DNA of 42,602 bases from Methanofollis sp. Lineage in GTDB: Archaea; Halobacteriota; Methanomicrobia; Methanomicrobiales; Methanofollaceae. Below are positions 1 to 42,602 of this stretch, in pieces. The notes beneath the pieces were generated by a model, which saw only the letters and a program-made list of their open reading frames with translations, had not been told where the DNA came from and made no database searches. How positions within the stretch are numbered: the stretch's first letter is position 1; each line of letters opens with the position of its first letter. The position numbers and the translations under genes are program-made. The stretch covers positions 1 to 42,602 of the forward strand of contig JASGMW010000004.1 of assembly GCA_030156225.1 (NCBI GenBank), given 5' to 3'.

Positions 1-221
1 ATCTGGATGCGCGAGTCGATGATGTCGCCCTGCAGGTGCGGGCAGATGGCCGGGTCCGCGACATAGATCGCCTGCACATGGTCGCCGCCGATGGTCTGCA
101 CCGGATCCCACAGGACGCTCGTCGTGGCGACCACGTTGAGAGCCGCCGCGGGTGCGATGCTGCACAGACAGAGAACGAAAAGTGCAATCAAAATCCCTTT
201 TATGTTACCGGATCTGAACAT
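1..221 (-). CDS. Metal ABC transporter substrate-binding protein, N-terminal part (cut by window edge)
   Basis: Only the first 73 codons are in the window; the gene starts at ATG 219-221 and runs off the left edge. Residues 1-27 form a signal peptide: a short basic start (MFRSGNIKG), a hydrophobic core rich in I, L, V and C, and an APAAA-type cleavage region. The mature part opens NVVATTSVLWDPVQTIGGD, the usual first strand of ZnuA/TroA-type cluster-9 binding proteins. By family it would capture Zn, Mn or Fe outside the membrane and pass it to the permease. It lies 76 bases downstream of the permease stop on the same strand, so it completes the transporter. The 76-base gap is AT-rich and could hold its own promoter. 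The metal cannot be told from this fragment. Confidence 0.85.
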   Translation of the reverse strand, partial: MFRSGNIKGILIALFVLCLCSIAPAAALNVVATTSVLWDPVQTIGGDHVQAIYVADPAICPHLQGDIIDSRIQ

Positions 222-297
222 GATCCGACTATTGTATTAAAAATGTAATAAGTTTTACGAAATAGTGTACTGTTCTTAAAAATGAGTACCATAACAG

Positions 298-1125
298 TCA
301 GGCCCCCTTCGGCACCCTCCGTTTCGGCGAGATCAGCACCGCGATCAGGAAGAGTCCGCTGAAGGCAACCGCCGTCAGGGGCCCTACCGGGAGGGAGTGC
401 TGGAGCCCGAACCATGCCCCGGCGACGCTGACGCTCCCGGCGATCAGGGGAGCCGACAGGAAGAGCCCGCGCACCGTGGTGCAGAACTGGTAGGCGATCG
501 CCGCCGGGGTGACGAGCCAGACATAGAGGAGGAGCCCGCCGATGATGTTGAGGGAGAGCGAGACCGAGATCGCGATCATGAAGAGGAGGGCGTAATAAAT
601 GGGTCTGACCCTGATCCCGGCGGCCTCGGCAATCTTCCGGTTGAAGATGATCGCGGTGATCTCCTTTGCGAAAATCGCCACGAACAGGATGGCGACGAAA
701 GAAATTCCTGCAAGCGCGTAAATCTCCTCGCGGTACAGGGAAACGACGTTGCCGAAGAGAAGGGCGCTCGCATTGACGGCCGTTCCCAGGTACTGCATGT
801 ACGAGACGAAAAAAATGGCGATAGCCATCATCATGCCGAAGAGGACGCCCAGGATGGTGTCGGTGGGCATCCTGGCTTTTTCAGAGAGCGGACCCAGGAT
901 GGCGGCGATGATCAGGCTCGCCAGGATCGCCGTCGCCGTGCCGCTGACGCCGAAGAATATCCCGACCGATGCGCCTGCAAATGCGGCATGGGTCATGGTG
1001 AACCCGATGGAAGAGATGCTCATCTGCGTGATGATCACACCGAGAACGCTGCAGGCGATCGATGCAAAGAGCATCGCCTCCACCGCATGGCAGATGATAT
1101 TGTTCGGGATGAGGAACTCAAGCAT
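298..1125 (-). CDS. Metal ABC transporter permease (ABC-3 family, ZnuB-like)
   Basis: This 275-aa protein is almost entirely hydrophobic, with about eight predicted membrane helices. It has the ABC-3 permease pattern: an early IGFTMTHAAFAGASVG segment, a central TDTILGVLFGMMMAIAI segment, and a C-terminal GGLLLYVWLVTPAAIAYQ stretch. It would form the membrane channel of a Zn/Mn/Fe importer. The length is normal for the family. The ATG at 1125 lies inside the end of the ATPase gene (stop at 1118), so the two are probably translationally coupled. The binding-protein gene follows on the same strand. The subunit class is secure from sequence; the transported metal is not. Confidence 0.92.
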   Translation of the reverse strand: MLEFLIPNNIICHAVEAMLFASIACSVLGVIITQMSISSIGFTMTHAAFAGASVGIFFGVSGTATAILASLIIAAILGPLSEKARMPTDTILGVLFGMMMAIAIFFVSYMQYLGTAVNASALLFGNVVSLYREEIYALAGISFVAILFVAIFAKEITAIIFNRKIAEAAGIRVRPIYYALLFMIAISVSLSLNIIGGLLLYVWLVTPAAIAYQFCTTVRGLFLSAPLIAGSVSVAGAWFGLQHSLPVGPLTAVAFSGLFLIAVLISPKRRVPKGA

Positions 1126-1858
1126 GGACAGACCCCGACAGGTTCCGGATCTTCTCCTCCACTTCGTCTCCCCGGCAACGGGCGTCGAGGCTGAGCATGC
1201 CGTCTTTCATGGCCAGGATCCGTACTTCACGGTCTGGAAGCGCGTCGAAGGCATGGGAGACCATGACCACGGTGCACCCCGCATCCGCGATGCCGGTGAG
1301 AATGTCGCAGACAAAGGAGCGGGTGAAGAGGTCGAGGTTCGAAAAAGGTTCGTCGAGGAGGAGAATTTCGGGTTTTTTTGCGAGGTTATGAGCGATGAGC
1401 ACCTTCTGCTGCTGGCCCCCGGATAATTTGCCGATCGATCGGTCGGCGAGGTCCTCGATGCCGAGCAGGCGCATCGCCTCTTCGGCCATGCGGTGATCCT
1501 CCTCGCCGGGCTGCCTGCCGTAGCCCAGGATGCCGTAACGCCCCATGATCACCACATTCCCGACGGTGAACGGGGCGAGGGGGTCGAAGGCGAAATTCTG
1601 GATCACGTACCCCACCTTCGTTCTCACCCCGGTGCCGCTGGCCGCGACGTCGAGACCGCAGACGGTCGCCCGCCCGTGGGTAATCGGGAGCATGCCATTG
1701 ATCGTTTCGAGCAGCGTCGTCTTTCCGGCACCGTTGGGGCCTCCTACGACGACAAACTCCCCTGCGGCTACGGAAAACGAGATCCCCCTGATCACCGGCA
1801 GGTCCGATCCCTCGTAGGCGGTGGAGACCCCGGCGAGATCGATGGTGCCCGGGGTCAT
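1118..1858 (-). CDS. Metal ABC transporter ATP-binding protein (ZnuC-like)
   Basis: This 246-aa ABC ATPase has all the expected motifs: Walker A GGPNGAGKTT near residue 38, the Q-loop in GYVIQNFAFDPL, signature LSGGQQQKV near 145, Walker B EILLLDEPFSNLD, and the H-loop in VVMVSHAFDALP. It powers uptake through the permease encoded just downstream and overlapping it. The start ATG at 1858 overlaps the stop of the upstream FmdE-like gene in an ATGA junction, so translation is coupled. The sequence fits the zinc/manganese branch of ABC importers; specificity is inferred only. Confidence 0.93.
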   Translation of the reverse strand: MTPGTIDLAGVSTAYEGSDLPVIRGISFSVAAGEFVVVGGPNGAGKTTLLETINGMLPITHGRATVCGLDVAASGTGVRTKVGYVIQNFAFDPLAPFTVGNVVIMGRYGILGYGRQPGEEDHRMAEEAMRLLGIEDLADRSIGKLSGGQQQKVLIAHNLAKKPEILLLDEPFSNLDLFTRSFVCDILTGIADAGCTVVMVSHAFDALPDREVRILAMKDGMLSLDARCRGDEVEEKIRNLSGSVHA

Positions 1859-2301
1859 GGTCGGCGCTCTACGGTGAAGAGATCGCCGTCCGTCAGGTAA
1901 TACAGTTTTTCCGCATATTCTTCGACGAGTCGTTCGTAATCGACCTCTGTCTCCCGGTCAGGCAGGGAGAAGGGGGCCGGAACGACCCTGACGGCCCTGC
2001 CGCCGCTCTCGAACTCGCAGTATATCTCGTCGCTCTGGATGAGTTCGATATTCCGTTTGCCGAGGGTGCACCCGCTCCCGAGCTGCACGCCGTCGGCCAG
2101 GCACGACTGCGGGGGAACGGCGCTGCAGAAGACCCGTGCGTTGAGAGAGAAGGGGTCGCTGCAGAACTGTTCCCGTGCAAACCTTCCGATACGGTAGCCC
2201 AGGACGATATACGGGCCGAGATGGCTGTGGAACGCGGCGAGGTCTTCGACCGTGAAGGTGCGGTCGAGGTTCAGATAGTGACATCCGGTATGACTGTTCA
2301 T
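1855..2301 (-). CDS. FmdE-family protein, first gene of the metal transporter operon
   Basis: This 148-aa protein matches the FmdE fold named after a gene of the formylmethanofuran dehydrogenase operon. It shows FHSHLGPYIVLGYRIG near residue 24 and SCLADGVQLGSGCTLGKRN near residues 70-90, followed by a GRAVRV strand. The family's HGHLCP motif is HSHLGP here, so the first cysteine is missing, while the two later cysteines remain. There is no C-terminal zinc-ribbon extension. I chose ATG 2301 over an upstream TTG at 2310 because a TATA box is centred about 26 bases before it, which predicts a leaderless mRNA. It overlaps the transporter ATPase by four bases. A role in metal handling is inferred from this context, not demonstrated. 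Confidence 0.82.
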   Translation of the reverse strand: MNSHTGCHYLNLDRTFTVEDLAAFHSHLGPYIVLGYRIGRFAREQFCSDPFSLNARVFCSAVPPQSCLADGVQLGSGCTLGKRNIELIQSDEIYCEFESGGRAVRVVPAPFSLPDRETEVDYERLVEEYAEKLYYLTDGDLFTVERRP

Positions 2302-2317
2302 ATAGAACAATCGGCAG

Positions 2318-2336
2318 TGATGCTATAAAAATTTTC
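2318..2336 (-). promoter_or_regulatory. Archaeal promoter of the FmdE-like/metal transporter operon
   Basis: On the minus strand the sequence GAAAATTTTTATAGC gives a TATA box (2324-2330 on the plus strand: tataaaa) with a purine-rich BRE-like GAAAA before it. Its centre is about 26 bases upstream of ATG 2301, the spacing expected for transcription starting at or next to the start codon. Confidence 0.6.
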
Positions 2337-2371
2337 AATATTGTGATCAGATATGTGAAATGTCCATAAGT

Positions 2372-2629
2372 TTAAGATGCATCCCGCGTTCTGTTCAGGG
2401 CGTCGCGTGCCCGCTCCAGCGCCGCGGCGACGACGTCGTCAGGTACGTCCGCATCTTCCCGGGAGAGGAGGCGCGCCCACCCGGCCCCGGCGATCAGGAG
2501 TCCGATCGGTTCTACCCTGAGGAAAAATCCTCCTTCCCCGGCGACGGACTGCGCCCTGACGATCGGGACGATCGCCCGTCCGGCTGCGACCCTGGCATCG
2601 CCCGCTTTTATGACCGTCTCCTCCCTCAT
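2372..2629 (-). CDS. Hypothetical protein downstream of DUF2953 gene
   Basis: This is an 85-aa soluble protein that I do not recognise. The first part alternates hydrophobic and charged residues (VIKAGDARVAAGRAIVPIVR, then GFFLRVEPIGLLIAG) as in a small beta barrel or barrel-sandwich. The last 25 residues (DVPDDVVAAALERARDAL) form a probable amphipathic helix. The ATG at 2629 overlaps the DUF2953 stop by an ATGA junction, so it is the third cistron of the GerW-like/DUF2953 unit and probably acts with them. The central part echoes the GerW-like protein of this operon (a VVFSIASFGFGFG-type strand), but the similarity is too weak to assign. Confidence 0.65.
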   Translation of the reverse strand: MREETVIKAGDARVAAGRAIVPIVRAQSVAGEGGFFLRVEPIGLLIAGAGWARLLSREDADVPDDVVAAALERARDALNRTRDAS

Positions 2630-3273
2630 TCCTCACCCCTGATCATCGGCCAGACGGTGGTGCGGACCGGCGGCGAGAGCAGGAAGATTGCCGCCATGAT
2701 CAGGACGGTCAGCGGACGGTCGATCCATACCACCCCTTCGCCCTCCCCGGCGAACTCGCCGCCGTCGAAGAGGGGGTCCATGGCGATCCTGCACTGAGTC
2801 GCATACAGGACGCCGTTCACCGCCTGAACGATCCCGTATGCTATCCCGGTGTCCACAGGATCATCCAGTCCGGCCCGAAACCAGATCTGTCCACAGCCGA
2901 TCCGGCACCGCGCGACGAAATATTCCAGCAGGTCGATAAAGCCGGGCAGGACGGCCCGTACGGCAGCGAGCAACTTTCCGGCTCCGGGACCGGCGGCCTT
3001 CGCCGTCTTCTCCCCGGTCGTTCCCTCATCCCCACCTCCGACGGGCATGGAGAACAGGACGGTCCTGCCGAGAGCCGCCTCTGCACGGAGCGTCCCTTCC
3101 CACATCAACCTGAACGACGCGGCCGCCCAGCGGAAGGCGCAAAACCCCCGCCCCGCTCCTGCCCCGTACGACCCTGAAAACCGGATCTCGAACGGGATGA
3201 GAAGCAGGGCGTACAGAGACACCGCTAGGAGGGCGAGGAAAAAAAGGAGTACCGGGAGGTCGCCGCCGCCCAT
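2626..3273 (-). CDS. DUF2953 membrane protein (YtfI-like)
   Basis: This 215-aa protein starts with a hydrophobic helix (about residues 7-27, LPVLLFFLALLAVSLYALLL) and a strand IPFEIRFSG. It then has an amphipathic middle with a basic or flexible linker around residue 85, a paired segment DTGIAYGIVQAVNG, and a final hydrophobic helix near 187-205. This is the layout of DUF2953 proteins, of which Bacillus YtfI is the known example. It lies 9 bases after the GerW-like gene, reproducing the bacterial ytfI-ytfJ pairing. By inference it anchors the GerW-like partner at the membrane. Its biochemical activity is unknown. Confidence 0.75.
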   Translation of the reverse strand: MGGGDLPVLLFFLALLAVSLYALLLIPFEIRFSGSYGAGAGRGFCAFRWAAASFRLMWEGTLRAEAALGRTVLFSMPVGGGDEGTTGEKTAKAAGPGAGKLLAAVRAVLPGFIDLLEYFVARCRIGCGQIWFRAGLDDPVDTGIAYGIVQAVNGVLYATQCRIAMDPLFDGGEFAGEGEGVVWIDRPLTVLIMAAIFLLSPPVRTTVWPMIRGEE

Positions 3274-3282
3274 GGTCCAGGA

Positions 3283-3705
3283 TCACTCTTCGGTTTCTTT
3301 CGGCGTTTTTTCTCTCCCTCCGGTGCAGCTCTTTTTCATTTCAAGCACTTTGCCGCCCACCCGTTCTATGACGGCCGGCAGGGTCTCCCCGGCGGTCTCG
3401 ATAATTTCGGAGAGTCGCCCTTTTTTGGTCAGGGAATAGATCTGCACGCCTTGCGGCCCCTTGACGTCCTTGTGGACGACAAGGAGGGCGACCGGTGTGA
3501 CACCGCCGCCTGCCCCGCCCCCTTCACCACCTTTTCCGTCCGCGTTTCTGTTTCCGGCACCGAAGCCGAAGCCGAAGCTCGCGATCGAAAAGACCACCTT
3601 GTCCCCGAGGTCCAGGGGTTCACCGATGATCGCGTTCGCGCTGATGAAATTCTTGAGTTCCTCCGCCGTTGCCCTGATCATCTCGTCGCCTGACATGTGG
3701 TTCAC
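3283..3705 (-). CDS. GerW/YtfJ-family protein
   Basis: This 140-aa protein has the Spore_YtfJ domain: the ELKNFISANAIIGEPLDLGD opening, KVVFSIASFGFGFGAG, a glycine-rich loop (GGEGGGAGGGVTPVA), then ALLVVHKD. It ends with the short helix TLPAVIERV and a charged tail. In Bacillus the relative GerW takes part in spore germination, but archaea do not sporulate, so the role here must differ. The start is GTG 3705, chosen because a TATA box is centred about 27 bases upstream; an ATG at 3696 is the alternative. It is first in an operon with the DUF2953 and 85-aa genes. Confidence 0.8.
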   Translation of the reverse strand: MNHMSGDEMIRATAEELKNFISANAIIGEPLDLGDKVVFSIASFGFGFGAGNRNADGKGGEGGGAGGGVTPVALLVVHKDVKGPQGVQIYSLTKKGRLSEIIETAGETLPAVIERVGGKVLEMKKSCTGGREKTPKETEE

Positions 3706-3727
3706 CAGTATGCCTGATCGTCTCGGG

Positions 3728-3741
3728 CCTATAAATAAGTG
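3728..3741 (-). promoter_or_regulatory. TATA box of the GerW-like operon
   Basis: The minus strand reads CTTATTTATAGG here (plus strand tataaata at 3730-3737). Its centre is about 27 bases before GTG 3705, consistent with leaderless transcription of the GerW-like gene. Confidence 0.6.
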
Positions 3742-3882
3742 GTGCCGTTTCGGTACGTTTTTCTGATCTGGCGTTATTCGGTCTCTTTCAGTCTGGAAAC
3801 GACGGGGATCGATCCGGTCCGGGCGGTGTTCACGAAAAAAAGAGTGAGACTGCCAGAAAGACGTCGTTCGGCGTTTTCGGGG

Positions 3883-4221
3883 TCAGAGCAGCCGCGTCGA
3901 TTCGGTCGGCCGCGGCACCTTGATTACGAGCACCCTGAACAGAACATCGCTCTCGTTCGTCCACCGGTGCGGAATGCGGGCCGGGCTCTCGACGAGGGTG
4001 TCGGGCCCGCACTCCTGCCGCTCGCCGCCGATCTCGACGACGCCGCAGCCTTCGAGAACATAGAAGGCGACGTCCACCGGGGTGGCGTGCAACTTGAGCG
4101 CTTCGCCGGGCCGGAGCGTGATGTGCACGATCACGGCGTCCTTCGTATCGTAGAGTTTTCTGGCGTCCACGCCGTGCGGGTTCTTCTCCGTCGGGACTGC
4201 GCCGACAGACCGTACGTCCAT
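3883..4221 (-). CDS. Small cupin-domain protein
   Basis: This 112-aa single-domain cupin has the motif 1 region LKLHATPVDVAFYVLEGCG (about residues 46-64) and the motif 2 region LVESPARIPHRWTNES (about 79-94). Metal-ligand candidates are the histidine in KLHA, the glutamate in VLEG and the histidine in PHRW. Such proteins bind a metal and a small ligand, or act as isomerases or sensors; the substrate is unknown. The open frame extends upstream to 4467 but that part is a degraded regulator gene. ATG 4221 is supported by an AGGGGTG ribosome binding site 8-9 bases before it and a TATA box (GATATATACG, 4261-4271). Confidence 0.8.
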   Translation of the reverse strand: MDVRSVGAVPTEKNPHGVDARKLYDTKDAVIVHITLRPGEALKLHATPVDVAFYVLEGCGVVEIGGERQECGPDTLVESPARIPHRWTNESDVLFRVLVIKVPRPTESTRLL

Positions 4222-4260
4222 TTCTTCTTCACCCCTGCCGATCTCCTCTCTTGCGCGTAC

Positions 4261-4271
4261 GCGTATATATC
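4261..4271 (-). promoter_or_regulatory. TATA box of the cupin gene
   Basis: The minus strand reads GATATATACGC. Transcription would start near 4240, giving a leader of about 20 bases that contains the AGGGGTG ribosome binding site. Confidence 0.5.
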
Positions 4272-4312
4272 TTCTGGCCCCTGATCGTCGTCGGCCTCCC
4301 GGCTTCCGGCGA

Positions 4313-4536
4313 TCATTCTCCCGACGAACCGGGTTCGGCCGGCCGATAACGCAGGGGCGAGCCCTGCCGCACCTCGACAAAACCCTTCCGCGCGGGCGCG
4401 GGACGCCGCTTGCGACGTGAATTTCGCAGGGCGTTTCCCTCTCCGATCCGACGAGGGCGGCGTACACCTTCGCTTCGTACTCTTTTATGCCGGGGGCGAC
4501 GAGGTCGCGGACGATGTCATCCCTATCGGAGACGAC
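4313..4536 (-). pseudogene. Remnant of a TrmB-family transcriptional regulator (HTH domain)
   Basis: Two minus-strand frames join into a TrmB-type winged helix. The first gives VSDRDDIVRDLV, then KEYEAKVYAALVG and CEIHVASGVPR. After a frame change at about 4390-4400 the other gives KGFVEVRQGSPLRYRPAEP before a stop at 4313-4315. Intact TrmB proteins read EYEAKVYxAL, SGVPRxRVYDVL, then KGFVEVxxGxPxRYR, so about a dozen residues of the recognition-helix region are missing. The break sits in a CCGCGC direct repeat, which suggests a slippage deletion. No start codon is in frame, and the roughly 200-residue sensor domain is gone. It is a dead gene next to the cupin gene, and may once have regulated it. 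Confidence 0.7.
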
Positions 4537-4802
4537 GGGTTTATGTGATCCGACCGTGAGGGTGATGCCGGCGGGATACAGGACATGCCGGCATTCCCGT
4601 CCGGGGTGGACGGCAGATACACGGACATCAGATCACGAATCGGGAAAAAAGGCATACAGCGTCCGGGATCGCTGCGAAGCGCGGGACGCCGGCACCGATC
4701 CAGGCCGATTACTTTCAGTCGATGAGAGAGGCCGAGAGATTTTTGACGACTTCAAAGCAGATGACCTGAAAGATCATTCGACAGATAAACGATCTGATTA
4801 GA
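4537..4802. other. Gene-poor region with no supported feature
   Basis: I found no credible coding frame, RNA gene or repeat here. The open frames on either strand have no ribosome binding site and no family-like sequence. A minus-strand CACATAAAC at about 4539-4547 could be a leftover promoter of the degraded TrmB gene. Confidence 0.5.
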
Positions 4803-4812
4803 AATTATACAT
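4803..4812 (+). promoter_or_regulatory. TATA box upstream of the hairpin leader
   Basis: AATTATACAT, centred near 4808, predicts transcription from about 4834, just before the first hairpin. It is the best TATA candidate for the secreted-peptide/UPF0228-like operon, or for a separate small RNA. Confidence 0.5.
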
Positions 4813-4826
4813 CTAATGATATCAAA

Positions 4827-4901
4827 TATGGGAAGTGGATACACCAGTATGTGTCCCATAGAAGTCTGGGTTATGGACTCCACCCTCCCCAGACTCCTAT
4901 G
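4827..4901 (+). ncRNA. Two abutting stem-loops: candidate structured leader or small RNA
   Basis: Hairpin 1 pairs GGATACA (4837-4843) with TGTGTCC (4850-4856), 6 of 7 matching, with a 6-base loop. Hairpin 2 follows with no gap: CATAGAAGTCTGGG (4857-4870) pairs with CCCAGACTCCTATG (4888-4901), 13 of 14 matching, with a 17-base loop. An alternative stem TATGGG (4827-4832)/CCCATA (4855-4860) would compete with both. The predicted transcription start (about 4834) sits at the left foot. The first downstream start codon is at 4990. No T-tract follows, so it is more likely a structured leader or a stable small RNA than a terminator. It matches no family I can name. Confidence 0.5.
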
Positions 4902-4989
4902 CAGCCCGAATGCATGATGATGTATGAGGTTCGTCCATGTAAAACCTTACGCCATGCCTGAGGAAACCATCCGAAAGGAGTTGCCAAAC

Positions 4990-5136
4990 ATGGAACGACC
5001 AAGACGATTGTATTCATTCACTTTGTTCATCAGTTTGCTACTGATGTGCATGGTGATTGCACCCGTGAGTGCGGAGGGACTTGATCTGGAACAGAACGAA
5101 TCCCTTGATATACCATTCTCGCAGGGGAGGAAATGA
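4990..5136 (+). CDS. 48-aa secreted peptide
   Basis: ATG 4990 is preceded by a GGAG ribosome binding site 9 bases away. Residues 1-28 are a clear signal peptide: basic MERPRRLY, a hydrophobic core FTLFISLLLMCMVIA, then a PVSA cleavage site. That leaves a 20-residue acidic mature peptide beginning EGLDLEQNE. The stop is one base before the ATG of the next gene, and its last codons contain that gene's GGGGAGG ribosome binding site, so translation of the two is probably coupled. The function is unknown. It could be an exported peptide, or a leader whose translation controls the membrane protein downstream. An in-frame upstream start at 4924 exists but lacks a ribosome binding site. Confidence 0.6.
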   Translation: MERPRRLYSFTLFISLLLMCMVIAPVSAEGLDLEQNESLDIPFSQGRK

Positions 5137-5137
5137 T

Positions 5138-6493
5138 ATGATCAACCTGAAACACGCCGCTATTCTGGTCGCCTCTCTTGTCGTCCTTGTTTTCGTTTTC
5201 GGAGTGTTCTTTGTAGATCGCACAACGCCCGAAGCATCACTGGATCGGTACGCCGTCCCTGAGAGTACGGCCTACGATCATGCGGTCGCAGCCCTCATCG
5301 AATTCATCGTTGCAGGGCCGGGGAGTACCGAGGGAGAGATGTGGCGAAATGCGACGGTCGGCACCGAACCTGTTCTCTTCTACGACCTCTACGACCGGCC
5401 TTATGTGTATCATTTCCCGATCAAAAGCGACGGGACAGATATCGGAGGGATCAAGGTCGCGGCCAGAAAGGTTCTCGGCGGCTCCATAATGGCATACGAA
5501 ACGACGTCCCTCATGCCGTTCTATGCCGCACTCTCAGAAAAAATCCCTGATGCGATCGACATCGCAGAGGACAGATATCCTGGATCTGTCGTTGAGTCTT
5601 CAGCCCTCTGCACGGCTTCCTCAGTCACCGGGGTTCTTGTGACGATCACGACCAAAGAAGGTGTGGAAAAAGTGCTCTTCATCGATCCTGAAAAAAGATC
5701 GGTGGTGAGTGAAAGAGAAACGAAGGACGACAACATGTCTGTGGTCGATCACTTCGGCAATGTCCTCTCCGAAGAAGAGGTTGCAACGAGGATCGCCGCG
5801 TGGGAGAGGATGGATCAGTATTATTCAGGGATCCTCGAGTTTGCGGAAAGGCAGAGGATCGATACGCGCCGACCGCTCTCGGACGAGGACTTCTCACGCT
5901 ATGCCGATTATTTTGAGAACACCGCATCATTGCCTGTGATCTCCATGCCACCGGAGACACCGGGATCAGAAAAAACCGGGAGGGACCCTGAACTGGAGGA
6001 GTGGCAGCGCAATGCAGACTGGGATACCGTCGTTGCGTTTGATGCCGGCACCTCCGACGAAGAGGCCAGGGCTGTCATTGAAAAATATTTCCCGGACAAT
6101 GTTTCAATACAGCTACGGACGAAGCCGAGATTTTTCTGGATCTATCTCAACGCTACGGAAGAGCGGTTCAACGCATACAAAAGAGAGATGGAAAGGTATC
6201 CCGGCGTGCACGTATATGATGACAGAGAGGCGGATTTCCTTGAGATCATCGAAAATCCAAAAACAAGAGGAGACGACATTCTCTGGGCAATCGACATCTG
6301 CCCGGACTCATCTGAAGTTGATAAAAGAGACGTCTTCGACCGGTTTGTAGAAGACGGCATCCCGCTGAATGCGATGAAGATCGTCGAGATACAGGGATGC
6401 TCCCTGGATAAAGAGGAGAAAGAAAAGGCGGCCGTGCAGTTGAACGGAGACGAGCGTGTCCTCTTTGTCATGAAAGAGTTCCTCTTTGAATGA
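5138..6493 (+). CDS. Membrane-anchored extracellular protein with UPF0228-like C-terminal half
   Basis: This 451-aa protein begins at ATG 5138 after GGGGAGG. One N-terminal membrane helix (about residues 6-26, AAILVASLVVLVFVFGVFF) precedes a wholly soluble, probably extracytoplasmic body. Residues 30-190 contain a domain with LFYDLYDRPYVYHFPIKSDG and GGIKVAARKVLGGS, resembling propeptide or PepSY-like domains of methanogen surface proteins (weak). The last 150 residues alternate short strands and helices (VVAFDAGTSDEEARAVIEKY, then LNATEERFNAYKREME, then ERVLFVMKEFLFE) and resemble UPF0228, a family known mainly from Methanosarcina. Function unknown. Codon choice is visibly less GC-biased than in its neighbours, which may mean transfer or faster evolution. 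Confidence 0.75.
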   Translation: MINLKHAAILVASLVVLVFVFGVFFVDRTTPEASLDRYAVPESTAYDHAVAALIEFIVAGPGSTEGEMWRNATVGTEPVLFYDLYDRPYVYHFPIKSDGTDIGGIKVAARKVLGGSIMAYETTSLMPFYAALSEKIPDAIDIAEDRYPGSVVESSALCTASSVTGVLVTITTKEGVEKVLFIDPEKRSVVSERETKDDNMSVVDHFGNVLSEEEVATRIAAWERMDQYYSGILEFAERQRIDTRRPLSDEDFSRYADYFENTASLPVISMPPETPGSEKTGRDPELEEWQRNADWDTVVAFDAGTSDEEARAVIEKYFPDNVSIQLRTKPRFFWIYLNATEERFNAYKREMERYPGVHVYDDREADFLEIIENPKTRGDDILWAIDICPDSSEVDKRDVFDRFVEDGIPLNAMKIVEIQGCSLDKEEKEKAAVQLNGDERVLFVMKEFLFE

Positions 6494-6505
6494 GGGTCGT
6501 CTTGA

Positions 6506-6515
6506 TATTTTTTTG
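6506..6515 (+). terminator. T-tract terminator after the UPF0228-like gene
   Basis: A run of seven T (6508-6514) lies 15 bases after the stop at 6493, as in intrinsic archaeal termination. GATATTTTTT could also serve as a weak TATA element for the S24e-like gene. Confidence 0.5.
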
Positions 6516-6596
6516 TAAGCGCCCGGTCCCGCACCGTCGTTCCCGTTCTGCATTCCCTCCCCAACGCTCTTCATCTCTCCCGGCGTAGAGGGGAGC

Positions 6597-6845
6597 ATGG
6601 ACATCGAATTTCCGCGCTACGAGCGCAACGACGCATGCAGGAGGATCGATGTGGAGTTCGTGGCACGCTTTGCAGGTTCCATTCCGTCGCGAGAGGCGGT
6701 GCGTGCGGAGCTGGCCCTGATCTCGGGCGCTGATCCGGCGGTGATCGCCCTCGACCGGCTGCGCCCGCGGGCGAAAAAGGGTGAAGTCCGGGGATCGGGG
6801 CGGATCTACGACGATCTTGCCGCCATGAAGGCCGGAGAACGGTGA
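6597..6845 (+). CDS. rps24e: Ribosomal protein S24e (short, divergent)
   Basis: This 82-aa protein matches S24e along its length: the MDIEFPRYERNDACRRIDVE start, then SREAVRAELALISGADPAVIALDRLRP (family pattern PSREDVRKKLA...VDRIR), then KKGEVRGSGRIYDD (pattern QEAKGYARVYD). S24e sits in the small ribosomal subunit. It is about 10-15 residues shorter than typical archaeal S24e, lacking the end of the C-terminal helix. It is not next to the usual S27ae, spt4 or rpoE genes. GAGGGGAG directly before ATG 6597 gives an unusually tight ribosome binding site. Its TGA abuts, with no gap, the stop of the convergent exporter gene. Confidence 0.75.
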   Translation: MDIEFPRYERNDACRRIDVEFVARFAGSIPSREAVRAELALISGADPAVIALDRLRPRAKKGEVRGSGRIYDDLAAMKAGER

Positions 6846-7463
6846 TCACGGCGAAAAGGCGTGCCAGAGGTAGGACGCCCCGAAGAGGACCAGGAACCCC
6901 CCGCACGCTGCAAGGATGATCCGGTAGTGCCGTTCGAGGAGAACCCTCCGCCCTCTCGCGGTGCCGGCGGCGACGAGCCCGAACCACCCGAAGTCCGAGG
7001 CCCAGTGCCCGATCATGAATGCGACGGCAACCGCCACCCCGGCCGCCAGCCCCTCCAGCAGGAGGCCGCTCCCCACGGTGAGCCACCAGATCCAGAAATA
7101 CGGGTTTGCAGCGCTTGTGAGGGCTCCGGCGAAGAAAGGGCTCCCCGTCGTCGTTCCCGACGGTGCGGTCAGCACGGCGGTCCGGCTCTCCCGCATCGTG
7201 AGTATGCCGAAGACGATCAGGGCCGTCCCTCCCACGAGGGCGACCGGCATGGCGACGCTCTCGGCCGCAGCGGCGAGCCCGACGACGATTGCAAGGGCGA
7301 CGACCGCTTCGACGGCGGCGTGGCCTGCGGCAACGCGGGGGCCGGCCGTCCATCCCCGGTCGAGCGAACCCCTGATCGTCGCCACAAGGGTTGGGCCCGG
7401 GGCCAGGGCTCCGGAGAGGCCGATGACAAAGCCGAGGATCAGGGCCGGGAGGATGCCGTCCAT
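6846..7463 (-). CDS. LysE-type exporter
   Basis: This 205-aa membrane protein has about six helices. It carries the LysE/RhtB opening GFVIGLSGALAPGPTLVATIRGSL and the central motif SAANPYFWIWWLTVG. By family it exports amino acids or similar small molecules. It lies 46 bases downstream of the last ATP-synthase gene on the same strand. A CTTATCAC element about 27 bases before ATG 7463 suggests a separate leaderless promoter. The substrate cannot be told from sequence. Confidence 0.85.
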   Translation of the reverse strand: MDGILPALILGFVIGLSGALAPGPTLVATIRGSLDRGWTAGPRVAAGHAAVEAVVALAIVVGLAAAAESVAMPVALVGGTALIVFGILTMRESRTAVLTAPSGTTTGSPFFAGALTSAANPYFWIWWLTVGSGLLLEGLAAGVAVAVAFMIGHWASDFGWFGLVAAGTARGRRVLLERHYRIILAACGGFLVLFGASYLWHAFSP

Positions 7464-7509
7464 CGATATATATGGTGTGGAAGAGGTGATAAGCGGTGAG
7501 GCCGGCGTC

Positions 7510-7620
7510 CTAGATCATCCGGATACATACGAAAAAAAGGACTGCCACCCCTGCGATCAGGGCGATTGCCCCGGCGATCTGCATCAGCAGAAAGAGTATG
7601 GATACCTCCTCTCCGTTCAT
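7510..7620 (-). CDS. 36-aa membrane peptide ending the ATP synthase operon (ahaG position)
   Basis: ATG 7620 overlaps the stop of the subunit D gene (7617) as ATGA, the junction style of the whole operon. The product starts with acidic MNGEEV and then has one hydrophobic helix (SILFLLMQIAGAIALIAGVAVLFFVCI) with a GAIALIAGVAVL glycine-zipper pattern, ending RMI. In Methanosarcina mazei a small gene, ahaG, follows ahaD in the same place with no known function. This peptide is the positional equivalent; sequence homology is not established. It may be an assembly factor or accessory subunit of the membrane sector. Confidence 0.65.
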   Translation of the reverse strand: MNGEEVSILFLLMQIAGAIALIAGVAVLFFVCIRMI

Positions 7621-8267
7621 GCAGCCTTCTCTTCTTTTCGAAGGGATTTCGTATGCTTTCTCCGGTAGAGATCCTCTCGTTCCATTTCCTCCAGGTAGTC
7701 CTCGATATATGCGGCCGTATCGCGGAGAGAGGGCAGCAACACATAGGCGAGGGCGTTCGTTCTCCTCCTGACTGAGACGATCTGGTCTGCAAGCCTGACC
7801 ATCGCTCCTTCCACTTCTGCGCACGACAGAGCGGCCCCGACCGCCTCCTCACAACGGCGGCAGGCGTCGTCAAGCGAGGCCCCGGGTGCGGCAAGGGGAT
7901 ATCCGGGCTCTTCGGCCTCCCGCAACGGTGCATGGGGACGGATCGCCGGCACCGCCGTGCCCATCACCGCGCGTGTTCCCATCTCAATCTCGTCGATGGG
8001 GGCGGCGAGGGCGAGGGCGTCTTCGAGGTCGCGTGCCCCCATCGTCATCTCGGCCCGGGCGAGAGAGATGTATGCGCCTTTGAACACCGCTTCCGCAGAC
8101 GTTCTCAGTGCGTCCCGCTCCCCCTGCAATCGAAAAAACTCCAGCACCATGGCGTCGAGTTTCTCCTGCAGCAGTTCGTGCCCCTTCTCGACCACGACAA
8201 TTCGCTTTCTGATCTTCAGCAGTTCGATGCGGGTGGGACGCGTCCCCCGTATGATCTGTCTGCTCAC
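7617..8267 (-). CDS. atpD: A-type ATP synthase subunit D (central stalk)
   Basis: This 216-aa protein has the subunit D signature: [29 protein letters not shown] at residues 10-38, a long N-terminal coiled coil, a mid-part sheet, and a C-terminal coiled coil (about 140-205, ending in basic residues). It forms the rotating shaft inside the A3B3 head. The start is GTG 8267, overlapping the subunit B stop as GTGA; longer open-frame starts are not family-like. The middle insert is alanine- and proline-rich. Its stop overlaps the start of the 36-aa peptide gene. Confidence 0.93.
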
Positions 8268-9652
8268 CTCGCGCCCCTCCGCACATGAGCGGCGATGAGG
8301 GTCGGGTCGATGCGCTTCAACTCCTCGTCCGGGAAACTGGAAAGCAGTTGCCATGCAAGATCGAGGCTTTCGGCGATCGTCCTCCCTTCCTTTTCATTCT
8401 GTCCGATGAACTCCCGTTCGAAGCGCGCGGCGAAGTCGAGGTAGAGGCGGTCGATCGGGGTGAACCCCTCTTCCCCGATCACCGCCACCAGACTTTCGAG
8501 CCGCCGCCCCCTGGCATACGCCGCATAGAGCTGATCTGAGACCGGGCCGTGGTCATCCCGCGTCTTTCCTTTCCCGATTCCACCGGCCATCAGGCGGGAA
8601 AGGCTCGGAAGCACGTCGATAGGCGGGTAAACACTTTTCCTGTGCAGGTCGCGCGAGAGCACGATCTGCCCCTCGGTGATATAGCCGGTGAGGTCTGGCA
8701 CCGGGTGAGTGATGTCGTCGTCCGGCATGGAGATGATGGGGAGCTGGGTGATGGAGCCTTTTTTTCCCTTGATGCGCCCTGCCCGTTCGAAGATCGAGGC
8801 GAGGTCGGTGTACATGTAGCCGGGGTAGCCCCGGCGGGCCGGCACCTCTTCCCTGGCCGCCGAGACTTCCCGCAACGCCTCGCAGTAGGCCGTGATGTCC
8901 TGCAGGATCACCAGCACGTGCATGCCGCGTGAAAAGGCGAGATATTCCGCTGCCGCCAGGGCGCACTGGGGGGTGACGATACGCTCTATGGCAGGGTCGT
9001 CGGCGAGATTGGCGAAGATCACGGCATGCTCCAGCGCCCCGGTCTCCTCGAACTCTCCCATGAAGAACCGGGACTCCTCGCTGGTGATGCCCATCGCCCC
9101 GAAGACGATCGCGAACTCCTCGCTGTCGCCCAGAACTCGCGCCTGCCTGGCGATCTGGGCGGCGAGACGGGAATGGGGGAGACCGGCACCCGAGAAGATC
9201 GGGAGTTTCTGGCCTCTCACCAGGGTGTTCATGCCGTCGATCGCCGATATCCCGGTCTCTATGCAGTCCTGTGGATAATCCCGCGCCGTGGGGTTTATTG
9301 AGGCTCCTGAGATGTCCCGCACCTCCTCCGGGATGACGGCGCCGCCCCCGTCGGCAGGTACCCCGGTCCCGTCGAAGACCCGTCCGAGTATTTCGGGCGA
9401 GACCGCCATGCGCAGAGGTTCGCCGGTGAACCTGACCGAGGTCACCTCGGTGTCCAGATCCCGCGTGCCCCCGAAGACCTGCACGATGGCGAGGTCCAGG
9501 CGGCTTTCGAGCACCTGTCCCATGCGTCGCTCCCCGTCGGGGAGGCGCACCTCCACCACCTCGCCGTACGCGGCATCTCCCACGCCCGAGACGGCCATCA
9601 ACGGGCCGGCGACCCTGGTGACGGACGTGTATTCTCTCGCCGGGGAGGTCAC
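8264..9652 (-). CDS. atpB: A-type ATP synthase subunit B (non-catalytic)
   Basis: This 462-aa protein has the N-terminal beta barrel (residues 1-75) and a nucleotide-binding core with the degenerate P-loop SGAGLPHS (154-161) that marks non-catalytic B subunits. It also has the conserved stretches [52 protein letters not shown], and a C-terminal helical domain. It alternates with subunit A in the A3B3 hexamer. It starts at GTG 9652, overlapping the subunit A stop by GTGA, and overlaps the subunit D GTG at its own end. Confidence 0.96.
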
Positions 9653-11412
9653 GGCCGCCCGCCTCCCAGCGTGCCGAACTCTTCTTCCATGCGCCGCTCC
9701 AGCTCACCGAAGAACGTCGGGAATTCGGTGGTGGGGACGGAACCCAGACGGGAAAGCCTGCCGGTCACAGGAAGCGCTCCCACCTGCGCGGAGGACGCAC
9801 CCCGTCCCACCGCCGCCCGTCCCGCGTCCGCATAATCATGGATCAGCCGCATCATCAGATACTGCTTCTGCGGCGGGCAATAGGTGTCGACCGGGTCGAA
9901 GGCGTACTGGATCAGGAAGGACTCCCTGATGATCCCGGCAACGAGGAGAGCGAGTTTGTCCTCCTCAGGCAGGACATCCGACCCGACGAGGTTGACGATC
10001 TCTTCGAGTTCGCTCTCCTTCTGGAGAACGCTCATCATGTCCTTTCTCGCCCTGTCCCATTCCGGCCCGCCGTGCTCTTCCCACCAGCCGCGGACAGCGT
10101 CGAGATAGAGAGAATATGACTGGAGCCAGTTTATGGCCGGGAAATGCCGTTCATGCGCGAGATCGGCATCGAGGGCCCAGAAGACCTTGACAATCCTGAG
10201 GGTGTTCTGGGTGACCGGCTCGGAGAAATCGCCGCCTGGCGGCGAGACCGCACCGATGACCGAGACCGATCCGGTCTTTTCGGTGGGTCCGAGCACCCGC
10301 ACCCTGCCGGCCCGCTCATAGAACTCTGCAAGGCGGGACGCAAGATATGCCGGATAACCGTGTTCGCCCGGCATCTCTTCGAGCCTTCCCGAGATCTCCC
10401 GCAGCGCCTCGGCCCAGCGGGAGGTGGAGTCGGCCATCAGGGCGACGTCGTAGCCCATGTCGCGGTAGTACTCGGCGATGGTGATCCCGGTGTATACGGA
10501 CGCCTCGCGGGCGGCCACCGGCATGTTCGAGGTGTTTCCGATCAGGACCGTCCGTCCCATCAGGGGTTCGCCGGTCCGGGGGTCGTCGAGGGCCGGGAAT
10601 TGACGCAGGACGTCTGCGAGCTCGTTCCCCCGTTCTCCACAGCCCACATAGACAATGATGTCGGCGTCCGACCATTTGGCGAGCTGGTGCTGGACAACAG
10701 TTTTTCCGGCGCCGAAGGGGCCGGGCACTGCGGCCGCCCCTCCTTTCGTCATCGGGAAGAAGGAGTCGATCACCCGCTGCCCGGTGATCAGGGGCTCTGA
10801 CGGCGCCATCTTCTCCCTGATCGGCCGCGCCGTCCGCACCGGCCAGCGCTGAAGCATGGAGACGATCAGATCTTCGCCTCCTGCCGTCCTGACACACGCG
10901 ACCTCCTCTTCGACGGTGTAGTTTCCTGGTGGAGATACCCTGAGAAATGTTCCGTCGGTGCCAGGCGGGACGAGGACGGCGTGGGTAAACCGCCCCTCAG
11001 GAACCGTGCCGATGAGGGTGCCCGGGGCTGCTGCCCCCCCGATCTCAGCCTGCGGGGTGAATTCATGCCGCCGCTCTCGATCCAGTGCCGGAAGCGATGC
11101 CCCCCTGATGATGAAATCACCGAATTCGTCCCGGATCACTTCGAGAGGGCGCTGGATACCATCGTAAACCGTGCCGAGGAGGCCGGGGCCGAGTTCGACC
11201 GAGAGGGAGGCGCCGGTCCGCTCGACCGGTTCCCCGGGTGCGATCCCGGTGGTGTCTTCGTAGACCTGGATCGTTGCGGTCTCCTCGGAAAGTCCGATGA
11301 TCTCTCCGATCAGAGCGGCGTTTCCGGCCCTGACCACCTCGTACATCCGCCCCCCCCGCATCCCGTCGGCCTCGATCACCGGGCCCGTGATCCTGACGAT
11401 CCTTCCGCTCAT
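9649..11412 (-). CDS. atpA: A-type ATP synthase subunit A (catalytic)
   Basis: This 587-aa catalytic subunit carries the A-type P-loop GPFGAGKT at residues 231-238, the catalytic-glutamate segment [10 protein letters not shown] (about 257-266), [32 protein letters not shown], and the non-homologous bulge domain (about 115-190) that separates A/V-type from F-type subunits. It makes ATP from ADP and phosphate in the cytoplasmic head. Length is normal and no intein is present. ATG 11412 overlaps the subunit F stop, and its own stop overlaps the subunit B start. Confidence 0.97.
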
Positions 11413-11720
11413 TCTCTCACCCCTGGCAGACCCCTGCCTGCCACCCTTCTCACCGCTCTGCCGACGGTGTCTTCGCCGTGCGCCGGCCCTGAGGGGCCGG
11501 GGACCCCGATCACGATGGGGTAGACGCCCGGGATCTGCGGCGGCGGGATGGCGGCGAGGTACCTGTCCAGTACGAGGATGACGCCGTTCTCCTTCTCAGA
11601 CAGCGCCTTCTTCAGTGCCTGTTCCGCATCCTGCACATCGACGCAGACGACGGCCCCGACGATGCCGCCGGCCCTGCATGCCAGTGCCATGGTGCGGTCT
11701 CCGATTGCTGTAACGTTCAT
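11409..11720 (-). CDS. atpF: A-type ATP synthase subunit F
   Basis: This 103-aa protein has the Rossmann-like pattern of subunit F: MNVTAIGDRTMALACRAGG, then ENGVILVLDRYLAAIPP, then YPIVIGVPGPSG. It binds the D shaft in the rotor. The reading frame is open upstream to 11903, but ATG 11720 overlaps the subunit C stop as ATGA and begins the family motif. Its stop overlaps the subunit A ATG. Confidence 0.93.
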   Translation of the reverse strand: MNVTAIGDRTMALACRAGGIVGAVVCVDVQDAEQALKKALSEKENGVILVLDRYLAAIPPPQIPGVYPIVIGVPGPSGPAHGEDTVGRAVRRVAGRGLPGVRE

Positions 11721-12910
11721 ATCTCTGTCTCCTCCACGATGAGGATCCGCTCGATCTCCTCGACCGGCACCCCTGCCGCCACGCCGACGGCGATCGCTCT
11801 CATATTCCGCGCCTCGTAATCGAGTGCGACGAGATGGCGGAGCAGAGGGCCGCTCTCCAGGTGGTACTGGCTGGCGATCTCCCGGGCCGAGTCCAGGATG
11901 CACCGGTCGAGGGCCGATTCCAGTGCGGCGGCGTCTCTGTCCTGCACCGCCGCCCCGGGGACGGCGGCGAGATACTGCTGGTACCGCGTTCCTTCGACGG
12001 CCGCGATCAGGTCGGGGAGGTTTCCGGTCCGTTCGGCCCGCAGCAGCCTCTCCCCGGTGAGTTCGAAGCCGCCCTCCCTGATCAGGTGACGTGCCGCCGC
12101 CTCCCTCCCGGTCCCGAAGGCCCTGGCCCGTATAAGCGCGCGGAGATTGGCGGCATCGACCATTCTGCCGGCGATCTCCACCACCGGCGGGGAGAGGGAG
12201 ACGTCCACCCCTCGTGCGGCCGTTCCCATGTCACCGAGTGCCGCGGCCAGTGAAAACGCCAGAAACGAGGCGGTGTCCCCTCCGGCCCCGGCATGGGCGC
12301 GGGCGAGAGAGGGGCCGAATCGGGCCTTCTCCATCCTCCTGATCGCCTCCTCCTCGCTCCCGGCATGCGCCGCTTTTCTCAGCCGTTCGGGGGTGAGGGC
12401 CCCGATGGGAACGGTGCGCTCCTCGATAGCGGCCGGGGAGAGCCCACGCGCCTTCGCCGCCACGATCCCGGCGGCTTCTCCGGCGCCGAGCATCCCGGCA
12501 TATGCCGTGAAAAAATGCCGGACCCCGTCGGGCACGCTCTCGATCAGGTACATGACGGCCTCGTAGTGATGCATTCTGATGAGCCGTTCGGCCTCCCGAC
12601 CGTCAAGGCCGGTGCCGATCGGCATGCGGTGGCCGAGGGCGGCGAACCGTTCGAAAAGGTCGTGGAGGTCTCCTGCCTCCAGCGCCTCTTTCACCCCCTC
12701 TCTGCTGATCAGCGGGTTGCCGATCGCCCGGACTCTGGCATCGGGCCTGGCGAAAAGAGCAACATTCAATATCGTTCTGAAATAACCGGCCGACAGGGCG
12801 ATGAGCACTGCCATCATGGTTGCGATGACCAGCCCGGTCACCAGCAGGGTTGTTCCGTCGGCTCCCGAAAGAACGGCGTCGGCGATCTCCTCAAGGGTGG
12901 TCATGCCCAT
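11717..12910 (-). CDS. atpC: A-type ATP synthase subunit C with extra N-terminal membrane helix
   Basis: This 397-aa subunit C couples the central stalk to the K-ring. The soluble part (about residue 50 on) has the alpha-solenoid repeats of the family, such as VRAIGNPLISREGVKEALEAGDLHDLFERF and the ending SQYHLESGPLLRHLVALDYEARNMRAIAVGVAAG. Residues 20-42 (TTLLVTGLVIATMMAVLIALSAG) form a strong membrane helix, followed by YFRTILNVALFARPDARVRAIG. Standard C subunits are soluble and about 350 residues long, so this helix is an addition. ATG 12910 (or 12904) lies inside the last 20 bases of the subunit E gene. Confidence 0.93.
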   Translation of the reverse strand: MGMTTLEEIADAVLSGADGTTLLVTGLVIATMMAVLIALSAGYFRTILNVALFARPDARVRAIGNPLISREGVKEALEAGDLHDLFERFAALGHRMPIGTGLDGREAERLIRMHHYEAVMYLIESVPDGVRHFFTAYAGMLGAGEAAGIVAAKARGLSPAAIEERTVPIGALTPERLRKAAHAGSEEEAIRRMEKARFGPSLARAHAGAGGDTASFLAFSLAAALGDMGTAARGVDVSLSPPVVEIAGRMVDAANLRALIRARAFGTGREAAARHLIREGGFELTGERLLRAERTGNLPDLIAAVEGTRYQQYLAAVPGAAVQDRDAAALESALDRCILDSAREIASQYHLESGPLLRHLVALDYEARNMRAIAVGVAAGVPVEEIERILIVEETEI

Positions 12911-13496
12911 CCTCCCCGAAGAGGATCCCGGCCGTCTTCCCGGTCAACTCCTCCCGCGCCCGTGCGATCCTGGAAAAAAAACGCTGGTCGCACCGCGACC
13001 GCCCGGCAAGCACGACGACACCGCCGTCCCGGCCTCCCCCGTCCTCGTCGAGCGATGCGATCTCGATCCCCTCGATCCGGTTGCAGGCGACGGTAACGGC
13101 TTTCGTGTCCTCTTCATAGCAGAGAACGGTGATCGGCCCGCCCCCCACGATCTCCCGCCCCTCGACGATGAGCCTCCTGAGGATCGCCGGATATCTGGTC
13201 GAACTTCTGAGGTCGGCGATGCATCGTTCGGCTTCCTCGAATGCGCGGCTGATGCCCGCCTCCCGGCACGTCCTGAGATGGGTGCGAACAGAGTGGCGCG
13301 CCCGTGCAAGCACCCTGCGTCTGAGCGCCTCGGCCTCCCGCCTCCCTCCGGCCACGATCTCTGCTGCCTCTCTCTCAGACGCCGCCCGTCCGTCCTCAAG
13401 GACGCGTTCCTCCCCTATGGCGGCTTCCCTGAGGATCCGCTCCTCCTCTGCGGCAGCGTCCCGGCGGATCCTCTCGACGATCTCCTCCACGCCCAT
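12891..13496 (-). CDS. atpE: A-type ATP synthase subunit E (peripheral stalk)
   Basis: This 201-aa protein has a long charged coiled coil at residues 1-95 (EEIVERIRRDAAAEEERILR onward) followed by a globular head with ILRRLIVEGREIVGGGPITVLC and GGVVVLAGRSRCDQRFFSRIARAREEL. This matches subunit E, which pairs with subunit H in the stator stalks and holds the head still. It starts 6 bases after the subunit K stop, and its end overlaps the subunit C start. Confidence 0.93.
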   Translation of the reverse strand: MGVEEIVERIRRDAAAEEERILREAAIGEERVLEDGRAASEREAAEIVAGGRREAEALRRRVLARARHSVRTHLRTCREAGISRAFEEAERCIADLRSSTRYPAILRRLIVEGREIVGGGPITVLCYEEDTKAVTVACNRIEGIEIASLDEDGGGRDGGVVVLAGRSRCDQRFFSRIARAREELTGKTAGILFGEDGHDHP

Positions 13497-13502
13497 CTCT
13501 GT

Positions 13503-14760
13503 TCAGCCTCCGAAGAGCCCGATCCCGAACATGATCAGGATCGCCACCAGCAGTCCGAAGATAGCGAACGTTTCGGCCATCACGGCGAAGACCAGGCTCG
13601 GCCCCATCGCCCCTTCGCGCTGTGCCGTCGCCCCGATCCCGGACGCTGCAGTCATGCCCTGACCGATCGCCGAGAGCCCGGCAAGTCCTACGGCGAAACC
13701 CGAGCCGACGGCTGCAAGGCCTGCGGCGGCCGTGGCGGTGACGTCGTGCGTGATCATGCCGGTAAATGCCATGATGAGGATGGCGACGAGCAGCCCGTAT
13801 ATTGCCTGCGTCTCCGGGATGACCGTAAATATCAGTCCTTTCCCGAACATCTCCTCTTTTTCCGCGGTGGCCGCGATGCCCGCCGATGCGGCGATCCCCT
13901 GTCCTATCGCGGATATCCCTGCAAACCCGACGGCGAGTCCGCAGGCGATCGAGGCGAAGCCTGCAGCAAGGGTGGCGGTGACATCGTGGGTGATCATACC
14001 GGTAAAGACCATGATCAGGATGGCGACAAGCAGTCCGTAAATCGCCTGTGTCTCCGGGATGACCGAGAATACGAGTCCTTTTCCAAAACTATCCTCGTGT
14101 TCGGCGCTGGCCGCGACGCCGGCGGCGGCGGCGATCCCCTGCCCGATCGCCGATATGCCGGCGAGCCCGACAGCAAATCCGCAGCCGATTGCTGCGAAAC
14201 CAATCGCCAGGTCGTCGACCGGATCGGCCGCGATCATACCGGTGAAAGTCATGATCAGAATGGCGACAAGCAGTCCGTAAATCGCCTGCGTCTCCGGGAT
14301 GACCGAGAATACGAGTCCTTTTCCAAAACTATCCTCGTGCTCTGATGCCGCTGCCGAGCCGGCGGCGGCGGCGATCCCCTGCCCGATCGCCGAAAGTCCG
14401 GCGATCCCCACCGCCAGTCCACAGCCGACGGCTGCAAGTCCGGTCGCCTCGGTGGCTGTCGGCGAGCCGGTCAGCAGCCCGGTGAAGGCCATGATGAGAA
14501 TGGCGACGAGCAGTCCGTAAATCGCCTGCGTCTCCGGGATGACCGAGAAGATCAGGCTCTTCCCCATCGCCGAGTCGTGCTCTGCGGTGGCTGCGATGCC
14601 CGCCGATGCGGCGATTCCCTGGCCGATCGCCGAGAGTCCGGAGATCCCGGAGGCCAGCCCGGCACCCAGGGCCGCCAGCCCGAGGGGAAGGGGCACGCTC
14701 GCCTCGCCCCCGCCGATCACCCCGGTGAAGAGGAGGATGAGCACGGCGACGAGGAGGCCG
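13503..14760 (-). repeat. Tandem 240-bp coding repeats within atpK
   Basis: The hairpin units repeat at exactly 240-base spacing: the segment after gtccgtaa or gcccgtat begins at 13801, 14041, 14281 and 14521. The copies at 14021-14100 and 14261-14340 are nearly identical at DNA level, differing at about two positions in 80, while other copies differ more. This points to recent gene conversion or unequal exchange between hairpins 3 and 4. Confidence 0.85.
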
Positions 14761-14948
14761 TAGATCCCCTGGGTCTGCGGCACCGCCTGGAAGACGAGAG
14801 CCCTGCCGAATTTCTCCGGCTTGACGGCGATCACCCCGGCCCCGGTCGCCCCGGCGATCCCGACACCGATCCCCGAGCCAATGGCCGAGAGTCCCACCGC
14901 CAGCCCGGCGCCGATGACGGCGAGAACGAGCCCGGCATCGACCACCAT
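13503..14948 (-). CDS. atpK: A-type ATP synthase subunit K: six fused hairpins
   Basis: This 481-aa proteolipid has six c-subunit hairpins (12 membrane helices), each of about 80 residues. The second helix of hairpins 2-5 has IPETQAIYGLLVAILIM with the ion-binding glutamate at E139, E219, E299 and E379. Hairpin 6 has AETFAIFG (E459). Hairpin 1 has VPQTQGIYG, with Q58 in place of the carboxylate. The first helices of hairpins 2-6 carry GxSAIGQG, whose Gln, with the Thr and Gln of ETQ, matches Na+ ligands in Enterococcus NtpK; hairpin 1 has SAIGSG. This suggests Na+ coupling (inference). ATG 14948 is chosen for its GGAGGTGAT ribosome binding site; GTG 14951 adds one residue. It overlaps the subunit I stop. 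Confidence 0.96.
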   Translation of the reverse strand: MVVDAGLVLAVIGAGLAVGLSAIGSGIGVGIAGATGAGVIAVKPEKFGRALVFQAVPQTQGIYGLLVAVLILLFTGVIGGGEASVPLPLGLAALGAGLASGISGLSAIGQGIAASAGIAATAEHDSAMGKSLIFSVIPETQAIYGLLVAILIMAFTGLLTGSPTATEATGLAAVGCGLAVGIAGLSAIGQGIAAAAGSAAASEHEDSFGKGLVFSVIPETQAIYGLLVAILIMTFTGMIAADPVDDLAIGFAAIGCGFAVGLAGISAIGQGIAAAAGVAASAEHEDSFGKGLVFSVIPETQAIYGLLVAILIMVFTGMITHDVTATLAAGFASIACGLAVGFAGISAIGQGIAASAGIAATAEKEEMFGKGLIFTVIPETQAIYGLLVAILIMAFTGMITHDVTATAAAGLAAVGSGFAVGLAGLSAIGQGMTAASGIGATAQREGAMGPSLVFAVMAETFAIFGLLVAILIMFGIGLFGG

Positions 14949-16918
14949 CACTCATCACCTCCAGAAACCTCGGTGAAGGTCCGTCTTGCCGCAAAAGGCC
15001 TGAAGGGCCGGCCCCCGCTACGGAAGAACTTCCCGAAAAACTCGACGTACTGGAGTCTGAGGGCATGGATAAATCCTCCGAGGGACTGGATTGCCAGGTT
15101 TCCCACGTGTCCGACCACTGCGAAGAGTACGGCGAGAACGACGAGGGCCGGATGGACGGCGGCGATCATCCCGGCAAGGATATTGATCATCATGGCAATT
15201 CCGCCGGTGGCGAGGGCGAGGGCGAGGATCCGTACATAACTGAGCCAGTCCCCGAGAAAACCGGTGAGTGAGAAGAAACCGAGCGGCCCTTCGTGGATCA
15301 TCAGCCCGGCGATGCCGACCGCCGCCCCGGCCCATGCGAGGGAGGTAACGGTCGGTGTGACGTCCAGCCATCCGAAAAAGGTCATGATGAGCACGGCGGC
15401 GCAGGGCTGGATGACAAACCATACTCCCTCTGAGAGGATCATCTCCCGCAGGTTTCCGGTGCGCAGGTGTTCGTAGGCGGCGATGAGCAGCCCCAGGTTG
15501 AGGTGAGCGATCCCGATCCCGAGGGCGAAGATCAGGATCGAGATCGGGTCTTTCAGCGGCTCTATGACGGCAAAGGGCACCTGCATTCCGAAGAAACGGG
15601 GGAGGAGATCGCCGAAGAACCCGTTCATCAGAAGGCCGAAGACCGTCCCGGAGACGCCGCAGGCAACGAGGACGAGGGCGAGGTCCCGCACCGTTCCAGG
15701 CGTTCTTCCGGCTCCTCTTAGAATGAGGGCGGCGAAAAGGGTGAGGATGACGCCGTAGCCGGCATCGCCGAGCATGATCCCGAAGGTGAACACGAGCACC
15801 GGAGCGAGAAAAATGGTCGGGTCGACGCTGCCGTACGCCGGCGTTCCGAAGGTGGAGGTGAGAAAGCCGAAGGGGGCGAGCCAGCGGGGGTGGTCGAAAG
15901 CGACCGGTGCAGTGTTGTCCGGCGGTTCGAAGATGCAGAAGGCGAGTCCTCCTGCCGCACGTTCGCAGACCGAGGCGACGCGTTCCGCGTCGTCCTCCCT
16001 GACCCAGCCGTGGAGCACGGTCATCTCGTTGGTGTTCCCCATGAGCCGGGCCGCCTCCTCTCGTTCTCTGAGGACGGCGAGTTCTTCGGCAAGGGCCCGC
16101 AGGGCCGGCAGGTGCGTTGCGGCGGCGTCCATGAAGTGAGCGACGATCTCCTCCCTCTCCGCCAGGAGCGCCCTGCGCTCGTCTGAAATTCGAGCAATCC
16201 CCTCTTCAGCCGTCCCCTCTGTTGTTTCAGGCACGAACTCCCTGAAGGCGAGGGGTCTGAGAGCGGCGTCGACCGCCTCCGCCGCCGCCGGATGGGCGGC
16301 AGTGAGGATGGCGGTGGGTCTCCCGCCGATCCCGCAGAGACAGAACCATGCCGAAAGATCAGGCATGAATTCGGTAAGGTGCGCCTCGATGTCCTCGCAC
16401 TCGCCCGCCGGGACAGCCCCGGCCCTGACCTGGAGGAGGGGAGAGGAGCCGATCCATGCGAGATCGATCCCGAAGGGGAGGAGAAGTCCGAGCATCTCCT
16501 CCTCTTCGGCAATGCGGTCGAGCCTCTCGGCGATCGCCGTCTCTCTTTTCTTCAGGGCGAGCACGGTGTCGATCGTCCCGTGCAGGCGCTCGACGTCCTC
16601 GAGAACCTCGTCCGCACCCCGCAGTCCGACCGTCACCTTTGACGGCGTCGCCGGGAAAAATATTCCGGCGACGGCGTTTTGTTTCGGGAGAACAAACTCG
16701 ACAGCCTCGATGCACCGCTCAAGGCGTACGCGCGCCTCCGCAATCGCCGGCGTACGCGCAGACTGCGTATGGGGACCGATGAGCGCCTGCAGCCCCTCCA
16801 CATCGTCGACCGCGTCCAGTTCGACGGCCCCGGCCTCCTGCAGGAGGGCGATACACGACTCGTACCTGCTCCTGTGCACTCCTACGGTCAGCTTACGCAT
16901 CCGTGCCGGTCTCAGCAT
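14948..16918 (-). CDS. atpI: A-type ATP synthase subunit I (subunit a, ion channel)
   Basis: This 656-aa protein has a soluble N-terminal half (residues 1-340, with coiled-coil segments near 100-135 and 240-290) and about eight membrane helices in the C-terminal half. FTFGIMLGDAGYGVILTL, FGLLMNGFFGD and GDWLSYVRILALALATGGIAMMIN are conserved. The Arg of SYVRILALA is the channel arginine that faces the K-ring glutamates, and a second Arg is in HALRLQYVEFFGKFF. ATG 16918 gives MLRPARMRK, the family start (ML.P..M.K); it lies 26 bases inside the subunit H gene. ATG 16900 is less family-like. Confidence 0.95.
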   Translation of the reverse strand: MLRPARMRKLTVGVHRSRYESCIALLQEAGAVELDAVDDVEGLQALIGPHTQSARTPAIAEARVRLERCIEAVEFVLPKQNAVAGIFFPATPSKVTVGLRGADEVLEDVERLHGTIDTVLALKKRETAIAERLDRIAEEEEMLGLLLPFGIDLAWIGSSPLLQVRAGAVPAGECEDIEAHLTEFMPDLSAWFCLCGIGGRPTAILTAAHPAAAEAVDAALRPLAFREFVPETTEGTAEEGIARISDERRALLAEREEIVAHFMDAAATHLPALRALAEELAVLREREEAARLMGNTNEMTVLHGWVREDDAERVASVCERAAGGLAFCIFEPPDNTAPVAFDHPRWLAPFGFLTSTFGTPAYGSVDPTIFLAPVLVFTFGIMLGDAGYGVILTLFAALILRGAGRTPGTVRDLALVLVACGVSGTVFGLLMNGFFGDLLPRFFGMQVPFAVIEPLKDPISILIFALGIGIAHLNLGLLIAAYEHLRTGNLREMILSEGVWFVIQPCAAVLIMTFFGWLDVTPTVTSLAWAGAAVGIAGLMIHEGPLGFFSLTGFLGDWLSYVRILALALATGGIAMMINILAGMIAAVHPALVVLAVLFAVVGHVGNLAIQSLGGFIHALRLQYVEFFGKFFRSGGRPFRPFAARRTFTEVSGGDE

Positions 16919-17228
16919 CGCCGGTCACCTCCCGCATCAGAAACGCGACGGCGGGGTTGAGGCGCCCGGCCGCCGCCCTTGTGATCCGCGTCGCCTCTTC
17001 CTCTGCCTCGTCCCTGATGCGCTCCGCCTCCTCCTCTGCCCCGGCAAGGGCGGCAGCGACGATCGCGGCCGCTTCGGCCTCGGCCAGGCGGCGCTCTGCA
17101 GCAGCTGCCTCCGCCGCCCGCTCGCGTGCCTGTTCGAGCCTGACCCCGGTCTCTTCCCGTGCCCGCGCAATCCGTGCAAACGCCTCCTCTTCGGCCCGCT
17201 TCACGAGTTCGATCTCAGGAAAAGACAT
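16893..17228 (-). CDS. atpH: A-type ATP synthase subunit H (peripheral stalk coiled coil)
   Basis: This 111-aa, almost entirely helical protein is rich in Ala, Glu and Arg (for example AEAEAAAIVAAALAGAEEEAERI), as expected for subunit H, the partner of subunit E in the stator. It is the first gene of the operon, as ahaH is in Methanosarcina. ATG 17228 is followed by the SFPEIELVKRAEEEA pattern typical of the family start. Confidence 0.9.
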   Translation of the reverse strand: MSFPEIELVKRAEEEAFARIARAREETGVRLEQARERAAEAAAAERRLAEAEAAAIVAAALAGAEEEAERIRDEAEEEATRITRAAAGRLNPAVAFLMREVTGDAETGTDA

Positions 17229-17261
17229 TCCAGTACCACCAGAATGAGCCTCATCTTTCAG

Positions 17262-17276
17262 GCGATTTATTTTTTT
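17262..17276 (-). promoter_or_regulatory. Promoter of the ATP synthase operon
   Basis: The minus strand reads GAGGAAAAAAATAAATCGCC, with a purine-rich BRE-like part and an ATAAAT TATA core centred near 17268. Transcription would start near 17242, giving a leader of about 14 bases before ATG 17228. It is the only promoter candidate for the ten-gene operon. Confidence 0.55.
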
Positions 17277-17328
17277 CCTCTCGACCCGGTGTCAGCACAA
17301 TGACGACGATGTGTCTGTAAGATCAGCA

Positions 17329-17340
17329 ATGTATATACAT
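17329..17340 (+). promoter_or_regulatory. trp operon promoter: TATA box within a 12-bp palindrome
   Basis: ATGTATATACAT is a perfect palindrome with the TATA core at its middle, centred 27 bases before ATG 17362, so the first mRNA is probably leaderless. A repressor bound to the palindrome would block TBP directly. The half-site TGTA recalls the TGTACA box of the TrpY repressor in Methanothermobacter, but no TrpY gene is in the window. Confidence 0.6.
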
Positions 17341-17361
17341 GTTCAATGTAGATGGTATGGC

Positions 17362-18720
17362 ATGCAGACCAAGATCCTCCTCGACGAGGATGCAATCCCG
17401 AAGGCGTGGTACAACATCCAGGCCGATCTGCCGTCGCCTCTTGACCCGCCGCTCCATCCCGGAACAGGAAAACCGGTGGTGCCCGGAGATCTTGCTCATA
17501 TCTTCCCCATGGAGTTGATCAGGCAGGAGATGAGCACGCAGCGTTCGATCCCCATACCCGAAGAGGTGCGGGAGATCCTCAGTCTCTGGAGGCCGAGCCC
17601 GTTGTACCGGGCGAAAAGGCTCGAACAGCACCTCAAAACGCCGGCACGGATCTACTTCAAATGGGAAGGCGTCTCTCCGCCGGGCAGCCACAAGCCCAAC
17701 ACCGCCGTCCCTCAGGCCTACTACAACATGAAGGCCGGTGTGGAGCGTCTTTCCACCGAGACCGGAGCCGGGCAGTGGGGTTCATCCCTTGCATTCGCCA
17801 CCGCCCTCTTCGACATGGACTGCACCGTGTACATGGTCAGATCGAGTTACGACCAGAAACCGTACAGGAAGAGCATGATGCAGGTCTACGGCGCCGACTG
17901 CTTCCCCTCGCCGAGTCCGCGGACTGCCACGGGGCGAAAGGTGCTGGAGGAGCATCCCGACACTCCAGGCTCCCTCGGCATCGCCATTTCCGAGGCAGTG
18001 GAGGATGCCGCGGGTCGGTCCGATACCAACTACGCCCTCGGCTCGGTGCTCAACCATGTGTGCCTCCACCAGACGATCATCGGTCTTGAGGCCCGCGAGC
18101 AGCTCGCCATGGTCGACGCATATCCGGACACCATCATCGGCTGCGTCGGCGGGGGCTCAAACTTTTCAGGGATCGCCTTCCCCTTTGCCGGGGAGAAGAT
18201 CAAAGGAACGCACCCGGAGACCGAGATCATCGGCGTCGAGCCCTCTGCCTGTCCCACGATGACGAAAGGGCCCTATGCCTACGATTTCGGGGACGTGGCC
18301 GGCCTGACGCCGCTCATGCGGATGTTCACCCTCGGCCACGACTTCGTGCCGCCGGCGATCCATGCGGGCGGTCTGCGGTATCACGGGGTTTCTCCCATTC
18401 TGGCGAGGCTCATCCACGACGGCGTGGCCGGCGCCGTCTCCTACCACCAGAACGAGGTCTTCGAGGCCGCCGTCACCTTTGCGCGGACAGAGGGTATCAT
18501 CGTCGCCCCGGAGTCGGCCCATGCCGTCAAAGCCGCGATCGACGTCGCTCTTGAGTGCCGGCGGACCGGAGAAGAGAAAGTGATCCTCTTCAACAACTCG
18601 GGCCACGGCAACTTCGATTTTTCGAGTTACGAGGCATACTTCGCAGGGCAACTCCCTGATTACGAGTACCCTGCCGACCTGATCAGGGAGTCCCTCTCGC
18701 ATCTACCGAAGGTGAGGTGA
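17362..18720 (+). CDS. trpB2: Tryptophan synthase beta-like protein TrpB2
   Basis: This 452-aa PLP enzyme is of the TrpB2 branch. It has the lysine motif [34 protein letters not shown], and the phosphate-binding loop [15 protein letters not shown]. It also has the TrpB2-specific long N-terminus ([26 protein letters not shown]) and the C-terminal [10 protein letters not shown]. TrpB2 makes tryptophan from indole and serine, usually without the alpha subunit, and may salvage free indole. ATG 17362 was chosen over 17311 because the TATA box is 27 bases before it. It is first in the trp operon, 10 bases before trpE, and a second, standard trpB lies at the operon's end. Confidence 0.92.
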
Positions 18721-18730
18721 TGCCGGTGGA

Positions 18731-20242
18731 ATGGAGACAGTATTGTCGATAACGCCATCGCATGAGGAATATTCTGCGCTGGCGGAGCGCCGGGACGGTC
18801 CCCTGATCGTCCCCTTCTGCCGTGAAATTCCCACCCCCCTTGCGTCGCCTCCGCGTCTCTACGCGGGGCTCTGTAAGGGGCAGGGGTTTCTTCTGGAATC
18901 GATGGAAGGGAGCGAGCGGACCGCACGCTACTCGGTGATCGGGATCGATCCCGTGCTCTCTCTTTCGTTCGGTGAAGAGGATACCATCTGCGGGGACGAG
19001 CGTTATGTCTCGGTCGTCCGTTCACCGGAAGGAGCGACTCCTCTGGAGAAGATGCGCTCGATTCTGAAGAGATTCTCACCGCTTCCGATCCCCGTGCCCA
19101 GGTACGCCTGCAGCTTCGTTGGCTACTTTGCCTACGACCTTGTCCACGATCTCTATCCGCAGGTCGAACGCAGCCGCGCCGGGGATCCCCGCCCTCCTGC
19201 GGTCAGGAGCATGCTCGCACGCGACTGCGTCGTCTTCGATCATCAGGCAGGGAAGGTGTCCATTGTCTCGGCTGCCCTTCTGACGGACGGTTCCGATCCG
19301 GCCGACGTGTACAGGGAGAGCATGGCGAGAATAGAACAAATTGCAGCAAAACTCGCCGCACCCGACGACCCCCCCTCTCTGCCGATCGTCCCCGAACCCG
19401 GGGTGGGCACCGTCTTTTCGTCCTCGATGACCCCGGACGAGTACGGGGCTGCGGTCCTGCGGGTGAAAGAGGAGATCGCCGCCGGCGAGATCTTCCAGGG
19501 CGTCGTCTCGCGGCGGATCGAGTGCGCGTACCCGGGCGACCCGTTTGCAATCTACACCGCCCTCAGGGCGATGAACCCCGGGCCGTACATGTACTATCTC
19601 GACTTCGGGGACGTGCGGATCGCCGGCGCAAGCCCTGAAATGCTCGTCCGGGTCGAGAAGGGAACTGTCACCACGGTGCCGATCGCGGGCACGCGGCCGA
19701 GAGGGGGGACGCCCGAAGAAGACGAACGTCTGGGGCGCGAACTCCTCGCCGACGAGAAGGAGCGGGCCGAACACACGATGCTCGTGGACCTTGCGAGAAA
19801 CGATCTCGGCCGGGTCTGCCGGTACGGCTCGGTCCGGCTTGCCGGGTTCATGGACGTTGAGAAGTATTCCCATGTCCAGCATCTCGTCTCGGTCGTCGAA
19901 GGAGCGCTGGACGATCGTTGCGACTGTTTCGATGCCTTTTCCTCCTGTTTCCCGGCAGGAACGGTATCGGGCGCCCCGAAGATCAGGGCGATGCAGATCA
20001 TCGAGGCCGTAGAACCGACGTCCCGCGGCATCTACGCCGGTGCGGTCGGGTCCGTGGGCTTTGACCGGAGCCTGGAGTGCGCCATCGCGATCAGGACGGT
20101 GGTCGTGGAGGGCGGTGTCGCCTCGGTCCAGGCCGGCGCCGGGATCGTCGCCGACTCGGTTCCTGAAAACGAATGGGAAGAGACGGAAAACAAGGCCCTG
20201 GCCATGCTCAGGGCGATAGAGATCGGGAGGCGATCTCCATGA
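18731..20242 (+). CDS. trpE: Anthranilate synthase component I
   Basis: This 503-aa chorismate-binding enzyme makes anthranilate from chorismate and ammonia. Motifs include LLES in the tryptophan feedback pocket (GFLLESMEGSERTARYSVIG), AGASPEMLVRV, PIAGTRPRGGTPEEDERL, DLARNDLGRV, and the chorismate/Mg motif FPAGTVSGAPKIRAMQII. The LLES element suggests feedback inhibition by tryptophan. The ATG follows a GGTGA-type site, and the stop overlaps the trpG ATG by ATGA. Confidence 0.97.
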   Translation: METVLSITPSHEEYSALAERRDGPLIVPFCREIPTPLASPPRLYAGLCKGQGFLLESMEGSERTARYSVIGIDPVLSLSFGEEDTICGDERYVSVVRSPEGATPLEKMRSILKRFSPLPIPVPRYACSFVGYFAYDLVHDLYPQVERSRAGDPRPPAVRSMLARDCVVFDHQAGKVSIVSAALLTDGSDPADVYRESMARIEQIAAKLAAPDDPPSLPIVPEPGVGTVFSSSMTPDEYGAAVLRVKEEIAAGEIFQGVVSRRIECAYPGDPFAIYTALRAMNPGPYMYYLDFGDVRIAGASPEMLVRVEKGTVTTVPIAGTRPRGGTPEEDERLGRELLADEKERAEHTMLVDLARNDLGRVCRYGSVRLAGFMDVEKYSHVQHLVSVVEGALDDRCDCFDAFSSCFPAGTVSGAPKIRAMQIIEAVEPTSRGIYAGAVGSVGFDRSLECAIAIRTVVVEGGVASVQAGAGIVADSVPENEWEETENKALAMLRAIEIGRRSP

Positions 20243-20817
20243 ACGTCATGATCATCGACTGTTACGACAGTTTCACGTTCAACCTCTTCCAGCAGGTGGG
20301 CATGCTCGGCGGAGACCCGGTCGTCGTGAAAAACGACGCGTCGGCATCGGTGCTCCGCGAGATCGAATGCGACCGGATCATCCTCTCGCCCGGCCCGGGC
20401 ACTCCCGAGGAGTCGGGCCTCTGCCTCGAGGCGCTCGGGACGGTATGCAGGGAGATCCCGACGCTCGGGGTCTGCCTGGGCCACCAGGCGATCTGCACCG
20501 CCTTCGGGGGCCGGGTCGTGCGGGCCGGTCGCCTGATGCACGGCAAGACCTCGCGGATCCAGCACGACGGCCGCGGCATCTTCCTGGGCGTCGAGAACCC
20601 TCTCACCGCGACGCGGTATCACTCCCTGGTCGCGGACCCGGCGAGTCTGCCCGACTCGCTCGAAGTCACGGCGACGAGCCTCGACGACGGTTACGTGATG
20701 GGCCTGCGTCATCTGGACTATCCTGTAGAAGGGATCCAGTTCCACCCCGAAAGCATCCTCTCCCCGGAGGGGAACCGGATCATCGCGAATTTCCTCTCTG
20801 GCAGGGGGTGCGCCTGA
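20239..20817 (+). CDS. trpG: Anthranilate synthase component II (glutamine amidotransferase)
   Basis: This 192-aa class I amidotransferase supplies ammonia to TrpE. The nucleophile Cys is in LGVCLGHQAICTAFGG (about residue 77), the catalytic His and Glu are in GIQFHPESIL, and MHGKTSRIQHDGRGIF is the trpG/pabA signature. The start MNVMIIDCYDSFTFNL at 20239 overlaps the trpE stop, and the stop overlaps the trpD start (TGATG). It could also serve para-aminobenzoate synthesis, but the context favours tryptophan. Confidence 0.95.
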   Translation: MNVMIIDCYDSFTFNLFQQVGMLGGDPVVVKNDASASVLREIECDRIILSPGPGTPEESGLCLEALGTVCREIPTLGVCLGHQAICTAFGGRVVRAGRLMHGKTSRIQHDGRGIFLGVENPLTATRYHSLVADPASLPDSLEVTATSLDDGYVMGLRHLDYPVEGIQFHPESILSPEGNRIIANFLSGRGCA

Positions 20818-21833
20818 TGATTGCCGACGCCGTCATGAAGCTGGTGGAGCGCCGCGACCTCACGGCCGGCGAGGCCGGGGCGGTCATGCGCGAGATCCTC
20901 AGCGGCAGCGCGACCCAGGCGCAGATCGGGAGTTTTCTTACGGCGATGCGGATGAAAGGGGAGACAGTGCCCGAGATCGCAGGCTGCGTGCAGGCGATGC
21001 GCGAGGCCTCGGTCTCCATCGCTCCCGGGGCCGCCTCCCCTCTCGTCGACACCTGCGGCACCGGCGGCGACCTGACCGGCACCTTCAACATCAGCACCAT
21101 CGCCGCGTTCGTCGCGGCCGGTGCCGGGGTGCCGGTCGTCAAACACGGCAACAGGGGCGTTTCGAGCGGGTGCGGTTCGGCCGACGTGCTTGCGGCGCTC
21201 GGCGTCGGCATCGACCTCCCGCCGGCGCGGGCGCAGGCGGTCCTGGAGGAGATCGGGATCGTGTTCCTGTACGCTCCCACCTATCACCCGGCCCTCCGCC
21301 TGGCCGCCGGGCCGCGGCGAGAGATCGGGATCAGGACGATCTTCAACCTGCTCGGCCCGCTCGCAAACCCTGCCGGGGCGCAGGCGCAGCTCGTCGGGGT
21401 GTACGCCCCCGAACTCGTGACGACGGTGGCGGGCGTCCTGCGCGATGTGGGCGTGGCGCGGGCGATGGCCGTCCACGGCAGCGGACTCGACGAGATCAGC
21501 ACCACGGGACCGACGAACGTCGCCGAACTGAAGGACGGGACGATCCTGACCTACGAGATCAGGTGCGAGGACTTTGGGTTTCGCCAGGCCGCCCTGCACG
21601 ATCTGAAGGGGGGGAACGTCGCCGAAAATGCGGCGATCGCCAGGAGCGTCCTGGGCGGGGCGGCGGGCGCCGCCCGCGAGATCGTCCTCCTCAACGCCGC
21701 GGCGGCGATATACCTGGGGGGAAAGAGCCTGACGGTTGCGGACGGCGTCCGCGTTGCGGAGCGTTCGATCGACTCGGGGCGTGCGCTCGAAAAACTTGAA
21801 TCGCTGGTAACGGCGACCGGAGGCGCCGTATGA
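20817..21833 (+). CDS. trpD: Anthranilate phosphoribosyltransferase
   Basis: This 338-aa enzyme joins anthranilate and PRPP. It shows DTCGTGGDLTGTFNISTIAAF (PRPP loop), VVKHGNRGVSSGCGSADVLAALG, FLYAPTYHPAL, and RTIFNLLGPLANPA. In the family the KHGNRAVSSKSGSAD motif normally has Ala and Lys-Ser where this one has Gly and Gly-Cys, a small variation next to the anthranilate site. ATG 20817 overlaps the trpG stop, and the frame's upstream extension is a trpG shadow. Confidence 0.95.
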   Translation: MIADAVMKLVERRDLTAGEAGAVMREILSGSATQAQIGSFLTAMRMKGETVPEIAGCVQAMREASVSIAPGAASPLVDTCGTGGDLTGTFNISTIAAFVAAGAGVPVVKHGNRGVSSGCGSADVLAALGVGIDLPPARAQAVLEEIGIVFLYAPTYHPALRLAAGPRREIGIRTIFNLLGPLANPAGAQAQLVGVYAPELVTTVAGVLRDVGVARAMAVHGSGLDEISTTGPTNVAELKDGTILTYEIRCEDFGFRQAALHDLKGGNVAENAAIARSVLGGAAGAAREIVLLNAAAAIYLGGKSLTVADGVRVAERSIDSGRALEKLESLVTATGGAV

Positions 21834-22594
21834 TCCTGGACGAGATCGTCGCCCGCACCCGCTACCGCGTCGCCGCGCTGGGAACGGCAGAGGAAATGGA
21901 CCCCGGCTCTCCGAACAGGGTTCGCAGGAGCCTTTCAGAGGCGATCAGATCGGCAGGCGAGCGGAACGCGATCATCGCCGAGGTGAAGTACGCTTCCCCC
22001 TCGCGGGGTGCGATCCGGCGTTCCGAACCCCCGGAAATACTTGCCGGGAAACTGATCGACGGGGGCTGCATCGCCCTCTCGGTCCTGACCGAGCCCTTCT
22101 TTTTCGGCGGGAGCACCGAGAACGTCCGGAGAATCAGGCCGGTCTCAGACGTCCCGATCCTCAGGAAGGATTTCATCGTCGACGAGCGGCAGCTCTACGA
22201 GACGGCCGCCCTGGGCGCCGACGCCGTCCTCCTGATCGCCGGCGTGCTCGGGCCGGATCTCGGAACATTCGTCGACCTCTCCCGCGACCTCGGACTCGAA
22301 CCGCTCGTCGAGGTCCACACGCGCGCCGATGTAGAGACGGCGCTCGCCACAGAGGCCGGATTGATCGGGATCAACAACCGCGACCTCGCCACGATGACGA
22401 TCAATCTGAACACCACCATGCACCTCTCGGCCCTGTTTGCAGGGGAGGACCGGCTCGTGGTCTCGGAGAGCGGGGTCATCTGGCCCTGCGATATCAGGAT
22501 GCTGAAACGGTACTGCGATGCCTTCCTGATCGGCTCCTCGGTCATGGGATCGGGCGACCCGGCACGGAGGCTCGGGAGGCTGGTATGCGCCTGA
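21830..22594 (+). CDS. trpC: Indole-3-glycerol phosphate synthase
   Basis: This 254-aa TIM barrel carries the catalytic residues of the family: E and K in IIAEVKYASPSRGAIR, K in VPILRKDFIVDERQLYE, E in LEPLVEVHTRAD, N in IGINNRDL, and the ES pair in VVSESGV. It closes the indole ring from CdRP with loss of CO2. The N-terminal helix is short but present. It overlaps trpD by four bases and trpF by ten. Confidence 0.95.
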   Translation: MILDEIVARTRYRVAALGTAEEMDPGSPNRVRRSLSEAIRSAGERNAIIAEVKYASPSRGAIRRSEPPEILAGKLIDGGCIALSVLTEPFFFGGSTENVRRIRPVSDVPILRKDFIVDERQLYETAALGADAVLLIAGVLGPDLGTFVDLSRDLGLEPLVEVHTRADVETALATEAGLIGINNRDLATMTINLNTTMHLSALFAGEDRLVVSESGVIWPCDIRMLKRYCDAFLIGSSVMGSGDPARRLGRLVCA

Positions 22595-23157
22595 AGATCT
22601 GCGGGATCACGCGTGTCGCAGACGCCCTCGCTGCGGAGGCGGCCGGGGCGGATGCGGTGGGGGTCGTCATGTTCTCGGATTCCCCCAGATCGGTCGCCCC
22701 GGCTGAGGCGGCCGCGATCTTCTCTGCTCTCGGCCCCTTCATCGGCCGGGTCTGCGTCTCGACCACCGACGATCCGGCCGACCTCGCCGGCATGCTCGCC
22801 CTCGGGCCGACCGCCGTGCAGCTCTATCACGACCTCGACGTGCCCGCGGGGGTGCGGACGATCAGGGGGATCGGTGACGGCCGCGTCCCGGCGGGCAGGT
22901 TCGACGCCCTTCTCCTCGACGCGAGCATGGGCGCTGGAACGCAGTACGATCTCCGGGAAGCGCAGGCGCTGGTGCGGACCTCGCCGGTCCCGGTCATTCT
23001 TTCCGGCGGGCTGAACCCGGAAAACATCGGAACAGCGCTTGCGGCGGTCGAACCGTACGCCGCAGACGTCTCATCCGGTGTCGAGGACAGCCCCGGCATA
23101 AAAAACGTTGATAAAATGAAGGCATGTATCATGACGTGCAGGGGGCTCACCAGATGA
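22585..23157 (+). CDS. trpF: Phosphoribosylanthranilate isomerase
   Basis: This 190-aa TIM barrel has the general-base Cys in [12 protein letters not shown], the general-acid Asp in [10 protein letters not shown], and the phosphate loop [12 protein letters not shown]. It converts PRA to Cd[13 protein letters not shown] stands where most TrpF have AVQLHG. It is slightly shorter than typical (about 200-210). It lies inside the trp gene chain with overlapping ends, which confirms the role. Confidence 0.93.
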
Positions 23158-24326
23158 GCCCGGGATATTTCGGTGCATTCGGCGGGCAGTTCGTGCCCGA
23201 GACATTGATGGCGCCTCTCCGGGAGCTGGCGTCGGCGTACGAGACGGCGAAGACGGATCCGGTCTTTCAAAAGGAGTTGCAGGGGTACCTCTCGGAGTTT
23301 GCCGGCAGGCCGACCCCGCTCACCTTCTGCCGGAACCTCTCCGCCGATCTGGGGTGCCGGCTCTACCTGAAGCGCGAGGATCTCCTCCACGGCGGGGCGC
23401 ACAAGACCAACAATGCCCTGGGGCAGGCCCTCCTTGCGAAGTATATGGGAAAGACGCGGCTCATCGCCGAGACCGGCGCCGGGCAGCACGGCGTCGCCAC
23501 GGCGATCGCCGGGGCGGTCCTCGGCATCCCGGTCGAGGTCTACATGGGGGAGGTCGACATGGCGCGGCAGCGCCTGAACGTCTTCAGGATGGAACTGCTG
23601 GGGGCGCGGGTGATCCCGGTGAAGACCGGGCAGAAGACCCTGAAGGACGCCGTCAACGAGGCCCTCAGGGACTGGGTGGCCAACGCCGGGGAGACCCACT
23701 ACTGCCTGGGTTCGGTGGTCGGCCCGCACCCGTATCCGACGATCGTCAGGGACTTCCAGCGCGTCATCGGGGAGGAGACGAGGGCGCAGATCCTGCACGC
23801 CGAAGGACGTCTGCCCGACGCCGTTATTGCGTGCGTCGGCGGCGGATCGAACGCCATCGGGATCTTCCACCCGTTTTTGAACGACGATGTCAGGCTGATC
23901 GGGGTCGAGGCCGGCGGGCGGGGCCTTGAGACGGGCGAGCATGGGGCCACCCTCTGCGCCGGCACGAAGGGGGTGCTGCACGGGGCGCTCTCCTATCTCC
24001 TGCAGGACGCCGACGGCCAGATCCTGGAGACCCATTCGGTCTCGGCCGGCCTCGACTACCCGGGCGTCGGCCCGGAGCACGGGATGCTGAAAGACGCGGG
24101 CCGGGTCGAGTATACGGCCGTCACCGACGACGAGGCCCTGGAGGCGTTCTCCCTCCTCTCGCGGCGCGAGGGGATCGTGCCGGCGCTGGAGTCCTCGCAC
24201 GCGGTGGCGCAGGCGGTGAAGGCGGCGGAGGAGATGGACCCGGACGACGTGCTCGTCGTCAACCTCTCGGGCCGGGGGGACAAGGACGTCGAACAGGTGG
24301 CGGCGCTCGGGAGGTTCGGGCCATGA
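23154..24326 (+). CDS. trpB: Tryptophan synthase beta chain (TrpB1)
   Basis: This 390-aa standard beta subunit has PLP lysine motif [21 protein letters not shown], the catalytic-Glu segment [14 protein letters not shown], the GVEAGG loop and [15 protein letters not shown]. It ends with the [10 protein letters not shown] serine motif. It joins indole channelled from TrpA to serine. ATG 23154 overlaps the trpF stop, and its stop overlaps trpA, the usual trpBA coupling. Confidence 0.97.
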
Positions 24327-25213
24327 GCCGGATCGCAGCGGCCTTCACCGGTGCGAAGCGGCCGCTCCTCGTCGTCTATCTCGTCGGCGGCGATCCCGAT
24401 CCGGACGCCTCTCTTGCGGCGGCGACGGCGATCGTGGAGGGCGGGGCCGATATTCTGGAGATCGGCATCCCCTTCACCGACCCGATCGCCGACGGCCCGG
24501 TGATCCAGGAGGCGAACGTGCGGGCGCTTGCGGCAGGGATGACGACCGACCGGATCTTTGCGCTGGTGCGGGCGGTCAGGGGGCGCTCCGCCGTTCCGAT
24601 CGTGCTGATGACCTCGTACAACCCGGTCTATGTCCGCGGCGACAGGCGGTTCTGCCGCGATGCCCGGGACGCCGGAGCGGACGCCGTCCTGATCACCGAT
24701 CTGCCCCCGGAAGAGTCCGGCCCCTTCGATGCCGCCGCCAGGGAGTACGGGCTCGACCGGATCTTCCTGGTCGCCCCCAACACTCCTGAGACGCGTCTCC
24801 CCCTGATCGCCGATCTGGCGAGCGGATTTCTGTACCTCATCTCGGTGCAGGGTGTCACCGGCGTGCGGGAGAACCTCGACCCCGCCGTCTCCCGGCGGGT
24901 CGCCGCGCTCCGTTCGGCCACCTCCCTCCCGGTCGCCGTCGGCTTCGGCATCTCCAGGCCGGACCACGTGCGGGAGATCGCCGGTGCCAGGGCGGACGCC
25001 GCAGTCGTGGGGAGTGCCGTCGTCAGGATCGTCGGGGAGCACGGCGGCGACGTCGCGGCGATGCAGGCAGCGTTGCGAACGTACGTGGCCGGCATGCGTG
25101 CGGCGGCCGTGCTCCCGGGGTCGCCGCAGAAGAGCCGGGGGGGTTCGCCCCTCGATCCCCTCAGGAGAGGGGGGACGGCAACCCCTCTCTTCCCCGGGCC
25201 AACCCACAAATGA
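24323..25213 (+). CDS. trpA: Tryptophan synthase alpha chain with C-terminal extension
   Basis: This 296-aa TIM barrel has the catalytic Glu and Asp in [18 protein letters not shown], then [39 protein letters not shown] and VVGSAVVRI. Other TrpA proteins end near residue 260-270; here about 30 residues follow ([17 protein letters not shown] and on), low in complexity and not family-like. The DNA of this tail holds GC-rich hairpins, so the original stop may have been lost into the terminator region. It is the last gene of the operon. Confidence 0.95.
25157..25191 (+). terminator. Hairpin pair at the end of the trp operon
   Basis: GAGAGGGG (25165-25172) pairs with CCCCTCTC (25182-25189) across a 9-base loop. 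An upstream CCCCTC (25157-25162) can instead pair with GAGGGG (25167-25172), so the two stems exclude each other. Both lie within the last codons of trpA. There is no T-run directly after, so this is a hairpin-type candidate, not a classical archaeal T-tract terminator. Confidence 0.45.
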
Positions 25214-25346
25214 CCGGGCAGTTTGAGCCCCCGGCAGGATGTATGGAGAAGGCAGCGGATCCCCCCCTCACCTGAACCAGAAGACATCCCGGACCGGTGC
25301 GTGGAGATGAAAGACGTCTCATGTGCAATTCAACAGGGCCGACTCT

Positions 25347-25586
25347 TCACTCTTTTTTCACGGCCTTCGCCTTCGCCGCCGCCCGCGCGATCAGGATGGT
25401 GACGAGAACCGCGATGACCGTCACGATGATTGCATAACTGAGTTGCGCGGCGAGACTGTCCGCCGTCCCGAATACCTGTTTGAACAGTTGCTGTATCGCC
25501 CCGTTCCATGCCAGCGCGGCGACCAGGCCGAAGGCGGCAGTCAGCAGAGCCGCCATTTTGTCAAGCACCTCTTCATAGAAGGTCAT
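25347..25586 (-). CDS. DUF5654 small membrane protein
   Basis: This 79-aa protein has two membrane helices (about 11-30 and 47-68) and a basic tail (AAAKAKAVKKE). The arrangement FYEEVLDKMAALLTAAFGLVAALAWNGAIQ fits DUF5654, a family of unknown function common in archaea. It is convergent to the trp operon and divergent from the ATPase gene. A TATA box (AATATATTAA, 25611-25620) about 30 bases upstream gives a leader of only a few bases. Confidence 0.75.
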   Translation of the reverse strand: MTFYEEVLDKMAALLTAAFGLVAALAWNGAIQQLFKQVFGTADSLAAQLSYAIIVTVIAVLVTILIARAAAKAKAVKKE

Positions 25587-25610
25587 ATCTCCGGATATTC
25601 CATGACCTCA

Positions 25611-25620
25611 TTAATATATT
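25611..25620 (-). promoter_or_regulatory. TATA box of the DUF5654 gene
   Basis: AATATATTAA, followed upstream on the minus strand by an A-rich stretch, is centred about 30 bases before ATG 25586. Confidence 0.55.
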
Positions 25621-25639
25621 TTTTTCAGCGACCAAGCCC

Positions 25640-25678
25640 TCTTATTCTCTGGCTCCGATAATCGATGAGAGGTGTCGG
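25640..25678 (+). promoter_or_regulatory. Promoter and ribosome binding site of the ATPase gene
   Basis: CTCTTATTCTC gives a TATA element centred near 25644. Transcription would start near 25670, leaving a leader of about 9 bases with GAGAGGTG overlapping it. ATG 25679 is therefore the preferred start. Confidence 0.45.
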
Positions 25679-26926
25679 ATGCAGATCGCAGGAATAGATG
25701 TCAGAAATTTCAAGAGTTTTCGAGAGGCTTCCGTCGCCCTCGGCCGGTTCAACGTGATCATCGGTCCGAACGCCGCAGGAAAATCGAACTTCGTCGATAT
25801 CTTCGCGTTCCTCTCCGACTGCGCGCGGGAAGGGTTCGCCAACGCCGTCTCCCTCCAGGGGGGCGGGGAGTACGTCAGGAACCTGAGGGCTCCTCCGTCC
25901 GAGACGACGGAGATCGTCGTCTCTCTCGACGCCGACGACGGGCCGGTGCGGGTCCGTTTTTTCAGGGACGGCGGCCGGGTAATAGAGGCGGTCGTCGGTA
26001 CGTGCACCTACTCCCTCTCCCTCCTCTGTGCGGGAGCCGGCTGCATGATCGTCGCGGAGGAGATCACCGCCGGCTGCACCTGTCATCTTGTGGACGGCAG
26101 CGGGTCGGCCTCTTCTCCGGGCGAAGGAGAGATCCATCTCTCCAGAACGGCGGACGGCAGCGTCGACTGCACGGTCGTTCCCGAAGACATGGCTCCGGAA
26201 CCCGACTGCACGCCCCTCGCCGCCTCGCCCCTCGCTGCGGACGAGTCGATGCTTGAAAATCCGGTCATCTATCCGGCCTTCTCGCCCCTCGTCTATCAGG
26301 TCAGGAACTTTTTTCGGGACATCGGCCACTACGACCTCGACCCACGTCTCGCGAAACGTGCGGCAGAGGTCTCGGGCCGCGTCGAACTCGACCGGGACGG
26401 AGGGAACCTCGCGGTGGTGCTCAGGGCGATCCTCGCCGACCCCGAACAGCGGCGGCGGGCATGGGGCCATGTCCGCGAACTCCTCCCCTTCATTCACGAG
26501 ATCGGAGTGGAACAGATCACCGACCGGGCCCTGATCGCCACCCTGAAAGAGGAGTACTCAGGCGCTGCGGTCCCGTCCTTCCTTGTCTCGGACGGCACGA
26601 TCAACCTCACGGCGCTGATCGCCCTGCTGTACTTCGAGGACAAGCCGGTCGTCATCATCGAAGAGCCTGAGCGCAACATCCACCCGCACCTCATCGCAAA
26701 ACTCGTTTCGATGATGCAGGACGTCGCCGCACACCTCGGCCGCCAGATCCTCGTCACCACCCACCACCCCGAGGTCGTGAAATACGGCGGCATGGGAAAC
26801 ATCCTCCTGTTGAAACGGGATCCTGAAGGGTATTCGGTCGTCACCCGTCCTGCTGAGCGCAGGGAACTCGACGTCTTTCTGGAGACGATGGGGATCGACG
26901 AACTCTATGTGCAGGATCTCCTTTGA
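25679..26926 (+). CDS. SMC/RecF-like AAA ATPase (OLD/AAA15-AAA21 type)
   Basis: This 415-aa ATPase starts IAGIDVRNFKSFREASVALG and has Walker A GPNAAGKSNF (about residues 29-38). A long central insertion (about 90-290) follows, then an ABC signature-like SDGTINLTALIALLY, Walker B VVIIEEPERNIHPHL and the H-loop LVTTHHPEVV. This is the layout of the ATPases paired with nuclease-like partners in OLD, Gabija- and PARIS-type defence systems; other members serve DNA repair. The stop overlaps the region of the next gene's ribosome binding site, and the two form one operon. The open frame before 25679 is not family-like. Role in defence is inference. Confidence 0.88.
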   Translation: MQIAGIDVRNFKSFREASVALGRFNVIIGPNAAGKSNFVDIFAFLSDCAREGFANAVSLQGGGEYVRNLRAPPSETTEIVVSLDADDGPVRVRFFRDGGRVIEAVVGTCTYSLSLLCAGAGCMIVAEEITAGCTCHLVDGSGSASSPGEGEIHLSRTADGSVDCTVVPEDMAPEPDCTPLAASPLAADESMLENPVIYPAFSPLVYQVRNFFRDIGHYDLDPRLAKRAAEVSGRVELDRDGGNLAVVLRAILADPEQRRRAWGHVRELLPFIHEIGVEQITDRALIATLKEEYSGAAVPSFLVSDGTINLTALIALLYFEDKPVVIIEEPERNIHPHLIAKLVSMMQDVAAHLGRQILVTTHHPEVVKYGGMGNILLLKRDPEGYSVVTRPAERRELDVFLETMGIDELYVQDLL

Positions 26927-26937
26927 GGCGGAGGCAG

Positions 26938-27480
26938 ATGGACTCCTCCCCCCTGTACGTCCTTATCGAGGGCCAGGACGACGAACGCTTTTTCTCCAGG
27001 ATCGCCCGCCCGCTCTTCGCCGAAAAAGGCTATGAGACGCGGATATGGAAATACGCCTGCGAGAAACGGCAGCGAACGATAAACCTGGTTCTTGCGGTTA
27101 GAAAGGGAGGGCACGCCTGTATATTCGTCAGGGACATCGACCGTACCCCCTATGCACGCACCAGGGTGCAGGAGACCCTGAACCGCTTCGGGCATGCGAT
27201 GGACCCGGCGATGATCGTCATTGTCGTCCCTGAGATCGAGGGCTGGTACCTCGCGGGGCTGTCTGGAGAGGCGGCGGCCCGTCTCGGGATCAGGGAGAAG
27301 ATCGGACGGACCGACCGGATCACCAAGGAGGTGTTCAATACCCTCGTCCCGCGCGGCGTCTCCAGGATCGAGTTCATGCAGGCGATCCTCGACGAGTACG
27401 ACGCCGGGCTGGCGCGGAAGAAAAACCGGTCGTTCCGTTTTTTCATGGACCGGTTCGTCAACGGCGAACGACTGCCGTAG
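26938..27480 (+). CDS. Toprim-like protein (DUF4276/DUF4435-like), partner of the ATPase
   Basis: This 180-aa protein starts SPLYVLIEGQDDERFFSRIARP and has an acidic motif FVRDIDRTPY (about residues 64-73) and VVPEIEGWYLAGL. The EGxDDxxFF and DxD motifs are the metal-binding acids of Toprim-fold families such as DUF4276 and DUF4435. It is therefore a possible nuclease or other nucleic-acid enzyme switched by the neighbouring ATPase. ATG 26938 has GGCGGAGG 4 bases before it; a TTG at 26923 is an alternative. A basic tail (KKNRSFRFFMDR) may bind nucleic acid. The family assignment is by motif only. Confidence 0.72.
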   Translation: MDSSPLYVLIEGQDDERFFSRIARPLFAEKGYETRIWKYACEKRQRTINLVLAVRKGGHACIFVRDIDRTPYARTRVQETLNRFGHAMDPAMIVIVVPEIEGWYLAGLSGEAAARLGIREKIGRTDRITKEVFNTLVPRGVSRIEFMQAILDEYDAGLARKKNRSFRFFMDRFVNGERLP

Positions 27481-27533
27481 ACGGGAAAAAGCCGGCGTTT
27501 CTCCCTCGAACCCTGCACGGCGGCGGGTAAAAC

Positions 27534-27544
27534 AGTATATTTTT
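27534..27544 (+). promoter_or_regulatory. TATA box of the MerR-like gene
   Basis: AGTATATTTTT is centred near 27538. The predicted start is about 27564, where a six-codon reading frame begins that overlaps the gene's ATG. Confidence 0.5.
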
Positions 27545-27580
27545 CCGATCGCCGGGGCATAGGATGATCTGCTGGATGCC

Positions 27581-28093
27581 ATGAATGCAGGAAACGATCA
27601 TCTCAAGCCGTCCGAGATCGCCGATCTCGCCGGTCTCCCGGAAGAAGAGGTCAGGGGCTATATCGCCGCATATCCGGATCTCTTCCCGTACCGGAGCATC
27701 GGCCCGGTCAGGCTGTATGCCCCGAAAGCCGTTGAAAGCGTCGGAAAACTTGCAGAGGCGGCCAGGGCCGGACGAAATCCCGGGGAGACAACCGAAGAGA
27801 TCGACGCAGCCGAAGGAGACGGCGCCGCACCCTCGCCGGTGACGCAGGCCTACCTCGAAGCCCGCGACCTCAAGGACGTCGTCGCCAGACAGGCACAGCA
27901 GATCGAGACGATCCGCAGGGAGACGGACGCGCGCGAACGCACCCTTCTCGAACGGATCGACGCGCTCGAAGAGGCCCTCGCGCGCGAACAGAAACAGACC
28001 TCGCTCGTCGCCGACTGGATCGACTATTTCGACGCCGAACTCGCACTGCTCAGGCGTCCGCTGCTGAAACGGATCTTCGAAAAAAAGAGTTAG
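27581..28093 (+). CDS. MerR-like HTH protein with coiled coil
   Basis: This 170-aa protein has an N-terminal MerR-type helix-turn-helix (residues 8-60: LKPSEIADLAGLPEEEVRGY, then YRSIGPVRLYAPKAVESVGKL). An acidic linker, a long coiled coil (about 88-135, VVARQAQQIETIRRETDARE onward) and a C-terminal helix ending RRPLLKRIFEKKS follow. It probably binds DNA as a dimer. No ligand-binding domain is visible. It lies 100 bases after the Toprim-like gene with its own TATA box, so it may regulate or assist that cassette. Its stop overlaps the stop of the convergent PEGA gene (TTAG). Confidence 0.75.
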   Translation: MNAGNDHLKPSEIADLAGLPEEEVRGYIAAYPDLFPYRSIGPVRLYAPKAVESVGKLAEAARAGRNPGETTEEIDAAEGDGAAPSPVTQAYLEARDLKDVVARQAQQIETIRRETDARERTLLERIDALEEALAREQKQTSLVADWIDYFDAELALLRRPLLKRIFEKKS

Positions 28094-28503
28094 TTTTTCC
28101 TGTGCAGGACGAGGACCGCACCGAGCACGCCAAGGGCCCCGAGGGCGGAGAGCGGTGAAAGCGGCGCCTTCGTCGTCACCGGCGTCAGGGTGGCGTCGAT
28201 CTCGACGGTCTGGCCCTTCGCCGGGTACTGATCGATCGACGCGGTGTATGTCTCGTACCCGTCCGCCTCGATGCAGACGGTTGTATACGGCGTCCCGGTG
28301 GTGTACACGCTCACGACGAGTTCGCCGTCCTTGATCTCTCCCTTCAGGTCGTTGTCGAAGGAGACCTTCGCCCCGTCGACATTGCAGTGGACCGCATAAT
28401 ATCCGACGTCGCCGCCGATCGCACCCTGTTCATCTGTCTGAGCGCTTGCGAGGGGGACCATACCCGCAATGAGCACAACTCCCAGAATAATGGCGTAATT
28501 CAC
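28090..28503 (-). CDS. Secreted PEGA-domain protein with C-terminal membrane anchor
   Basis: This 137-aa protein has a signal peptide (residues 1-18, NYAIILGVVLIAGMVPLASA) and one PEGA-type beta domain (about 30-105: GYYAVHCNVDGAKVSFDND, then ADGYETYTASIDQYP). A Thr-rich linker and a C-terminal hydrophobic helix with HRKN follow, the usual cell-surface anchor of methanogen proteins. The start is GTG 28503, since the TATA box (28527-28533) is 27 bases before it and the signal peptide begins there. The open frame to 28563 would pass through the promoter. The ligand or role at the surface is unknown. Confidence 0.78.
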   Translation of the reverse strand: MNYAIILGVVLIAGMVPLASAQTDEQGAIGGDVGYYAVHCNVDGAKVSFDNDLKGEIKDGELVVSVYTTGTPYTTVCIEADGYETYTASIDQYPAKGQTVEIDATLTPVTTKAPLSPLSALGALGVLGAVLVLHRKN

Positions 28504-28525
28504 CCGCACAATATCACCATCTATG

Positions 28526-28534
28526 CGATATACA
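28526..28534 (-). promoter_or_regulatory. TATA box of the PEGA gene
   Basis: The minus strand reads GTGTATATCGC, centred near 28530, 27 bases before GTG 28503. It is divergent from the TATA box at 28594-28600. Confidence 0.55.
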
Positions 28535-28592
28535 CCATAGTTTAGAGATTTTTCTATCTGCATCCGCGGCTACCTGCGTGGACAATTGAAAG

Positions 28593-28602
28593 AGTATAAA
28601 TT
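28593..28602 (+). promoter_or_regulatory. TATA box of the deaminase/methyltransferase operon
   Basis: AGTATAAATT is a near-consensus TATA box. The predicted start is about 28623, which would give a leader of about 150 bases containing the hairpin at 28718-28741. Confidence 0.5.
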
Positions 28603-28717
28603 CTTGTGCGAACAGGCAGGATGGGTGAACGGACAATCGGGCAGGATCTGCGATCTCGATAATCGTCTCATGTACGCGCTGAGAGCCGACGATCTGCCCG
28701 GATGCATGCCAGAGCCG

Positions 28718-28741
28718 CGGGGTGTGCGGCGCCGCACCCCG
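28718..28741 (+). promoter_or_regulatory. GC-rich hairpin in the deaminase leader
   Basis: CGGGGTG (28718-28724) pairs with CACCCCG (28735-28741) around a 10-base loop that is itself self-complementary (GCGGC/GCCGC). It ends about 35 bases before ATG 28776 and may affect translation or termination. No T-run follows. Confidence 0.4.
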
Positions 28742-28775
28742 GACCCGGCCACCCGCGACGGACCTTCTGGAAGGG

Positions 28776-29216
28776 ATGGGTGTGGATAGGTGCATGAAAG
28801 AGGCGCTTTTTGAAGCGGCGTCCGGCCTTGCCGGGGGAGGCATCCCGATCGGAGCGGTGCTCGTCAGGGGCAGCGAGGTGATCGGGTGGGGGTATAACCG
28901 GCAGGTGCAGCAGAACGATCCGGTGCTCCACGCCGAGATCGACTGTTTCAGGAACGCGGGAAGGATCGGGCGGTATGCAGACACCGTGCTGTACTCCACC
29001 CTGATGCCCTGCTATCTCTGTGCCGGAGCGGTCGTTCTCTTCGGCGTCCCGAAGGTGGTGGTCGGCGAATCGAGAAACTTCGCCGGCGCACGGGATTTTC
29101 TTCTCGAACACGGCGTCGAGGCGATCGACCTCGACCTGCCCGAATGCCACGAGATGATGGCAGGATTCGTCGCCGGGCATGGAGCGCTCTGGAACGAGGA
29201 TATCGGAGAACTCTGA
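28776..29216 (+). CDS. Cytosine/nucleoside deaminase-family protein
   Basis: This 146-aa zinc deaminase carries the HAE motif VLHAEIDCFRNAGRIG (His ligand and catalytic Glu) and the PCxxC motif STLMPCYLCAGAVVLFGVPKVV. GGGIPIGAVLVRGSEVIGWGYN at the start and the ending VAGHGALWNEDIGE match yeast-type cytosine deaminases. It would deaminate cytosine or a related base or nucleoside. The start is 28776 (GGAAGG just before) or 28794 (MKEALFE). A methyltransferase gene follows after 2 bases. Confidence 0.85.
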   Translation: MGVDRCMKEALFEAASGLAGGGIPIGAVLVRGSEVIGWGYNRQVQQNDPVLHAEIDCFRNAGRIGRYADTVLYSTLMPCYLCAGAVVLFGVPKVVVGESRNFAGARDFLLEHGVEAIDLDLPECHEMMAGFVAGHGALWNEDIGEL

Positions 29217-29218
29217 CG

Positions 29219-30031
29219 ATGGAACTCAACGCCACGGCGGCACTGGTGATGGCATGGGCGTCCCCCCTGTACGACGGCGGCAGGGTGAGGGACTTTTTCG
29301 ACGCCCTCAATCTCTCGAAGGGCGAGGCCCTCCTCAGGCGTTGCGACGAGACGTGCCCCTGGTACGGCGAGGTGATCCTCAACCGGAAACACCTGATCTC
29401 CCGTCTTGTGGGCCGGGAACTGGCCGGGTCGCCCGAGCCCTGCCGGATCGTGATACCTGCCGCCGGCATGAGCACACTCGCTCTCGAAGTGCTCGAACAG
29501 TATCCAGAATGTGTGACCGATATCATCGAACTCGACGTCTCGGGCATGGCCGAGAAGCATGCCCTCTACGAGGAGGTCGTGCCTGAACTTGCCGAACGGA
29601 TCGCCTGCGTCCGGACAGATGTCGCGATCTCCTCCCTCGCCTGTTATGCCGGGGAAGAGCCGGCGATCCTGGTCATCGAAGGGGTGAGTTATTATCTCAG
29701 GCGGGACGAACTGGGCGGGATGATCGCTTCGTTCTGTTCAGGGAAAGGAAAAAACGCCGTCATCGTAGAATATCTCGCCCCCTGCCAGATGGTCGCCGCC
29801 GGACGCCGGTCCATCCCCCGCAACGTGTTCAGGTCCATCAGGGAGGCCTGCGGGCTCGCTCCTTTCTCGGTCTACACTCCCGGAGGGATGGCCTCGGTGA
29901 TCAGGGACGCGGGCGGGCGGGTGGACGCCCATTATTCGATGGCGGCGATGGAGCGGGCGCGCTGCGGCGAGAACCATTTCTTCAGGTCGGACGAAGACGG
30001 GTGGATCTGGTGCACGGAAGGGAGGCTGTAG
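29219..30031 (+). CDS. Leucine carboxyl methyltransferase-like SAM methyltransferase
   Basis: This 270-aa protein fits the LCM/PPM1-type methyltransferase fold: HLISRLVGRELAGSPEPCRIVIPAAGMSTLALEVLEQYPE (SAM-binding GxG-like loop with IPAAGMS), then TDIIELDVSGMAEKHALYEEV and ILVIEGVSYYLRRDELGGMI. Members methylate carboxyl groups of proteins or small molecules; the substrate here is unknown. ATG 29219 starts 2 bases after the deaminase stop, so both are made together and may act on one pathway. A T-run follows the stop. Confidence 0.75.
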   Translation: MELNATAALVMAWASPLYDGGRVRDFFDALNLSKGEALLRRCDETCPWYGEVILNRKHLISRLVGRELAGSPEPCRIVIPAAGMSTLALEVLEQYPECVTDIIELDVSGMAEKHALYEEVVPELAERIACVRTDVAISSLACYAGEEPAILVIEGVSYYLRRDELGGMIASFCSGKGKNAVIVEYLAPCQMVAAGRRSIPRNVFRSIREACGLAPFSVYTPGGMASVIRDAGGRVDAHYSMAAMERARCGENHFFRSDEDGWIWCTEGRL

Positions 30032-30032
30032 G

Positions 30033-30038
30033 TTTTTT
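30033..30038 (+). terminator. T-tract terminator after the methyltransferase gene
   Basis: Six T directly follow the stop codon at 30031, matching archaeal T-tract termination. Confidence 0.5.
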
Positions 30039-30221
30039 CAGGCCATTTCCACTGCCGGAAATGTAAACCGGGCAGGATCTTTCGCCTACATCCTGCCTGA
30101 TCGCGAGGGTCCGGCTCTCCGGCCGATGGTTAATAATTCCTCTCCCGACCGGCGGCCCATTCCTATTTCAGGATGGATGACATAGAGATGAGAGGGAGAC
30201 CAGTCTTCTGGAGGCGGTCGG

Positions 30222-30701
30222 ATGCAGGTCGGTGTCATCGCTGTAGGAAAGGTGAAGGATCGGTATATCAACGAAGGGATCGCTGAATACGAAAAGCGCC
30301 TCCGTCCGTATGCGGACCTGAGGATCGTCGAGGTGCGGGACGAGCGGGTGCCGAACCGGGCCTCCGAAGCCGAAGAAGGACAGGTGAAGGCGGCCGAGGG
30401 CGATCAGATCCTTGCCGCAGTGCCCGAGGGCGCCCTCCTGATCGCTCTCGACGTCGCCGGCGAAGCATGGTCGAGCGAGGAACTGGCCTCGCGGATGAAG
30501 GAGTGGGAGATCGCCGGAAAAAACGAGATCGTTTTCATGATCGGCGGGCCGCTCGGCCTGTCGCCGACAGTGCTCTCGCGGGCCGATGTCTGTCTCTCCT
30601 TCTCCAGAATGACGTTTCTTCATACGATGGTGCGGCTGATCCTGCTCGAACAGGTCTACCGCGCCTTTCGAATTATGCGTGGGGAGCCCTACCATAAATG
30701 A
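30222..30701 (+). CDS. rlmH: 23S rRNA (pseudouridine1915-N3)-methyltransferase RlmH
   Basis: This 159-aa SPOUT methyltransferase matches RlmH end to end: MQVGVIAVGKVKDRYINEGIAEYEKRL, the SAM knot FMIGGPLGLSPTVLSRADVCLSFSRMT, and the hallmark ending HTMVRLILLEQVYRAFRIMRGEPYHK. It methylates pseudouridine 1915 in helix 69 of 23S rRNA. GGAGGCGG lies 5 bases before the ATG. RlmH is mostly bacterial, with scattered archaeal carriers. Confidence 0.95.
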   Translation: MQVGVIAVGKVKDRYINEGIAEYEKRLRPYADLRIVEVRDERVPNRASEAEEGQVKAAEGDQILAAVPEGALLIALDVAGEAWSSEELASRMKEWEIAGKNEIVFMIGGPLGLSPTVLSRADVCLSFSRMTFLHTMVRLILLEQVYRAFRIMRGEPYHK

Positions 30702-30910
30702 TCGGGACGGGAACGCCCGAAGATTCCGGGCGCCCGATGAAAAATTCCCTGGACGTTATATTTTAATGTCAATCCATGGCGTTTCGAGACCCCGTCCTGC
30801 CTCCACGGCCTTCCCGTCTCCGCTCTTCTCCCGATCGGATATGCCACCATCACAAGGGCTTTAACCGGGGGTCGGGAACGTGTACCCGGGGACGTTGTGG
30901 ATACACGCAC

Positions 30911-30928
30911 CCCGCATGGGGTATACAG
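30911..30928 (+). promoter_or_regulatory. Hairpin over the ribosome binding site of the small heat-shock gene
   Basis: ACCCC (about 30910-30914) pairs with GGGGT (30918-30922) across a GCAT tetraloop. GGGGT ends 7 bases before ATG 30929 and is the only ribosome binding site candidate, so the stem would hide it. This is the arrangement of a simple RNA thermometer. Confidence 0.45.
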
Positions 30929-31396
30929 ATGAGCGATAAGATCCCGGACGAAGATTTCAGGCAACTGACCGACTACCTCAAGGGTATGGTGCTCAGGGCG
31001 CTGGAAGACTGCGAAGACAAACCCATTGCGATCGGTGTGCAGCTGCTTGTGAGGGACGGGCACTGTCTGGTTCTCCCGCCGACCTGGGCCCCGGCGAAGA
31101 CCGACGACGTTCAGGCGTGGACGGAGACCGATGAGCCTGCGGTCGAGATGATCGAGGTCGGTGGCAGGGTGGTGGTGACGGTCGAACTGCCCGGCATGTC
31201 TGAAGAAGATCTCCTGACCCGGCAGGATGGCTCCACCCTCGTCATCGACGCCCGGGACGACCGGCGGCATTACCGGCTGGACGTGTCCCTCCCGGAGACG
31301 CCCCTCGATATGGAGGCGATCTCGTTCAGGCACGGGGTTCTCGAAATCGTTCTCGGACCGGAGTCCGACACGGAGAGCAGGTATCTGTACAGGTAA
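30929..31396 (+). CDS. Small heat-shock protein (Hsp20/alpha-crystallin family)
   Basis: This 155-aa protein has a helical N-terminal region (DEDFRQLTDYLKGMVLRALED), then a crystallin/CS-type beta domain from about residue 70: PAVEMIEVGGRVVVTVELPGMSEEDLL, STLVIDARDDRRHYRLDVSLP, and FRHGVLEIVLG. VTVELPG and GVLEIVL are the Hsp20 marks. It would hold unfolding proteins. It lacks the C-terminal IxI assembly motif, so large oligomers are doubtful. ATG 30929 is preceded by GGGGTATACAG within a hairpin. Confidence 0.82.
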   Translation: MSDKIPDEDFRQLTDYLKGMVLRALEDCEDKPIAIGVQLLVRDGHCLVLPPTWAPAKTDDVQAWTETDEPAVEMIEVGGRVVVTVELPGMSEEDLLTRQDGSTLVIDARDDRRHYRLDVSLPETPLDMEAISFRHGVLEIVLGPESDTESRYLYR

Positions 31397-31451
31397 GACA
31401 GAACCCGCGTTTTCCCATTTTTACGGTCCGTCGTCCAGGTGATCCTGTTCT

Positions 31452-31487
31452 GCCGGGCATTCGGAGCTCACAGAAACACTGCCCGGC
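31452..31487. repeat. Inverted repeat downstream of the small heat-shock gene
   Basis: GCCGGGCA (31452-31459) and TGCCCGGC (31480-31487) are perfect inverted copies separated by 20 bases. It lies 55 bases after the stop at 31396, following a short T-run. It may end the transcript or be a protein site. Confidence 0.4.
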
Positions 31488-31595
31488 GGTCGGCCACCCG
31501 CTCTCGCAGCTGATGGCAATGGCTGAGTATGATGTTTGTTCAGGGAATATCGGCGATGAAATAATGGTCGCGCATTATTCTCATTCAGAAAAAGC

Positions 31596-32215
31596 GTGTT
31601 GATCATCACGCTTGCGCTGTTCTGTTTTGTCTCCGTCTCGTCGGCCGGAATGGAATATACCGTCGAAGAGATCCTGCCCTCAGAGGGAAGGCTCCCTGGC
31701 CCCGTGATCTCGGGCGATCATATCCTGGTGGAGGGATATTTCGACGGCAACAACAACATCACCGATGCAGGGGCGGCGCTGGTGCTCTACACCATCGATA
31801 CCGGCGAAACGAGGGCGGTCGCCGCCTGGGTGGAGATGAACAGCGATGGCATCGGGGAGGGAAATGTCACCCTGTACGCCATTTCCAGGGGGCGGTCGAC
31901 GGTGATCGAGGAGAGGACGACCGTGCTCTCCGGCCCCCCCGTCTCGGGCGACTCTGTGGTGTGGGTCACGCAGGGAGGGATGGGGACGACGTCGACAGCC
32001 CTGTCCAACGTATCGGGCGGATCTCTCTCCATGGACCGGGGCCGCCCGGTCTGGTTGGAGCGGTCTGAGGGCCGGGACACCACCGCGATCATGATGGCCG
32101 TCCCCGAACCGACGGCGACGACCGGGACCCCGGAGACCACGCCGACACAATCGTCAGGTTTCGAGGGTATGGGTGTGCTGGCCGCCCTGGCGGGTGCGTC
32201 GAGCAGGGGGTTTGC
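31596..32215 (+). pseudogene. Damaged secreted beta-propeller-like protein
   Basis: The frame from GTG 31596 gives a signal-peptide core (LIITLALFCFVSVSSA) and propeller-like blades: GPVISGDHILVEGYFDGNNN, LVLYTIDTGETRAVAAW, and GPPVSGDSVVWVTQGG. A Thr/Pro linker (PEPTATTGTPETTPTQ) and the start of a surface anchor (GFEGMGVLAALAGA) follow. The usual hydrophobic helix and basic end are missing; the frame instead runs to 32561 as sequence antisense to another gene. The start is also odd: ATG 31564 would supply MVAHYSHSEK if the five-A run at 31590-31593 had one more A. It is probably a decaying gene or contains a sequence error. Confidence 0.55.
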
Positions 32216-32222
32216 GGTCTCG

Positions 32223-32372
32223 TCAGTCCTCTTTGAACACCTTCTCGATCTTCACCCGCCGCCCGAGGGCCGCCTCGTACCATTCCTGTTGCCTGAGCGC
32301 CTGCTTCATGCTCCTGATGGCGTGCCTGACCTGCGTGCCGGTCTCAACGTCGATCAAAACCAGTTTACCCAT
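32223..32372 (-). CDS. 49-aa basic helical protein of unknown function
   Basis: ATG 32372 has GGCGGAG 9 bases upstream. The product starts with a strand (GKLVLIDVETG), then a basic amphipathic helix (TQVRHAIRSMKQALRQQEWYEAALG), then RRVKIEKVFKED. Codon use is GC3-rich as in real genes here, and the opposite-strand frame looks unlike any protein. I know no family. A DNA- or RNA-binding or regulatory peptide is possible given the charge. An ATG at 32381 would add three residues. Confidence 0.5.
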   Translation of the reverse strand: MGKLVLIDVETGTQVRHAIRSMKQALRQQEWYEAALGRRVKIEKVFKED

Positions 32373-32381
32373 CGATATCAT

Positions 32382-32882
32382 CTCCGCCGATGCATGAAGT
32401 TATGTCCCGCCGCATACGAAGGTTTCTATCTGACGGTGGGGGGTTGTAATCCCGGCATACGCGAGATACCCGGCATCGTTTCTTTCGGGAGTTTTCCTCT
32501 TCGAGCGAACCTTTATACGGCCGTTCCATCAAACCCTAGAGAATTTCGATTGACTCCATAGTACGTTCGGACGGGGGGTTTTCGAAATCCTCCATAAATG
32601 TATTGGTCTTGCCGGTGCCGGTCCGGCCGCAGCCCGCGACACCCTCGTCTCCCCCGGCAGGGACGGTCGTCGTCGCCCTGAACAACGGGAGCGGACACCT
32701 TCACCGTGAACGGGGAGGCGGCCACCGAAATCCTGGCAATCTTGCCCTGGGCCGTTGCCCGCCCCGGCGTGGATGTGAACCTCGGCGACGGCAAGCGTGC
32801 AGCACCCCTCCCGCACCTGTTGGACGGGGACTCCCTGCGGAGTCAGTTGAAATCGGCGGGATCGAACGCAGGACAGGTATAT
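32382..32882. other. Gene-poor region with an orphan promoter and a Walker A-like fragment
   Basis: No intact gene is seen. The plus strand has a strong promoter (32505-32519) with no gene after it. The minus strand at about 32535-32640 encodes AGCGRTGTGKTNTFMEDFE, ending in a stop before IEIL; GRTGTGKT fits a Walker A loop but no start or ATPase context is present. Both could be relics of lost genes. Confidence 0.4.
32505..32519 (+). promoter_or_regulatory. Strong TATA/BRE promoter with no obvious gene
   Basis: GCGAACCTTTATACG matches the archaeal BRE plus TATA layout. Transcription would start near 32541. The plus strand has no family-like reading frame for the next 340 bases, so it may make a non-coding RNA or be a relic. 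Confidence 0.5.
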
Positions 32883-34610
32883 TCATTCAGAGTATCTCCA
32901 CGCCTGACCGGGAACCCGCATCTCGAAACGGGCTCCCTTCCCGAACGTCCCGGTCTCGGCGATCTCGATGCCGGTGACCGACAGGATCTCGCGCGAGAAG
33001 GCCAGCCCGAACCCGGTGTTCTTCCCGTAGCCGTACCGAAAGATCCGCTCCTTCTCATCGTCCCTGACGCCCACGCCGCTGTCCTCGAATGCCAGCACCA
33101 GCGTGCCGTCGGTCTGTTCAGATGTGGTGATGATGACCGGAGCGAGCACTTCTCTGTGCCGCATCGCGTTTTCGAGCAGGTTGTACACCACCTTGAACAG
33201 GAGGGGGTCCGCATAGATCTCCACCTGACCGACCTGCACCCGTATCTCGACGCCCTTGTGAGGGAGGCTGCAGACCGCACGGTCGATCGTCGATCCGAGC
33301 GGCTGCCATACGGGCGCACTCGATCCGATCTCCTGGTAGTGACGGGAGAACTGGAGGTGGTACATGATCTTCTCGACGATCTCGATCGAGAGCGAGAGGT
33401 ACCGTCCGCTTGACGCACCGTTCCGGTCCTCTTCAAGGAGGGACAGGTACCCGGCGAGTGCGGTGACAAGGTTGCCGATGTCGTGCGAGGTCAGACGCGA
33501 GAGCATGGAAATCTTCTCATTCGCAATCCTGAGGGCGTTTTCAGATGCCTTCCTGTCGGTGATATCCCGGACGATGAGGACGATGCCGACCGGCTCCTCG
33601 TCCCGGTCCCGGATCCCCGACCCTGATATGCTGGCCACGCGGGGGTTCTCAGGGCCGAGGTTCGCTTCGAAGTCCGAGACCCTCCCCTGTCCGGCGATTG
33701 CCTCCCGGATGACAGTATAGGACGCGTTCGGAATGAACGAACCGACCGACCTGCCGATCAGACCCGCCTCCCCAACACCAAAGATCTCCGATGCGGCATC
33801 ATTCGCCGCAACGACCCGCCCATCCATATCCGCCAGGACCAGACCGTCGGGCATGGTCATGAGGATCTCCGGAACCGCCGTCTCCGGGCTCAGCGCGAAG
33901 AGCCCGTACCGGCGAATCGCATGGGCAATGAGCAGGGAGAAGACGGTGATCCCGATGAAGACGAGATTCGGGGTATGAATCCCGTACATCGGGAGGATCA
34001 CCCCTGAGAGAGAACCGAATACGATGACGGCGGCGAGGCCGATGCAGACCAGCCGGCCCTGGTGTCGGATCCGCTCGCGGGACGCCTGCCGCCAGGAAAC
34101 GAAGCTGGCGTAGGATACCCAGACCATCACGAGGATGACGTAGAGCGCCTCAATCTGGTAGACCGGACTTGCCTGCACCGGGTGGTAGGCGTATCCGATG
34201 CCGGGTTCGTAGGCGACGACGTAGGTCCAGTCGGTGAAGATCTCGATGAGAGCGAAGACAATAGCAGGCAGATAAAGGCTCGCAAAGAGGAAAAGGGTAC
34301 GGCGGACACCCTTCGACGGTGCGGTGCCGGTAAAGGCGAGGATGAAATGGGCGGTCAGCGCAATGACGACGGTCCAGAACGAACTTGCCTTCAGCCAGAA
34401 GAGGACGCCGTCATAACTGCCGGCCTGCCAGATGAAGAACTCCCCGAGGGCCCAGTACGTGGCGGCGAGCGTCAATGCAAGAAAGAGGCGGTGGACCCTC
34501 GATCCGGGGTTCTGTGCGTAGACATACATGCCGAGGGACCAGGTGATGAACGCGGAGAAAAGGCAGAAACCGACAAGAGTTGCAAAGACGGCCGCGGGTA
34601 TCGCAGGCAT
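32883..34610 (-). CDS. Membrane sensor histidine kinase (7TM-PAS-HATPase)
   Basis: This 575-aa kinase has a sensor of about seven membrane helices (residues 1-235) and a PAS domain (about 245-365: DGLVLADMDGRVVAANDAASEIFG and VGIVLIVRDITDRK). The phospho-acceptor helix is LSRLTSHDIGNLVTALAGYLS. The ATPase domain has N-box FKVVYNLLENAMRH, G1 EDSGVGVRDDEKERIF and G2 NTGFGLAFSREIL. The layout is common in methanogen sensor kinases. The frame is open far upstream, but only ATG 34610 begins the membrane domain, and GGGTGA precedes it by 4 bases. No response regulator lies nearby. Confidence 0.92.
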   Translation of the reverse strand: MPAIPAAVFATLVGFCLFSAFITWSLGMYVYAQNPGSRVHRLFLALTLAATYWALGEFFIWQAGSYDGVLFWLKASSFWTVVIALTAHFILAFTGTAPSKGVRRTLFLFASLYLPAIVFALIEIFTDWTYVVAYEPGIGYAYHPVQASPVYQIEALYVILVMVWVSYASFVSWRQASRERIRHQGRLVCIGLAAVIVFGSLSGVILPMYGIHTPNLVFIGITVFSLLIAHAIRRYGLFALSPETAVPEILMTMPDGLVLADMDGRVVAANDAASEIFGVGEAGLIGRSVGSFIPNASYTVIREAIAGQGRVSDFEANLGPENPRVASISGSGIRDRDEEPVGIVLIVRDITDRKASENALRIANEKISMLSRLTSHDIGNLVTALAGYLSLLEEDRNGASSGRYLSLSIEIVEKIMYHLQFSRHYQEIGSSAPVWQPLGSTIDRAVCSLPHKGVEIRVQVGQVEIYADPLLFKVVYNLLENAMRHREVLAPVIITTSEQTDGTLVLAFEDSGVGVRDDEKERIFRYGYGKNTGFGLAFSREILSVTGIEIAETGTFGKGARFEMRVPGQAWRYSE

Positions 34611-34852
34611 CACGCTCACCCGGCACCAACGGACGCCCCGCTTCTCTTCGGAATGCCGCCTTCCGGATACACGCAGTTCTCCAGGCCCGCAATATGGCGC
34701 ATCTTCTGTACAATGGCTCTGCTCCCACCCATAAAAACGCTTTCTTCCGGTCTGGCCATCGACACCTGCGACGAGGGGCGCGGACGACGCGGGACCGGGA
34801 GAGCATGCCCCCTCATGACAGAAACGCAGCAATGACCCCACCGCTCCAGATC

Positions 34853-34861
34853 CCTTATCAA
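34853..34861 (+). promoter_or_regulatory. TATA box of the SAM methyltransferase gene
   Basis: CCTTATCAA is centred about 27 bases before ATG 34884, which predicts a leaderless mRNA. Confidence 0.5.
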
Positions 34862-34883
34862 CCCGGGCGGCCCATTCACCGAC

Positions 34884-35717
34884 ATGCACCGGATCATCGA
34901 CTGGAACGAACTCTGGAAGGCGGTCTATCTCGCCTCCCCCCGCAGAACAAACAAAAACCGCGACCCTGGCGCTACATGGGACCAAAAAGCGGACGTCTAC
35001 GAACGGGCGGTGCAGGACGAAGAGGCGAACGCGGCGCAGCAGATCGAAGCGATGGGCATGCTGCCTGCCGACAGGGTGCTCGACATAGGAGCGGGAACCG
35101 GCCGCCTCGCCGTCCCGATGGCAGAAATCGCCGCCCATGTGACCGCTCTCGACCCCTCGCAACGGATGCTCGACCGGCTGTCGGCCGGCATGGCGGCAAA
35201 AGGGCTCGAAAACTACTCGCGCGTCAGGATGCGGTGGGAAGATGCGGCGATCGGCCGGAACCTCGACGAGCACGATGTCGTGGTCGCCGCCTACTCGCTC
35301 GGCTTCTACGATCTCGGGGCGGCGCTGGAAAAGATCGACGCCGCCGCACGCCGCTGTGTCTGTCTCTTCTGGCACGCGGGAGAATGGCGCGCGCCGGCGG
35401 AGATCGGCCTCATGCAGGCGGTGTTCGGAGAAGAGGAAGGGAAAGACGAGGGCTATCCTGACTATGCATATATCATAAACATCCTCCACGACATGGGCAT
35501 CTACGCCGACGTGACGATCTACGACAACGCGCTGATGAGCAGGTACGCCTCGCCATCGGAGGCCGCAGAGCGATGGGCGACGCTCCACGAAGCCCCGGCA
35601 GAGAGTGCCGGAGCGATCGCCGACTATTTCGCCGCAATACTGGAGCCGGATGGAGCGGGCGGATATATCCAGAGGAAAAAACGCAGGCAGGCCATGATAC
35701 GCTGGGAAAAGGTGTGA
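34884..35717 (+). CDS. Class I SAM-dependent methyltransferase
   Basis: This 277-aa protein has motif I VLDIGAGTGRLAVPMAEI (about residues 69-86), motif II VTALDPSQRMLDRLS, EDAAIG (motif III region) and VVAAYSLGFYDLGAALEKID (motif IV/V). The N-terminal part (WNELWKAVY and TWDQKADVYERAV) and C-terminal helices (PSEAAERWATLHE) resemble small-molecule methyltransferases. The substrate is unknown. It is alone on its strand between the kinase and the amidohydrolase. Confidence 0.82.
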   Translation: MHRIIDWNELWKAVYLASPRRTNKNRDPGATWDQKADVYERAVQDEEANAAQQIEAMGMLPADRVLDIGAGTGRLAVPMAEIAAHVTALDPSQRMLDRLSAGMAAKGLENYSRVRMRWEDAAIGRNLDEHDVVVAAYSLGFYDLGAALEKIDAAARRCVCLFWHAGEWRAPAEIGLMQAVFGEEEGKDEGYPDYAYIINILHDMGIYADVTIYDNALMSRYASPSEAAERWATLHEAPAESAGAIADYFAAILEPDGAGGYIQRKKRRQAMIRWEKV

Positions 35718-35937
35718 ACGACCGGACATCCCGGTGCAAAGAAGCGGCAGCACCTCCTCACTCCAGGTTTTCAGGGTGAGCCTTCAGGTTCAACGAATGA
35801 AAAACGCGATTAACATCTCATATCTACAGGGAGACACCGCCGGCATATCTGCTAATCGAATCGATGTCGCTACAGATACCCATAAACCATTCCCCATCCA
35901 CCGGTGTAATGTGCTACCTGAGACAGAGACCGGCTGC
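35718..35937. other. 220-bp intergenic region
   Basis: No gene is supported. The open frame that enters from 35734 is not family-like and has no ribosome binding site. Weak TATA-like ATAAAC (35882-35887) and GTAATG elements may belong to the amidohydrolase gene. Confidence 0.4.
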
Positions 35938-37134
35938 ATGAAGCAGGTCCGCGAACTGGCGGAGGCAGAGCTCCCCTCACTGCTCGTGCTGTACAGAGAT
36001 CTCCACGCACACCCCGAACTCTCCGGCGAGGAGATGGAAACGGCCGCAAAGGTCTCTGCCGCACTCGCCGCCGCCGGGTGCAGGGTGACTATGGGCATCG
36101 GGGGCCATGGCCTCGTCGGCGTGCTCGAAAACGGCGCTGGACCGGTTGTAATGCTCAGGGCCGATATGGACGCCCTCCCGATCGCTGAGGAGACCGGCCT
36201 CCCGTACGCAAGCCTGCGCCCGGGCATCATGCACGCCTGCGGTCACGACCTCCACATGACCGCCCTGGTCGGGGCCGCCCGCCTGCTCGCCGCCCTCAGG
36301 GATCGCTGGAGCGGGACGGTGCTCTTCGTCGGCCAGCCGGCAGAGGAGATCGTGGCGGGGGCGCGTCGGATGATCGCCGATGGTCTCTTCACCCGTTTCC
36401 CGAAACCCGACTGCGCCGTTGCCGTCCACGTCGGCCCTGACCTTCCGGCCGGAACGGTCGGAAGCAGGAGCGGCATCCTTTCGGCGGGCGGAGAGTCGAT
36501 AAACCTCACGGTCAGAGGCGTCGGCGGGCATGCCGCCCATCCTGACCGCACCCGCGACCCGGTCGTCCTCGCCGCCCGGATCGTGCTGGCCCTTCAGACG
36601 ATCAGGAGCCGCGAGATCGATCCGAATGAATTTTTCATCCTCTCGATCGGGTCGATCCACGGCGGGAAAAAACACAACGCCATTCCGGACAGGGTCGAGT
36701 TGAAGGTGAGCATGCGCTACCACACCCGGGCCGTCCGCGATCAGGGCCTCGCCGCCCTGAAACGGATCGCCCGGGGAACCGCCGTCGCCGCCGGCATCCC
36801 GGCCGACCTGATGCCCGGGGTCACGGTGATCGACGAATCGGTCCCGCCGCTCATCACCGACACCGCCCTGACCGAACGGTGCTCCGCGGCGATCAGGGCG
36901 TGCCCCGGCGCGGAACGGGTCGTCGCGATCCCGCCCCTCTCAGGGAGCGAAGACTTCGCCGTCTTCGGAGAGGAAGGCGTACCGCTCGCGTATTTCAGGA
37001 TCGGAACAGAAGAGGAAGGCGACGGCGGGGCATATCTCCACTCCTCTCGCTTCGCCCCGGGAGCGGAGGAGGCCGTCAGAACGGGAACCATCGTCCTCGC
37101 CGTCGCCGCCCTTGCATGCACCAGTACAGGATGA
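35938..37134 (+). CDS. M20-family amidohydrolase (metal-dependent amidase)
   Basis: This 398-aa enzyme resembles IAA-amino acid and hippurate hydrolases: LHAHPELSGEEMETA, MLRADMDALPIAEETGLPYAS, IMHACGHDLHMTALVGAA (Cys and His metal ligands), GQPAEEIVAGARRMI (catalytic Glu), VAVHVGPDLPAG, and the final metal His/Glu segment PLSGSEDFAVFGEEGVP. It would remove acyl groups from N-acyl amino acids or similar amides in the cytoplasm. ATG 35938 starts the domain. The UPF0316-like gene follows 15 bases later and is probably cotranscribed. Confidence 0.92.
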   Translation: MKQVRELAEAELPSLLVLYRDLHAHPELSGEEMETAAKVSAALAAAGCRVTMGIGGHGLVGVLENGAGPVVMLRADMDALPIAEETGLPYASLRPGIMHACGHDLHMTALVGAARLLAALRDRWSGTVLFVGQPAEEIVAGARRMIADGLFTRFPKPDCAVAVHVGPDLPAGTVGSRSGILSAGGESINLTVRGVGGHAAHPDRTRDPVVLAARIVLALQTIRSREIDPNEFFILSIGSIHGGKKHNAIPDRVELKVSMRYHTRAVRDQGLAALKRIARGTAVAAGIPADLMPGVTVIDESVPPLITDTALTERCSAAIRACPGAERVVAIPPLSGSEDFAVFGEEGVPLAYFRIGTEEEGDGGAYLHSSRFAPGAEEAVRTGTIVLAVAALACTSTG

Positions 37135-37149
37135 GGAGGGGGTTTGAAG

Positions 37150-37728
37150 ATGGATATCTGGGTCTATTCAAGCGTGCTCCTCCCCCTCTTCATCTTCTTC
37201 GCGAGGATTGCCGATGTGACCCTCGGCACGATACGGATCATCGTCGTAAACCGCGGGATGAAATTCGCCGCGCCGATCCTCGGGTTCTTCGAGATCCTGA
37301 TCTGGCTTCTCGCGATCGGCCAGATCTTCTCGAACATCACGAATTATGTCAATTATATCGCCTACGCGGCCGGTTTTGCAGCAGGCAACTACATCGGGAT
37401 CCTGGTCGAGGAAAAAATCGCCATGGGCCTCTCCGTCGTGCGGATCATCACCCAGCGGGACGCCGCGGCGCTCATCGGCACGCTCAGGAGTGCGGGCTAC
37501 GGCGTCACTGTCATGGACGCCCAGGGGACGACCGGACCTGGCAAGGTCATCTTCACCGTCGTGCGGCGGAAAAACGTTCCCGACGTGATCAGGAAGGTGC
37601 ACGAGATCTCCCCCAAGGCATTTTACTCACTGGAAGACGTCCGTTACGCAGCCGAAGGCACGTTTCCGAAGGCGATGTACCCGGGACACGAGATCCATCT
37701 CTTCAGGTACCTCCGCAAGGGGAAGTGA
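37150..37728 (+). CDS. UPF0316/DUF2179-type membrane protein
   Basis: This 192-aa protein has three membrane helices (about residues 5-22, 38-58 and 64-80; [21 protein letters not shown] and [20 protein letters not shown] are typical) and a cytoplasmic DUF2179 domain ([19 protein letters not shown] to [18 protein letters not shown]). The DUF2179 fold is thought to sense a small ligand. ATG 37150 has GGAGGGGG 7 bases before it; TTG 37144 is less likely. It forms a unit with the amidohydrolase gene. Confidence 0.85.
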
Positions 37729-37764
37729 AGAACAAATTAACTCCGGCAGGAGAAAGATCAGGAC

Positions 37765-38040
37765 ATGCCTTCTGTGACATGGTTCGAGGTTCCTGCCGAC
37801 GACACCGACAGGGCGAGGCGCTCTTCGGGTGGCGGACCCGGTCCTTCCCAACCCCTTTCAAGGACGATTTCCAGGCCTTTCCCACCGGCGGCGAGATCGG
37901 AGGCGACCTGTTCAGGCAGGAGTTTTCCGGCCAGCAGATTCGACGTCCCGCTCATCAAGGAATATCCCGGCATGGGACGGCTCGCCGTCTGTGGGGATAC
38001 CGAACAGAACCGTTTCGGGCTGCCGGGAAGGGAGACGAGG
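37765..38040 (+). pseudogene. VOC/glyoxalase-family pseudogene
   Basis: The frame from ATG 37765 gives MPSVTWFEVPADDTDRAR, the usual VOC start. The next frame continues EALFGWRTRSFPTPFKDDFQ and AFPTGGEIGGDLF. The first frame resumes with KEYPGMGRLAVCGDTEQNRFGL, the VOC ending (PGMGxxAxxxDTExNxFGL). Loss of the FY segment before LFGW and of about 25-30 central residues explains the shifts. No single frame makes a full domain, so it is a dead gene with at least two deletions. Confidence 0.8.
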
Positions 38041-38043
38041 GAT

Positions 38044-38070
38044 ACTTTTATCCGGCGTCAGCTCACTGAC
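38044..38070 (+). promoter_or_regulatory. TATA element and small inverted repeat before the lipoprotein gene
   Basis: ACTTTTATCC (about 38044-38052) is a TATA-like box 31 bases before ATG 38079. Next, GTCAG (38057-38061) and CTGAC (38066-38070) form a perfect 5-bp inverted repeat with a CTCA centre, at the position of the transcription start, so it may be an operator. Confidence 0.4.
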
Positions 38071-38078
38071 GAAAAAAG

Positions 38079-38492
38079 ATGAACGCACGCGGAATGGCAC
38101 TCCTATGCCTCGCCCTCGTCGGCGGCGCCTGCATCGCCGCCTGCTGTACCGGCACACCCGACGAGAGCCTCCCCCCTGAGGTCTCTTTCACGGGCGAGAC
38201 GGTCCGCACCGGCGGCACCCAGGACGAGATCGTCGTCCGGTATTACCCGAACAGCACCGAACCGTCCGATTACCTGGTCACCTTCGAAATCAGCAAGGGC
38301 GGGACGATACTGGACGCCGTCGCCGGCAGGGCCTACCCGAACGTCTCGGCAGAACGGCCGATCGAACTCCCGGTGGTCGCCGCCGGAAACGATCTCCCGG
38401 TAACGGTCGACGTCACCATCTACGACCGCTGGGGGCGTGCCGTGCACACCTCGACCACCACCCTCGCCGCCGGCAGGACCGGGGCCGCATGA
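38079..38492 (+). CDS. Secreted lipoprotein of unknown function
   Basis: This 137-aa protein has a signal peptide with a Cys-rich lipobox-like end (ALVGGACIAACCTG, cysteine near 18-23). A single Ig-like beta domain follows (VSFTGETVRTGGTQDEIVVRYYPN, then YLVTFEISKGGTILD, then LPVTVDVTIYDRWGRAVHT). Cell-surface lipid attachment is likely. The family is not known. Its TGA abuts the stop of the convergent rhodanese gene within TGATCA. Confidence 0.72.
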   Translation: MNARGMALLCLALVGGACIAACCTGTPDESLPPEVSFTGETVRTGGTQDEIVVRYYPNSTEPSDYLVTFEISKGGTILDAVAGRAYPNVSAERPIELPVVAAGNDLPVTVDVTIYDRWGRAVHTSTTTLAAGRTGAA

Positions 38493-38891
38493 TCAGACGG
38501 ATCGGATCAGGGGGTGGCCTGCGGCCGCCCATGCCGTGATCCCGCCCTTCAGGATGTACAGATCGGAAAACCCCTTTTCTGCCATGGTTCCGGCGGCACC
38601 CGCACTCCTGAAGCCGGTCCTGCAGGAGACAAGATAAGTGTTCATGGGATCGAGGGCCTCGACCTCACCGGCAAACGAAGGGTTGCGGTAATCGATATTC
38701 ACGGCGCCGGCGATATGCCCTGCCGCGTACTCCCCGGGCGTGCGCACGTCCAGCACCACAAAAGAGGGGTCGCCGCCCGGCTCCTCGATCAGGGCATGCG
38801 CCTCAGGGACAGAGAGTGCTCTGGCGCCGCTCCCGCTCAACATCGCCACGGCGAAAACGGTGAGGGAAGCACACCCCCATATGCCGCACAT
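38493..38891 (-). CDS. Exported single-domain rhodanese
   Basis: This 132-aa protein has a hydrophobic N-terminal signal (about 5-25, WGCASLTVFAVAMLSGSGARA) followed by a rhodanese domain: SVPEAHALIE, FVVLDVRTPGEYAAGHIAGAVNIDY, the catalytic Cys loop LVSCRTGFRSAGAAGTMAEKGF, and YILKGGITAWAAAGHPL. It would carry sulfane sulfur outside the cytoplasm, with an unknown partner. ATG 38891 has a TATA box (TTTTAACTTC) 26 bases upstream, so the mRNA is probably leaderless. Confidence 0.88.
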   Translation of the reverse strand: MCGIWGCASLTVFAVAMLSGSGARALSVPEAHALIEEPGGDPSFVVLDVRTPGEYAAGHIAGAVNIDYRNPSFAGEVEALDPMNTYLVSCRTGFRSAGAAGTMAEKGFSDLYILKGGITAWAAAGHPLIRSV

Positions 38892-38911
38892 GCGGGAGAG
38901 TTCAGCAGAAG

Positions 38912-38927
38912 AAGTTAAAACCGATTT
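38912..38927 (-). promoter_or_regulatory. Promoter of the rhodanese gene
   Basis: The minus strand reads GAAATCGGTTTTAACTTC: a BRE-like GAAA, then a TTTTAA core centred near 38917, 26 bases before ATG 38891. Confidence 0.5.
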
Positions 38928-38964
38928 CGGTGGTGCACCTCAGCAACCGGCCAGGGGCGGGAGG

Positions 38965-38974
38965 TATGTTTATC
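38965..38974 (+). promoter_or_regulatory. TATA box of the DUF1614 gene
   Basis: ATGTTTATCC is centred about 26 bases before ATG 38996, so transcription probably starts at the start codon. Confidence 0.5.
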
Positions 38975-38995
38975 CCATAACCGTGATAATAAACG

Positions 38996-39697
38996 ATGAT
39001 GATCCCTGCATCGTTCCCTGCGATCGCCTTCATCCCCTTCTTTTCAACAGGTACGATCATCGCGCTGGGAATCCTGATGATCCCGGTCCTCCTCCTCTAC
39101 CTGTATATCGTTGTCAGCGAAGAGGCGTTCGAACTCGCCGGGATGAAGGGGTGGTCGGCCCTCCTGATGACCCTCGGGGCGCTTATCGGAAGTATTATCG
39201 ATATTTCTCTTCTGGAGATCGACAACGTCACCATCGCCGTGAATGTCGGAGGGTGCCTGATCCCGCTTCTGGTCTCGGCCGAACTGATCATCGGACGTCG
39301 CGTCAGGAAAGGGCCGGCAATCCTCTCCATACTCTTCGTGGCGGTAGTATCCTATTATTTCTCGGTGCCGACGCAGGGTCAGGGCATCATGATGCCCTTC
39401 TACATCGCCCCGCTTGCAGGAGCCTTCGCCGGCATCCTCTTCACCAGGGCCGGGGTCACCGCGGCAGGCACCGCCTATATCGGCGGAACGATAGGTACCC
39501 TCCTGGGCGCCGACATCTGTCACCTCCTCACCCCGGGAACGGTCGCCCGGATCACCGCGGGAGAGACGGTCCTCCTCTCCATAGGCGGAGCCGGCGTCTT
39601 CGACGGCATTTTTATCACCGGCATCTTTGCGGTCATTTTAGCGGCGATCGTCGCCCGCCGGATACGGGAGAGCGAGCCTGACAGCACGAACGAGTGA
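38996..39697 (+). CDS. DUF1614 membrane protein
   Basis: This 233-aa protein has about seven membrane helices. It fits DUF1614, found in archaea and some bacteria: ALIGSIIDISLLEIDN, VNVGGCLIPLLVSAELII, PLAGAFAGILFTRAGVTAAGTAYIGGTIGTLLGADICHLL, and GGAGVFDGIFITGI. The conserved Asp and Glu residues inside membrane segments suggest a transporter or membrane enzyme, but no function is known. The start may be 38996 or 38999 (ATGATG). It is divergent from the rhodanese gene. Confidence 0.85.
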   Translation: MMIPASFPAIAFIPFFSTGTIIALGILMIPVLLLYLYIVVSEEAFELAGMKGWSALLMTLGALIGSIIDISLLEIDNVTIAVNVGGCLIPLLVSAELIIGRRVRKGPAILSILFVAVVSYYFSVPTQGQGIMMPFYIAPLAGAFAGILFTRAGVTAAGTAYIGGTIGTLLGADICHLLTPGTVARITAGETVLLSIGGAGVFDGIFITGIFAVILAAIVARRIRESEPDSTNE

Positions 39698-39737
39698 GTC
39701 GGGCGGCAGATACACCCGGCGGTGGGAAAGACCGCAA

Positions 39738-39748
39738 ACTATAAATAA
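39738..39748 (+). promoter_or_regulatory. TATA box of the HdeD-family gene
   Basis: ACTATAAATAA is centred about 28 bases before ATG 39771, close to leaderless spacing. Confidence 0.6.
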
Positions 39749-39770
39749 CCGTTTTACTATCTTTGAGTGG

Positions 39771-40337
39771 ATGGAAGAAACTGAAGTCATCATTGAAAAA
39801 AGAAGCTGCCGCGAGTGGGGACCCTTCGTCGTGCGCGGCATCATCGCCCTCATCGTCGGTATTGCAGTTCTTCTCTGGACAGGGATCACCCTTGAGATCC
39901 TGACGTACCTCTTCGGCGTGATGGCGCTCGTCTACGGCGTCACGGTCTTCGCCTTCGGATCGACGCACCCGGTCGGTGAGACGAGAACCACCCTCACCAT
40001 GCTGCTCGGCATCCTCTCGATCGTCCTCGGCATTATAGCGTTCATCTGGCCGTGGCTCATGGCGGCAGCCCTCGTCACCCTCCTCGCAATCCTGGCGATC
40101 TTCATCGGGTTCTCCGACATCGCGCTTGCGATCTTCGTCATTGAAGGAACGGGCAACCGTCTCCTCCTCGGCATCTCAGGGGCACTCTCCGTCATCGTCG
40201 GCGGCATCTTCATCGCATTCCCGATCCTGGGCGGACTGGTCGTCGTCGCCCTGTACCTCGGGGTCTTTGCGATCGCCTACGGGATCATCTCCATCTTCAC
40301 CGGCATTTCCCTGAGGGGACAGAAAGCCGGGGCCTGA
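39771..40337 (+). CDS. HdeD-family (DUF308) membrane protein
   Basis: This 188-aa protein has six membrane helices in three DUF308 pairs. Each pair shows the repeat pattern of RGIIALIVGIAVLLWTG, LLGILSIVLGIIAFIWP and GALSVIVGGIFIAFP. In E. coli HdeD is linked to acid resistance; in archaea the role is unknown. It is a single gene ended by a T-run and convergent to the HAD gene. Confidence 0.9.
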   Translation: MEETEVIIEKRSCREWGPFVVRGIIALIVGIAVLLWTGITLEILTYLFGVMALVYGVTVFAFGSTHPVGETRTTLTMLLGILSIVLGIIAFIWPWLMAAALVTLLAILAIFIGFSDIALAIFVIEGTGNRLLLGISGALSVIVGGIFIAFPILGGLVVVALYLGVFAIAYGIISIFTGISLRGQKAGA

Positions 40338-40349
40338 ACCCATCCCCGC

Positions 40350-40356
40350 TTTTTTT
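40350..40356 (+). terminator. T-tract terminator after the HdeD gene
   Basis: Seven T lie 12 bases after the stop at 40337, following a C-rich stretch. The run touches the stop codon of the convergent HAD gene. Confidence 0.55.
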
Positions 40357-41027
40357 CAGACCGCAAAGAGGCTCCATGCATCGTCGATATGAAGGGCCTG
40401 CATCCCGAGACGCCGCGACGGGACGAGATCATTGCTCTGCGAATCGCCGATGAAGAGCGCCTGATGCGGTTCGAGATGCATGCGGGCGAGGGCGGTGAGA
40501 AAGATCTCTTCGTCCGGCTTTTTGCATCCCACATCCGAAGAAAAGACGACCGTCTGGAAGAACGGGTAAAAACCGAACATCCGCAGCTCGATCTCTGAGA
40601 AGACCCGCTGCCCGTTGGAAACGATCCCGAGGGGATATGCGCTGAGGACGGTGAGAAGACGGCGGCTGCTGGGAAATGCGCAGAGCTTCCTGACGGTCGC
40701 CGCCCTGAACGACCTGGCGAGCAGGACCCCCAGCGCCCTCGTGTCGATGGGCCAGACCGCATGGTCCAGGCAGATGCCGGCGAAGATCTCTTCGACCCTC
40801 ACCTCCGGGTGCTCCCGTTCGCTCTTCCGCATCTCGTCCCTGACGCGATCCCTGTACCCGGCCCGCAGGCCCCCGGGCGTGATCCTGACCCCCTGATAGG
40901 CAAGCCAGGTGCTGAGCGCCTGATACGGCTCGATGCTCTGTTCGTCGACGTTGATGTCGAGCAGGGTATCGTAGCAGTCAAATAACACACCCTGAACCCG
41001 CGAGAAGTCTACCGGCGCGTCAGACAG
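40356..41027 (-). CDS. HAD-family hydrolase with a probable CTG start
   Basis: This 223-aa protein has all four HAD motifs: I LFDCYDTLLDI (nucleophile Asp), II LGIVSNGQ, III GCKKPDEEIF, and IV LFIGDSQSNDLV. It is probably a phosphatase of the Cof/REG-2-like class; substrate unknown. No ATG, GTG or TTG is in frame before GTG 40988, which would cut the first strand. CTG 41027 lies 7 bases after a perfect AGGAGG (41035-41040) and restores LSDAPVDFSRVQGVLFD. It overlaps the end of the upstream phosphotransferase gene by about 19 bases. Confidence 0.85.
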   Translation of the reverse strand: MSDAPVDFSRVQGVLFDCYDTLLDINVDEQSIEPYQALSTWLAYQGVRITPGGLRAGYRDRVRDEMRKSEREHPEVRVEEIFAGICLDHAVWPIDTRALGVLLARSFRAATVRKLCAFPSSRRLLTVLSAYPLGIVSNGQRVFSEIELRMFGFYPFFQTVVFSSDVGCKKPDEEIFLTALARMHLEPHQALFIGDSQSNDLVPSRRLGMQALHIDDAWSLFAV

Positions 41028-41956
41028 AGTCTCGCCTCCTTTAATAGCCAGTCCCGCGCCGGCCGCGGGAGATCCAGGCGTGCGATCCTGAGATAGCCCA
41101 GCCCCATATAAAACGGGACGCACCTGGTGACGTACGCGAACTCGTCGGGCGACCGTGCGTACTGCCAGAGAAAGTGACCGATATACGGTTCGGCGGTGTC
41201 GGGGCTGCCGTACCGGCGGAAAAAAGAGAACTTCATCTCGGCGCAGAATACGCCGAGGTCGTGGACCGGGTGGGCGTCGGCCCATGCAGACTCGAAATCG
41301 ATCGCCACCACGCCGTTTTTCGAGAAAATGTAGTTTGCCGGCGTGGCGTCGCGGTGGATCAGGCAGCCGCGGTTGCGGTCGAGCTCGCCCGAATACCACC
41401 AATCGCCGAGAAGGCGGTTGAAGTGTTCGCGGTCCCCGGCCGGGAGACGGTTCTGATCGAGGACATCGTGCACGTTCGAAAATTCCCGCTCTTTCCGGAA
41501 CGATGACGATGCCCGGTCGTGGAGATCTCTCAGCAGACCCGCGACCCCGGTCAGGCGATCGTAAAAGGTGGGTTCGTCCCTGAGACAGGCGGTCAGCGGC
41601 GTGCCCGAGACGAAGGAGGTCACCAGCACACAGTTGAAGTCCCGCCTGATCGCAAGGGGTTCAGGAACCATGACCACCTGCCGTGCCCGTTTGAGCAGCC
41701 TGAACTCAGACTCCATCGCTTTTCCGGGGTCGTACAGGCGGTTTGCACCGGTCGGTTCGGCGAAGAACTTGGCGATCACCGCCGGTCCGCCTGGAAACCG
41801 ATAGAGGCAGACGGTGTGCGAAGCCGGTCTGATCAGGGAGACCTCGGCCGGGGCGTTCCGGTCTGGCAGGCGACCGTCGAGCACCGAAACCAGCCAGTCC
41901 CTGAAGTGATCTCCCGGAAACAGCGTGGCGACATGCCGTTCACGCCGCACCGGCAT
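41009..41956 (-). CDS. Aminoglycoside phosphotransferase-like kinase
   Basis: This 315-aa protein has a kinase-like fold: N-lobe strand PAVIAKFFAEP with the ATP Lys, the Brenner motif GCLIHRDATPANYIF (catalytic Asp), and the DFE metal motif VVAIDFESAWADAHPVHDLGVF. Relatives phosphorylate sugars, amino alcohols or drugs; resistance is unlikely in this context. It sits between a glycogen debranching enzyme and a HAD phosphatase, so a sugar substrate is suggested (inference). ATG 41956 lies just after GGAGG; GTG 41950 has the better spacing. It overlaps the debranching-enzyme gene. Confidence 0.85.
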   Translation of the reverse strand: MPVRRERHVATLFPGDHFRDWLVSVLDGRLPDRNAPAEVSLIRPASHTVCLYRFPGGPAVIAKFFAEPTGANRLYDPGKAMESEFRLLKRARQVVMVPEPLAIRRDFNCVLVTSFVSGTPLTACLRDEPTFYDRLTGVAGLLRDLHDRASSSFRKEREFSNVHDVLDQNRLPAGDREHFNRLLGDWWYSGELDRNRGCLIHRDATPANYIFSKNGVVAIDFESAWADAHPVHDLGVFCAEMKFSFFRRYGSPDTAEPYIGHFLWQYARSPDEFAYVTRCVPFYMGLGYLRIARLDLPRPARDWLLKEARLCLTRR

Positions 41957-42602
41957 CGCCTCCGGAGGGCAGGCCGCGGTATGCCCGCACCATCCCGGCG
42001 ACGCTCCACGCCTGGGAGATACAGCCCCGCGGGCGATGCGGCGGATCGCCGTCAAAACACTCCGAGACGGTGTCGAGCCCGGCGTCGGCGCGGTGGACGC
42101 AGAGCGGGGCGAGCAGGACGGCAGGGTCGACGCCGGGGGCGTAGATCCGCAGGGCGTCGAGGTAAAAGGGGAGGAGCCACGGCCAGACCGTACCGTTGTG
42201 GTAGGCGGCGTCGCCCGAAAACCGGCCGAGATATCCGCTTTCGCGGGGCGAGAGGGTGCGCAGCCCGAAGGGCGTGAGCAGTTCCTCCCTGATCGCACCG
42301 AGTGCACGGCGGCCCTGCGCCGGCGGCGGGATCCCGAGGGCGAGGGCGACGACCTGGTTCGGGCGGACCGCGGGATCGGCCGGGTCGAGGAGGTCGAAGA
42401 AACAGCCCCGGTCCGGGTTCCAGAAACGTGAAAAAGCCGTTTCTGCCGCCTGCGCCGACACCGGCCCCTCGATGTCGAGAGATTCGGCGAACCTGAGAGC
42501 GGCGATCCAGAGGGCGTTCACCTCCACCGGTTTTCCGGCCCGCGGGGTGTGGGAAGTGTCCATCCAGGTGCTTCGCGGTGCAACCGAGATCAGGCCCCCG
42601 TC
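41940..42602 (-). CDS. Glycogen debranching enzyme, C-terminal part (cut by window edge)
   Basis: The last 220 codons are in the window; the gene enters from the right edge. SVAPRSTWMDTSHTPRAGKPVEVNALWIAALRFAESL (substrate-site WMD and the GKPVEVNALW motif), VRPNQVVALALGIP, and GDAAYHNGTVWPWLLPFY (catalytic-domain ending) mark the GDE_C alpha/alpha barrel of archaeal amylo-1,6-glucosidases. It hydrolyses alpha-1,6 branches of glycogen. The stop overlaps the kinase gene. What lies upstream cannot be seen. Confidence 0.92.
   Translation of the reverse strand, partial: DGGLISVAPRSTWMDTSHTPRAGKPVEVNALWIAALRFAESLDIEGPVSAQAAETAFSRFWNPDRGCFFDLLDPADPAVRPNQVVALALGIPPPAQGRRALGAIREELLTPFGLRTLSPRESGYLGRFSGDAAYHNGTVWPWLLPFYLDALRIYAPGVDPAVLLAPLCVHRADAGLDTVSECFDGDPPHRPRGCISQAWSVAGMVRAYRGLPSGGDAGAA

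Follow-up and report, generated by a model that had tools for sequence, protein, structure and literature searches.

Several known systems join an SMC-type ATPase head to a Toprim nuclease. In the class 1 and class 2 OLD nucleases and in GajA of the Gabija system, which has an extra helicase gene, both domains are fused in one protein. In PARIS (AriA-AriB, class 4 OLD), the ABC ATPase and the Toprim nuclease are split between adjacent genes; the mechanism of AriA and AriB has been described (PMC12409363), and class 4 has been reported in bacteria alone (PMC12796447). The MAD3-MAD4 proteins of MADS and PADLOC's candidate defence system HEC-01 also have to be considered, the latter consisting of two genes that encode an AAA_21 ATPase and a small Toprim/DUF4276-type protein. 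Our literature search found no experimental paper on HEC-01. The archaeal example is Cran1, the class 5 OLD protein of Sulfolobales, which is vertically inherited, has nickase activity and a cell-cycle role, and is not antiviral (PMC12796447).

Here we analyze a stretch of 42,602 nucleotides (the window) from a Methanofollis genome of 1.79 Mb in 100 contigs, which belongs to the order Methanomicrobiales. A preliminary description had proposed a candidate defence cassette of an ATPase, a Toprim-like partner and a MerR-like coiled-coil protein. All three open reading frames are present, approximately at the places it gave, and the features of the locus are as follows.

25610..25626, plus strand: probable archaeal TATA-type promoter element of the pair, ATTAATATATTTTTTTC, as read from the sequence.
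25679..26926, plus strand: ATPase gene, ATG at 25679, stop at 26926, 415 aa; SMC/RecF/OLD-type ABC ATPase (AAA_21; PADLOC HEC-01A-like).
26938..27480, plus strand: Toprim gene, ATG at 26938, stop at 27480, 180 aa; predicted stand-alone Toprim nuclease, DUF4276/AriB-like, with a weak HEC-01B match.
27581..28093: third gene, 170 aa; possible HTH and coiled coil.

The ATPase and Toprim genes of the window are real and intact and form one unit, the Toprim ATG starting 11 bp past the ATPase stop. Beside the pair lies a divergent DUF5654 gene, and the putative promoter element lies within the intergenic space between the two. Upstream are trp genes, known from their translations, and A-type ATP synthase genes. 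The trp cluster (18731-25213) ends just upstream of the pair; other genes are found there in the seven other pair-bearing genomes of the genus, so that the trp/pair junction is peculiar to the genome of the window.

The ATPase carries complete ABC/SMC-type motifs. An alignment of 26 sequences shows conservation of Walker A (GxNAxGKxN), of the SDGT signature, of the Walker B motif EEP and of the TTH switch; the protein also ends in a conserved C-terminal tail (GIDELYVQDLL). The motifs quoted in the preliminary description recur in relatives, and the SMC/RecF-type identity that it proposed is borne out by the match to the Pfam family AAA_21 (9.1e-30) and by the predicted structure (pLDDT 86.9), which matches the heads of PtuA, SMC, RecN, Rad50, GajA and OLD. 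Among the PADLOC profiles, HEC-01A ranks first (2e-44), with AriA lower (5e-30), and HEC-01A matches 26 of 26 ATPases. A second, diverged ATPase of another subfamily (24% identity) lies near the pair in one genome (G085, L106:1314-2474).

Recognition of the small protein depended on its fold. A sequence search against the PDB returned noise alone, and the window Toprim has diverged too far to give a confident Pfam match (DUF4276, 0.0071, under the cut-off). Structure prediction (pLDDT 90.8) confirmed an OLD-type Toprim nuclease domain, the five best PDB matches all being OLD Toprim domains (entries 6nk8, 6njv, 6njw and 6p74), although the first match alone fell below E 0.001 and TM-scores were about 0.4-0.5. 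Eight residues (E11, D14, D15, D66, D68, E99, E101 and K130) are invariant in 25 Toprim sequences, so that the conserved Glu, the DxD and the second metal-site acids are all present, including the acids on which the Toprim-like assignment had first been made. By order and spacing rather than by computed superposition, we read E11, D15, D66, D68, E99 and E101 as the probable counterparts of E400, E404, D455, D457, T506 and E508 in the Burkholderia pseudomallei OLD protein, the residues used for comparison being E400/E404, D455/D457 and T506/E508 (PMC6755086). The relatives of the window Toprim give better profile matches (DUF4435, 4.1e-6; DUF4276, 7.7e-5; OLD-like TOPRIM, 2.9e-4), in keeping, together with the AriB matches and the fold, with the earlier view of a stand-alone DUF4276/DUF4435-type partner. 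HEC-01B matches 23 of the 25 Toprims at E<=0.01 (best 6.6e-8) and the AriB profile matches 15 of them; the window protein itself scores weakly with both (0.0019 and 0.0082, respectively).

The two genes are tightly linked. Adjacency of the two genes, a point raised by the preliminary description, was found throughout: in all 56 loci of the order examined that have both genes, the window included, the ATPase is immediately upstream of the Toprim, usually with a spacing of -4 to +11 bp and, in a few loci of family f6, a gap of 56 to 232 bp. The ATPase frame is broken in G112. The same gene order recurs in distant archaeal genomes, in an Acholeplasmataceae bin and on a viral contig. We consider it well supported, from the predicted folds and the conserved motifs, that the pair would belong to the biochemical class of split OLD-type ATPase-Toprim machines.

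The pair probably falls under the candidate system HEC-01; the two-gene part of the combination, which the preliminary description had not recognized, is already catalogued there. However, the window Toprim reaches only E 0.0019 with HEC-01B, and the pair is vertically inherited and outside defence islands. PARIS shares the split, adjacent genes, but its profiles match less well than those of HEC-01 (HEC-01A 2e-44 against AriA 5e-30; AriB 0.0082), and this ranking rules out a standard PARIS. MADS is likewise ruled out: the MAD3 profile matches the ATPase at 1.8e-38 and mad4 finds a match in the window at 7e-4, but the MAD3 score of 132.8 bits is under the curated cut-off of 420 and no other MADS genes occur among those scanned nearby. 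The pair shares the Toprim fold and acids and the SMC-type ATPase head with the class 1/2 OLD nucleases and GajA, but it is split where these are fused, and no helicase gene accompanies it. Like Cran1 (PMC12796447), it is an archaeal OLD-type ATPase and Toprim, inherited vertically outside a defence context; however, Cran1 is a single polypeptide that seems to be essential, whereas the pair is encoded by two genes and often lost.

Within Methanomicrobiales the pair is inherited vertically as a resident chromosomal locus. The Toprim gene occurs in 80 of 199 genomes of the order (79 intact, and one decayed copy in G068), always in single copy and never duplicated. Its distribution is close to all-or-none per genus: only 11 genomes are in the minority state of their genus, against a mean of 64.4 by shuffling, whereas HsdR, a typical defence/restriction gene counted from matches at about E<1e-30, gives 48 against 67.7. 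The pair is found in genera g5 (11/11), g6 (8/8), g12 (25/28) and g17 (3/3) and is absent from g4 (0/35), g16 (0/25), g35 (0/8), family f4 (0/40) and most of f2. In the pair tree, all ten genera with at least two members are monophyletic, and pair distances correlate with those of aEF-2 (r=0.78; 0 of 999 permutations). Ten well-supported pair splits conflict with the single-marker aEF-2 tree; several of the ten fall within genera, and others involve a genus that is itself broken up in the aEF-2 tree. A common flanking block (clusters 25, 11, 17 and 47, then 55 or 30) precedes the pair in families f1, f2 and f3, and this implies that its site is older than those families; loss is thus the simplest explanation for the four empty sites found in the window's genus. 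The locus shares with a housekeeping gene, the status that would have spoken against the initial proposal, its chromosomal inheritance at a conserved site within lineages, but not fixation, as it has been lost repeatedly. It is therefore dispensable.

The pair is under purifying selection, with a within-genus dN/dS of 0.17-0.30, against 0.08-0.13 for aEF-2. The fastest-evolving part of the ATPase is its middle region (71-200), with a dN/dS of 0.17-0.45. Positive selection, the sign of an arms race, was looked for in the ATPase by region and no value above 1 was found. Loss appears to be in progress in decayed copies: the one in G068 is broken and truncated, and the one in G184, apparently internally deleted, is probably a pseudogene (L118, L161).

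The surroundings of the pair are not those of a defence island, for which the earlier description had suggested looking. PADLOC gave no defence hit on ten other large open reading frames of the window, and in other genera the neighbours are ordinary (ABC transporter, TspO, MntP, ODP-family flavodiiron protein, ketol-acid reductoisomerase and similar), the mad3/AriA hits among them falling on the transporter ATPase. These observations rule out a defence island. Furthermore, the pair does not behave as a mobile defence system, which would be patchy within genera and variable in site and have defence neighbours. A flavodiiron protein gene of the ODP family and a desulfoferrodoxin-like gene come after the pair both in family f5 (g12) and in f6 (L091:10079-11889; L107:10106-11690), an oxygen-stress type of neighbourhood common to the two families.

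Outside Methanomicrobiales the pair is patchy, bacteria having been thinly sampled, and the window protein had no match in plasmid and phage records at the sensitivity of this search. On one IMG/VR contig (L162:1-10507), a diverged pair directly follows an SSB gene; a radical SAM gene and a Holliday junction resolvase come after it, and the region also encodes a DnaD-like helicase loader. The whole has the appearance of a genuine replication module of a phage. Phages thus do carry members of the wider family, and exclusion of the P2-OLD type is among the plausible ancestral roles.

What might such a machine do? In our best explanation, to which we would give about an even chance, it is a resident split OLD-type machine most likely acting in host nucleic-acid maintenance. 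The ABC ATPase would assemble with a separate two-metal Toprim nuclease and gate it, giving an ATP-dependent nickase or nuclease that would serve the host as Cran1 appears to do; the locus itself would be a resident one, vertically inherited and repeatedly lost in the order, and not a mobile defence-island cassette. Complex formation, gating, substrate and biological role are what we infer here. The invariant Toprim acids, the complete ATPase motifs, the linkage and the vertical inheritance count in favour of this explanation, and the way the pair has evolved speaks against a mobile defence cassette and is reminiscent of Cran1. Against it stand the whole-lineage absences and the pseudogenes, which show that the pair lacks the essential status that Cran1 appears to have, the defensive role of PARIS, the best characterised of the split relatives, the distant phage-borne relative and the patchiness outside the order, the ten conflicting splits, and the fast middle region of the ATPase, as would be expected of a sensor.

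The serious competitor, which we hold at somewhat less than an even chance, is a resident abortive-infection system of the PARIS kind, in which the ATPase would hold the Toprim inactive, sense a viral protein and release the nuclease to cut tRNA or DNA. The AriA/AriB mechanism provides the precedent (PMC12409363), and HEC-01A and HEC-01B being the best PADLOC matches, the AriB matches in 15 of 25 members, the fast middle region of the ATPase, the phage-borne relative and the repeated loss are all consistent with it. However, no defence island surrounds the pair, its inheritance is vertical and its sites fixed, the ATPase shows no sign of diversifying selection, and no copy turned up in the plasmid and phage collections at the sensitivity used. 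The defence role first proposed thus keeps its HEC-01/AriB profile matches but is weakened by the vertical inheritance, the conserved site and the lack of a defence island. Repeated loss from whole lineages argues against essentiality and leaves resident immunity nearly as likely as host maintenance, which in our analysis seems slightly more likely. Far less probable is a toxin-antitoxin-like or decaying selfish remnant of an old phage or element, of no present benefit to the host: the phage-borne relative and the decayed copies of G068 and G184 could be so explained, but the low dN/dS, the catalytic residues invariant across the order and the long-term retention in g5 and g6 speak against it.

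The third gene is an independent, unrelated neighbour. It is adjacent to the pair and in the same orientation in all eight pair-bearing genomes of the genus, but it is present in 12 of 12 genomes, against 8 of 12 for the pair; in the four genomes devoid of the pair it directly adjoins the DUF5654 gene and keeps the upstream region seen in the window (TTTTTCC...GGATGATCTGCT...ATG). In other genera it is never beside the pair. A distant homologue in G102 is near the pair without being adjacent. The MerR assignment was not confirmed, as neither the window protein nor its ortholog gave a MerR hit or any family hit in Pfam, and the mad1 profile matched only weakly (E 0.036); a diverged HTH is possible. 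These counts and the empty sites that keep the third gene rule out the three-gene cassette, with the third HTH/coiled-coil protein regulating or assisting the pair, a reading already largely refuted and to which we attach very little probability.

Our results call for caution, since defence databases label such pairs antiviral by profile match, and this one evolves like a chromosomal gene. It may tentatively be seen, at a likelihood well short of even, as a second, independent archaeal domestication of an OLD-type machine, in which a two-gene ATPase-Toprim nuclease would help to maintain the chromosome or RNA in Methanomicrobiales, as a parallel to Cran1 with its single gene in Sulfolobales. 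The genera in which the pair is fixed, together with the four empty-site genomes of one genus, offer a clean comparison for the roles of OLD-type machines outside archaeal immunity.
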